Source of the DNA: Candidatus Sulfotelmatobacter sp.
GTDB lineage: Bacteria; Eisenbacteria; RBG-16-71-46
Direction: 5' to 3'
NCBI GenBank assembly: GCA_035498555.1
Contig: DATKAB010000018.1
Span: forward strand, 1-43,068
Length of the DNA stretch: 43,068 nt
Shown here piece after piece: positions 1-43,068 of this stretch; position 1 is the stretch's first letter, and each line of letters starts with the position of its first letter. A program made the translations under genes and the position numbers. The notes under the pieces were generated by a model. The model had not been told where the DNA came from, searched no databases, and saw only the letters and a program-made list of their open reading frames with translations.

Positions 1-2242
<2,242 letters not shown>

Positions 2243-2280
2243 GGCTCGCGAAGGTCCTTTCCGTTGGGGCTCGAGCCCAC

Positions 2281-2286
2281 AGAATA
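2281..2286 (-). promoter_or_regulatory. Possible -10 box of the aceE promoter
   Basis: Read on the minus strand this is TATTCT, 38 nt before the aceE ATG, in a locally AT-richer patch. No convincing -35 hexamer stands at 16-18 nt, so the assignment rests on the -10 and its position only. Confidence 0.28.
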
Positions 2287-2476
2287 GCGCAAATCGGTTG
2301 GCGCCGGATTCGGGCAACGCGACAGTTCCAGCGTGGGGGCGCGACCGATTCGGCGACGCGGCCGGCGATCGCGCCCGCCCCAGCCGCCGCCGGGCCGGCG
2401 TTGGTCGCCTCGTGCACGGCGCTGGTCGGGCAGTCGCGCCGGCGGGGCGATCCCTGACGAATCGGCTTGGGGCCCA

Positions 2477-2503
2477 TGCAACCTTTTGGACCGGTCACCC
2501 GTC
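2477..2503 (+). promoter_or_regulatory. Probable ECF-sigma-type promoter for the coiled-coil gene
   Basis: TGCAACC at 2477-2483 is followed after 16 nt by CGTC at 2500-2503, then CAA. The -35 core (G/C)AACC with a CGTC-type -10 at 16-17 nt is the classic layout of promoters read by extracytoplasmic-function sigma factors. The start codon of the next gene is about 60 nt downstream, leaving a normal leader. No ECF sigma gene is in the window. Confidence 0.5.
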
Positions 2504-2564
2504 CAACCCAGCGTTCGAAAGCCAACACCGATGCCCCACGGGGCGCACCGCCGAGGAGACTCCC

Positions 2565-3116
2565 ATGAACAAATTCGGCAAGTGGACCGGGATCGCCCTG
2601 ATCGGCGCGTCGGTGCTGGCCTTCGATGGAGTGGCGCTGAGTGTGGGAGTGGGCGCGGCAAGAGAGTTCCTGGCCAGCCCCGAGGCCCACGCGGTCGAAG
2701 TCGCTTCGCGCATTGTCGGACGCGCCCTGTTGCATCAGGCGGTCGGGGGCGCGTTGCGCATCGCCGACAATCTGCGCGTGGTCGGGCTGCGGGGCGCGCC
2801 CGACGCGCTGGCCGACGCGGCGCTGGCGCTCGAGCCGAAGCCGGGCTTCGACATGAACTTCGTCTGCTGCGATCGCACGACCGAAGCGGCGATCCGTGAG
2901 GCCCAACAGCAGGTTCGGCAGATGCACTGCGAGCTGAGAGCGCAGCAGCGTCAGTTCGAGATCCAGGCGCGCATGGAGGCGGTGCGGGCGCGGATCGAAG
3001 CGCGGTCGGCTCAGCGCGTGATCGATCGCGAGCAGCTTCGGCAGCGGATTCAGCAGCAGATTCAGGAGCAGCGCGAGCTGCTCGAACGGATGAGGGCGCC
3101 GAAGCAGACGATTTGA
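2565..3116 (+). CDS. Small signal-anchored coiled-coil protein, function unknown
   Basis: The protein has 183 residues. I chose the ATG at 2565 because GAGGAGA lies 5-6 nt upstream and the product then starts with a short basic N-terminus and a hydrophobic stretch (MNKFGKWTGIALIGASVLAF), which looks like a signal peptide or membrane anchor. Residues 25-95 are alanine/valine-rich and probably helical. From about residue 100 to the end the sequence is an uninterrupted, highly charged helix rich in Gln, Arg and Glu (for example QQQVRQMHCELRAQQRQFE), strongly suggesting a coiled coil in the periplasm. Two adjacent cysteines (NFVCCDR) precede the helix. The gene stands alone behind an ECF-type promoter and ahead of a strong hairpin, so it is likely monocistronic and perhaps envelope-stress induced. 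I do not recognise a family. Confidence 0.75.
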   Translation: MNKFGKWTGIALIGASVLAFDGVALSVGVGAAREFLASPEAHAVEVASRIVGRALLHQAVGGALRIADNLRVVGLRGAPDALADAALALEPKPGFDMNFVCCDRTTEAAIREAQQQVRQMHCELRAQQRQFEIQARMEAVRARIEARSAQRVIDREQLRQRIQQQIQEQRELLERMRAPKQTI

Positions 3117-3121
3117 TGGTG

Positions 3122-3156
3122 GGAGGAGCCAGGAAACCCGATTTCCTGGCTCCTCC
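3122..3156 (+). terminator. Perfect 15-bp hairpin after the coiled-coil gene
   Basis: GGAGGAGCCAGGAAA (3122-3136) is followed by a 5-nt loop CCCGA and the exact reverse complement (3142-3156). It begins 5 nt after the stop codon of the preceding gene. There is no T-run, so it is either a weak intrinsic terminator or an mRNA 3'-end stabiliser. A perfect stem of this length is unlikely by chance. Confidence 0.75.
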
Positions 3157-3259
3157 GGCTCTTCGTCGACCGGGTGCTGGCTGCCTGGTTCGGCACAGGG
3201 GCGCGGTGAGAACGGGTGAGCACGCACCCGGAGGATCCGCGCCCCGGCGTTTTCCGTGG

Positions 3260-3289
3260 TTGGCCGGCCTCGCCCGCCCCCGCTACACT
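3260..3289 (+). promoter_or_regulatory. Possible sigma70-type promoter of the S9 peptidase gene
   Basis: TTGGCC (3260-3265) and TACACT (3284-3289) are separated by 18 nt, each matching four of six consensus bases. They lie 55 nt before the proposed ATG and downstream of the hairpin that ends the previous gene. Confidence 0.42.
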
Positions 3290-3343
3290 CTCCGCCTTCG
3301 CTCCGTTCGCGCGCGCTCGACCTCCCACCCCCGGAGACCCGCC

Positions 3344-5377
3344 ATGTCCGTGATGACGACGCCCGAGACCGTGCTCCACGCCGCACGCAAGGGTCCGCGG
3401 CCCATGACCGCCGAAGACCTGTGGGCGATTCCGCGCGTCGGCGCTCCGATTCCCTCGCCCGACGGCTCGCGCCTGGCGGTCGCGGTCACCACCTACGACC
3501 TGGAGAAGAACGAGGGCCGCTCGCGCCTCTGGATCCTGCCGGCGATGGGTGGCGAGCCGGTCGCTTTCACCGGCGCCGACATGTCGAGCAGCGAGCCCGC
3601 GTTCTCGCCCGACGGCAAGCGGCTCGCCTTCATCCGCAAGGGCGCTTCAGCGGCCAAGGACGCGAAGTCGGAGGCCGGCGCCGGAAAGCCTCAGTTGTTC
3701 GTGATGCCGCTCGACGGCGGCGAGCCGCGGCAGGTGACCCGGCTGCCGCTCGGCGCGTTCGATCCCACCTGGCTCCCGGACGGCAAGCGCGTGGTGGTAG
3801 CGGGCGCACTGCTCAAGGGCCACCTGACGGTCGAAAAGACGGCGAGCGAGCTCGAGCGCCGCGAGAAGGACCCGGTCAAGGCGCACGTCACCGAAGACCG
3901 CGTCTATCGCTACTGGGACCGCTGGCTCACCACCGGCGAGGTGCCGCACCTGTTCGTGGTCGACGTCGAGAGCGGCGAGACCCGCGACCTCACGCCGGAC
4001 TCGACGCTGTGGTTCGACTTCATGGAACCGTCGGGCCAGTACGACGTCTCGCCCGATGGACGCGAGATCGCGTTCGCCGGCATTCGCGTCGAGGAGAAGA
4101 CCGGCTTTCTGCGCTCGGCGATCTGGACGGTGCCGGTCCAGGGCGGCGCGATGACCTGCCTCACGCCCGACCATCCCGCCGGCGATCTCGAGCCGCGCTA
4201 TCGACCCGACGGCCGCGCCATCGTCTACGGCATGCAGCACGATCCGCTCTTCTACGCCGACCGGGTGCGCGTGATGGAATTCGATCGCGGATCGGGCACG
4301 CATCGCGAGATCGCGCCGGACTGGAAGCTCTCGCCGACCCACTGGCGGTTCGCGCCCGACGGCACGCTGTTCTTCGAGACCGAAGACAACGCCCGCACCG
4401 CGCTGTTCGCGTTGCGCGGCGAGGGAACGCCCAAGCGCCTGGTGTGGGACGGCACGATCGGCGGGGTGCGCACGACCAGGGAGCGCGTGTTCTTCACGCG
4501 CCAGACGCTGTCGGAGCCTCCCGAGGTCCACTCCGCCTCGCTCGACGGATCGAGGCTCCAGCGGCTCACGCAGTTCACCGAGGCCGTGACCTCGCGCTTC
4601 GCCACCGGCGAGGTGCGCGAGATGACGCTCGAAGGCGCCTACGGTGAGATCGTACAGATGTTCGTGGTGTTCCCGCCCGACTACCAGGCCGGCAGGAAGT
4701 ATCCGCTGCTGATGCAGGTCCACGGCGGCCCGCACGCCATCAGCGGCGACACCTTCCTGTGGCGCTGGAATTCACAGGTGTTCTCGGCCAGCGGCTACAT
4801 CACGGCGCTCATCAACTTCCAGGGCTCGACCTCGTGGGGGCAGGATTTCGCGCAGCGCATCCAGGGCTCGTGGGGCGATCGGCCGCTCAAGGACACGATG
4901 GCGGCGGTTGACGCGCTGGTCGCCGCCGGCCTGGTGGACGAGTCGCGCATGGCGATGGCCGGGGGCTCGTACGGCGGCTACATGGCGTCGTGGATCGAGG
5001 CGCAGACCGATCGCTTCAAGTGCATCATCAATCACGCCGGCGTGTTCGATCTGATTCAGCAGTACGGCAGCGACGTGACCCAGGGTCGCGCGCGATCCAT
5101 GGGTGGCGAGGCGTGGGACGGACTCGATCGGATCGACCGCTGGAACCCGGCGCGCAACGCCGCTGGCTTCAAGACGCCGATGCTGGTGATCCACGGCGAG
5201 CGCGACTATCGCGTGCCGGTCGGGCACGCGCTCGAGTGCTACGGGATCCTCAAGGCCAAAGGGGTCCCGGCGCGCCTGGTCTATTTCCCCGACGAGAACC
5301 ACTGGGTGCTGAAGGCGCGCAACTCGATCTTCTGGTACGGCGAGTTCATGAGCTGGCTGAAGCGGTGGGTGCCGTAG
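3344..5377 (+). CDS. S9 family (prolyl oligopeptidase / acylaminoacyl-peptidase type) serine peptidase
   Basis: The 677-residue protein joins an N-terminal WD40/TolB-like beta-propeller (roughly residues 35-410, with repeated PAFSPDGKRLAF and YDVSPDGREIAF blades) to a C-terminal alpha/beta-hydrolase domain. The catalytic triad can be read directly: Ser542 in GGSYGGYMASW, Asp621 in HGERDYRVPV and His653 in DENHWVLK. This is the order and spacing of family S9C peptidases, which cleave peptides or N-acylated residues. No signal peptide is evident from the chosen start, so a cytosolic location is likely. I prefer the ATG at 3344 (MSVMTTPETV) over an upstream in-frame ATG at 3113, which would overlap the previous gene and run through its hairpin; GGAG lies about 9 nt before 3344. 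It converges with the next minus-strand operon. Confidence 0.93.
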   Translation: MSVMTTPETVLHAARKGPRPMTAEDLWAIPRVGAPIPSPDGSRLAVAVTTYDLEKNEGRSRLWILPAMGGEPVAFTGADMSSSEPAFSPDGKRLAFIRKGASAAKDAKSEAGAGKPQLFVMPLDGGEPRQVTRLPLGAFDPTWLPDGKRVVVAGALLKGHLTVEKTASELERREKDPVKAHVTEDRVYRYWDRWLTTGEVPHLFVVDVESGETRDLTPDSTLWFDFMEPSGQYDVSPDGREIAFAGIRVEEKTGFLRSAIWTVPVQGGAMTCLTPDHPAGDLEPRYRPDGRAIVYGMQHDPLFYADRVRVMEFDRGSGTHREIAPDWKLSPTHWRFAPDGTLFFETEDNARTALFALRGEGTPKRLVWDGTIGGVRTTRERVFFTRQTLSEPPEVHSASLDGSRLQRLTQFTEAVTSRFATGEVREMTLEGAYGEIVQMFVVFPPDYQAGRKYPLLMQVHGGPHAISGDTFLWRWNSQVFSASGYITALINFQGSTSWGQDFAQRIQGSWGDRPLKDTMAAVDALVAAGLVDESRMAMAGGSYGGYMASWIEAQTDRFKCIINHAGVFDLIQQYGSDVTQGRARSMGGEAWDGLDRIDRWNPARNAAGFKTPMLVIHGERDYRVPVGHALECYGILKAKGVPARLVYFPDENHWVLKARNSIFWYGEFMSWLKRWVP

Positions 5378-5417
5378 CGCCCGGAGTCCATCTCGCGGCG
5401 AGGCGGCGTCCTCGGCG

Positions 5418-8237
5418 TCAGTAGCCTTCTTCGTACTCGAAGTCGCCGGGGTCGAAGCCTTCCTTCTTGCCTTCCTTGCGCAGGTCGCGCCAGACGTGCG
5501 ACTTCGCGCGACCGCGCATCTCCTGCCAGTTTCCGGGTTGCTTGCGGGTGTCGAGATAGATCTTCTTCAGCCCGCGGATGAACTGGCGGAGGATCGGTTG
5601 CGCGATCTTCTTGTCGGTCTCGACCGACGGGGTCCCGCTGGCGTAGGTCGCGAAGATCTTGCCGACGTCGATCGGGTTGCCCGCTGCGGGCACCCACGCG
5701 CGCAAGTGAGTCACCATGAAGTACAGCGCTTCGGTGAACACCTTGTCCTGGTTCGGCCATAATGCGGTCGAGGTCTTGTAGACGGTATACATCGCTTCCG
5801 CCACTGCCTCACGCGTCGCCGGATCCTCGGAGATGCCGATGAGAGCGCAGAGTAGATCGGGTTGCTCGCGGCACGACTTCAGCGGCACGATGTGGCGCCA
5901 ATCTTCGCCCTTGCTCTTCCCCACGCTGCTGGTCACGACCTTCTTCTTCGCGACGTCCACCACGTGGTAGTCGACGTCGAAGAAATTGATTCCGATGTCG
6001 TCCAGCCGCTGCTTCATGGCCGGATCCTTGTTCAGATTCTCGAACGTGTGGACACCGTTGCCGGTGCCGCCGAGCCCGACCCCCCAGGTGACGATCAGCC
6101 CGTCGTAGGTCTGCAGGCTGGCCGGGTAGCCTTCGTGGACCAGCATGTTGAGGTACGCGGTCAGCCCCGACTTCTCGTGTCCGGTCACATCGGACTGTTT
6201 CTTCTGGAAATACGCCGTCGCCCACTTCTGGTGTGAGGCGGGCGGCTTGTAGTCGTACTTGTCGGGACCTTCGTAGGAGTTGTTCGGACCGCCTTGCGCC
6301 GGCGGGAGGGTCTTGGTCGGGTACTTGGCCCGATTGCGCTTGACGATCTCGACGATTTCGTCGGGCAGCGAATCCTTGCCGACGTAGGGTCGCCAGTCCG
6401 CGCGCTCGAGCACCGGCGCGGTCGACGGCTTCTGGACTTGGAGCGGCGCCTTGGTCGTGGTCTCGAGCGTGCCGCCGTCGCCGATCGCGGCGGTGACGGT
6501 GGCGCGCACCGACGCGCCGGCGCCGAAGTCAGCCGGGATCGGCACCGGCACTTCGATCTTCTTGGCGTTGACGTTGAACTTCGCCGTGCTCGTGACCTGC
6601 TTCCCGCTCGCGTCGTCCTTCAAGACGATCGGACATTCCTGGCCGATCTGCAGATCCTCGCTGTGCAGGCACAGCACCGCGGTGCCCCCCGGGGCCACGC
6701 TGTTGCCGAACCAGTAGAGATGCTTCATCTCCGGGGCGAGCCCGGGCTTTTCCGAGGTCGCCGCGTGGCCGTCGCGCACCGCCTTCAGCTTCTCGTAGGT
6801 GTCCGCGTCGGGCACGCCGGTCACGGGCAGGCCATTGGCCTTCTGGAACTCCTCGACCGCGCTCCGTGTCTGGGCGTGATGGACACCGTTCGCGGGTCCT
6901 GGGTCGGTGGAGATCTTCTTCCCGCGATAGAGATCGGCGAGCATGAGCTGCGCGCTCAACTGGGTCACGCAGTAGGGCAGCTGCTTCAGCACCGATCCCA
7001 GCGTCTGCTTCCCGACGATTCCGTCGACCTTCAGCTTGAGCAGCGTCTGATACTCCTTGATCGCCGCCTTCGATTTCGGATCGTTGATCATGTCCGGGTC
7101 GCCGGGGTCGGACTTGATCCACTCAGTCCGGAAGAATGTTTGCAGCGCAGACTCGACGATCAGCTGCCAGGCCGCCGGCGTGTCGGGGTTCTGCTTTGCG
7201 GGTTGCGCGGGCGCCGCCTTCGGCTTCTCCGGATTCTTCTTGAGGTCGGCGCCGGCGATCACGACCGGCCGGGCCGGCGCGTGGGCGGCGACCGGAGCGG
7301 CCATCGCCGCCGCGCCGCCTTTCTTCATGCAATAGGGCTCGGGGACCGGATCGGTGTAGTTGAGCCGGCCGACTCTCACCTTTCGGACCGTGAAGGTTCC
7401 GTCCTTTGGATAGGCGATCTTGCCCTTGTCCGGCTCGACCAGAAAGGTCTTGGGGTCGATCGAGCCCTCTTTCACCCCCGGAAGCACCAGCCACTGTCCA
7501 CGCTGCACCACCAGGGGCTCGTCCTTGAAGACCGGGTCCGGGGCGCGCGCGTTCTCGATTCCGGGATCACCGGCCTTGCGATCCATCTTGGGATTGCCCT
7601 TGATCCACGGCTTGTAGGCGCAGTGGCCGATCGTCACCCCGGCCCACCAGGGAACCGAGTTCGCGCCGAGGTACTGGAACGCGTCGACCTTCCCGTTGGC
7701 GTCGAGATGAACGTCCCAGCAGAAGATGGCGTGGCCGGATTTGTTCACGTCGAGCCAGTCGACTCCCAGAAGGTCGCCGCGACGCATCTCGGTGGGATCC
7801 TTCTCCACGCCCAGCATGTATTTTACGATCGATTCGATCGGCTGATTGTCGCCGTTGTGCTGCTGGTAGAAATCGTGGAACGGCAGCTTGTCCTTGCCGT
7901 TGTTGAACATCGGCACGTACGGGTCGCCGCCTTTGACCGGCATGTCCTGGCGAGGGTACTCGGGGTCGAACGCGAGGGCGATGACCGTGGCGGTGAACGG
8001 CGAGCACGTGGTGCCCTGGTTGACCGCGAGCCCGCCGTGATCGATGACGTTCGCGAGAATGCCGCCTCCGTTCGCGCTCGGGACGTAGCCGTCGCCGTTG
8101 CGGGCGCGCAGGTCCTCCCAGATCCGGTAGATCTTCTGGATTCCACCGGGGACACCGTCCTTGCCGGGCGGGATGTCGGTCTTCGTCCACGGCAGCGGGG
8201 GATCGGGAAAGATCGAGAGGTGCCTGGGCTTGGTCAT
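5418..8237 (-). CDS. Large multidomain protein: Cys/His peptidase-like domain, two peptidoglycan-binding domains, C-terminal domain of unknown fold
   Basis: 939 residues, last gene of the six-gene operon; its ATG overlaps the previous stop as ATGA. The N-terminal 220 residues hold GTTCSPF (Cys78), then GDLLGVDW and SGHAIFCWD (His169), an order and spacing like NlpC/P60-type cysteine peptidases or amidases; this is inference from motif layout. A Pro/Ala linker (about 305-355) leads to two peptidoglycan-binding type-1 repeats, at about 385-420 (YQTLLKLKVDGIVGKQTL) and 450-488 (VEEFQKANGLPVTGVPDADT). A beta-sandwich-like segment follows (505-602). The C-terminal third (620-939) includes HEGYPASLQTYDGLIVTWGV and GLGGTGNGVH, which could be a lysozyme-like or other cell-wall hydrolase fold, but I cannot assign it. 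There is no signal peptide, so cell-wall contact needs a non-Sec route or lysis. Confidence 0.8.
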   Translation of the reverse strand: MTKPRHLSIFPDPPLPWTKTDIPPGKDGVPGGIQKIYRIWEDLRARNGDGYVPSANGGGILANVIDHGGLAVNQGTTCSPFTATVIALAFDPEYPRQDMPVKGGDPYVPMFNNGKDKLPFHDFYQQHNGDNQPIESIVKYMLGVEKDPTEMRRGDLLGVDWLDVNKSGHAIFCWDVHLDANGKVDAFQYLGANSVPWWAGVTIGHCAYKPWIKGNPKMDRKAGDPGIENARAPDPVFKDEPLVVQRGQWLVLPGVKEGSIDPKTFLVEPDKGKIAYPKDGTFTVRKVRVGRLNYTDPVPEPYCMKKGGAAAMAAPVAAHAPARPVVIAGADLKKNPEKPKAAPAQPAKQNPDTPAAWQLIVESALQTFFRTEWIKSDPGDPDMINDPKSKAAIKEYQTLLKLKVDGIVGKQTLGSVLKQLPYCVTQLSAQLMLADLYRGKKISTDPGPANGVHHAQTRSAVEEFQKANGLPVTGVPDADTYEKLKAVRDGHAATSEKPGLAPEMKHLYWFGNSVAPGGTAVLCLHSEDLQIGQECPIVLKDDASGKQVTSTAKFNVNAKKIEVPVPIPADFGAGASVRATVTAAIGDGGTLETTTKAPLQVQKPSTAPVLERADWRPYVGKDSLPDEIVEIVKRNRAKYPTKTLPPAQGGPNNSYEGPDKYDYKPPASHQKWATAYFQKKQSDVTGHEKSGLTAYLNMLVHEGYPASLQTYDGLIVTWGVGLGGTGNGVHTFENLNKDPAMKQRLDDIGINFFDVDYHVVDVAKKKVVTSSVGKSKGEDWRHIVPLKSCREQPDLLCALIGISEDPATREAVAEAMYTVYKTSTALWPNQDKVFTEALYFMVTHLRAWVPAAGNPIDVGKIFATYASGTPSVETDKKIAQPILRQFIRGLKKIYLDTRKQPGNWQEMRGRAKSHVWRDLRKEGKKEGFDPGDFEYEEGY

Positions 8238-8926
8238 GCGATCTCTTCCTCTCCCTCTTCGCTGGTCGGATACTTCGGCAGGGGTTCGGGCGCGTCGGCC
8301 TCTTCGGCATCTCCCGCCGAGTCCGGCTCCGACTCCTCGGCGCGCACCACGAACACGTGCACCGCCTCGTCCCGGTCGGCGTCCTCGGCCGGAACGGAAT
8401 GCGCGTAGAAGGTCTGATCCCCGATCACCAGCTCGTACGCGCCGAGATGCGCCACCGCCTCGATCTGTCCGTCGGCGTCGGTCACGAATGGAATGTCATC
8501 GTCGCCGAACTTGGCTTCGACCTGCTGGTTCGCGATCGGGTTGCCCGCCTCGTCGACGAAGCGACAGCGCAGGAAGGCGTGCGAGTCGCCCATCCCGTAG
8601 TCCGCGTCCGGGAACTCCATCGGCGTGTCGGGCTCGACCAGCTCGATGTGGTATTCCTTGTTCTCCGGCACCTCGGCGCGCACCACACCCTCGTCGTCGG
8701 TGGTCAGGTCGTCGAGCACCACCTTTCCGGTATCGGGGTCGACGATTCGCACCGCGTGGTTCACCGCCGGGTCGTCTCCGATCAGCTTCACCTGGGCCGC
8801 GAGCCAGTAGGCTTCGGCGGCGCGAACCCGGAAAACGTGCCGCTTGCCCGTCCACACCATGAACGTCCGGGGCTTCGCGTCGGCTGTTCCCGCGTCGTTC
8901 CCCACGTTTCCGGGTGACTCGCTCAT
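8234..8926 (-). CDS. Carboxypeptidase-regulatory/Ig-like domain protein with acidic tail
   Basis: 230 residues. I chose the ATG at 8926 (MSESPGNVGND) because a GGAGAGGCGG purine block stands just before it; upstream frame is low-complexity Arg/Ala. Two beta-sandwich-like units are visible. The first is about residues 45-120, with VRIVDPDTGKVVLDDLTTDD and EGVVRAEVPENKEYHIELVE. The second is about 135-185, with CRFVDEAGNPIANQQVEAKF and VTDADGQIEAVAHLGAYELV. The phrase type (new-domain VDEAGNPI, then TDADGQI) is that of carboxypeptidase-regulatory-like or SpaA-like repeats. The last 35 residues are strongly acidic. There is no signal peptide. It is translationally coupled to the 939-residue protein downstream (TGA and ATG share bases), so the two products probably act together, perhaps as adaptor and hydrolase. 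Function is inferred only. Confidence 0.75.
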   Translation of the reverse strand: MSESPGNVGNDAGTADAKPRTFMVWTGKRHVFRVRAAEAYWLAAQVKLIGDDPAVNHAVRIVDPDTGKVVLDDLTTDDEGVVRAEVPENKEYHIELVEPDTPMEFPDADYGMGDSHAFLRCRFVDEAGNPIANQQVEAKFGDDDIPFVTDADGQIEAVAHLGAYELVIGDQTFYAHSVPAEDADRDEAVHVFVVRAEESEPDSAGDAEEADAPEPLPKYPTSEEGEEEIA

Positions 8927-9011
8927 TCCGCCTCTCCGCCGCTCTCGCTCCTCGCCATCGTCCGGCCGGACCGCGAAACGTACGCCCGGGGCCCGCTGTC
9001 GTCCACGCGCT

Positions 9012-10103
9012 TCATTCGCCTTCGGGCTCCGCGTCGACCTCCGGGAAGCGGACCTCGAGCTTGCCGCTCTTGAGTCCCGTGAGCCGCGCCAGGCCGTCAT
9101 CGCCGGTCTTGCCGGAGCGGCTCGAGCCGTCGGCGAGCGTGGCCTCGTACGCCACGCCGGCCACGGGCTGGCCTTCACCCCCGATCAGCAGCAGCTCCGT
9201 CCAGTCCGAGGCCTCGCCTGCGTCCAGCGTTTCTTCGGCGTCGTAGTCGGGAAGCCGGAACTGGCATTCGCCTCCCGGAAGCCCCTCGAAACGCACCAGC
9301 CCGCTCTTCGTCGTCCGGCCGGTCTGCAGCGTCCCGTTGGTCAGGCGTGCTTCATAGCGGATGTCACCGAGTGGCCGACCCTCACCGTCGGTGACCAGGA
9401 ACTCGATCCAGTCGGTTCCCGCCGCGCCGTCCACTTCTTCCCACGCATTCCCGTCGAGTCCCTCGAGCACGAACTCGCAGAGTCCGGGATCGAGCTCGTC
9501 GAAGCGCACCAGGCCGTTCGAGTCGGTCTGGCCGGTCTTCTTCGTGCCGTCGGTGAGCGTCGCGCGGTACTTGCGCCCCGCGATCGGTTGCCCGGCCATG
9601 TCCTCGACCAGGAACTCGATCCAGGTCTTGGTCGGACGCGGCGACTCGGCGGGAGGTGGCGCGGCCGCCTCGCTGGCCCGCTGGGCGGCCACGGCGCCCC
9701 GCCACCCTTCGCCGCCCTCCTCGGTGATCATCACCAGCTCGCCCGACTCGACCGCGCGCCGCAGTCTGGGCCCGAGCGTGCGTTGCAAATCCACGGGCGC
9801 CATGCCGCCGCGCGCGTGCTGGCGATTCCCGGTGAGGCCTTCCCAGATCCGGAACAGCTCGGAGCGTCGGTGCGGATCCAGGATCCAGGCGTCGATCCAG
9901 GCGGTCGCGATTGCCGGAGGCACGCGGCGGGCGCCCGGTTTCACGTCCTTCCACAGCACGAGCGACCAGGGCTTGTGGGAGGTCAGAAGCAAGGCGCAGT
10001 CCTCGGCGGTTTCGAGACGGCGATCGGAAGGTGCGAGGATCTCACTGGAGTGACGCCTCGAGCTGGTAGAGCTTCTTCGATGAGCCGACCACCATCCGAC
10101 CAT
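9012..10103 (-). CDS. Protein with three tandem Ig/carboxypeptidase-regulatory-like repeats
   Basis: Up to 363 residues. Residues 20-140 form an unassigned N-terminal domain (SHKPWSLVLWKDV, AWIDAWILDPHRRSELFRIW). Then come three clear repeats of about 55 residues separated by acidic linkers: about 160-215 (TWIEFLVEDMAGQPIAGRKY), 231-285 (DWIEFLVTDGEGRPLGDIRY) and 300-355 (DWTELLLIGGEGQPVAGVAY). Each ends in a G-L-V/A-R-F/L turn. From memory, repeats with this W-I-E, x-G-x-P, D-G-T, G-x-T wording occur in proteins encoded next to VgrG/type VI tip genes, where they act as spacers or adaptors; this is family knowledge, not a search result. The start is uncertain: the ATG at 10103 makes a 62-nt overlap with the previous gene, and I see no in-frame GTG or TTG nearer its stop. 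No Sec signal. Confidence 0.78.
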   Translation of the reverse strand: MVGWWSAHRRSSTSSRRHSSEILAPSDRRLETAEDCALLLTSHKPWSLVLWKDVKPGARRVPPAIATAWIDAWILDPHRRSELFRIWEGLTGNRQHARGGMAPVDLQRTLGPRLRRAVESGELVMITEEGGEGWRGAVAAQRASEAAAPPPAESPRPTKTWIEFLVEDMAGQPIAGRKYRATLTDGTKKTGQTDSNGLVRFDELDPGLCEFVLEGLDGNAWEEVDGAAGTDWIEFLVTDGEGRPLGDIRYEARLTNGTLQTGRTTKSGLVRFEGLPGGECQFRLPDYDAEETLDAGEASDWTELLLIGGEGQPVAGVAYEATLADGSSRSGKTGDDGLARLTGLKSGKLEVRFPEVDAEPEGE

Positions 10104-11403
10104 CGGCGAGCAAGAGCGCCGGAGTGGTCAGCGCGCCGTCGGGACAAGTGAAGAGCAGGTGGGAATCGAATGCCGCCGTGCTCCCCGGCCTGTCGGCCGG
10201 ACGCATTGCCAGGATCGAAGCCCCCTGCGTGACGAGCGCCCAGCCGTCGGGCGTGAGCGTGAGTCCGGCGATCGGGTTGGACAGCGTGGTCGTCGCCAGC
10301 ACGCGACCGGTCGGCGACACCACCGTGAGTCGAGCGCCGTCACGCACCCAGGCCCGATGGTCGAGGCCCACGGCGGGCGGCGTCACGTCGGTCGCGGAAA
10401 GTCCGGGCAGCTCGCAGTCGTAGAGGCGCCGTCCATCGCGCTCGAGTCGCCAGAGGAACGCGCGGGCGCTCTGGCGCCCGATGAGATAGACGACGTCCCG
10501 CTCATCGAGACTCAACGCCAGGGATTCGAATTCGCCCCGCAGCGCGGAGTGAATGCGCAGATCGGGGCCAGCGAAATAGATTGTGTCGTGGCTCGCCACC
10601 ACCAGCCCCTCGCTGCTTCCCGCGATCGCGACCTCGGCGCTCGAGAGCATGAGCTTCGCGATCCGGTCGGTCCGCTCGAGGAGTCCGATCGAGGTCACCG
10701 CCGGCGACTCGCCGATGCGCTGCACTTCGAGTGCCGTGGTCTTGGGGATCCGGCTGCTGTGCGGGTCGGTCACCCGCTCGATGCTGGCGATGGTGAGCGA
10801 GTCGCCGTGGCGGGCGACGTGCGCGCGCTCGAAATCCGCGCCGAAGTAGGGCTCGATGGCGTAGCGGAACGCGCCATCGCCGAGATTCCAGACCTTGATC
10901 GGCCCGGTCGGGTCGGCGGCGACGAAACAGCGCCGGCCGGCATCCATCGTGGCGCCGCCGCGCCCGATCACGCCGCGCGCGATCGAGTGGCCCGCCGTGT
11001 CGAACAACTGCCAGAGCGAGGCGCCGTTCAGCAGCACGCGGTCGCCGGCCGTTGCGATCTCGGTCGGGTAGAGATCCGGAGTGAAATCCGAGGCCCCGAC
11101 GATCTTCCAGTGCCCGGGAGTGAGCGCGATCGATTGGCGGCCGTTGCGGCGCTCGCCGCCGAACGGCCCGATCCACGCGTCGCGTTCCGGATTGGGCGCG
11201 GCGGGCGCCGAGTCGGCGGGCGCGCCGGCGTCGTGGATCGCGGTCGGCGCGAAGCTCAGTTCGTACGCCGGGGCCGAGCGGCTATCGGGATTCGGCGTGG
11301 TCATCACGTGTTCTCCAGTCGTGGCCTTGCAGCTCGCGCTCGGCGCCGCCAGCAGCAGGATCGTGGCGAGGGCCCGGGCGCGAGGGTCACAGGATATCGG
11401 CAT
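10042..11403 (-). CDS. Beta-propeller (PQQ/WD40-like) protein, possibly a lipoprotein
   Basis: 453 residues. The N-terminus MPISCDPRARALATILLLAA is followed by PSASC, so Cys25 could be a lipidated cysteine; the box is weak because position -3 is Ser. From about residue 90 onward the sequence is a series of short beta-strand units with phrases such as DRVLLNGASLWQLFDTAGHS, CFVAADPTGPIKVWNLGDG and GLTLTPDGWALVTQGASIL, typical of a PQQ-enzyme-like or WD40-like propeller of six to eight blades. No catalytic motif is visible. It starts 17 nt inside the metallopeptidase gene and overlaps the next gene, so it is cotranscribed with the cluster. It may be a periplasmic or surface-anchored partner, monitor or immunity-like factor for the exported hydrolases; that role is conjecture. 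Confidence 0.8.
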   Translation of the reverse strand: MPISCDPRARALATILLLAAPSASCKATTGEHVMTTPNPDSRSAPAYELSFAPTAIHDAGAPADSAPAAPNPERDAWIGPFGGERRNGRQSIALTPGHWKIVGASDFTPDLYPTEIATAGDRVLLNGASLWQLFDTAGHSIARGVIGRGGATMDAGRRCFVAADPTGPIKVWNLGDGAFRYAIEPYFGADFERAHVARHGDSLTIASIERVTDPHSSRIPKTTALEVQRIGESPAVTSIGLLERTDRIAKLMLSSAEVAIAGSSEGLVVASHDTIYFAGPDLRIHSALRGEFESLALSLDERDVVYLIGRQSARAFLWRLERDGRRLYDCELPGLSATDVTPPAVGLDHRAWVRDGARLTVVSPTGRVLATTTLSNPIAGLTLTPDGWALVTQGASILAMRPADRPGSTAAFDSHLLFTCPDGALTTPALLLADGRMVVGSSKKLYQLEASLQ

Positions 11404-14400
11404 CGGTCAGCACTTTGCTCGCGACCCGTTTCGCATCAGCCTTGTTGGGTGACGCGTCCGGCGCCACCGAAAAGAATCCCAGAAACTCGGTGAAGAAGTT
11501 CGAGAACTTCGCCAGCTCGTCGAGCCTGAGCTTGAGATGAGTCTTGCCCGCCCCATCCCATGCCGAGACGACCGCCGGCGGTGGCGGTGGCGGGGGCAGC
11601 GGTGGAGGAGGGGGCGGCAGCGGCGCCGCGCCGCGTGCCGGCGCCGGCGCGCGTGGAGCGGGCGCCGGAGGGGGCGGGAGCGGTGGAGGCGGAGGGGGCG
11701 GCGAGATCACCTCGACCCAGAGGTGCACGTCGTGCTTCGCGACCAGGGCCGCCACCGCCGTCGCGTAGGCCGCGACGGTCTGCGCGCTCCCGCTCGGGAG
11801 CTGGTCCTTCAGGTAGTCCGCACTGGAGGCTTCGAGAGTCACCGTGTCGACGATGTAGCGCGGGACGAAGATCAGCGGACACTTTTCGAACTCGAGCGCT
11901 CCAACCTTGCCCTTCGCCACGAACTTTCCGTTGAGCAGGGCGTTCACCTGGTTTTCGAGCTTCGAGAGCACGTCTCGAACCAGACCCATCGTGCCTTCCT
12001 TGCCGGCCGGCGGATCGGCGGCGGTCATGGGCCAGTCGGGATCGGGTGGAACGGACAGGCGCATCTTGATCTGCGAGACGACCAGGCCGTCGGCGGGGCC
12101 GATCACACTCTGGCTGAACGCGTCCTTGCCGAGTGCGTAGAAGTACACCTCGTACTTGCCGCCTCCAGTGTGGGTGCCGATTTTCGCCTTCATCGGCCAG
12201 TAGGTGAAGGTGCGCGTCGGAGTCTTGGTGTCCTTGGTATTGCTGGGGTGCGGGGGCACCTCGTATTCGTAGGCTCCGTGCACGACCTTGTAGTCGCCGC
12301 CGTAGAGTTGGCGCGTCCACTCGGCGACGTGCCAGAAGTGTCGCGCCCGCACAGTTCGGTTGGACATCATGATGCTCTCGGCGTCACGATCGAAGAAGTC
12401 CGTCAGGCAGCTGTTGTTGCGGATCGGACGCTCGTAGTAGGAGCAGAGCGTGGATTTCTCGGAGTATTCGTCGGGCAGGCTGAATCCGTGGCCGGCCTCG
12501 TGCGCGGCGACCAGCGCGCCTGCGCCGCCTCGGCGGGGCTCGATCGTGTGGGCCGACTCGCGCAGCTCGCCCAGCCCGCTGCTCGCCATGAACGATCGGC
12601 CGTTGTTGTCGACGGCGTCGATCCGGAAGTGGCTCTGCGGCTCGGGAAGACTCTGCGCCACCCACCGCACCATCATTTCGAACTTGTCAGCCGGAGTCTT
12701 CCTCACGATCACCGCGGGCCCGGAATTCTGCGCGCCGTCCGGTCCGTTCCAGCGCTTCGGAATGTTGCAGATCGCGGCCTTGATGTAGGCCTTTTCCTTG
12801 GCCGGGTCGCCGGCCATCGCCGAGGGACGGCTGACGCCGGCGAAATTGAAATGAAAGCGGAAGTACTGAAGGCAGATCGCCTTCTCCTTCTCGCCCTCGG
12901 CGTCGCAGCACCGCAGCGCGACCATGTCGAAGCGACCGATGCCTCCAGTTTGAACGCGTGCGCCCGCGGGCGGACTCCAGCTCGCCGTGAAATCGTACGC
13001 GCCGGCGTCGAGCGCCGCGACTCTTTCGACGTACTGCTGCTGATAGCAGGGCTGAATCGCGAAGAAATCCCACTGGGTCGCGGTCGGCGCGCTGGGATGA
13101 AAGATATGGCCGGGTGCCGGCGTCGTCACCGCATCCTTGGTGGCGGATCCGGCGATGAACTGCCAGGTATCGACCCCGGCGAGCGCGCCGGTGGCGTCGA
13201 CCCAGCACACCGCGGCGCGCGCGCCGACCAGCGGGTTGTCCGCGTTGGCGGGCGTGCGCTGGTCGAAGACATCGAACACGCGGCCCTTCGCGAGTACCAG
13301 CCGGGTCCAGTCCGGGTACTCGCAGACCCGGGCGCCCGGAACGTAGGTCGCGGGCGGTTCGCTGAAGTAGGGGAAGTTGCCGTCTTCGTCGGGATTCGCG
13401 ATGCCGCGCCGGTAAAGCCCGGCGGTGCTGAGGTCGGTGCCCTTCGCGAACGTGTGCTTGAAGATCGCGATCCGGTCGTTCGGGTTCGCGGCGTCTTCCG
13501 GAGAGGCGTTGACGATCGCGATCGGTTTGAGCTTGTCGTCCGTCAGCACCAGATCGTCGAACGAGAAGATCAGCGGCTTGTCGAGCGCTCCGGTGAACTT
13601 GCCGTCCCCCAGATCCTCCCAGAGCTTCCCGGGCGAATCGCCCTTCGGCTTCTCGCGAACGAACCAGCCGTTGCTGCGCCACAGGTGCGGCAGGTCGTAG
13701 AAGCGCAGGCGATCGGCGTTCGCGGTGCGCCGGATGGCCGGCTGCTTGTCGAGCAGCGTCAGCGCGCGCTTCTTGTCCTTCGCCGTTTCGATGAAAGTGT
13801 TGGGCTCGACGGTCTTCACCTGGAGCAGGCAGTTCTTGTCGGGCACCTTGAACCGGCGGTCCCCGACCATGGTCAGGATCCACGGGACGCACTGCACCGC
13901 CTTCAAGTCGTCGGCGCCGACGTTCCAGCGCGCCTCCGTGAACGGCGTCTTATCGGCGTCGGAGAGCCGGCGATGGCCTTCGATCAGCAGAGGCGGCGTG
14001 CTCACCTGCTCGTCGCCCTTCAGGAAGCGATCGTAATAAGTGAGTCGTACGAATTGCCACACCGGCTGGAGCACCAGCTTGCGCGGCGTCTTCTCGTCGC
14101 CGAGCTTGTCCGGATCGGTGACGGGGACGGTTTCCTGATTCGTGTCCCAGAACGCCTTGTCTTCGGGATCGAGCTTCCAGGTCGCGCGGTCGAGGGTCAG
14201 CCCCTCGGGCAGCCGGAAGAGCCGCTTCGTGGTCTTGAGCGTCCCCGCCAGGTTCTTCGCCGCGACCACTTCGGTGGGCGCGAGAGCCGCGCCGGCCGGC
14301 TCGACCACCAGATAGACGGGCGTGTCGCTCACGATCTCGAGGGCCAGGGACTCCGCCTTCTTGAGATCGATCGAGAGCGTGACGCGTCCACCGTCGCCGA

Positions 14401-14641
14401 TCGTGGCGTCGACGCGTTTCGGCTTCACTTTCTTCGAATCCTTGGCCCCCGAGAGCGTGCCGCGCACCTTCAGGCCCTTCGGGAAATCGCGCTCCTTCTG
14501 ATCGGGATCAAGGAAACAGAGGCGAAAGTATGCCTTCGGGATCTTCGGCTTGATCGGTTCGGGCTTCGCGTTGTGGCCGGCTGGCCGCCGGCGGATCGCG
14601 ACCTTCGGTCGCTTGGTGGCGACGCCGCCTTCGTCACCCAT
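11387..14641 (-). CDS. Large HEAGH zinc metallopeptidase with polyproline tail
   Basis: 1084 residues. The zinc motif HEAGHGFSLPDEY sits at residues 714-726, giving His714, Glu715 (catalytic), His718 and a possible third ligand Asp724; HExxH followed by LxDEY is seen in M64-like and related metzincin-type peptidases. A little further on ESIMMSNRTVRARHFW could supply the Met-turn. The N-terminal 700 residues contain a beta-rich domain (about 35-165, with VRGTLSGAKDSK) and an unassigned region with several cysteines. Residues 981-1022 are a polyproline tract, then a 62-residue helical tail ends the protein. No signal peptide: the N-terminus is basic (KRPKVAIRRRP). The ATG overlaps the stop of the LysM gene by 8 nt. 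Likely an exported effector acting on target envelopes or proteins; substrate unknown. Confidence 0.85.
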   Translation of the reverse strand: MGDEGGVATKRPKVAIRRRPAGHNAKPEPIKPKIPKAYFRLCFLDPDQKERDFPKGLKVRGTLSGAKDSKKVKPKRVDATIGDGGRVTLSIDLKKAESLALEIVSDTPVYLVVEPAGAALAPTEVVAAKNLAGTLKTTKRLFRLPEGLTLDRATWKLDPEDKAFWDTNQETVPVTDPDKLGDEKTPRKLVLQPVWQFVRLTYYDRFLKGDEQVSTPPLLIEGHRRLSDADKTPFTEARWNVGADDLKAVQCVPWILTMVGDRRFKVPDKNCLLQVKTVEPNTFIETAKDKKRALTLLDKQPAIRRTANADRLRFYDLPHLWRSNGWFVREKPKGDSPGKLWEDLGDGKFTGALDKPLIFSFDDLVLTDDKLKPIAIVNASPEDAANPNDRIAIFKHTFAKGTDLSTAGLYRRGIANPDEDGNFPYFSEPPATYVPGARVCEYPDWTRLVLAKGRVFDVFDQRTPANADNPLVGARAAVCWVDATGALAGVDTWQFIAGSATKDAVTTPAPGHIFHPSAPTATQWDFFAIQPCYQQQYVERVAALDAGAYDFTASWSPPAGARVQTGGIGRFDMVALRCCDAEGEKEKAICLQYFRFHFNFAGVSRPSAMAGDPAKEKAYIKAAICNIPKRWNGPDGAQNSGPAVIVRKTPADKFEMMVRWVAQSLPEPQSHFRIDAVDNNGRSFMASSGLGELRESAHTIEPRRGGAGALVAAHEAGHGFSLPDEYSEKSTLCSYYERPIRNNSCLTDFFDRDAESIMMSNRTVRARHFWHVAEWTRQLYGGDYKVVHGAYEYEVPPHPSNTKDTKTPTRTFTYWPMKAKIGTHTGGGKYEVYFYALGKDAFSQSVIGPADGLVVSQIKMRLSVPPDPDWPMTAADPPAGKEGTMGLVRDVLSKLENQVNALLNGKFVAKGKVGALEFEKCPLIFVPRYIVDTVTLEASSADYLKDQLPSGSAQTVAAYATAVAALVAKHDVHLWVEVISPPPPPPPLPPPPAPAPRAPAPARGAAPLPPPPPPLPPPPPPPAVVSAWDGAGKTHLKLRLDELAKFSNFFTEFLGFFSVAPDASPNKADAKRVASKVLTDADIL
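11576..11701 (-). repeat. Polyproline-coding low-complexity tract
   Basis: Within the metallopeptidase gene a (CCN)n-rich tract encodes two proline runs interrupted by Leu and by an APAPRAPAPA spacer (residues 981-1022). On the plus strand it reads as a G-rich run of GGN units. Such tracts are prone to slippage and need EF-P for translation. Confidence 0.85.
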
Positions 14642-15266
14642 GCTGCATGTCCAGAGCGGCTACGGTCGCCGGGTCGGCCTTGCCGGTCGGATCGATGCCG
14701 CTCGCGGCCTGGAAGGAGCGAAGGGCTTCGGTCAGCGCCTCGCTGTCTTTCCCGTCGAGTTCGCCACTGTAGTAGCCGAGGTTGGCGAGTCGAGACTGGA
14801 CGCCGGTGCGCTCGGTCGACGGATCGAGGTAGCCGATCGCGATCGTGACCTCGACCCGGTCGTCTCCCTCACCCACCTGGAGCTTCGCCTCCTTGGCGTC
14901 GGCGGGCACGAACGCGCTCACGATGCCGTCGGGCGTGGTGGTGCCCTTCACCTGCTTGCCGCCGGCATCCACCGTGAATGGAGCGTCGCCGAACGGCTCG
15001 GTGCCCGACGTGAACACTTGCACCTGAATGTGAGCCGGAATGCCCTTGATCCGGATGACGTGCCGGTTGCCGGTCGCGCCGCGCAGCGAGCGTTCCTGGA
15101 TATCCGGCACCACGACCTTGTCGCCTTCGACCAGTTGGAAGGGATCCTCGCGGAGCGCCTTGAGCTTCGCGTTCCCCGGATGGTTCCACACCGTCTCCCA
15201 GAAGTGACCGTTGGCGGTGGCGATGCTGAGGATGCATTCGCCGGCCTGAACGGTGTGGGTCTTCAC
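14634..15266 (-). CDS. LysM plus peptidoglycan-binding adaptor protein
   Basis: 210 residues, first gene of the six-gene operon. It starts at GTG 15266 with GAAAGG about 8 nt upstream. Residues 2-53 are a LysM domain (HTVQAGECILSIATANGHFW, ending VVVPD). A central beta-sandwich unit follows (about 68-128, VQVFTSGTEPFGDAPFTVDA), and a type-1 peptidoglycan-binding domain closes the protein (about 150-207, VQSRLANLGYYSGELDGKDS). This compact LysM, regulatory-like unit and PG-binding architecture without a signal peptide is, from memory, recurrent next to VgrG/PAAR genes of type VI or related injection systems, where it is thought to bridge spike and cargo or bind peptidoglycan. No VgrG, PAAR, Hcp, sheath or baseplate gene is visible here, so the link is by analogy. 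Confidence 0.88.
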   Translation of the reverse strand: MKTHTVQAGECILSIATANGHFWETVWNHPGNAKLKALREDPFQLVEGDKVVVPDIQERSLRGATGNRHVIRIKGIPAHIQVQVFTSGTEPFGDAPFTVDAGGKQVKGTTTPDGIVSAFVPADAKEAKLQVGEGDDRVEVTIAIGYLDPSTERTGVQSRLANLGYYSGELDGKDSEALTEALRSFQAASGIDPTGKADPATVAALDMQHG

Positions 15267-15342
15267 GGCAGACCTTTCGAGGGACGGTCGTCGTCGAGGG
15301 TGGGAACGGCGCTCGGAGTCTAACGCGGACCCCGGGCCCGGT

Positions 15343-15813
15343 CTACGGCCGCTCGAGCCCCCGCGCGACGCCCCGATCACGCACCAGCACCGCGGCGAGA
15401 TGCCCGCCGGCGAACGTCAGCACCAGCATGGTGGCCAGGGTGTGGACCGCGGACAGCGCGGTCGGGTAGCTCGCCGGCGTGGCCCGTGGTTGCGCGCGCC
15501 ACCAGAACCACGCCAGCGCGAGCCCGGTGAGATTGACCGCCGCCATCGACAGCGCCGCGATCAGTCCGAGCACATAGTCGGGGCGCGAGCGCCACGGCGC
15601 CACGCGATGCCAGTGGGTCCACTGGTAGATCGTGTAGACGATCGTGAGCGCGAGTCCACCAACGACGTGGATCGTCACCCCGGGCATGGCGCCGAACGCC
15701 ACGCGGACGAACAGCAGCACCAGTCCGCCGGCCGATTCGAGCGCGAGCAGTGCGGTGAGGCTCAGCAGCAGCGGTGCGCGCAGGCGGGCGAGGCGGGCGG
15801 TCGCGATCGGCAC
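15343..15813 (-). CDS. Four-helix membrane protein with haem-type histidines (DUF4405/cytochrome b561-like)
   Basis: 156 residues from a GTG at 15813. There are four hydrophobic segments: about 13-40 (LLLSLTALLALESAGGLVLL), 46-64 (VTIHVVGGLALTIVYTIYQW), 80-104 and 122-148 (VHTLATMLVLTFAGGHLAAV). Histidines lie inside or at the edge of helices (TIHVVGG, WTHWHRV, AVHTL, GGHLA), the usual arrangement for bis-haem cytochrome b-like proteins and for DUF4405. It starts 6 nt after the stop of the preceding membrane gene, so the pair forms an operon. The LysM gene follows in the same direction after 76 nt, so read-through is possible. Haem binding is inferred from the histidine placement. Confidence 0.72.
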   Translation of the reverse strand: MPIATARLARLRAPLLLSLTALLALESAGGLVLLFVRVAFGAMPGVTIHVVGGLALTIVYTIYQWTHWHRVAPWRSRPDYVLGLIAALSMAAVNLTGLALAWFWWRAQPRATPASYPTALSAVHTLATMLVLTFAGGHLAAVLVRDRGVARGLERP

Positions 15814-15819
15814 GGCCGG

Positions 15820-16239
15820 TCAGACGAGATAGCGCAGAACGAAGATCGTCTCGCCCGAGATCACGCTGATCGACCACACGATCAGGAATGCGAGGGTGTG
15901 CGCGCGATGCTCGCGAAACCAGAAGCGGCCGGCCTGCTGATTCACCCAGGCGATCACGCCCAGCACCACGAACCACAGATAGGCGCCGAGCGACAGCATG
16001 CCGTGCAGCGCAAACGCCAGGCGCATGCCGGGGGCGAGCGCCTCGGCGCCGCTGGCGGCGTGCGCGGTGCGATTGGCCATGTACATCACGTTGACCAGCG
16101 CCTCGAACAGCGCCACGGTCAGGAACAGCCCGAGCGGGAAGGTCTTGCGATTCCAGTTCCTTCCCACCACCACCAGCACGGCGGCGGTGACGACCAGCTC
16201 GCTGATCGCGGAAAACAGACTGAAGGGCGGGGCGCGCAT
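15820..16239 (-). CDS. Small four-helix membrane protein, DUF420-like
   Basis: 139 residues. The ATG at 16239 has a very good ribosome site (GAGGAGG about 6 nt upstream). Four hydrophobic segments are visible, and the second half (LHGMLSLGAYLWFVVLGVIA, then FREHRAHTLAFLIVWSISVI, ending FVLRYLV) resembles the DUF420 family, whose members carry His residues at equivalent helix ends and sit near haem-copper oxidase or cytochrome genes. It pairs with the DUF4405-like protein 6 nt downstream; together they could form a small haem-containing electron-transfer or assembly module. No oxidase or other cytochrome genes are visible around it. It is divergent from the histidine kinase gene. Confidence 0.7.
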   Translation of the reverse strand: MRAPPFSLFSAISELVVTAAVLVVVGRNWNRKTFPLGLFLTVALFEALVNVMYMANRTAHAASGAEALAPGMRLAFALHGMLSLGAYLWFVVLGVIAWVNQQAGRFWFREHRAHTLAFLIVWSISVISGETIFVLRYLV

Positions 16240-16326
16240 CGAATCCTCCTCGGAGCGGCCAAGCTAGCGGCAGCCCGCCGCGGCTGTCCACCCGCGGCCG
16301 GCCCCGTGCTGGGGTAGATTGACGGC

Positions 16327-17574
16327 GTGGATCGACAGACCGTCGAACTCTACGCGCTGGTCTTCCAGGCCGGTTTCACCCTGCTCCAGGCGCTGGTGTT
16401 CTGCGGCCTGTGGGTGAGGCAGCATCGCCCGTTCTTCGCCAGCTGGTCGCTGGCGTGGGCGGTCTATGCCCTGCGACTGGCGTTCATCGCCATCTACATC
16501 GCGACGCGCGCGGAAGTGTGGCTGTTCGCTCACGAGGCCGCGACCTGGATGAGCTCGTGGCTGCTGCTGCTGGCGGCGCTCCAGTTCTCGCGCGGGCTTC
16601 GCTGGCGGTGGAACTACGCCTGGCTGGGCGCGCTCTCGATCGCGTGGGCCGCGGTGGCGGTGTTCGGCATTCGCAGCATGGCGGTGGCGGGCTCGACCTC
16701 GGTGGTGATGCTCGCGGCGGTGACGCTCTGGACCGGCTGGGTGTTCTGGCGTCACCAGCGCCAGAGCCGCTCGGGCGGCGCGCTGTTGCTGGCGGTGACG
16801 TTCACGCTCTGGGGACTCCACCGCCTCGACTATCCGCTGCTTCGCCCGCTCGGCAGCGGCGTGCTGTTCGGCGTCTTCATCGACGTGCTGTTCATCGCCA
16901 TGGTCGGGCTCGGCACGCTGTTCCTGGTGCTGAGCGAGGGCCGCCGAGCGCTGGAAGCGCGCACCGGGCAGCTCGAGCAGCTCACGCACCTGCTGCTCAC
17001 CAGCCAGGAGGACGAGCGGCGCCGGATCGCACGCGAGCTGCACGACGAGGCCGGCCAGATCCTCACCGCCGTCAAGATCGAGCTGGATCTCGAGGGGCGC
17101 CGCGAGGCCAGCGACCTGGTGGGTCACGCGCTGAGCCAGGTGCGCAACCTCAGCAATCTGCTGAGACCCACCGTGCTCGACGACCTCGGACTGCTGCCCG
17201 CCCTGCGCGCGCTCACCGACGATTTTTCGAAGCGCGCCCGGGTCGAAGCGACACTCGAATCGCCCGAGACCGTTCCGGCGCTGCCCGCCGAGGCGCAGGT
17301 CGCGATCTACCGGGTGGTGCAGGAGGCGCTCACCAACGTGGCGCGCCATGCCGGCGCGCGGCGCGTGAGCGTTCGGCTCGGCCTCGAGCCGCGCTGCGTG
17401 CGGCTGCGCGTCGAGGACGACGGCGCGGGGCCGGCCGGCGAGATCACGCCCCACCTCGGCCTGCTCGGCATGCGCGAGCGGGTGACGGCGCTGGGAGGGA
17501 CCCTCACGCTCGAACGCGCGCCGGGCGCGGGGTTGCGACTCGAGGCGGTGATTCCGCTCGGGGCGGCGGCGTGA
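16327..17574 (+). CDS. Membrane sensor histidine kinase, NarL-partner (HisKA_3) type
   Basis: 415 residues from a GTG. The first ~200 residues are about seven transmembrane helices with short loops (for example FFASWSLAWAVYALRLAFIA, VLFGVFIDVLFIAMVGLGTL), so the sensory part is in the membrane with no periplasmic domain. The dimerisation/phosphoacceptor box DERRRIARELHDEAGQ places the phosphorylated His at residue 239. The HATPase_c part follows (LSNLLRPTVLDDLGLLPALR, VQEALTNVARHAGA, then HLGLLGMRERV). This is the DegS/NarX/UhpB kinase class. The stop overlaps the start of the response regulator (GTGA). A -10-like TAGATT ends 6 nt before the GTG, which would give a leaderless or nearly leaderless transcript. 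The ligand is unknown; the downstream TonB receptor suggests a nutrient or metal signal. Confidence 0.93.
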   Translation: MDRQTVELYALVFQAGFTLLQALVFCGLWVRQHRPFFASWSLAWAVYALRLAFIAIYIATRAEVWLFAHEAATWMSSWLLLLAALQFSRGLRWRWNYAWLGALSIAWAAVAVFGIRSMAVAGSTSVVMLAAVTLWTGWVFWRHQRQSRSGGALLLAVTFTLWGLHRLDYPLLRPLGSGVLFGVFIDVLFIAMVGLGTLFLVLSEGRRALEARTGQLEQLTHLLLTSQEDERRRIARELHDEAGQILTAVKIELDLEGRREASDLVGHALSQVRNLSNLLRPTVLDDLGLLPALRALTDDFSKRARVEATLESPETVPALPAEAQVAIYRVVQEALTNVARHAGARRVSVRLGLEPRCVRLRVEDDGAGPAGEITPHLGLLGMRERVTALGGTLTLERAPGAGLRLEAVIPLGAAA

Positions 17575-18224
17575 ACGCGAGCTCGGAGACGCGGCTGTTG
17601 CTCGCCGACGACCACACGCTGGTGCGCGCCGGCGTGCGGCGCATCCTCGAAGCGCACCCCGGTTTCCGCGTGGTCGGCGAGGTGTCCGATGGCGCCGCCG
17701 CGCTCGCGGCGCTGGGCGACCGCCCGGTGGACGTGCTGATCCTCGATCTCACCATGCCCGGGCTCGATGGCTTCGAGGTGCTGCGTCGCGCGCGCGGTGT
17801 CGCGCCCAAGGTGCGCATCCTGGTGCTCAGCATGCACGCCGACCCGGAGTACGTGGCGCGCGCGGTGCGTGAAGGCGCCGACGGCTACCTCCTCAAGGAC
17901 TCCGCAGTCCAGGATCTGGTCGCGGCGGTCGAGGCGGTGCGCGCCGGCCGGGCCTACCACTCGCCCGAAGTACAGCGTGAGCTGAGCGAGCTGGTGCGCG
18001 GCGGCGGGAGCGCGAGTCCGCTCGCCGAGCTCACCGAGCGCGAGCGCGAGGTGCTGAAATGCGTAGCGGAGGGGCTCTCCACCAAGGAGACCGCGGCGCG
18101 CTTCGAGATCAGCGCCCGCACCGTCGAAACGCACCGCGCGAACCTGATGCGCAAGCTCGGCGCGCGTTCGGTGGCGCAGCTCGTGCGAATCGCCATCCGC
18201 GCGGGGCTGGTCGGTCCTCCGTAG
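17571..18224 (+). CDS. LuxR/NarL-family response regulator
   Basis: 217 residues starting at the GTG that overlaps the kinase stop by 4 nt. The receiver domain shows the acidic pair Asp13-Asp14 (LLADDHT), the phosphorylated Asp59 (VLILDLTMPGLDG), the conserved Ser in LVLSMHADPEYV and the Lys in GYLLKDS. The C-terminal LuxR-type HTH reads LTEREREVLKCVAEGLSTKE and VETHRANLMRKL. The product is a DNA-binding regulator phosphorylated by the adjoining kinase. Its probable target is the TonB-receptor gene immediately downstream, because two matching inverted repeats (CGTA-N4-TACG) lie at its stop codon and 72 nt further on. The target assignment is inference. Confidence 0.95.
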   Translation: MNASSETRLLLADDHTLVRAGVRRILEAHPGFRVVGEVSDGAAALAALGDRPVDVLILDLTMPGLDGFEVLRRARGVAPKVRILVLSMHADPEYVARAVREGADGYLLKDSAVQDLVAAVEAVRAGRAYHSPEVQRELSELVRGGGSASPLAELTEREREVLKCVAEGLSTKETAARFEISARTVETHRANLMRKLGARSVAQLVRIAIRAGLVGPP

Positions 18225-18231
18225 TTCTACG
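18220..18231. promoter_or_regulatory. Dyad CGTA-N4-TACG, candidate operator 1
   Basis: CGTAGTTCTACG lies across the stop codon of the response-regulator gene, inside a larger perfect stem CTCCGTAG-TT-CTACGGAG (18217-18234). The same 12-bp pattern recurs at 18292. LuxR/NarL-type regulators bind such two-fold symmetric sites. It could instead be a small attenuator hairpin. Confidence 0.45.
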
Positions 18232-18291
18232 GAGCCCGGCTCCGAATTCTTCCCAATACCGAAACCGTTCTCGAGTGGCGATACTGCGAAA

Positions 18292-18303
18292 CGTAGGAGT
18301 ACG
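18292..18303. promoter_or_regulatory. Dyad CGTA-N4-TACG, candidate operator 2
   Basis: CGTAGGAGTACG, with arms extended to ACGTA/TACGT (18291-18304), lies 61 nt before the TonB-receptor ATG and 72 nt downstream of the first copy. The four outer bases of each arm are identical between the two copies while the central four differ, as expected for a protein-binding site. Confidence 0.45.
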
Positions 18304-18364
18304 TCGCCCGATGCGCGATCACATCCCGTGCGTTCGCGCGCCCCAATTCAGGAGGACGGCCTCA

Positions 18365-20590
18365 ATGGCTCTGGGAAGAAATCAAGCCGCCCGGCTCAGC
18401 CGGGACATGACCTGCGGTTCACTGCTGCTCGCGGCGCTGCTGCTCTCGACGCCGCGGGCGCAGGCCGCCGATTCGAAGCCGCCCAGGGATGGCACGAAAG
18501 CGGCGCCCGCCACGAAATCCGCGCTCGCCGACACCAGCAAGCCGGTGATGTTCCTCGACGAAGTCCAGGTCACCAGCTCACGCTACCCGCGGGCGTACTT
18601 CGATTCGCCGCAGGCGTTGTCGTTCGTCTCGCGCAAGGAACTGAATGAGGCGATGCCGAGCGTCCCCGGGGACGTGCTCTACGCGCTGCCCGGCACCGAC
18701 AACGGCAAGGACAGCCCGTGGGAGCAGCGCCCGGTGCTGCGCGGGCTCGGCGGCCAGCGCGTGCTGGTGTTGATGGACGGCAACCCGATCAACAGCGCGC
18801 GCGGCAACGGCCCGCATCCGTCGCTGGTGGATCCGACGCAGATCGACCGCATCGAGGTGGTGCGCGGGCCGTCGTCGGTGTCGTACGGCTCGGACGCGCT
18901 CGGCGGCGTGATCAACATCATCACGCGTCCGGCGCCGATGGCTCAGGCGGGCAACGAGCTTCACGGTGGCGCCACGCTCGGTGGCAGCACCGGCGATCGC
19001 CAGGTGAACGGCGATCTGCAGTTGATGCCTCAGATCGGCAAGCTCACCGCGTTCATCTCCACCGGCGCGCGCAAGGCCGAGGATTTCCAGACCCCCGACA
19101 ACGGCAAGGTCGAGAACTCGAGTTTCAAGGCTTACAACGCCATCGCCAACCTGCGCTATCCGCTCTCGCAGCAGACCGCGCTCACCGCCGGCTGGCAGCT
19201 CTACCGCGGCAAGGACATCGGGCTGCCGGGGCTCGACCTCTCGGTGCCCGGATTCTCGCAGAGTTTCAACTTCCCCTACTACGACCGCAATTCGGTCGAG
19301 GTGAAGGCCGAGCACGCGCACGCTCCGTCGTCGTGGTTCGCCAGCTCGAGCGCCAAGCTCTACTGGCAGAACGAGCGCCGCAATTTCTATTCGACGATGT
19401 CGTTCGACAATTCGTTCCTTGGCCCCGGACCTCCCGGCACCTTCGTGGACCAGACCGACCGCAATCTCAAGCTCGACACCTATGGACTCCGCGCGCAGGC
19501 CAGCTCGCGGAAGTTCGACCGCTATTCGCTGACGTTCGGCCTCGACGCGGCCCGCGATGTCACCGGCGGCGACAACGTGGATCGCACCGTGGACAACGAT
19601 CCGACCGGTGCGCCGTATCCACCGGGGGAGACCGCGGCCCAGTCCAGCTCGCTGCCCAAGGGCAATTTCGACAATCTGGGCGTGTTCGCTCAGGGCGAAG
19701 CCTATCTGCGTCCCGAGTGGACGCTGAGCTACGGCGGGCGCTATACGCACTACCATGACGTGACCGAGAGCCAGCCCGAGTTCGGCTTCGAATCGAAGAC
19801 CGTGAACAACGACGCGCTGGCCGGCTCCGCGGGCCTGGTGTTCTCGCCGCGGCCCGACCTGCACGTGAGCGCCAACCTCGCCAACGGCTATCGGCAGCCC
19901 AACGCCCAGGACCTGTTCTTCAGCGGCCCTGCTTCGGTGGGCATCGTCAAGGGCAATCCGGACTTGAAGCCCGAGAAGAGCGTCTCCACTGATTTCGGTG
20001 TTCGCTGGGCGCCCAAGAATCTCGCGCTCGCCGGCAATCTCTTCTACTCGACGTACAACGACTTGATCGATGCCGTGCAGCTCGCGGGCCCCGTGTTCCC
20101 GGGTGCTCCCGCCACCTACCAGTACGTGAACATCACCACCGCGCGTATTTGGGGCGGTGAGGCCGAGGCCGAGTGGATGTTCGCGAAGCAGTGGCGCGCG
20201 CACGCGATGGTGGACGGCGCGATCGGCGACATCACCAGTCGCGAGGCGATTCAGGCGCTCTACGGCGTGAGTCAGGACCAGGCGCCGTTGCCCGGTGTGC
20301 CGCCCATGAAGGGCAACGCCACGCTGCGCTGGACCAGCTCAAGCGGCCGCTGGTGGGTGGAGCCGGGCACGCGCTTCTCATGGCGCACCAATCGCGCCGA
20401 CCTCTCCCAGTTCTTTGCATTCCGCAAGGAGTGGATCGTCGGCGACGTGATGAGCGGCGTCCGTCTCGCCAGCGGACAGACGCTGCAGGTCGGGGTCCGG
20501 AATTTCACCAACCGTGCCTACACCCTGCCGTTGGCGTCGCTCGAGGAGCCGGGGATCTCGCTGGTGGGTAGCCTTTCGACCAGCTTCTAG
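18365..20590 (+). CDS. TonB-dependent outer-membrane receptor
   Basis: 741 residues. AGGAGG at 18350-18355, 9 nt before the ATG at 18365, decides this start over longer in-frame options. Residues 1-35 form a signal peptide ending near RAQA. A TonB-box-like FLDEVQVTSSR at about 64-73 precedes the plug domain, with LRGLGGQRVLVLMDGNPINS, RIEVVRGPSSVSYGSDALGG and VINIITR. The rest is a 22-strand-type barrel ending in the typical terminal phenylalanine (VGSLSTSF). It imports a scarce ligand (siderophore, cobalamin, metal complex or oligomer) across the outer membrane using TonB energy; plug wording is of the BtuB/CirA class, but the substrate cannot be read from sequence. It follows the two-component genes and a strong terminator follows it. 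Confidence 0.93.
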   Translation: MALGRNQAARLSRDMTCGSLLLAALLLSTPRAQAADSKPPRDGTKAAPATKSALADTSKPVMFLDEVQVTSSRYPRAYFDSPQALSFVSRKELNEAMPSVPGDVLYALPGTDNGKDSPWEQRPVLRGLGGQRVLVLMDGNPINSARGNGPHPSLVDPTQIDRIEVVRGPSSVSYGSDALGGVINIITRPAPMAQAGNELHGGATLGGSTGDRQVNGDLQLMPQIGKLTAFISTGARKAEDFQTPDNGKVENSSFKAYNAIANLRYPLSQQTALTAGWQLYRGKDIGLPGLDLSVPGFSQSFNFPYYDRNSVEVKAEHAHAPSSWFASSSAKLYWQNERRNFYSTMSFDNSFLGPGPPGTFVDQTDRNLKLDTYGLRAQASSRKFDRYSLTFGLDAARDVTGGDNVDRTVDNDPTGAPYPPGETAAQSSSLPKGNFDNLGVFAQGEAYLRPEWTLSYGGRYTHYHDVTESQPEFGFESKTVNNDALAGSAGLVFSPRPDLHVSANLANGYRQPNAQDLFFSGPASVGIVKGNPDLKPEKSVSTDFGVRWAPKNLALAGNLFYSTYNDLIDAVQLAGPVFPGAPATYQYVNITTARIWGGEAEAEWMFAKQWRAHAMVDGAIGDITSREAIQALYGVSQDQAPLPGVPPMKGNATLRWTSSSGRWWVEPGTRFSWRTNRADLSQFFAFRKEWIVGDVMSGVRLASGQTLQVGVRNFTNRAYTLPLASLEEPGISLVGSLSTSF

Positions 20591-20600
20591 GACCACTGCG

Positions 20601-20628
20601 GGGCCGCGTCACGTCCGTGGCGCGGCCC
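20601..20628 (+). terminator. Hairpin terminator after the TonB receptor
   Basis: GGGCCGCGTCACG (20601-20613) pairs with CGTGGCGCGGCCC (20616-20628), 13 pairs including one wobble, with a TC loop. It begins 10 nt after the stop codon. No T-run follows, as is common in such GC-rich genomes. Confidence 0.72.
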
Positions 20629-20637
20629 TGGCCCTGA

Positions 20638-20756
20638 GGTTGTGCGGCGAAGATTGTTGGCGGCTGCCAAATCGGCCCTTTTGCCCTACCATGGCCACGG
20701 CATTTCAATGACTTAGCCGACGGGACCCGAGAATCAACATTCTTCGCCGCACAACC
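20638..20756. repeat. Inverted-repeat element, copy A (about 119 bp)
   Basis: The ends are 22-bp inverted repeats (20638-20659 and 20735-20756) that match at 21 of 22 positions; the core is TTGTGCGGCGAAGATTG. The left end is identical to that of copy B at 23145, and the interior shares ATTTCAAYGACTTRGCCG (20702-20719). It contains no gene. It looks like a MITE-type non-autonomous element or a conserved structured RNA/DNA element. Its right end touches the start codon of the molybdoenzyme gene. Confidence 0.8.
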
Positions 20757-20757
20757 C

Positions 20758-21366
20758 ATGAACTCCAAGCCCGCCTCCGCCGATACCAAGACCAGCCCGC
20801 AGCAGGAGCCCCGGTTGCCTCCCGGTCAGATCCTGACCGAGAAGTGGCCGGTATTGCACTACGGCTCGGTGCCGCGGGTGGACCTGGAGAAATGGGACTT
20901 CCGGGTTTTCGGGATGGTGGAGAGGCCTCAGCGATGGACCTGGCAGGAATTCCAGGCGTTGCCTCGAGTCCAGGTGAAGAGCGACATCCATTGCGTGACG
21001 CGGTGGAGTCGCTACGACAACTTGTGGGAAGGCGTCGCGGTGAGGGAAGTGCTCGACCGCGCCGGCGCGCGCAAGGAAGCCAAGTTCGCGATCGCGCACG
21101 CCGAGCACGGATTCACCGCCAACCTGCCGCTATCGGAGCTCCTGCACGATGACGTTCTGCTCGCCGACCGGCACGATGGAGAGCCGCTCGCTCCCGACCA
21201 TGGCTGGCCTCTGCGCCTGGTCGTGCCCCGGCGTTACTTCTGGAAGAGCGCCAAGTGGATTCGCGGCCTGGAGATCGTCGAGCAGGATCAGCCCGGTTTC
21301 TGGGAGCGGAACGGCTATCACAACGAGGCCGATCCCTGGCGAGAGGAGCGCTTCTCGGACTGGTGA
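20758..21366 (+). CDS. Sulfite-oxidase-like molybdopterin oxidoreductase
   Basis: 202 residues of the Oxidored_molyb fold (sulfite oxidase/YedY superfamily). The N-terminal phrase LPPGQILTEKWPVLHYGSVP and the following FRVFGMVERPQRWTWQEFQA are typical of cytosolic 'sulfite oxidase-like oxidoreductases'. Cys79 in SDIHCVTRWS is the expected molybdenum ligand; HDDVLLADRHDGEPLAPDHG and LRLVVPRRYFWKSAKWIRGL complete the fold. There is no Tat or Sec signal, no dimerisation domain and no haem domain, so it is a stand-alone Mo-domain enzyme; its substrate is unknown. The start at 20758 is only 1 nt past the end of a 119-bp inverted-repeat element and has no Shine-Dalgarno sequence. A TTG at residue 20, preceded by a GGAG, is an alternative that would shorten it to LPPGQ. 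Confidence 0.9.
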   Translation: MNSKPASADTKTSPQQEPRLPPGQILTEKWPVLHYGSVPRVDLEKWDFRVFGMVERPQRWTWQEFQALPRVQVKSDIHCVTRWSRYDNLWEGVAVREVLDRAGARKEAKFAIAHAEHGFTANLPLSELLHDDVLLADRHDGEPLAPDHGWPLRLVVPRRYFWKSAKWIRGLEIVEQDQPGFWERNGYHNEADPWREERFSDW

Positions 21367-21390
21367 CGCGCGCGCCGGCGGGGGGAAGGC

Positions 21391-23127
21391 ATGAGCGACC
21401 TCGCGAAGAACGCGCAGGACTGGCTGAATCAGCAGATCGAGCAGCTCGGCGCACTGCGCAACGCCTCCACCCGCGATCCGCAGTTCAAGCAGTGGCGCCA
21501 GAACACCCTGACCTTCATCCAGCGCATCTGGCCGGAAGACACCGTGCGCTCGGAACGCTTCCGCCGCATCCCGTTCAGCCCGCCGTCCTCCAAGCATGAC
21601 CTGAAGACCGGGCGCGAGTTCTACGAGCGCGGCTGCGCCGAAGCGCTCGACTTCCTGCAGGCGTTGCTCAAGTCGGTGGACGAAGACGGCATCGCGGCCG
21701 CGCCGGCGGCGATGATCGAGGAGGACACCACGCCCGACGGCAGCGAGGAGGACTTCCCGCTCCTCGAGCTCCCCGGCGCGGAGGAGGAGAGCGTCGAAGC
21801 GGAGGCCGAGCCCGAGGCCGAAGCGGAAACGGAGCCCGAGCCGGAGCCTCAGCGCCCGGCACGCTCGGTCGGCCCGCCGCCGGTGCCGGCGCGTCGCGGG
21901 CCACGGACTCCGGGCGCCACCCACGTTCGGCCCGGGCCGACGGAACCCGAGGCGGGAACGCCCCCGCCCGCTCGCGCCGACGAAAAGGCTTCCGAGGCGA
22001 AGACGCTCCCGGTGTCCGAAGTCGCGATTCCGCCGGTGCCGACGCGCAGCACGGGCGCACGCCACGCGAGTGGTCCGCCCCGCATCAGCGTAAGGGGGAC
22101 CGGCGCGAGCAAGAAATCAGGGGGGGAGCGAGAGTCGGCGAAGACGAATCCGCTCGAGAACATTCTGAGGCCCGTGGAGCCGCCTCCGCCGGCGGAGCCG
22201 CCGGCCAAGACGGGTAAACCCGGTCGCGGCGGGAAGAAGAACGGGCACAAGCAGCGACTGAAGGACATGCTGGGCTTTGGCGAGCTCGAATCGCGTGCGG
22301 AGTCCGACGACGAAGCGGCTCCACCGGCTCCGGCCGCCGAATCGCCAAAGCCGCAGCCGCCGGCACGTCCATCCAAACCCCCGGGGCGTGGATCGCGGCG
22401 CGGGGGCCAGGAATCCGGCCGGCTCACGCTGCCCGAGTTCATGGTGCCCGAAGAGCCGGCCGATGAGAGCGATCGCCTCTCGCCCGAGGACTTCGAACCG
22501 CACGTCCTCGACCGCGAGGAGCCGCCGCCGCGGCGGCCCACGCTCGCGCGCCAGCCCGATCCGGCAGGCGAGCGGGGTCCGGTCGAACCGCACATCATCG
22601 AAGAGACTCCGCGCGGGTTGATCGAAGCGGATGATGTCGAGGCGATTTCCGAAGTCGAGAGCGGTGCGCTCGACGAGGAGGCCGCCTCGCCCGAGCTGCT
22701 CGAATCGGACCTCGAGCTCGAGGAGGACCCCACCGGTCTCGAGGCGCGGGAGGGGGAGGAGGAGGAAGGCGCCCGCGAGGACACCTCCGCCGTCACCGCC
22801 GAGTTCGTGCTCAATTCGCCGGTGCTGTCGTCGAAGCCGCGCCCGGCCAAGCGCGAGCAGCCGGCGCCCGCGCTCCAGGCGCTCCAGGCCCAGAGTCCCG
22901 CGGCCGCGGCCCTGCTGGCGCTCGCCTCCGACGTGAACACGCTCGGCATTCCCGAAGGGAATCGGGCGTGGGCCCGGGCCGCGCTGGTGGATCTCGCGCG
23001 CCGCATCGAGTCCGGCCAGCTCTCGTGGGAGGCGCTGCGCGAAGCCGTCCACTTCCTCATGGAATTCCCGCCGCTCGCGCGACGCGTGCTGCCGCTGCTG
23101 CTTCCGTTCTTCGAGAAGGCGGCGTAG
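21391..23127 (+). CDS. Acidic/proline-rich protein with conserved-looking helical ends, function unknown
   Basis: 578 residues, 24 nt after the molybdoenzyme gene, with GGGGGAAGG just upstream of the ATG. Residues 1-105 look like a folded helical domain (WLNQQIEQLGALRNASTRDP, FKQWRQNTLTFIQRIWPED, then FYERGCAEALDFLQALLKSV). This wording resembles N-terminal domains I have seen in bacterial proteins carrying TIR or other effector modules, but I cannot name the family. Residues 110-155 are extremely acidic (Glu/Ala/Pro runs). About 155-480 is low-complexity, rich in Pro, Glu, Arg and Ser, probably disordered. The last 85 residues (about 490-578) are again helical (LARRIESGQLSWEALREAVH, LPLLLPFFEKAA). 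No enzyme motif is seen. The two folded ends joined by a long charged linker suggest a scaffold or partner-binding protein. Confidence 0.7.
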   Translation: MSDLAKNAQDWLNQQIEQLGALRNASTRDPQFKQWRQNTLTFIQRIWPEDTVRSERFRRIPFSPPSSKHDLKTGREFYERGCAEALDFLQALLKSVDEDGIAAAPAAMIEEDTTPDGSEEDFPLLELPGAEEESVEAEAEPEAEAETEPEPEPQRPARSVGPPPVPARRGPRTPGATHVRPGPTEPEAGTPPPARADEKASEAKTLPVSEVAIPPVPTRSTGARHASGPPRISVRGTGASKKSGGERESAKTNPLENILRPVEPPPPAEPPAKTGKPGRGGKKNGHKQRLKDMLGFGELESRAESDDEAAPPAPAAESPKPQPPARPSKPPGRGSRRGGQESGRLTLPEFMVPEEPADESDRLSPEDFEPHVLDREEPPPRRPTLARQPDPAGERGPVEPHIIEETPRGLIEADDVEAISEVESGALDEEAASPELLESDLELEEDPTGLEAREGEEEEGAREDTSAVTAEFVLNSPVLSSKPRPAKREQPAPALQALQAQSPAAAALLALASDVNTLGIPEGNRAWARAALVDLARRIESGQLSWEALREAVHFLMEFPPLARRVLPLLLPFFEKAA

Positions 23128-23144
23128 CGCGGCGGTTCGGCCTT

Positions 23145-23262
23145 GGTTGTGCGGCGAAGATTGTTGATGCCCATGGTTCGGAGCCATTTCGGACAGCCCC
23201 GGGGCCCAATTTCAACGACTTGGCCGCCTCGGAACCCCCGTCCACAATCTCCGCCGCACGGC
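23145..23262. repeat. Inverted-repeat element, copy B (about 118 bp)
   Basis: The left end (23145-23166) is identical over 22 bp to the left end of copy A. The right end (23241-23262) is its inverted repeat with four mismatches. The interior ATTTCAACGACTTGGCCG at 23209-23226 matches copy A at 16 of 18 positions and is the same distance from the ends. It is in the same orientation as copy A, 2.5 kb away. No gene lies in 23128-23315. Confidence 0.78.
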
Positions 23263-23315
23263 CTTCGGCTTTGCGACGTGTGCTAGCGTAGGCGCGTCCC
23301 AGGGAGCCGAACTCG

Positions 23316-25919
23316 ATGAATCTCGATCGTTTCACCGTCAAGTCGCAGGAGGCGCTCGAGCAGGCCCAGCGGCTGGCCCGCAGCGGCGGCCATCCCGAGC
23401 TGCTCAACGAGCATCTGCTGGCGTCGTTGCTCGCCGACGCCGAGAGCCCGATCGCGGCGGTACTCGAGAAATTGGGCGCTCCGCGCGAGGCCCTGGCCGC
23501 CGACGTGAATCGCGCCCTCGAATCGCTGCCTCGCGTCCAGGGCGGCACCCTTCACGCGAATCCCGCGCTGGTCGCGTCGCTCGATCGTTCCGAGACCATC
23601 GCCCAGAGCCTGAAAGACGAGTTCGTCAGCGTCGAGCATCTGCTGCTTTCGCTGGCCGATCCCGAGAGCGGCGAGGTCTCGCGGCTGCTCGCCCGGCGCG
23701 GCGTCACCGACGAGGCGATCCGCAAGGCGCTGGTCACGGTGCGGGGTGGCCAGCGCGTCACCGATCCCAACGCCGAGGACAAGTACCAGGCGCTCTCGAA
23801 GTACGGGCGCGATCTCACCGCGGCCGCCCGGCAGGGCAAGCTCGACCCGGTGATCGGGCGCGACGACGAGATTCGTCGCGTGGTGCAGGTGCTGGCCCGC
23901 CGCACCAAGAACAATCCGGTGCTGATCGGCGATCCCGGTGTCGGCAAGACCGCCATCGTCGAAGGTCTGGCGCAGCGCATCGTGTCGGGCGACGTTCCCG
24001 AAAGCCTGCGCGACAAGCGCCTGATCGCGCTCGATCTCGGCAGCCTGATCGCGGGCAGCAAGTTCCGCGGCGAGTTCGAGGACCGGCTCAAGGCGGTGCT
24101 GAAAGAGGTGACGTCGTCCGAGGCGCGCGTGATCCTGTTCATCGACGAGTTGCACACGCTGGTGGGCGCGGGCGGCGCCGAGGGCGCGATGGATGCTTCC
24201 AATCTGCTGAAACCGGCCCTCGCCCGGGGCGAGCTGCACTGCGTGGGCGCCACCACGCTCGACGAGTACCGCAAGCACATCGAGAAGGACGCGGCGCTCG
24301 AGCGGCGCTTCCAGCCGGTGTTCGTGGGCGAGCCTTCGGTCGAGGACACGATCGCGATCCTGCGCGGCCTGAAGGAGCGCTACGAGGTCCACCACGGCAT
24401 CCGCATCAAGGACTCGGCGCTGGTGGCCGCGGCCATGCTGTCGAGCCGCTACATCCCGGACCGCAAGCTCCCCGACAAAGCCATCGACCTGGTGGACGAA
24501 GCCGCCTCGCGCCTGCGCATGGAGATCGACTCGATGCCGGTCGAGCTCGACGAGCTGACGCGGCGCGTGCGGCAGCTCGAGATCGAGCGCATCGGCCTCG
24601 AGAAGGAGACCGACGCCGCGAGTCGCGACCGGCTGAAGAAGCTCGACGCCGAACGTGAACGGCTGCGCGCCGAGGCCGCGAAGCTCGAAGCCCACTGGAA
24701 GCGCGAGAAGGAATCGGTGCAGAAGATCCGCGACCTGAAGGCCGACCGCGAGCGTCTGAAGACCGACGAGGCGAAGGCCGAACGGCTCGGCGACCTGGCG
24801 GCGGTGAGCCGCATCCGCTACGGCGAGCTGCTGCAGCTCGAGCGCGCGCTCGAGCAGGAGAACGCGCGGCTGGCCAAGGTCCAGCTCGAGCGCCGCATGC
24901 TGAAGGAAGAGGTGGACGAGGAAGACATCGCCGAGGTCGTCGCCAAGTGGACCGGGATTCCGGTCACCAAGCTGATGGAGGGCGACGTCGAAAAGCTGGT
25001 GAGGATGGAGGACCGATTGCACCAGCGGGTGGTGGGGCAGGACGAGGCGGTGCGCCTGGTGTCCGAGGCGGTGCGCCGCGCCCGCGCCGGGCTGCACGAC
25101 CCACGCCGTCCGATCGGATCATTCCTCTTCTTGGGACCCACCGGCGTCGGCAAGACCGAGCTGGCCCGCGCCCTCGCCGAGTTCCTGTTCGATGACGAGC
25201 GCGCCATGGTGCGCGTGGACATGTCCGAGTATCAGGAGAAGCACACCGTCGCGCGCCTGATCGGCGCCCCGCCCGGGTACGTGGGCTACGAGGAAGGTGG
25301 GGCGCTCACCGAAGCGGTGCGCCGGCGGCCCTACGCGGTCATCCTCCTCGACGAGATCGAGAAGGCGCACCCCGAGGTCTTGAACGTGCTGCTCCAGTTA
25401 CTCGACGATGGCCGCCTCACCGACGGCCAGGGCCGGACCGTGGATTTCAAGAACACGTTGATCGTGATGACCTCGAATCTCGGCTCGCAGTGGATCCTCG
25501 AGCTCGGCGAAGACCAGCGCGAAGAGATGGAGCGCCGGGTCGAGCAGGCGGTGCGCGAGCACTTTCGTCCCGAGCTTCTCAACCGCATCGACGAGATCGT
25601 GATCTTCCACTCGCTGAGCCGCGACGATCTGCGTCACATCGTCGACCTCAGCGCCGAAAGCCTGAGGAAGATGCTGGCGGAGCGCCAGCTCTCGCTCCAT
25701 CTCAGCGACGCGGCGCGCGATGCGCTCGCCGAGGAGGGCTACGACCCCAGCTTCGGCGCGCGTCCGCTCAAGCGAACGCTGCAGCGCCGCATCCAGAATC
25801 CGCTCGCCATGAAGCTGCTCCAGGGCGAGTTCAAGCCGGGACAGGAGATCGAAGTGGACTACGCCAGGGGCGAGTACCGGTTCCGGGCCGCGAAGCGCGA
25901 GCCGGCGGCGGTGGGGTGA
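23316..25919 (+). CDS. clpB: Disaggregase chaperone ClpB
   Basis: 867 residues, the usual length. The order is: N-terminal Clp_N double repeat (about 1-145); AAA1 with Walker A GDPGVGKT at 205-212, pore loop [10 protein letters not shown] and Walker [16 protein letters not shown]; a long coiled-coil middle domain (about 400-525, [20 protein letters not shown]); AAA2 with Walker A GPTGVGKT at 607-614, pore loop GYVGYEEGG and Walker [15 protein letters not shown]; and the D2-small domain at the end. It is a cytosolic hexameric ATPase that extracts proteins from aggregates with DnaK. The ATG at 23316 has AGGGAG 9 nt upstream. I see no CIRCE element or clear heat-shock promoter; the upstream gap is mostly the repeat element copy B. 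Confidence 0.98.
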
Positions 25920-25956
25920 AATTGTCGCAAAGCGGCTGTCCCACCCCGATTTCGGC

Positions 25957-25986
25957 TTGAGGCGGTGCCTCCCCCTCCAGTAGCTT
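25957..25986 (+). promoter_or_regulatory. Possible promoter ahead of the beta-helix gene
   Basis: TTGAGG (25957-25962), 18 nt, TAGCTT (25981-25986). Both boxes are partial matches. A second candidate is TGCAACC at 25995-26001, which repeats the ECF -35 seen at 2477 but is followed at 16 nt by CGAA instead of CGTC. A small hairpin GCCCGT-TCGC-ACGGGC lies at 26003-26018 in the leader. Confidence 0.22.
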
Positions 25987-26192
25987 GTAGACCTTGCAAC
26001 CTGCCCGTTCGCACGGGCGAATTCGACTCCGACCTTCGAGTTCAGGCGCCTCCCATGAGTCCCAAGCGCTTGGCCCGTCCGCTGATCCGCCGCGGGGGTC
26101 ACATGCGGGCCAGGGCACGGAACGTGCTGTTTCGCAGGTCTCCCGCATCCTGCTACGGACATCCGGACCCGATCGGAGACTCGAGACCGCTG

Positions 26193-28112
26193 ATGCGATC
26201 CTCGCGCCTGACAGCGCTTCTGCTTGCGGCCTCGGCCGGCCTCGGCCTGGCCGCGCCGGCATTCGCCAATACCTACGACGTGAGCCCGGCCGGCACCGGC
26301 AGCGCCTGCACGCCGGGAAGCCCGTGCGCCCTGGCCACCGCCAACGGCCTCGCGCGTGCCGGCGACGTGATCCGGCTCGCGCCCGGCAGCTACTCCGACC
26401 CGACGATTCCCACCGTCGACGGCACCGCCGGCGCGCGCATCACCTACCTCGGCAACCTCGGCGTGCCGGAAGCGGTGCTCATCAACGCCGACATCCAGAT
26501 GAAGCGGAAGTACGTCACGGTGAAGGGCATGAGCTTCGCGAACTCGTTCGAGTTCGACCGTCTGAGCACCACCGCCTGCGCGCAGTTCGACTCGATCGCC
26601 TGGTGCAACGTCTACAACAGCCTCGGGCTCGATCAGGCCAAAGACTGCGTGGCCTACAAAGTCAACGTGACCAGCGGGCTCGGTCGCTTCACCATGGCCA
26701 CGCCGGCCGCGCCTCCTTCGGACTGGACGATTCCGGAGCGAAACGTGGTTCGCCGCTGTACCTTCCAGCTCGGCGGCAACGTGACCGACGGCTATCACGT
26801 GGTGGTGATGCGCGGCGCGCAGAGGTGCCAGATCGACAGCAATCAGGTGTACATCACGCTGTCGCCCAACATCACCGCCGAAATCGACCCGTTCATCGCC
26901 TATTTCATGCAGGGCTGCACGTTCCGCGACAATCGCTGGGAAGTGATGAACAATCACAACGACAATCACCTGTTCCGTTGGCGCGATTCGACCATGTTCA
27001 ATCGTGTCTATCGCGACACCATCATCCTGCGCGGTCACGCGGTTCGCTTCGCGCCCTCGTCGTCGGGCACCTGGGTGGGCAGCACCAACCAGAACTACTT
27101 CGAGGGTCTCTACCTGAAGTGCAGCACCAATCCCTCCGACTACGCGCTCTACTACCAGAACGGAATGCGCGGCGACACGCTCCGTAACTGCGTGGTGATC
27201 GACAGCCTGGCCAAGGCGCTCACCTGCGGTCAGGTCGAGAAGTTCGCCTCGTTGATCGACCACTGCACGTTCGTGGGCAACTCCGCCTCGGGCGTGGCCG
27301 AGGTGCTGGCCGGCGTGGATCAATGGGGCGACGAGTGGCCGGCGACCGGCTCGCTGGTGTTCACCAACAACATCCTCTATCAGCTCAATCCCGGCGCTTC
27401 CGGGACCGAGATGGGCATGAACTGGGACTTCAGCAGCACCTCGAACCAGCTCACCAGCAACGGCAACCTCTACTTCCTTCCCGGCCGCGCCTCGAGCCGC
27501 GCGATTCACTGGACCATCAACGGCGGTGGCGGCGGGCAGGTCGCGCCGGGCCCGGGGACGAGCTGGGCCACCACTTTCGGCCGCGACGTGAATTCCTACT
27601 GGGGCACGCCGAAGTTCGTGGACTCGACCTTCACGACCTTCGACGCGCATCCCGCCGCCGGCTCGTTCGCGCTGGCCCGAGCGCTGGACGGCACCGCGAT
27701 CGGCGCACTCCAGCAGGCCGGTCCCGACGGCACGCCGCCGGCGACCATCGGCAATCTCGACGCGAGCGCCGTCTACGACAAGATCGTCACGCTGAGCTGG
27801 ACCGCTCCGGGCGACGATGGCAGCGTCGGAATCGCCTCCGGCTATGATCTTCGATATTCGACCGCGCCAATCAACGCCGCCAACTTCTCGAGCGCCACGC
27901 CGGTCTCGCCTCAGCCGGTCCCCGCGGCCTCGGGCACCGCGCAGAGCTACGTCGTGTTCGGCCTCACGCCGGGCTCCAACTACTGGTTCGCGATCAAGGC
28001 GCGTGACGACGCGGGCAACTGGTCCGCGCTCAGCAACGTGAAGCAGGTGGTGACCGCCGCCACCGACAGCTCACCGCCGGCCGCGGTGCACGACCTGACG
28101 GCCTCCCCCTAG
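26193..28112 (+). CDS. Secreted beta-helix protein with one fibronectin-III domain, apparently C-terminally shortened
   Basis: 639 residues from the ATG at 26193, chosen because it gives a clean signal peptide (MRSSRLTALLLAASAGLGLA, cleavage after AFA near residue 25); longer in-frame starts exist. Residues about 27-510 are a right-handed beta-helix of the kind found in polysaccharide-degrading or surface proteins (GDVIRLAPGSYSDP, YVTVKGMSFANS, LRNCVVIDSLAKALTCGQ). About 514-627 is a fibronectin-III domain (VTLSWTAPGDDGSVGIASGY, GLTPGSNYWFAIKARDDAGN). The protein ends at PPAAVHDLTASP, which is how the next FnIII repeat normally begins, so further FnIII repeats and a sorting domain seem to be missing. 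No continuation appears in other frames after the TAG. Catalytic residues are not identifiable. Confidence 0.82.
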   Translation: MRSSRLTALLLAASAGLGLAAPAFANTYDVSPAGTGSACTPGSPCALATANGLARAGDVIRLAPGSYSDPTIPTVDGTAGARITYLGNLGVPEAVLINADIQMKRKYVTVKGMSFANSFEFDRLSTTACAQFDSIAWCNVYNSLGLDQAKDCVAYKVNVTSGLGRFTMATPAAPPSDWTIPERNVVRRCTFQLGGNVTDGYHVVVMRGAQRCQIDSNQVYITLSPNITAEIDPFIAYFMQGCTFRDNRWEVMNNHNDNHLFRWRDSTMFNRVYRDTIILRGHAVRFAPSSSGTWVGSTNQNYFEGLYLKCSTNPSDYALYYQNGMRGDTLRNCVVIDSLAKALTCGQVEKFASLIDHCTFVGNSASGVAEVLAGVDQWGDEWPATGSLVFTNNILYQLNPGASGTEMGMNWDFSSTSNQLTSNGNLYFLPGRASSRAIHWTINGGGGGQVAPGPGTSWATTFGRDVNSYWGTPKFVDSTFTTFDAHPAAGSFALARALDGTAIGALQQAGPDGTPPATIGNLDASAVYDKIVTLSWTAPGDDGSVGIASGYDLRYSTAPINAANFSSATPVSPQPVPAASGTAQSYVVFGLTPGSNYWFAIKARDDAGNWSALSNVKQVVTAATDSSPPAAVHDLTASP

Positions 28113-28120
28113 AGTCGCGG

Positions 28121-29050
28121 ATGGTCTCGAGCGGGAACGGGGTCGCACCAGGTCCTGGCACTCCAGGACCAGGTCAGGCGCACCAGGCCTTCGACTCGCT
28201 GGTCCGGTGGACGATTGAGGTGGAGCGCGGCGCCGCGGCGGATTTCCTGCCCGAAGCTGAGCGGGGCGAGTTCCTGAAGTACTACGAGCGGCTGCCGGCA
28301 GCCACCGACGAGGTCTCGATCCGTCGCTACCTGCGCGGCATGTGGCGGGGCGAGGCCGGCTGGACGGCGCGCTGGATCGCGGCGCGCAGCGCCATCGCGC
28401 CGCCGGTCCGGGTGCTCGACGCGGGCTCGGGATTCGGCACCTTCGCCATGTTGTACGCGGCGGTGGGGGCGGAGGTGGTCGGCGTGGATTTGCGGCCCGA
28501 TCGCCTGAGCGCCGCCGATCGCCGTCTCGAATACTTCGCGAGCCGGACTGGGCGCTCGCTGAACGTGCACTGCCAGCGAGCCGATCTCACGCGCGAGTGG
28601 CCCGGCGACTTCGACGTGGTTTGGGTCTACAACGCCCTCTCGCACATCGACCCGCTCGATGCCTTTCTCGATCAAACGCGCCGCCACCTGCGGCCGGGCG
28701 GGGTGCTGGTGGTCGGCGACATCAATGGGGCGAACTCGGCCCACCTCAAGCGGCTCGGACACCTGCGCACCGACGTCCACCAGGAATACGTCGCGCCCGA
28801 CGGGGAGCGCCACGCCTATGCAGTGGAACGACCGTTCCCGCCCGAGGAGCTGCGCGGCATCATGGCGAGTCACGGACTCAAGGTGGTGCGCCACGAGTTG
28901 TACTGGTTCGGGTTGAGCGTGCTGCCCGACCTGCTCTACTGGAATCTGCTCGCGCCGCTGCAGACCGGCTGGCAGCTCGGCGAGCGGGTGGCGAGGCGTC
29001 AGTTGCTGGTGGCCACGCCCTCCGCTCCGCCCGCTCTCCATGGGGCCTGA
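28121..29050 (+). CDS. Class I SAM-dependent methyltransferase
   Basis: 309 residues from the first ATG. Motif I VRVLDAGSGFGTFAMLYAAV (about residues 92-111), the acidic end of strand 2 VVGVDLRPDRL, strand 4 DFDVVWVYNALSHID and the post-motif HLRPGGVLVVGD mark a Rossmann methyltransferase like those acting on small molecules or glycan precursors. Conserved sequence seems to begin around FDSLVRWTIEVERGAA; the first 20 residues (Gly/Pro-rich) overlap a hairpin and lack a ribosome site, so the true start may be 60-220 nt downstream. It converges with the GGDEF gene (12 nt between stops). It lies near surface-polysaccharide genes 5 kb away, but the substrate is unknown. Confidence 0.85.
   Translation: MVSSGNGVAPGPGTPGPGQAHQAFDSLVRWTIEVERGAAADFLPEAERGEFLKYYERLPAATDEVSIRRYLRGMWRGEAGWTARWIAARSAIAPPVRVLDAGSGFGTFAMLYAAVGAEVVGVDLRPDRLSAADRRLEYFASRTGRSLNVHCQRADLTREWPGDFDVVWVYNALSHIDPLDAFLDQTRRHLRPGGVLVVGDINGANSAHLKRLGHLRTDVHQEYVAPDGERHAYAVERPFPPEELRGIMASHGLKVVRHELYWFGLSVLPDLLYWNLLAPLQTGWQLGERVARRQLLVATPSAPPALHGA
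28151..28170 (+). terminator. Small hairpin after the beta-helix gene
   Basis: GGTCCTGG-CACT-CCAGGACC is a perfect 8-bp stem 39 nt after the beta-helix stop codon and inside the first codons of the annotated methyltransferase frame. It may be the terminator of the beta-helix gene, which would push the methyltransferase start downstream. Confidence 0.4.
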
Positions 29051-29062
29051 GCGGCCCCGACG

Positions 29063-30421
29063 CTAGGAGCGCACCGGCTTTCCCGCCCCGCCGCGGCGCG
29101 GACCACCGTTCCCGGGCTCGAAGAACACCACGCGATTCTTGGGCGGGCGCTTGGCTTCGAGCAGTGCCTGGTTCGCGGCGCGCCACAGCTCCTGCGGAGT
29201 CGCGCCATGTTCGGGGAACAGCGCGACCCCGATGCTGACGGTGACGCCCAGCTCGTGGTGGGCGCGATCGAGCGCCTCGACCGCGACCTGCTGCCGCTCG
29301 ACCAGCGCACGGAGTCGCTCGGACACCGCCCCGGCGTCGTGAGCCGACACCGGCGAGGTGAGGAGCAGCGCGAATTCCTCGCCGCCCCAGCGCGAGACCG
29401 TGTCGAACGGGCGGACGCCGCTGCGCAGCGACTGGGCCACCGTGATCAGCACCTGATTGCCGGCCTCGTAGCCGAATCGCGTGTTGAACAGCTTGAAATC
29501 GTCGATGTCCACGAGGCACAGGGCGAGAGAGGCGTTCTCGCGCTGCGCGCGCGCCATCTCGTTCTGGAGCTGAAGGTCGAAATAGGGCCGGTTGTAGACC
29601 CCGGTCAGGGGATCCACGAACACCAGCTGCTCGAGCCGCGTGGCGCGCTCGAGCGCCGCCCCGAACGAATCGGCGAGCAGGACCACCAGCGCCAGCGCTC
29701 CCTCGTCGAAGGCCAGCGGGGCGCGAGTGGTGACCTCGAGGTGGCCGGCCGGCGGGCCCGGACCCACGGTCACCGCGAGCGCCACGAATGAGCCGACGCC
29801 GTTCCGCTCCCCGCTGGCCGCGAGGCGGGACGAACGCGACAGGTCGGGGGCGTGAATCAGTACGTGCGGTTCGCTCAGCGCGAGCGCGGCGACCTCCGCG
29901 TCGAACGGCGTCGGCGCGAGCGACGCCTCGCCGCCCGGTCGGGGCACGAATCGCACCCGCGCCGCTCCCAGCAGTTCGCGCCCGGTCTGCTCGAGGTGTT
30001 CGCGCAGCAGATCACGCACGGCGACCGAGCGCGGATCGTGATGGAGCGCGGGGTCGTCGAGTCTCAGCAGGCGCCGGACCTGTTCGATGCCGGCCGGTGC
30101 GCGGGAGGGAAGACTCAGGCGGGGGATCCGCCGGATCCCATCCTGCTCCTCGGGAGCCGCCACATGGATGGTGAAGACGCGCAGCGAATCGCGCGCCTCG
30201 TAGCGGAGCACCGGGCCCAGACCGTTGGGACTCGCCGGAACGCGCACCAGCGCGCCGGACTCTTCCAGGCGCCGCAGGGCGAGAAGCGCCGCCTGTTCGA
30301 TCTGCTGACCCACGCCCGACAGCAGGGCCGACTGCACCGACCGTCGCTCGGCGGGCGGCAGCTCGTCGAGGGGGAGCAGCCGCTCGAGCAGCTGCCGAAA
30401 ATCGATTGTCTGCTGGTTCAC
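29063..30421 (-). CDS. GGDEF diguanylate cyclase with N-terminal GAF-like region
   Basis: 452 residues from the GTG at 30421, where the recognisable helical start (MNQQTIDFRQLLERLLPLDE) begins; the frame is open further upstream but that part is non-protein-like. Residues 1-275 include a helical leader and probably a divergent GAF-like sensor (VGSFVALAVTVGPGPPAGHL, LALVVLLADSFGAALERATR). The GGDEF domain begins at LVFVDPLTGVYNRPYFDLQL; the active-site signature is GGEEF at 346-350, and an RPFD inhibitory site (RxxD) lies five residues before it at 337-340, so it should be an active, product-inhibited cyclase making c-di-GMP from two GTP. No transmembrane segment is apparent, so it is cytosolic. 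No EAL or PilZ protein is visible nearby. Confidence 0.92.
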   Translation of the reverse strand: MNQQTIDFRQLLERLLPLDELPPAERRSVQSALLSGVGQQIEQAALLALRRLEESGALVRVPASPNGLGPVLRYEARDSLRVFTIHVAAPEEQDGIRRIPRLSLPSRAPAGIEQVRRLLRLDDPALHHDPRSVAVRDLLREHLEQTGRELLGAARVRFVPRPGGEASLAPTPFDAEVAALALSEPHVLIHAPDLSRSSRLAASGERNGVGSFVALAVTVGPGPPAGHLEVTTRAPLAFDEGALALVVLLADSFGAALERATRLEQLVFVDPLTGVYNRPYFDLQLQNEMARAQRENASLALCLVDIDDFKLFNTRFGYEAGNQVLITVAQSLRSGVRPFDTVSRWGGEEFALLLTSPVSAHDAGAVSERLRALVERQQVAVEALDRAHHELGVTVSIGVALFPEHGATPQELWRAANQALLEAKRPPKNRVVFFEPGNGGPRRGGAGKPVRS

Positions 30422-30722
30422 GAGGCTTCCGTGCCTCCCAGCGTCGGGGGATTTCCCATGTCCGGGGACCTCGGGTCGGGGGAGCTGAGTGCACGATGCA
30501 GGGTCGATACCCTGGTTCGGACAAAGACAGTTTAGCACGGGAATCCGGCGAGCCGGCCGGGAAATCACCATTGGCCTGCGGAAATAGGCCGGCGTGAGAA
30601 CCCGAGAAGCCGCCGCTGGCACTCGACGCGCCCGCTCCGCCGTCGCTTGACCGGACTGCGGTCGGTCTTTACGTTCCAGGTTCTTTGGGTCCCGCACCGC
30701 CAGAACTCTGGAAGACCACCCG
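30422..30722. other. Divergent intergenic region, GGDEF gene and ptsN-like gene
   Basis: These 301 bases hold the plus-strand promoter at 30647-30675. There is also an AT-richer patch with GACAAAGACAGTTTAGCAC near 30520, where a minus-strand promoter for the GGDEF gene could lie, and a short inverted repeat GGCCT...AGGCC at about 30573-30590. I see no gene: open frames through it lack ribosome sites and protein-like composition. Confidence 0.45.
30647..30675 (+). promoter_or_regulatory. Sigma70-type promoter for the PtsN-like gene
   Basis: TTGACC (30647-30652) and TACGTT (30670-30675) are 17 nt apart, five of six and three of six consensus bases. The predicted start site would be about 40 nt before the ATG at 30723. 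Confidence 0.5.
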
Positions 30723-31199
30723 ATGAAGCTCTCCGAACTCCTCAATACGCGCGCCATTCGCCTGCGTTTGCAGGCTCGGAACAAGCGCGAGGCGATCGCG
30801 GAGCTGGTGGCCCTGCTGGAGAACGCGCACGGCTGTGACAGTCATGGCGAAATCCTCGATCGGGTCCTTCGCCGCGAGGAGATGATGACCACCGGCATCG
30901 GCTACGGCGTGGCCATTCCGCACGGGAAGGCGCGCAGCGCCGATCACATGATGGCCGCCTGTGCGGTGTCGCCCGAAGGCCTCGATTTCGACGCCGAGGA
31001 TGGGCAGCCGGCCACCCTGTTCGTTCTGTTCGTCTCTCCCGAGCACGCGGCCACGTTGCACGTGAAGGTGCTGGCCAACATCTCGCGACTCCTCAAGGAA
31101 GAATCGGTGCGCAGGAGCCTGCGCGAGGCCCGGAGTCCCGAGGACTTCCTCGCTGCCGTCCAGAATGCCGAGGCGGCATTCATTCCCAGCTCGAGCTGA
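30723..31199 (+). CDS. PTS IIA protein of the fructose/nitrogen (PtsN) type
   Basis: 158 residues, the full length of a PTS_EIIA type-2 domain. The phosphorylated histidine is His67 in GYGVAIPHGKA, and the second conserved His is in ATLHVKVLANIS. As a single-domain IIA without IIB or IIC neighbours it is most likely a regulatory PtsN-like protein that is phosphorylated by NPr and controls ion transport or other pathways, and not part of a sugar importer. No EI or HPr gene is in the window. It precedes, by 71 nt, a set of three divergent complex-I-like membrane genes, raising the possibility that it regulates them; PtsN acts on potassium transport in enterobacteria, so this is plausible but untested. 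Confidence 0.9.
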   Translation: MKLSELLNTRAIRLRLQARNKREAIAELVALLENAHGCDSHGEILDRVLRREEMMTTGIGYGVAIPHGKARSADHMMAACAVSPEGLDFDAEDGQPATLFVLFVSPEHAATLHVKVLANISRLLKEESVRRSLREARSPEDFLAAVQNAEAAFIPSSS

Positions 31200-31270
31200 G
31201 CCGGCGCGCTCGCCAGCCGGCGGACGCTCGCAAAGACGCCCCAAGAGTTCCACCGACCGGGAGGTCCTCG

Positions 31271-31927
31271 ATGCACTTCCTCGACGCGTGGAGCTCGCTC
31301 TCGCTCCTCGATCAGCTCCGACTGATCGCGCCCGCCGCGCTGATGGTCGCCGCCATCCTGCTTCCCGGCCGGCGCGCCGCGATCGCCGTGGCGTTCGCGC
31401 TCGCGATCGCGGTGCCGGTGAGCGACGCCGCCGGCGAAGGCTGGGCCACCAACCTCGGCTGGGGATTGCTGTGGGCGGGCGTTGGTCTGGTGCTGGTGCG
31501 CGGATCGGGCTCGGGCATGCGCCGTCCGGTTGAAGGGGCCGGTGGATTCGAGTCCTCGGTGATCGGGCTGATGCTCGGGATTCCGTTCTGCGCGCTGCTC
31601 ACGCTGGCGATCGCGCGGCAGGATCTCTCGAGCGGGTTGACGCGCACCGCCACCATCGGCGTCCTCTACCTCACGCTCGGGCTCATCCATCTGATGGTGC
31701 GCCGCCACGTGCTGCGCTCGGCGCTCGGCTGGGGCTTCGTGGGCTTCGGGCTCCAGGTGCTCGAGGGCGCGGTGCGCGCCACGCTGCCGCCGGCGCTGGC
31801 GCCGCCCTCGGGGGTCGCGCTGCTCGCGACCTTCGTCACCCTCGCGCTGGTGCTCCGGCTGGGTCTCGCTCGAGCGCGCTGGGTGGGCAGCGCGTGGCTG
31901 AGTGACGCGCACGATCTTCACGACTGA
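31271..31927 (+). CDS. Membrane protein with NuoK-like C-terminal half
   Basis: 218 residues with six or so hydrophobic segments and GGGAGG 6 nt before the ATG. The C-terminal half reads TIGVLYLTLGLIHLMVRRHV, LRSALGWGFVGFGLQVLEGA and GVALLATFVTLALVLRLGLA. It follows the plan of NuoK/MnhC: helix 1, then an RRN-like turn (here RRH), a helix with a conserved acidic residue (here Glu in VLEGA), and a last helix followed by Arg. The N-terminal 90 residues (two or three more helices) are extra relative to NuoK (about 100 residues). It is the first of three adjoining genes whose products resemble antiporter or complex-I membrane subunits. Similarity is weak, so the homology call is tentative; that it is an integral membrane protein is secure. 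Confidence 0.62.
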   Translation: MHFLDAWSSLSLLDQLRLIAPAALMVAAILLPGRRAAIAVAFALAIAVPVSDAAGEGWATNLGWGLLWAGVGLVLVRGSGSGMRRPVEGAGGFESSVIGLMLGIPFCALLTLAIARQDLSSGLTRTATIGVLYLTLGLIHLMVRRHVLRSALGWGFVGFGLQVLEGAVRATLPPALAPPSGVALLATFVTLALVLRLGLARARWVGSAWLSDAHDLHD

Positions 31928-31928
31928 C

Positions 31929-33239
31929 ATGTTTCGACTGCCGCTCCGACCCACGCTTCCGACCCTCGCGGGCGTGCTGTGCGGGCTCGGCTTCGCGCTG
32001 CTGGTGGTGCGCAATCTGCTGGCCGGCGCGCTCGGTCTGGAGTGCCTGTGGGCGGCGTTCTGGCTCGCGGCGCGCGCGTCGGCCGATCCGGATCGTCAGA
32101 TGCGGCGCTGGGAATGGCTGCGGCGCCCGGCCACGGCGCTGTGGCTCGCGGTGGCGGCCCGCGCGATCGAGCGCGCGGTGCTTCGCGATGGCATCGCGCC
32201 CGAATCCTGGGCGCTGGCGCTGGTGCGAGGTACCGCGCAGGTCGCCGTGTTCTGGGCCGGGCTCGACCTGCTCGGCGCGCTGCCCGGCGCACGCACCTTT
32301 TCGGATCGCAGCGGACCGCTCGCCGGCGGTGCCTTCCGCATGCCGGCGTTGCTCCCGGCGGCCGGCGCGTTGATCTTCCTGCGCCAGTCGCAGCCGCGAC
32401 CGCTGCTCAGCACCGGCGTGGACTGGGCGCAGGCCGTGCTGCTCGTCGCCGCCCTGATCGCGGTGCTGCGCGCCTTCGGACGCAGCTCGTGGCGGCGCTG
32501 CCTGCGCTGGCTGGTGGTGGCCGAATGCGCGCTGGCCGCCGAGCTGGCCGCGGTCGGCACCCTGCATCCGAATCTCGTGCTCGCCCTGTGGCTCGGGGCG
32601 GGCGGGGGCCTCGCGGTGTGGCTGGTGGCGGAGCACCGCGGCGCCGCGCTGCGACGCGATCCGCGTCAGATCCACCTGTGGCGGCTGGCCGGCTGGGTCA
32701 GCACCACCGCCCTGGTCTGGCCGCTCCTGGTCGCGTACGTGCACGGCGTTTCGCGGCAGCCGGTGATGGCGGCCGGCGTGTCGCTGGTGGCGGGCTTCGT
32801 CGCCTGGCTGATGGTGAGGCGCCCGCAAATGGCGCCCGAGCGGCGCTCGATGCCGCGGCTCGCGACGCGTGCTCCGTACACGTTCCTCGCCGCGCTGCTC
32901 ACGCTCGCGATCGGTCCGGCGACGCTGGCCTTCGCCTGGCGACTCGGATACCGCACCACGCTGCTCGCGGCCGCGACGGCGCTCGCGCCCGCCGTGCTCG
33001 GCGGGCTGCTCGCGCTGGTCCATCGCGTGCCGGCGCCGCGCACCGCAGCGCGCGCGGTGGCCCACGGACTCTTTCACACCGTGGCCCGGGGCGAGCACCA
33101 GCTGGTGGTGCGGGGCACGGGAATCGGGCGCCTGCTCGCCGGCCCGCTGCGCGATCTTCACACCGGAGACGCGCAGGAATACCTGTTGTTCCTGGTCGGG
33201 CTCAGCGTGCTCATGCTGCTGGTGCCCATCCTGCAATGA
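31929..33239 (+). CDS. Multi-helix membrane protein, divergent NuoL/M- or Mrp-antiporter-like
   Basis: 436 residues from the ATG one base past the previous stop; a GTG at 31902 overlapping the previous gene is an alternative start. About twelve hydrophobic helices are present. Parts match the NuoL/M/MrpA plan: ALLPAAGALIFLRQSQPRPL is where the HAATMVxAGVFLLxR helix is expected; WAQAVLLVAALIAVLRAFGR and SSWRRCLRWLVVAECALAAE fit the helix followed by the KRxLAYS turn; the end EYLLFLVGLSVLMLLVPILQ is like the NuoL C-terminus. The pumping lysines and glutamate of true NuoL cannot be found in the expected helices, so it may be a non-pumping scaffold or use other residues. The stop overlaps the next start (ATGA). 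Confidence 0.6.
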   Translation: MFRLPLRPTLPTLAGVLCGLGFALLVVRNLLAGALGLECLWAAFWLAARASADPDRQMRRWEWLRRPATALWLAVAARAIERAVLRDGIAPESWALALVRGTAQVAVFWAGLDLLGALPGARTFSDRSGPLAGGAFRMPALLPAAGALIFLRQSQPRPLLSTGVDWAQAVLLVAALIAVLRAFGRSSWRRCLRWLVVAECALAAELAAVGTLHPNLVLALWLGAGGGLAVWLVAEHRGAALRRDPRQIHLWRLAGWVSTTALVWPLLVAYVHGVSRQPVMAAGVSLVAGFVAWLMVRRPQMAPERRSMPRLATRAPYTFLAALLTLAIGPATLAFAWRLGYRTTLLAAATALAPAVLGGLLALVHRVPAPRTAARAVAHGLFHTVARGEHQLVVRGTGIGRLLAGPLRDLHTGDAQEYLLFLVGLSVLMLLVPILQ

Positions 33240-34429
33240 TCCCGCTGGCATTGGCCGCCGCGCTCGCCGGGCTTTCGGGCGCGCTCATCCTGCCGCTCGA
33301 GCCGCGCCACGGCGGCGGTTACTCGATCGCCGGGAGAGCCTTCATGCTGGCGCCGCTGGTGCTGACGTTCTCGAGCGTGTTCGCGTCGCCGGCGCTGGCC
33401 GCGCTCACGGTGGCGCTGGCGATCGCGCTGCTCGCACGCCGCGCGCACGACGCGTTTCACACCGAATGCGCGCTCAAGGTGCTGTGGGTCGCGGGCGCGG
33501 CCCTGGCGCTCTCGGCCGCGGGCTGCGCACTGATGTCGGCGCTCACCAGCACCACCGCCCCGCGCGAGCAATGGGCCGTGCTCGGACTCGAGCTGGAACC
33601 CAGCACTCTGTGGCGGACGGCGCTGCCGCTCACGTTGATCGTCGGCCTGGTGCTGCTCGGCGCGGCGCCCTTCCACTTCTGGCCCTCCGACGTGCTGCAG
33701 GGCGCGTTCCCGGCGCTGGCGCCGCTGGCGGTGGTCGCGCTGCAGGTGGCGGGCGCGGGCTGGCTCTCGTGGCGGCTCGAGGGCGTACACGCGTGTCCGG
33801 CCGCCGCCGAGCAAAGCGCGCACGTGCTGGAATCCGTCGCCTCGATCGGGTTCGTGGCCGGGGCCGCCACGCTGCTGGTGCAGCGCGAGCCCGAGCGGCG
33901 AGTGGGCGCCCTCGCCGGACTGAACGGGGCCCTGCTGCTCGCGGCGCTGTCGGCGGGCCAGCGCCTGTCGGATTCGGCGCTCGCGTCCCAGCCCGACGCG
34001 ATCGCGGCATGGGCGGCCCATCTCGCTCTCGCGCTGACCGGCGCCGGCATCCTCTCGCGCTTCACTCCGGCCGCCACGCCCGAGGCGCAGACGGCGGCCG
34101 TGCTGTTTCGCCGGCATCCGTGGAGCGCCGCGGCCGGACTCTACGCGCAGCTCTCGCTGGCCGGTGCACCCGGCACGCCGGGCTCGCTGGTGTGGTTCAT
34201 GGTGGCGCGCGACGTGGTGCGGTCTTCGCCGCTGTGGCTGGTGATCGCGCTCGGTCTCGCGTGGCTCGCCGCGTTCGCGACCGTCGTACGGCATACGGTG
34301 GCCGCCTGCGGCGTGCGCACCACTCAGCCCCCGCCCGAAGCCCCGGTGCCCTTCTCGGCCCGCGCCGCGCTGTGGGTCTGCGGACTCACGCTGGCGGCGG
34401 ATTTCGCCGGACGCATGCTCTGGCGCTGA
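33236..34429 (+). CDS. Divergent NuoN/MrpD-like membrane subunit
   Basis: 397 residues, roughly eleven helices, joined to the previous gene by ATGA. It shows the best of the three matches to complex-I/antiporter subunits: GAAPFHFWPSDVLQGAFPAL corresponds to the GxxPFHxWxPDVYxGAP signature; LLVQREPERRVGALAGLNGA stands for the KRMLAYSSI region; LSLAGAPGTPGSLVWFMVA equals the SLxGIPPTxGFxxKF helix. The lysine that normally precedes PFHFW is replaced (VLLGAAPFHFW), and the lysine of the following helix is Gln (VALQVAGAG). True NuoN is about 480 residues; this one is shorter at the N-terminus. It probably forms a membrane complex with the two upstream proteins. The soluble partner, if any, is not in view. 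Confidence 0.68.
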   Translation: MIPLALAAALAGLSGALILPLEPRHGGGYSIAGRAFMLAPLVLTFSSVFASPALAALTVALAIALLARRAHDAFHTECALKVLWVAGAALALSAAGCALMSALTSTTAPREQWAVLGLELEPSTLWRTALPLTLIVGLVLLGAAPFHFWPSDVLQGAFPALAPLAVVALQVAGAGWLSWRLEGVHACPAAAEQSAHVLESVASIGFVAGAATLLVQREPERRVGALAGLNGALLLAALSAGQRLSDSALASQPDAIAAWAAHLALALTGAGILSRFTPAATPEAQTAAVLFRRHPWSAAAGLYAQLSLAGAPGTPGSLVWFMVARDVVRSSPLWLVIALGLAWLAAFATVVRHTVAACGVRTTQPPPEAPVPFSARAALWVCGLTLAADFAGRMLWR

Positions 34430-34441
34430 GGAATCGACTCG

Positions 34442-35305
34442 TTGATCTATCCCCTCGCACGTCGGGCGGTCCACGCGTGGCGCCGGGCGCGCCTTGCGCG
34501 GCTGGGCAATGAGCCGGCGTGGCGGCGGGTCGGTGAGGGTCTCGAAATGGAGATCGACCCCGCCGACGTGATGGATCAGGCGTTCTACCTCGGCACCTAC
34601 GATCCCTGGCTGCTGCAGGTGATGCGCGACGTCGTGGGTGAGGGCGATCACGCGCTCGATCTCGGCGCGCACAAGGGCTACGTCACGCTACGAATGGCGA
34701 AGCGGGTGGGCCCGGCGGGCCGCGTCTTCGCTTTCGAGCCGGACCCGCGCGCGCGTGAACATCTCGAAGCCCACGTCCGTCGCAATCGCCTCGGTCAGGT
34801 CACGTGCTACCCGTACGCGCTCGGACGAGAGGCGGGGAATCTGGAGCTGTCGCTGTCGTCGCAGCTCGGCTGGTCGAGTTTCTTCCCCAACGAGATGGCG
34901 CGCCCGGCGGTCACCGGGCGGATCACGGTGCCGGTGCGCAGCGTGGACGGCCTTCGCGCCGACGGCACGCTCGCGATCGATCCGGCGCGGCTCAGCTTCG
35001 TCAAGATCGACACCGAGGGCGCCGAGTTGCAGGTGCTCGAGGGGATGCGCGATCTGCTGGCGGCGAGCCGCCCGACAATCTGGCTCGAAGTCAATCGGGG
35101 CTCGCTGGCGGCGGCCGGCGCGCGTCCCGCGGCGATCGCCGATCTGCTGCACGGTCTCGGATTCGCGCTCTTCGTTCCACATCGCGGACGCCGGCTCGGA
35201 CTCCCGCGCGTCTCGATGCTGATGGCGCGCGATCTCGAGCAGCAGCCGGAGTCGGTGTTCGACGTGGTTGCCAGCCGGGACCGCCCGCGCCTCGCGGTGG
35301 GCTGA
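34442..35305 (+). CDS. FkbM-family methyltransferase
   Basis: 287 residues from a TTG at 34442 with GAGGAA about 10 nt upstream; an internal ATG at 34549 would remove a plausible N-terminal helix. The FkbM signatures are clear: HALDLGAHKGYVTLRMAKRV for SAM binding, VFAFEPDPRAREHLEAHVRR, and FVKIDTEGAELQVLEGM. FkbM proteins methylate hydroxyl groups, commonly on sugars of surface glycans or on antibiotics. The adjoining flippase and glycosyltransferase point to a cell-surface polysaccharide. It follows the NuoN-like gene by 12 nt and may be cotranscribed with it. Confidence 0.9.
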   Translation: MIYPLARRAVHAWRRARLARLGNEPAWRRVGEGLEMEIDPADVMDQAFYLGTYDPWLLQVMRDVVGEGDHALDLGAHKGYVTLRMAKRVGPAGRVFAFEPDPRAREHLEAHVRRNRLGQVTCYPYALGREAGNLELSLSSQLGWSSFFPNEMARPAVTGRITVPVRSVDGLRADGTLAIDPARLSFVKIDTEGAELQVLEGMRDLLAASRPTIWLEVNRGSLAAAGARPAAIADLLHGLGFALFVPHRGRRLGLPRVSMLMARDLEQQPESVFDVVASRDRPRLAVG

Positions 35306-35314
35306 ATCGTCGGA

Positions 35315-35323
35315 TGCTATATT
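35315..35323 (+). promoter_or_regulatory. Extended -10 promoter ahead of the leader ORF and flippase
   Basis: TGCTATATT is a TGn-TATATT extended -10, rare in this GC-rich sequence. Its predicted start site is at about 35330, next to the ATG of a 17-codon leader ORF. No clear -35 is visible, which is acceptable for an extended -10. Confidence 0.5.
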
Positions 35324-35331
35324 GCGGCGCA

Positions 35332-35385
35332 ATGCATCGCGTGTCCCCGCTGGAACCCCTCTCCGACATCTTGCTCGCTGAATGA
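35332..35385 (+). CDS. 17-codon leader ORF coupled to the flippase gene
   Basis: ATG at 35332 opens MHRVSPLEPLSDILLAE and stops with TGA at 35383-35385, sharing ATGA with the flippase start at 35382. The ATG lies 8 nt after the extended -10, so the transcript would be leaderless or nearly so. The flippase has no good Shine-Dalgarno of its own (the preceding bases are CATCTTGCTCGCTGA), so its translation may depend on ribosomes finishing this leader. There is no homology to judge by; the peptide could simply be the vehicle for coupling. Confidence 0.4.
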   Translation: MHRVSPLEPLSDILLAE

Positions 35386-36842
35386 ACCTGGCCGCTCCCC
35401 CCGTCCGCAGCTTCGCTCGCGGGACGGTCAGCCGCGACGCCGCCTGGTCGCTGGCGTACAGCGCCGTCGTGCGGCTCGCCACGTTGGCCGCCTCGGTCGT
35501 GTTGGCGCGAATGATCGGCCCGTCCGGCACCGGGGCGTTCGGAGTGGCGCTCCAGGTGACGGCACTGGGCAGCATGCTGGCGACGTTCAATCTCCCGCAG
35601 AGCCTGTCACGCCATCTGGCGTCGACAGAAGATCCGGCGCGCCGCCATCGCCTGCTGCGCACCTCGGGCTGGCTGCTGCTCGGACTCTCGACCCTCACCG
35701 GAACCGCGCTGATGGCGCTCTCGAGCTGGCTCGCGCGAAGCGTCTACCACGTTCCCGAGCTGGCGCCGGTGCTGTTCTGGTGCGGGCCGCTGGTGATCGC
35801 GACCTCGGCCACTTCGTGGGTCGAGGGAGCGCTTCAGGGGCTGCGCCGATTTTCGTCGCTCACGCTCTGGGGCGTGCTGGTCTCGGTGCTCGACCTCACG
35901 CTGGGATCGCTGGCCGCGGCGTTCGGCGTGGTGTGGGTGCTGGTCAGTCGTTCGATGATCCGCGCGCTGGCGGCGGCGGGCGCGGTGGCGCGCTGGTTCC
36001 GTGGCGCGCCCGCCGGCACGAGCCCCGGCACCTTCGCCTCGACCGCAGCGCCGCTGCTCGGCTTCGCGGGTCCCACCCTGCTCGCGACCGCGACCGTGCT
36101 CGCCACGCAGACCGTGCTGCGCCTGCTGCTGGTGCGGAGCTCGGCGCTGGTGGCCGCGGGGCAATATCAGGCCGCCGACAGCATCGCCCAGGGACTGAGT
36201 CTCATTCCGACCGCCGCTTCGATCGCGTTCATGCGATCGGTGGCGATGGGCGCGGAGGCCGGCTACCCCGGACTCGCGGTGTCGTTGCGGCGCGGGCTCG
36301 AGCGGCTGGCGGGCTCCAATCTGCCGCTGTGTCTGCTGCTCATGGGCGTGTTGCCGTGGGCCACCGTCGCGCTGTTCGGTCACGAGTTCACCCGCTCGCG
36401 TCCGGTGCTGGTGCTGCTTTCCGCGTCCTACGGATTGCAGGGTCCGTCGGCTTTGTTTGGCGCCGCCATCCTCGGACGCGGCGAGGTGTGGACCGGGGCG
36501 TTCCTCAATCTGATGTGGGCCGGCGTGGTGCTCGGGGCGTTCACGCTCGCCGGGGCGCCGCTCGGTGCGGTGGGCGCGGCGATCGCGATGCTGTCCGGCT
36601 ATTTCGTGCTGCTGGTGGTGTGTGCTCTGGCGCTGGCCCCGCGCTGGTCGGTTCCGCTGAAGAGCCTGGCCCCCGCGATCCTGGCGACGGTCGGCAGCCT
36701 TGCGCTCGGCTGCTCGCTGGCGCTGACCCCCGGAGTTCCGCCGCTGGTGACGGCCCTGGTGTGCGTGGCGCTCGCCGGCGCGGTTGCGGTCCGCTGGGGT
36801 CTGCCCGCGATTTCGTCCGCCGCTCGAGGCGCCGGTGACTGA
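35382..36842 (+). CDS. Polysaccharide flippase (Wzx/MATE-like, MVF superfamily)
   Basis: 486 residues with about fourteen hydrophobic helices, the size and layout of lipid-linked oligosaccharide flippases. The N-terminal pattern SRDAAWSLAYSAVVRLATLA, then VVLARMIGPSGTGAFGVALQ, is the usual first two helices of the Polysacc_synt family. It would move undecaprenol-linked repeat units across the inner membrane. Its stop overlaps the start of the glycosyltransferase by 8 nt, so they are in one operon. Translation probably depends on the upstream leader ORF. No polymerase (Wzy) or priming transferase is seen in the window. Confidence 0.88.
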   Translation: MNLAAPPVRSFARGTVSRDAAWSLAYSAVVRLATLAASVVLARMIGPSGTGAFGVALQVTALGSMLATFNLPQSLSRHLASTEDPARRHRLLRTSGWLLLGLSTLTGTALMALSSWLARSVYHVPELAPVLFWCGPLVIATSATSWVEGALQGLRRFSSLTLWGVLVSVLDLTLGSLAAAFGVVWVLVSRSMIRALAAAGAVARWFRGAPAGTSPGTFASTAAPLLGFAGPTLLATATVLATQTVLRLLLVRSSALVAAGQYQAADSIAQGLSLIPTAASIAFMRSVAMGAEAGYPGLAVSLRRGLERLAGSNLPLCLLLMGVLPWATVALFGHEFTRSRPVLVLLSASYGLQGPSALFGAAILGRGEVWTGAFLNLMWAGVVLGAFTLAGAPLGAVGAAIAMLSGYFVLLVVCALALAPRWSVPLKSLAPAILATVGSLALGCSLALTPGVPPLVTALVCVALAGAVAVRWGLPAISSAARGAGD

Positions 36843-38058
36843 GCGCGTCGCCACGTCCTCCCCGACGACCGTGGCGCGCCGCGTCATCCTCGTCACCGAG
36901 CAGGTGCGCCCGGGCGGCAAGCGCTCGCATGTCGAAACCCTGCGAGACGGGCTGCGCGAGATCGGCTGGGACGCCACGATCGTCGACTGGGCCCGGCTCT
37001 CATGGCTCGAACGCGCGTGGGTCGCGGGCCCGCTGCGCGTACTCGATCGCTTCGAGCCCGCGCTGGGGCATCGTTGGATGATTCCGGCCTTCAACCGGCG
37101 AGTCGCGATACGCGTGCGGCGCGAGCGCAACCGCGGCGCCGGGCCCGGCGTGATCCACGTTCAGGAGGCCGGGAGCTACGCGGCCGCTCGGGGCGGCGCC
37201 GGCGGCTGGCCGGTGGTGCTGACCGTTCACGGCCCCTGGCATCGCGAGATCGCCATGGTCACCGGGCTCGCTCTCGAGCACCCCACCATCCGCTACCTGC
37301 GCGACCTCGAGGGGGTCGCGTTTCGCGAGGCGGATGCGGTGATTGCGGTGGACCGCGCGCACGCCGAGTACGTGCGCTCGTTCGGCCGCTCGGACCGGAT
37401 GTGGGTCATCACCAACTTCGTCGACACCCAGGTGTTCAACGATCGAATCCCCGCGGCGCCGTTTCCCGATCCGGTCGAGCGCTGGATCGCGGGTCGTCCG
37501 GTGGTGTTCTGCCCGCGCCGCTTGACGCCGAAGAACGGTGTGCCCACCGCGGTCCGGGCGATGACGCTGCTCAAGGAACGGGGGACACGTTGTGCGCTGG
37601 TGGTGGCCGGCTACGGGCCGCAGCGCGACGAGATCGAGCGGCTGATTCGCGAGCTGGGGGTCGCCGATTGCGTCTGGCTGCTGGGTGCGGTGGCGCCGGG
37701 GCAGATGCCGGCCTGGTTCCGGCGCGCCGCTCTGTCGGTGGTGCCGTCGGTGTCGATCGTGGGCGTCGAGGAAGCCACCTCGATCGCGGCGCTCGAGGGC
37801 CAGGCGTGCGGTCGTCCGGTGGTGGCCTCGGCGCTGGGCGGATTGCGCGAGATCATCGAGGATGGCGAGACCGGCCTGCTGGTGCCGCCCGGGGAGCCGG
37901 CGCCGCTCGCCGACGCGATCGAGCGCGTGCTGAGAGACGCCGACCTCGCCGAGCGGCTGTCGCGCTCCGGCGCCGCGGCGATCCGCGATCGTCGCTCGCA
38001 TGTCGCGGCGGCCCGCGAGTACGCCGCGATCTACGACCAGGTGCTCGGCTCGGCCTGA
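36835..38058 (+). CDS. GT4-family glycosyltransferase
   Basis: 407 residues from the GTG at 36835 (MTERVATSS), overlapping the flippase stop by 8 nt. It has the GT-B fold of family GT4: an N-terminal Rossmann half (RRVILVTEQVRPGGKRSHVE, VVLTVHGPWHREIAM) and a C-terminal half with PVVFCPRRLTPKNGVPTAVR, the nucleotide-sugar motif EEATSIAALEGQACGRPVVA (the E-x7-E pair), and GGLREIIEDGETGLLVPPGE. It would transfer a sugar with retention to a lipid-linked acceptor at the cytosolic face. Donor and acceptor cannot be read. It ends at a two-way terminator, so the polysaccharide genes to the left form a closed block. Confidence 0.93.
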   Translation: MTERVATSSPTTVARRVILVTEQVRPGGKRSHVETLRDGLREIGWDATIVDWARLSWLERAWVAGPLRVLDRFEPALGHRWMIPAFNRRVAIRVRRERNRGAGPGVIHVQEAGSYAAARGGAGGWPVVLTVHGPWHREIAMVTGLALEHPTIRYLRDLEGVAFREADAVIAVDRAHAEYVRSFGRSDRMWVITNFVDTQVFNDRIPAAPFPDPVERWIAGRPVVFCPRRLTPKNGVPTAVRAMTLLKERGTRCALVVAGYGPQRDEIERLIRELGVADCVWLLGAVAPGQMPAWFRRAALSVVPSVSIVGVEEATSIAALEGQACGRPVVASALGGLREIIEDGETGLLVPPGEPAPLADAIERVLRDADLAERLSRSGAAAIRDRRSHVAAAREYAAIYDQVLGSA

Positions 38059-38105
38059 AGTCCGGGAGCGCCGCGAGGAGTCGGGTGCGGCGCGGTGCCC
38101 GGACT
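38059..38105. terminator. Bidirectional terminator between convergent genes
   Basis: AGTCCGGG (38059-38066) pairs with CCCGGACT (38098-38105), and inside it GCGCCGC (38068-38074) pairs with GCGGCGC (38087-38093), with a 12-nt loop. It fills nearly the whole 48-nt gap between the convergent glycosyltransferase and patatin genes, and serves either strand. Confidence 0.78.
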
Positions 38106-38106
38106 C

Positions 38107-40254
38107 CTAGAACCGCTCGCCCAGATTGAAATCGAGCCGGAACTCGCTTCGGTCGTCGATGCCCCAGTCGAGATCGAGCGGGCCGAACGGCACGGCGAGC
38201 TCGAGCCCCGCGCCTCCGGCGAAGTGAAGCTGGCCGTCGAGATCGGGGCGCGAGACCGATTGTGTGATCAGTCCGGTCTGTCCGTACGCGAACACCCGTC
38301 CGATGGAAGTGAAACCGTGGAGCAGCCGCAGCTCCCCGGCGACGCGATCGTGCCCGAGCCACTCGTCGCGGCGGAGTCCGGCGAATGAATCCGGCCCGCC
38401 CAGCGCCTGCAGCTCGTCGGGCGGGGTGAATTTCGAGGAGCTGCCGGCTCGGGCCGACGCGCGCACCGTGATCGGGCCGGCGCGGACCTGGGCGCTCGCG
38501 CGCGCCAGGATCGAAGCGTAGGACTCGTTACCCGCGAGGAACACCGCCTGCACGCCCTCGTTGAACGCGCTGCCCGACTGAATGCTCACCGAGGTGAGCA
38601 GGCCGGAGAGGTCACGCGCGTCGGTTCCGGCGAAGCCGTACCCGGCCCCGGCCAGCAGCAGGTAGCCGTGCGGGAGCTCCTTCTGCCCGCCGGCCATCCC
38701 TTCGAAGCGCTGCACGCGCGATTCGTGAATGCTCCGTTCCTCGTCGAACAGGCGGACATCGGTCTCTCGCCAGCCGCCGCGCAGGAACCAGCCATCGCTG
38801 GCGCGCGCGAGCGAATGGGGCTCGAAGGCGAAGAACGCGTTCTTCCGCAGCGGATCGAGAGTGGCGCCGAGCAGGATTTTGTCCGGCAGTCGGCGATTCA
38901 ACGGCCGCAGCACCAGCGTGCCATTCATGCGGCCGCGGACGTCGTTGTCGTAGCCGAAGGCGAGGGTCAGCTCGCTGGCCGGCCGCGATTCGACGTGCAT
39001 GGAGATCGTAGTGGAGTCGTTGACGACCGAAAACGATGGCCAGGCGCTCACGAACATGTCGCCGCGGTAAACGTCCTCGACGGCGGACCGCAGCGCCCCG
39101 GGCTCGAACGGAGCCCGGGGTGCCTCCCCGAACAGACGCGCCGCCACGTCGGCGCGCGGGGACTCGTTTCCGTGGCGGTCCAGCCACCGCACGCCGGGCC
39201 TCGCCGGTGGCAGGATCACCGCGACGCTGTCACCCGGCGTTGCGTCGGGTGCGCTTCGGACCAGCTTCGCGAACTCGCGGATCTCCTCGCGGGCCTCGCG
39301 GTAGCCGCGCTCGATCAGGCTGTCGCAGGCGGTGAAGTCCATCGGCCCGTAGCCGGGCAGCCTGAGCCACACCAGGCGATCCTGCTTCGACAGCGTGTCC
39401 TGCTGGCTGCGCTTGTTGAGTCGGTCGAAGATCGAGAACGACACCTCGACCAGCGAGCTGCGATCGCTGAGATTGACCGGCGGCAACGACACATCCACCG
39501 CGAGAATGTGGTCGGGCGAAAGCGTTCGCGCGGTGCTGACCGGCAGATTGCTGGCGAGCCCGCCGTCCACCAGCAGGGTGTTGCTGTCGGGCACCGCCGG
39601 GAACAGCGGCGGGATGCTGATCGAGGCGCGCACCGCCCGGGCGACGCTGCCGGCGCCAAACACGATCGGATTGGTGGTCTCGGCGTCGGTGCCCACACAC
39701 CGGAACGGAATCGGCAACCGATCGAAGTCACCCCGCGCGATTCCTTCGGCGCGCAGGAAATATTCAGCCAGCATGAAATTGAGATAGGTGTCGTCGACCA
39801 CGCCCGAGGGCAGATGGAGCTGCAGCCCCTCGCCGATCAGGGCCAGCCACGGCTGCGGCACGATCGTGTCGCGCCACTCGAAGCGCTCGCGCTGGTTTCC
39901 GAACACTGCGTCCCAGTCGGTGTGCCGCACCATTTCGCCGATCTGGCTGCTGGAGTAGCCGGTGGCGTAGAGCGCGCCGATCAAGGCGCCCATGCTGGTG
40001 CCGCAGACCAGGCCGGGCCGGATGCCCTCTTCCTCGAGCGCCCGCAGCACGCCGATGTGGGCGAGGCCGCGCGCCGCGCCGCCCGACAGCACCAGCGCCC
40101 ATTGCGGATGCGGCGGCTGAGTCGGCGGGAGCGCGAGTTTCGCTGACGAGCTGGAGTCGGGCCGCGAAGCCTGCGCCCATGCGGCCGATGCCGACAGCGC
40201 CATCGCCGCGGCGATGAGCATTGGAACCCGGACGATGCGGGTGCAAGCCAGCAT
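38107..40254 (-). CDS. Patatin-like phospholipase with C-terminal outer-membrane barrel (PlpD-like, type Vd)
   Basis: 715 residues. A signal peptide (VPMLIAAAMALSASAAWAQA) leads into a patatin domain: the oxyanion loop GGAARGLAHIGVLRALEEEG, nucleophile Ser87 in CGTSMGALIG, and Asp230 in LLVDGGLASNLPV complete the Ser-Asp dyad. After about residue 330 a POTRA-like segment precedes a 16-strand-type barrel of the Omp85/BamA superfamily, which ends in RLDFNLGERF with a terminal Phe. Known proteins of this plan (PlpD) are type Vd autotransporters in which the barrel exports the attached lipase. The gene is third in a minus-strand operon after an ABC exporter and a PorV-like barrel (41 nt gap). It may act in outer-membrane lipid turnover or as a secreted lipase. 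Confidence 0.92.
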   Translation of the reverse strand: MLACTRIVRVPMLIAAAMALSASAAWAQASRPDSSSSAKLALPPTQPPHPQWALVLSGGAARGLAHIGVLRALEEEGIRPGLVCGTSMGALIGALYATGYSSSQIGEMVRHTDWDAVFGNQRERFEWRDTIVPQPWLALIGEGLQLHLPSGVVDDTYLNFMLAEYFLRAEGIARGDFDRLPIPFRCVGTDAETTNPIVFGAGSVARAVRASISIPPLFPAVPDSNTLLVDGGLASNLPVSTARTLSPDHILAVDVSLPPVNLSDRSSLVEVSFSIFDRLNKRSQQDTLSKQDRLVWLRLPGYGPMDFTACDSLIERGYREAREEIREFAKLVRSAPDATPGDSVAVILPPARPGVRWLDRHGNESPRADVAARLFGEAPRAPFEPGALRSAVEDVYRGDMFVSAWPSFSVVNDSTTISMHVESRPASELTLAFGYDNDVRGRMNGTLVLRPLNRRLPDKILLGATLDPLRKNAFFAFEPHSLARASDGWFLRGGWRETDVRLFDEERSIHESRVQRFEGMAGGQKELPHGYLLLAGAGYGFAGTDARDLSGLLTSVSIQSGSAFNEGVQAVFLAGNESYASILARASAQVRAGPITVRASARAGSSSKFTPPDELQALGGPDSFAGLRRDEWLGHDRVAGELRLLHGFTSIGRVFAYGQTGLITQSVSRPDLDGQLHFAGGAGLELAVPFGPLDLDWGIDDRSEFRLDFNLGERF

Positions 40255-40295
40255 CCGCCGATCCTGCGCCGTGGATTCGGTGCGTGCAACAGTGC

Positions 40296-41459
40296 TCAGT
40301 GGTCGCGGGCGCCGCGCAGGGTTCGAGCGATCTCCACCGGACTCACCCAGAACAGCCAGGCGTGGCTCTTCTGCACGCTGTCATCCTCGAATCTTCGCTG
40401 CGATTCGCTGTACTGGAAGCCGCCCATTGCGCCGAGTGGCAGCGCAAGGGCATAGCCCCAGTCGTGGCCGTTGTCGTCCTGGCCGAGTCGCAGGAAGGCG
40501 ACGTTGGCGAAACCCAGCTCGCCGCCGAGGTGGCTCGCGTCATCGAACGTGGGGCCGTCGCCCGCCGTGATGAACTCCCGATCCCACGCGCCGCCGATGG
40601 ACACCAGAGGATCGAGCCCCGGAGCGACCCAGACCGGCATTCGCTTGCGCCACGACGCGGGGTGATCGAGCGCGAAGCGCGCCGCGAGGCTGTGGCGGTG
40701 GGGGCGATTGACCGGTGAGGACTGGTTGAAGCTTGCATCATTCGCGTTCTGGACCGAGTAGGCGTAGGCGGCCTCGATTCGCGCCGGAATGCCGCCCGAG
40801 CCCAGCTGCATCGGTAGCGTGCCGCGCGCGAGCACGCCCCAGTCCTCGCCCGTCGTGTGAACGACAAGGGACGGGTCGGTACTGAACTTGTCGGTCTTGT
40901 GGTTGTACCCGACGACGACGTCCGCGTACCGGGAGATCGCGGGCGGCTCTTGCCCTCGGAGCCCCGCGACAGTGCTCAGGATACGTGAAACGCTCAAGCC
41001 CATGCCCCACGACTGGGTCTCTTCCGAGACGTCGAAATCGCCCAGACCGGACACCGAAAGAAAGAGCGAAGACTCGAACTGGGCCAGCCCCGAGAACGGC
41101 GGTCCGGCGGTGGCGAGTCCGACGCCGCCGTACCCAAGGGTCAAGCGGCGCGCTTTGCTGTCCGAGGCGAAGGTCCCGCGAGCCGCGTCCTCGTACGCGA
41201 TGCCCTCGACGAATCCCAGTAGCGCCGGATTCGCCCAGTAGTTCGGGTTCTGTCCCCAAAAGACGGCGCCTGACGCGCCGCCCATTGCCTGCGAGCGCAC
41301 CGAGGGGTCGACCGCAAACCCGACGACCGTGAGGCCCGCGTTCCCGAAGATGTTCGCCGCGCGCACGGGTGACGCGAGCACGAAGCTCGCGAGCGCTCCC
41401 GTGACGGACGCCACGGCACACCATGGCCGTGAGCGAATCGACTTCCGCGGCCCCGCCAT
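40296..41459 (-). CDS. PorV/UPF0164-like outer-membrane barrel protein
   Basis: 387 residues with a signal peptide (GALASFVLASPVRA, cut near residue 34). The first mature segment GLTVVGFAVDPSVRSQAMGG followed by ASGAVFWGQNPNYWANPALL is the conserved opening of PorV/PorQ-like and UPF0164 barrels (the 'AMGG ... NPA' pattern), a FadL-like fold common in FCB bacteria. The remainder alternates short amphipathic strands typical of a 14-strand barrel; it does not end in Phe. PorV proteins help move type IX cargo to the surface, while other members are of unknown role. It starts 2 nt after the ABC exporter stop and is followed by the patatin-barrel gene. Confidence 0.78.
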   Translation of the reverse strand: MAGPRKSIRSRPWCAVASVTGALASFVLASPVRAANIFGNAGLTVVGFAVDPSVRSQAMGGASGAVFWGQNPNYWANPALLGFVEGIAYEDAARGTFASDSKARRLTLGYGGVGLATAGPPFSGLAQFESSLFLSVSGLGDFDVSEETQSWGMGLSVSRILSTVAGLRGQEPPAISRYADVVVGYNHKTDKFSTDPSLVVHTTGEDWGVLARGTLPMQLGSGGIPARIEAAYAYSVQNANDASFNQSSPVNRPHRHSLAARFALDHPASWRKRMPVWVAPGLDPLVSIGGAWDREFITAGDGPTFDDASHLGGELGFANVAFLRLGQDDNGHDWGYALALPLGAMGGFQYSESQRRFEDDSVQKSHAWLFWVSPVEIARTLRGARDH

Positions 41460-41461
41460 CG

Positions 41462-43068
41462 TCAGCTCACGGTGGCCTCGGGCGCCGATTCCCCGGCGAG
41501 GAACTGCTCCTCGTAGAGCCGGGTATAGAGCCCGCCGCGCTCCAGGAGCTGCGCGTGAGTTCCGCGCTCGATGATGCGCCCCTTGTCCATCACCAGGATC
41601 AGTCCGGCACGCAGCACGGTGCTCAGCCGATGCGCGATCACCAGGCTGCTGCGGCCGGCCAGCACTGCCTCGAGCGCGTCGCGAATCAGGGCCTCGGAAC
41701 GGGAGTCGAGCGCCGAGGTGGCTTCGTCGAGGATCAGCAGCCGGGGATCGCGCAGCACCACGCGCGCGAGCGCCAGTCGCTGGCGTTCGCCGCCGGAGAG
41801 TTTGTAGCCGCGCTCGCCGACCAGCGTGTCGAAACCCTGGGGAAGCGCGGTGACCACGTCGAGCACCTGCGCGATCCGGCAGGCGCGCTCGAGCTCTTCA
41901 CGCTTCGCGTCGGCCTTGGCGTAGCGCAGGTTCTCGGCGATCGTGGCGTGGAACAGCGTGGTCTCCTGAGTGACCTTGGCGGTCCAGCGCGAGAGATCGG
42001 CGAGCGCCAGGTCGCGCAGATCGACGCCATCGAAGCGCACCATGCCCTGCGTCGGATCGTAGAGACGCGTCGCCAGATAGGTGACGGTGGTCTTGCCCGA
42101 GCCGCTCGGTCCCACCAGCGCCACCATCTGCCCGGGCGCGATCTCGAACGATAGATCCTCGACCGTCCAGGGCGGACCCTGGCCCGAATAGCTCATGCTC
42201 ACGTGCTCGAACGCGAGCGCACCGCGAGGCGCGGCGATGCGCTTCGGCTGCTCGGGATCGGTGATCTCGATCGGCAGATCGAGGTAGTCGAAGATGCGGC
42301 GGAACACGGCACCGGCGCTCAGCACGTCGACCTGGGCATTGACCAGTGCGGTGCACGGCATGTAGAGCCGGCCGAGGTAGCTCACGAACGCGACGATCGT
42401 ACCGATCGAGATCGCTCCGCCAATCGCCTCGTGGCCGCCGATCCAGTAAATGAGCGCCGGCCCGACCGAGGCGAACAGCATGATGAAGGCGAGGAACCAG
42501 CGCCCGACCGTGCCCTGCCGCACCTGCAGGTCGCGCACCGCTTGCGATTTCTCGCTGAAGCGCCGGCGCTCGTAGTCTTGCGCTCCGAACAGCCGTACCA
42601 GCAGGAAGCCGCTCACCGACAGCGCCTCCTGGATCACGTTCGCGATCTCCGACATCTTCTCCTGGGTGGCGGAGGCGATCTTGCCGCGCAACTGACCGAC
42701 GCGACGGGTGGGCAGGATGAAGAACGGCAGGACCGCCACCGCGACCAGCGACAGTCGCCAGTCGATCCGGAAGATCACGAACAGCGTGCTCGCCACCACC
42801 AGAACGTTGGAGACCAGGTTGACCATGGTGCCGGTCACCACGCCCTGAACGCTGCCCACGTCGTTCTGCAGCCGCGAGACGATCTCGCCCGACTTGGTGT
42901 TGGTGAAGAAGCGCAGCGACTGGCGCAGCAGCCGATCGAACATGTCGACGCGGATCTCGTGCATGACGTCCTGGCCCATCAGCGTGGCCAGGTAGCTCTG
43001 CCAGACGCCGAGCAAGCTGGCCAGCACCGGCGCGCCGATCATGCCGGCGATCAGCAGATCGAGCAGGC
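41462..43068 (-). CDS. ABC exporter, fused permease and ATPase (5' end beyond the right edge)
   Basis: The frame is open from the right edge, giving 535 codons in view; its start is outside. The membrane part (about the first 300 residues in view) shows five helices and the type-I exporter phrase EIRVDMFDRLLRQSLRFFTN. The ATPase has Walker A VGPSGSGKTTVTYLA, Q-loop VTQETTLFHA, signature LSGGERQRLALARVVL, Walker B LLILDEATSALD and the switch His in LVIAHRLSTV. This is the MsbA/LmrA half-transporter class, which exports lipids, peptides or drugs. With the downstream outer-membrane barrel and patatin-barrel genes (2-nt and 41-nt gaps) a lipid-related envelope function is attractive but unproven. 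Confidence 0.93.
   Translation of the reverse strand, partial: LLDLLIAGMIGAPVLASLLGVWQSYLATLMGQDVMHEIRVDMFDRLLRQSLRFFTNTKSGEIVSRLQNDVGSVQGVVTGTMVNLVSNVLVVASTLFVIFRIDWRLSLVAVAVLPFFILPTRRVGQLRGKIASATQEKMSEIANVIQEALSVSGFLLVRLFGAQDYERRRFSEKSQAVRDLQVRQGTVGRWFLAFIMLFASVGPALIYWIGGHEAIGGAISIGTIVAFVSYLGRLYMPCTALVNAQVDVLSAGAVFRRIFDYLDLPIEITDPEQPKRIAAPRGALAFEHVSMSYSGQGPPWTVEDLSFEIAPGQMVALVGPSGSGKTTVTYLATRLYDPTQGMVRFDGVDLRDLALADLSRWTAKVTQETTLFHATIAENLRYAKADAKREELERACRIAQVLDVVTALPQGFDTLVGERGYKLSGGERQRLALARVVLRDPRLLILDEATSALDSRSEALIRDALEAVLAGRSSLVIAHRLSTVLRAGLILVMDKGRIIERGTHAQLLERGGLYTRLYEEQFLAGESAPEATVS

Follow-up and report, generated by a model that had tools for sequence, protein, structure and literature searches.

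What does a set of complex I-like membrane proteins do when it is encoded without a dehydrogenase? The question is raised by a module of three adjoining membrane-protein genes, orf1, orf2 and orf3, in a 43,068-nucleotide stretch of DNA (the window) from a member of one family of Candidatus Eisenbacteria. An earlier reading made from the letters alone (the sequence-only reading) had described tightly coupled NuoK-, NuoL- and NuoN-like genes, and its gene positions, the 1-nt gap between orf1 and orf2, the 4-nt overlap between orf2 and orf3 and the motifs of orf3 were borne out on the sequence (Table 1). It had also reported the lack of dehydrogenase, hydrogenase and DabA-like subunits; indeed, none was found within the three-gene module, nor were genes for NuoH or a quinone/NADH module. 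DabA (PF10070) had no match in the source genome (G000) and was absent from all but 1 of the 19 genomes searched. With three genes only, the module does not amount to a full mrpABCDEFG set. A complete complex I, with a canonical nuo operon and NuoLMN, is encoded elsewhere in the source genome, where PF00361 is otherwise represented by a Hyf-like pair. The module, confined to the one family and lacking a dehydrogenase, is a membrane trio of a NuoN homologue, a NuoL-like protein and possibly a NuoK-like protein.

Table 1. Features of the module and its upstream neighbours, with positions in the window.
Feature	Position	Strand	Description
GGDEF diguanylate cyclase	29063..30784	-	PF00990 E 1.2e-41; divergent, upstream; true start within open frame
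PtsN / EIIA-Ntr-like gene	30723..31199	+	PF00359 E 1e-32; IPHGK site; upstream of orf1
orf1	31271..31927	+	218 aa membrane protein; weak likeness to NuoK/HyfE in last ~90 residues
orf2	31929..33239	+	436 aa membrane protein; NuoL/ND5-like by predicted fold
orf2 C-terminus, LHTGDAQEYLLF in last TM helix	33039..33239	+	short amphipathic helix 371-408 precedes
orf3	33236..34429	+	397 aa NuoN homologue, N-terminally shortened, NuoN pumping residues replaced
orf3 residues 77-81, ECALK	33464..33478	+	retained equivalents of NuoN E154, K158
orf3 residues 145-156, PFHFWPSDVLQG	33668..33703	+	TM7a/TM7b break; H147 = NuoN H224; D152 invariant
orf3 residues 307-321, SLAGAPGTPGSLVWF	34154..34198	+	TM12 break; W320 at NuoN K395 position

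The identification of orf3 as a NuoN homologue is well supported by both sequence and fold. It matched the NCBIfam NuoN model with an E of 4.4e-12, yet with a score of 45.7 bits where the cut-off is 332.6, and a PDB profile search matched NuoN of M. smegmatis (E 5.3e-10). The HMM-HMM comparison suggested with the sequence-only reading succeeded for orf3, for which hhalign gave NuoN a probability of 96.7% and HyfF, the second best, 83.5%, and failed for orf2, for which NuoL reached 0.4%. MrpC/D-type sequences of the phylum (G024) matched worse than NuoN did, as single sequences in a less sensitive comparison. A clade of its own, with a long branch, was formed by orf3. The AF2 model of orf3 (pLDDT 89.0, pTM 0.90) matched NuoN in Foldseek (E 3.4e-10, TM-score ~0.77) and contained both discontinuous helices, TM7 (residues 123-141/148-156) and TM12 (295-308/315-330); the motifs PFHFWPSDV and SLAGAPGTPGS occupy residues 145-153 and 307-317.

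Residues of orf3 were assigned by alignment to the NuoN of the same genome, and the site-by-site comparison of lysine loss covers orf3 alone among the three proteins. The equivalents of E. coli NuoN E133, K217, K247 and K395 were A56, L140, Q170 and W320, the first lying at the glutamate site of TM5 and the others at the lysine sites of TM7, TM8 and TM12, respectively, and none of the orthologues covering the four sites had E or K there. L140 and Q170 are the replacements that had been noticed from the letters before PFHFW and in the next helix. The equivalents of NuoN E154, K158 and H224, in contrast, were kept, E77 and K81 in 17/17 orthologues covering those positions and H147 in 17/18; the roles of E154 and K158 in NuoN have been described (PMC3046159). 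The canonical NuoN of the phylum kept E133, E154, K158, K217, H224 and K247 in 9/9 cases. W259, H262, W320 and R325 of orf3, predicted to lie within TM11 and TM12, were invariant in 18/18 orthologues.

K81 of orf3 is the only lysine in the 1051 residues of the three proteins, orf1 and orf2 having none, while the canonical NuoL, NuoM and NuoN of the source genome have 6-11 lysines each. Neighbouring proteins are likewise lysine-poor (the flippase has 1 in 486 residues), and the low lysine content of the module is therefore in part due to codon bias. The high-GC source genome generally prefers R over K. Furthermore, E. coli NuoN with E133A or K217A retains most proton pumping (PMC13073174), so that loss of a single residue is by itself no proof of an inert subunit. 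With the fold kept and the pumping residues replaced, some non-classical membrane function is probable. The suggestion of a reduced antiporter or ion-coupled complex survives in its first half, a reduced complex; the term antiporter is unsupported, since the residues that carry transport in the relatives are lost from orf3.

For orf2, searches of Pfam, NCBIfam and PDB with the sequence returned no significant match, and proposed links to NuoL, NuoM, HyfB and Mrp by sequence were set aside, as hhalign gave nothing significant for any of them. Because these comparisons were null, placement of orf2 with NuoL rests on its predicted fold and a motif in its tail. The AF2 model had a mean pLDDT of 77.5 and a pTM of 0.79, with the last two helices falling in places below 50, and all 13 of its 13 matches in PDB at E<=0.001 were NuoL/ND5 chains (best E 2.5e-5). 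The last TM helix carries R..HTG....Y (R-x2-[QH]TG-x4-Y) at the position it has in NuoL of Eisenbacteria. Residues 371-408 form a 38-residue helix that is amphipathic in 15/15 orthologues, and LHTGDAQEY is strongly conserved. This one model of moderate confidence supports orf2 as NuoL-like at the level of fold. The sequence-only reading was to fall if models lacked discontinuous helices and the antiporter fold, or better matched unrelated transporter families, and it withstood this check: TM7 and TM12 are broken in the model of orf3, and the models of orf2 and orf3 best match complex I subunits.

The likeness of orf1 to NuoK is suggestive only. Twelve orthologues, 36-45% identical, were aligned (A1), and 3 of the 12 matched PF00420, all around residues 130-205, with a best E of 0.015 and a best score of 15.5 bits, below the curated cut-off of 26.1. 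The candidate site of a NuoK TM glutamate, residue 162, was Q, E or D in 5, 6 and 1 orthologues, respectively; the TM3 glutamate was not seen. The C-terminus has a conserved motif, DAHxLxD. A match to PsbZ/Ycf9 (E 0.03-0.08), seen in just one member, was discounted. Of the loose NuoK and NuoL plans noticed from the letters, that of NuoL accordingly holds at the level of fold in one model, and that of NuoK is weak, with its PF00420 matches under threshold.

All three genes were single-copy and in the same order in 19/20 genomes of the family, and orf1-orf2-orf3 together occurred in 0/27 genomes of other families in the phylum; the only match to orf1 outside the family was one fragment (E 8.7e-4). 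In the closest orthologue pair, dN/dS was 0.02 for orf3 and 0.08 for orf2, ratios that indicate purifying selection on the module. The fixed order in 19/20 genomes and the low dN/dS together argue that the module is more than a chance arrangement.

A PtsN gene, which the sequence-only reading had noted ahead of the module, adjoined orf1 in 17/17 testable genomes of the family, and the GGDEF gene was a neighbour in most relatives and in a genome of the sister family (G020). The locus of the latter reads GGDEF-ptsN-TPR-hisS-aspS and lacks the module, and in G009 the module lies between ptsN and hisS. The ptsN linkage is, to judge from these gene orders, older than the module, and its constancy is in part inherited, because the sister family has the GGDEF-ptsN-hisS-aspS locus without the module. 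A search for a conserved downstream partner gene found only hisS-aspS, in three genomes; these were rejected as partners, being housekeeping genes that belong to the ancestral locus. A regulatory role of PtsN is favoured by this adjacency, by the presence of an HPr and by the case of E. coli, where the K+/H+ antiporter YcgO is inhibited when PtsN binds to it (PMC11808508). The Hyf-like operon of the source genome is likewise preceded by an EIIA-domain gene.

The best explanation of these data, to which we give a probability of roughly 0.4, is a stand-alone complex of L-N-K type from which the classical pumping residues have gone. A stand-alone membrane complex as such is probable. The products of orf1, orf2 and orf3 would assemble into a small L-N-K complex, in which the shortened lateral helix of orf2 would span one neighbouring antiporter-like subunit instead of two. 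Such a complex would not move protons via the lysine-relay mechanism, and its activity or amount may be tuned by the putatively co-transcribed PtsN. Both this tuning and a rewired or passive path for ions, perhaps adjusting a flux of K+, Na+ or H+, are doubtful guesses. Tentatively, the module may represent a new class of complex derived from the antiporter arm of complex I (the L-N-K core) without the glutamate-lysine axis, serving as a new ion path or a PtsN-responsive membrane switch, with a single origin at a fixed locus in one family.

An active secondary transporter or ion-gated channel would require a new axis of other conserved residues, for which orf3 K81, H147, Q170, H262 and R325, orf1 E94 and H140, and orf2 R181 and E235 are candidates. 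The invariant W259, H262, W320 and R325, the retained E77 and K81, and a low dN/dS that implies something under selection are consistent with this proposal, as is the DabB-type precedent of a NuoL-like protein re-used with altered residues (PMC13144422). However, R and W predominate among the conserved residues, the only new ionisable residue noticed deep within orf3 is H262, and R is in general preferred to K in this high-GC genome; we consider this proposal rather unlikely. Less likely still is a scaffold without transport, a membrane platform or sensor for PtsN or for a soluble partner encoded elsewhere. The structural positions of orf3 are conserved where its pumping positions are gone, AHxLxD of orf1 and LHTGDAQEY of orf2 could serve as docking sites, and DAB complexes provide an example in which a soluble enzyme sits on a NuoL-like protein (PMC13144422); yet the only conserved partner genes are ptsN and the GGDEF gene, both older than the module, and DabA is absent from the source genome.

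It is improbable that the three proteins join the cell's own complex I or its Hyf/Ehr-like complex as accessory or alternative subunits of the membrane arm. Every recognisable subunit type is a membrane-arm type, hosts for them are encoded in the source genome (canonical NuoLMN and the Hyf-like complex), and the EIIA-domain gene ahead of the Hyf-like operon would suit such a role, but in none of the genomes examined did the module lie close to nuo or hyf genes. One genome with the module (G003, 96% complete) had only three PF00361 proteins, all on a single contig of nuo type; since it lacks the Hyf-like pair, docking on a Hyf-like complex is disfavoured. Standard interfaces would also be a poor fit for orf2, which is divergent, and for orf3 with its shortened N-terminus. 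Finally, decaying relics of an earlier complex are most improbable: catalytic residues are lost, subunits are shortened and orf2 has an in-frame TGA in G009 and a frameshift in G008, but each of these two defects occurs once, in a draft assembly from a metagenome, nearly every genome of the family has the genes unbroken and in one copy, dN/dS is low, and many residues are invariant at 36-53% identity.

If the preferred L-N-K reading holds, its interest is threefold. Proton movement by the antiporter-like subunits of complex I is still debated, and an assembly that keeps the broken-helix fold but not the residues considered essential offers a natural experiment in the capabilities of that fold. 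The lateral helix appears to scale with how many subunits it has to cross, which may be an assembly rule. Should the complex indeed be under PtsN control, this superfamily would join the cation transporters that EIIA-Ntr regulates.

Among the closest known systems is complex I: orf3 has the sequence, fold, broken TM7 and TM12 and E154/K158/H224 set of NuoN, orf2 has the fold, a lateral-helix-like segment and the tail motif of NuoL, and the order K-L-N parallels nuoK-L-(M)-N. It differs in that the module is without NuoM, H, J, A, B-G and I, the N-terminus of orf3 is shortened and its E133/K217/K247/K395 sites are replaced, and the lateral helix of orf2 has ~38 residues. The MrpA-D-C core of Mrp (Mnh/Sha) is likewise dehydrogenase-free and of the same types (L-like A, N-like D, K-like C), but MrpB, E, F and G and the catalytic E and K are absent from the module. 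For the group-4 hydrogenase-type, Ehr-like HyfE/HyfF/HyfB, HyfE (203 aa) is close in length to orf1 (218 aa), whereas the module has no catalytic or NuoH-like subunit, orf3 is nearer to NuoN and the genome location is separate. Metazoan ND2 is, as orf3, a NuoN-type subunit that is N-terminally reduced. ND2 retains the central lysines and functions inside complex I. N-terminal TM helices have been lost from metazoan ND2, which in a small number of animals lacks the TM5 glutamate as well (PMC3046159). DabAB/MpsAB offers the parallel of a NuoL-like protein that serves in a new role apart from redox subunits, and the lateral helix is short in DabB2 too (PMC13144422). The module, however, is without DabA and has two antiporter-type subunits and a small one, and DabB2 retains proton-path residues that orf3 has lost.

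The three module genes lie exactly where the sequence-only reading had placed them, in a draft genome of 3.8 Mb (coordinates are collected in the table). Orthologues of orf3 were detected in 18 of the 19 other family genomes searched, at about 44-53% identity, and those of orf2 (38-45%) and orf1 (36-45%) had the same spread; G019, which is 79% complete, was the sole family genome with none of the three. Public records name the module-bearing relatives Candidatus Eisenbacteria. Outside the family, the 27 genomes of the phylum that were searched had no orthologues of the module genes; two marginal matches there (E 3.5e-4 for orf2 and 8.7e-4 for orf1) represented partial coverage of long, other open frames. 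When 84,980 species genomes were scanned for two short peptide patterns from orf3, an approach that diverged relatives can escape, all matches were in Eisenbacteria. Gene order and tight spacing were constant wherever one contig spanned the module, and dN/dS in the closest pair was 0.02 for orf3 and 0.08 for orf2. The three are functional genes. Two relatives carry an orf2 copy with an in-frame TGA or a frameshift, which are draft-assembly errors or recent lesions.

Features of the window and of related loci
Feature	Location	Coordinates	Strand	Remark
PtsN-like gene	window	30723-31199		precedes orf1
orf1	window	31271-31927		
orf2	window	31929-33239		
orf3	window	33236-34429		
FkbM methyltransferase, flippase-like and GT4 glycosyltransferase genes	window	34442-38058		directly downstream of orf3
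Long secreted-type open frame	window	25965-28112	+	fibronectin-like C-terminal region; by eye only
Patatin-like outer-membrane protein	window	38107-40254	-	by eye only
orf2 copy of G009	L041	9062-10414		one in-frame TGA
orf2 copy of G008	L040	6143-7363		frameshift
Hyf/FHL-4-like operon of G000, the window's genome	L053, contig C64	2708-10727		
Mrp-type operon of G024	L166, contig C38	972-8630		three PF00361 proteins; another family of the phylum; by eye

The orf3 product is homologous to NuoN. NCBIfam NuoN models matched it (E 4e-12), a profile of its orthologues matched M. smegmatis NuoN (E 5e-10), and hhalign ranked the phylum's own NuoN first (96.7% probability) and HyfF second (83.5%). The AlphaFold2 model (pLDDT 89, pTM 0.90) contained the broken TM7 and TM12, and its best fold matches were NuoN chains (E 3e-10, TM-score 0.76-0.78). 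The protein is without roughly 80-120 N-terminal residues of NuoN and, in a tree with NuoL, NuoM, NuoN, HyfF and HyfB, its sequences grouped as a single clade with full support and a long branch. Residues were matched by orf3/NuoN alignment (E. coli NuoN numbering), with roles taken from PMC3046159 and PMC13073174. The replacement of canonical lysines proposed from the sequence extended to the orthologues: K217 corresponds to L140 (L/M), K247 to Q170 (Q in 17, P in 1) and K395 to W320 (W in 18/18). E133 corresponds to A56 (A, P, L or T among orthologues), a position in TM5 where the alignment may be off by about one residue and where the columns on either side contain no acidic residue. Retained were E154 (E77) and K158 (K81), each in all 17 sequences covering the site, and H224 (H147) in 17 of 18. 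Canonical NuoN of the phylum had E133, E154, K158, K217, H224 and K247 in 9/9. Invariant orf3 residues in predicted TM11/TM12 include W259, H262, W320 and R325.

By its predicted fold, orf2 is NuoL-like. Sequence libraries gave no match recognising it; the NuoL plan suspected earlier was supported at fold level by a template-free model (pLDDT 77.5, pTM 0.79), whose PDB matches at E<=0.001 were NuoL/ND5 chains in 13/13 cases. Near the C-terminus a helix of about 38 residues, amphipathic in all orthologues, precedes a TM helix, with R-x2-HTG-x4-Y at the junction; those full-length NuoL proteins of the phylum that showed the motif have R-x2-QTG-x4-Y in the same place. In complex I the corresponding NuoL helix extends along almost the entire membrane domain (PMC3274701). 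At its length the orf2 helix would reach some 57 Angstrom, around half of that extent, which by geometry, in a weakly modelled region, would fit passing one antiporter-like subunit and not two. The assignment of orf1 is the least certain. Its supposed NuoK likeness was only weakly supported: PF00420 matched 3/12 orthologues, all over about residues 130-205, at E 0.015-0.026, below cut-off. Its length and architecture resemble HyfE, and its C-terminus is strongly conserved (DAHxLxD).

PtsN adjoins orf1 in all 17 genomes where the contig permits the test, as noticed in the window. The FkbM, flippase-like and GT4 genes behind the module are not conserved in relatives. In G020, from another family of the same order, the locus reads GGDEF-ptsN-TPR gene-hisS-aspS without the module, and in G009 GGDEF-ptsN-orf1-orf2-orf3-hisS-aspS; the module therefore most likely entered a pre-existing locus, its ptsN and GGDEF neighbours most likely being inherited. 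hisS-aspS was detected after the module in only three genomes, and the constant presence of ptsN next to it by comparison still points weakly to co-regulation. There is a precedent in E. coli, where PtsN in its unphosphorylated form binds the K+/H+ antiporter YcgO and inhibits it (PMC11808508); this would make PtsN control of an ion-handling module complex plausible.

The best-supported reading of the sequences is a small L-N-K assembly that would not pump by the lysine mechanism. Selection has most likely retained the fold and its structural positions; the classical proton relay of the NuoN-like subunit is gone. An ion-handling role under PtsN influence is a tentative proposal; overlapping with it, and somewhat more doubtful, is an explicitly rewired transporter moving ions by a new path. 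That the module serves as a scaffolding platform is unlikely. Since canonical NuoLMN lie on another contig of the genome and the Hyf-like pair on a third, the module is additional to both; that it is an accessory of either complex is improbable.

Among related systems, the genome's Hyf-like operon encodes a NuoD-like large subunit (PF00346) that by eye is apparently without NiFe-binding CxxC motifs and so Ehr-like. In front of the operon lies a gene whose product combines HTH and EIIA domains; EIIA genes lie near Hyf-like genes on the same contig in about seven family genomes. G004, which has the module, also carries a DabA gene with PF00361 protein(s) encoded behind it (L160, contig C155); no other DabA turned up in the 19 genomes searched. 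The open-access papers searched yielded no description of a module like orf1-orf2-orf3. Mrp and DAB systems likewise comprise antiporter-like subunits detached from redox subunits, whereas the present module differs from them in composition and in having lost the catalytic residues.
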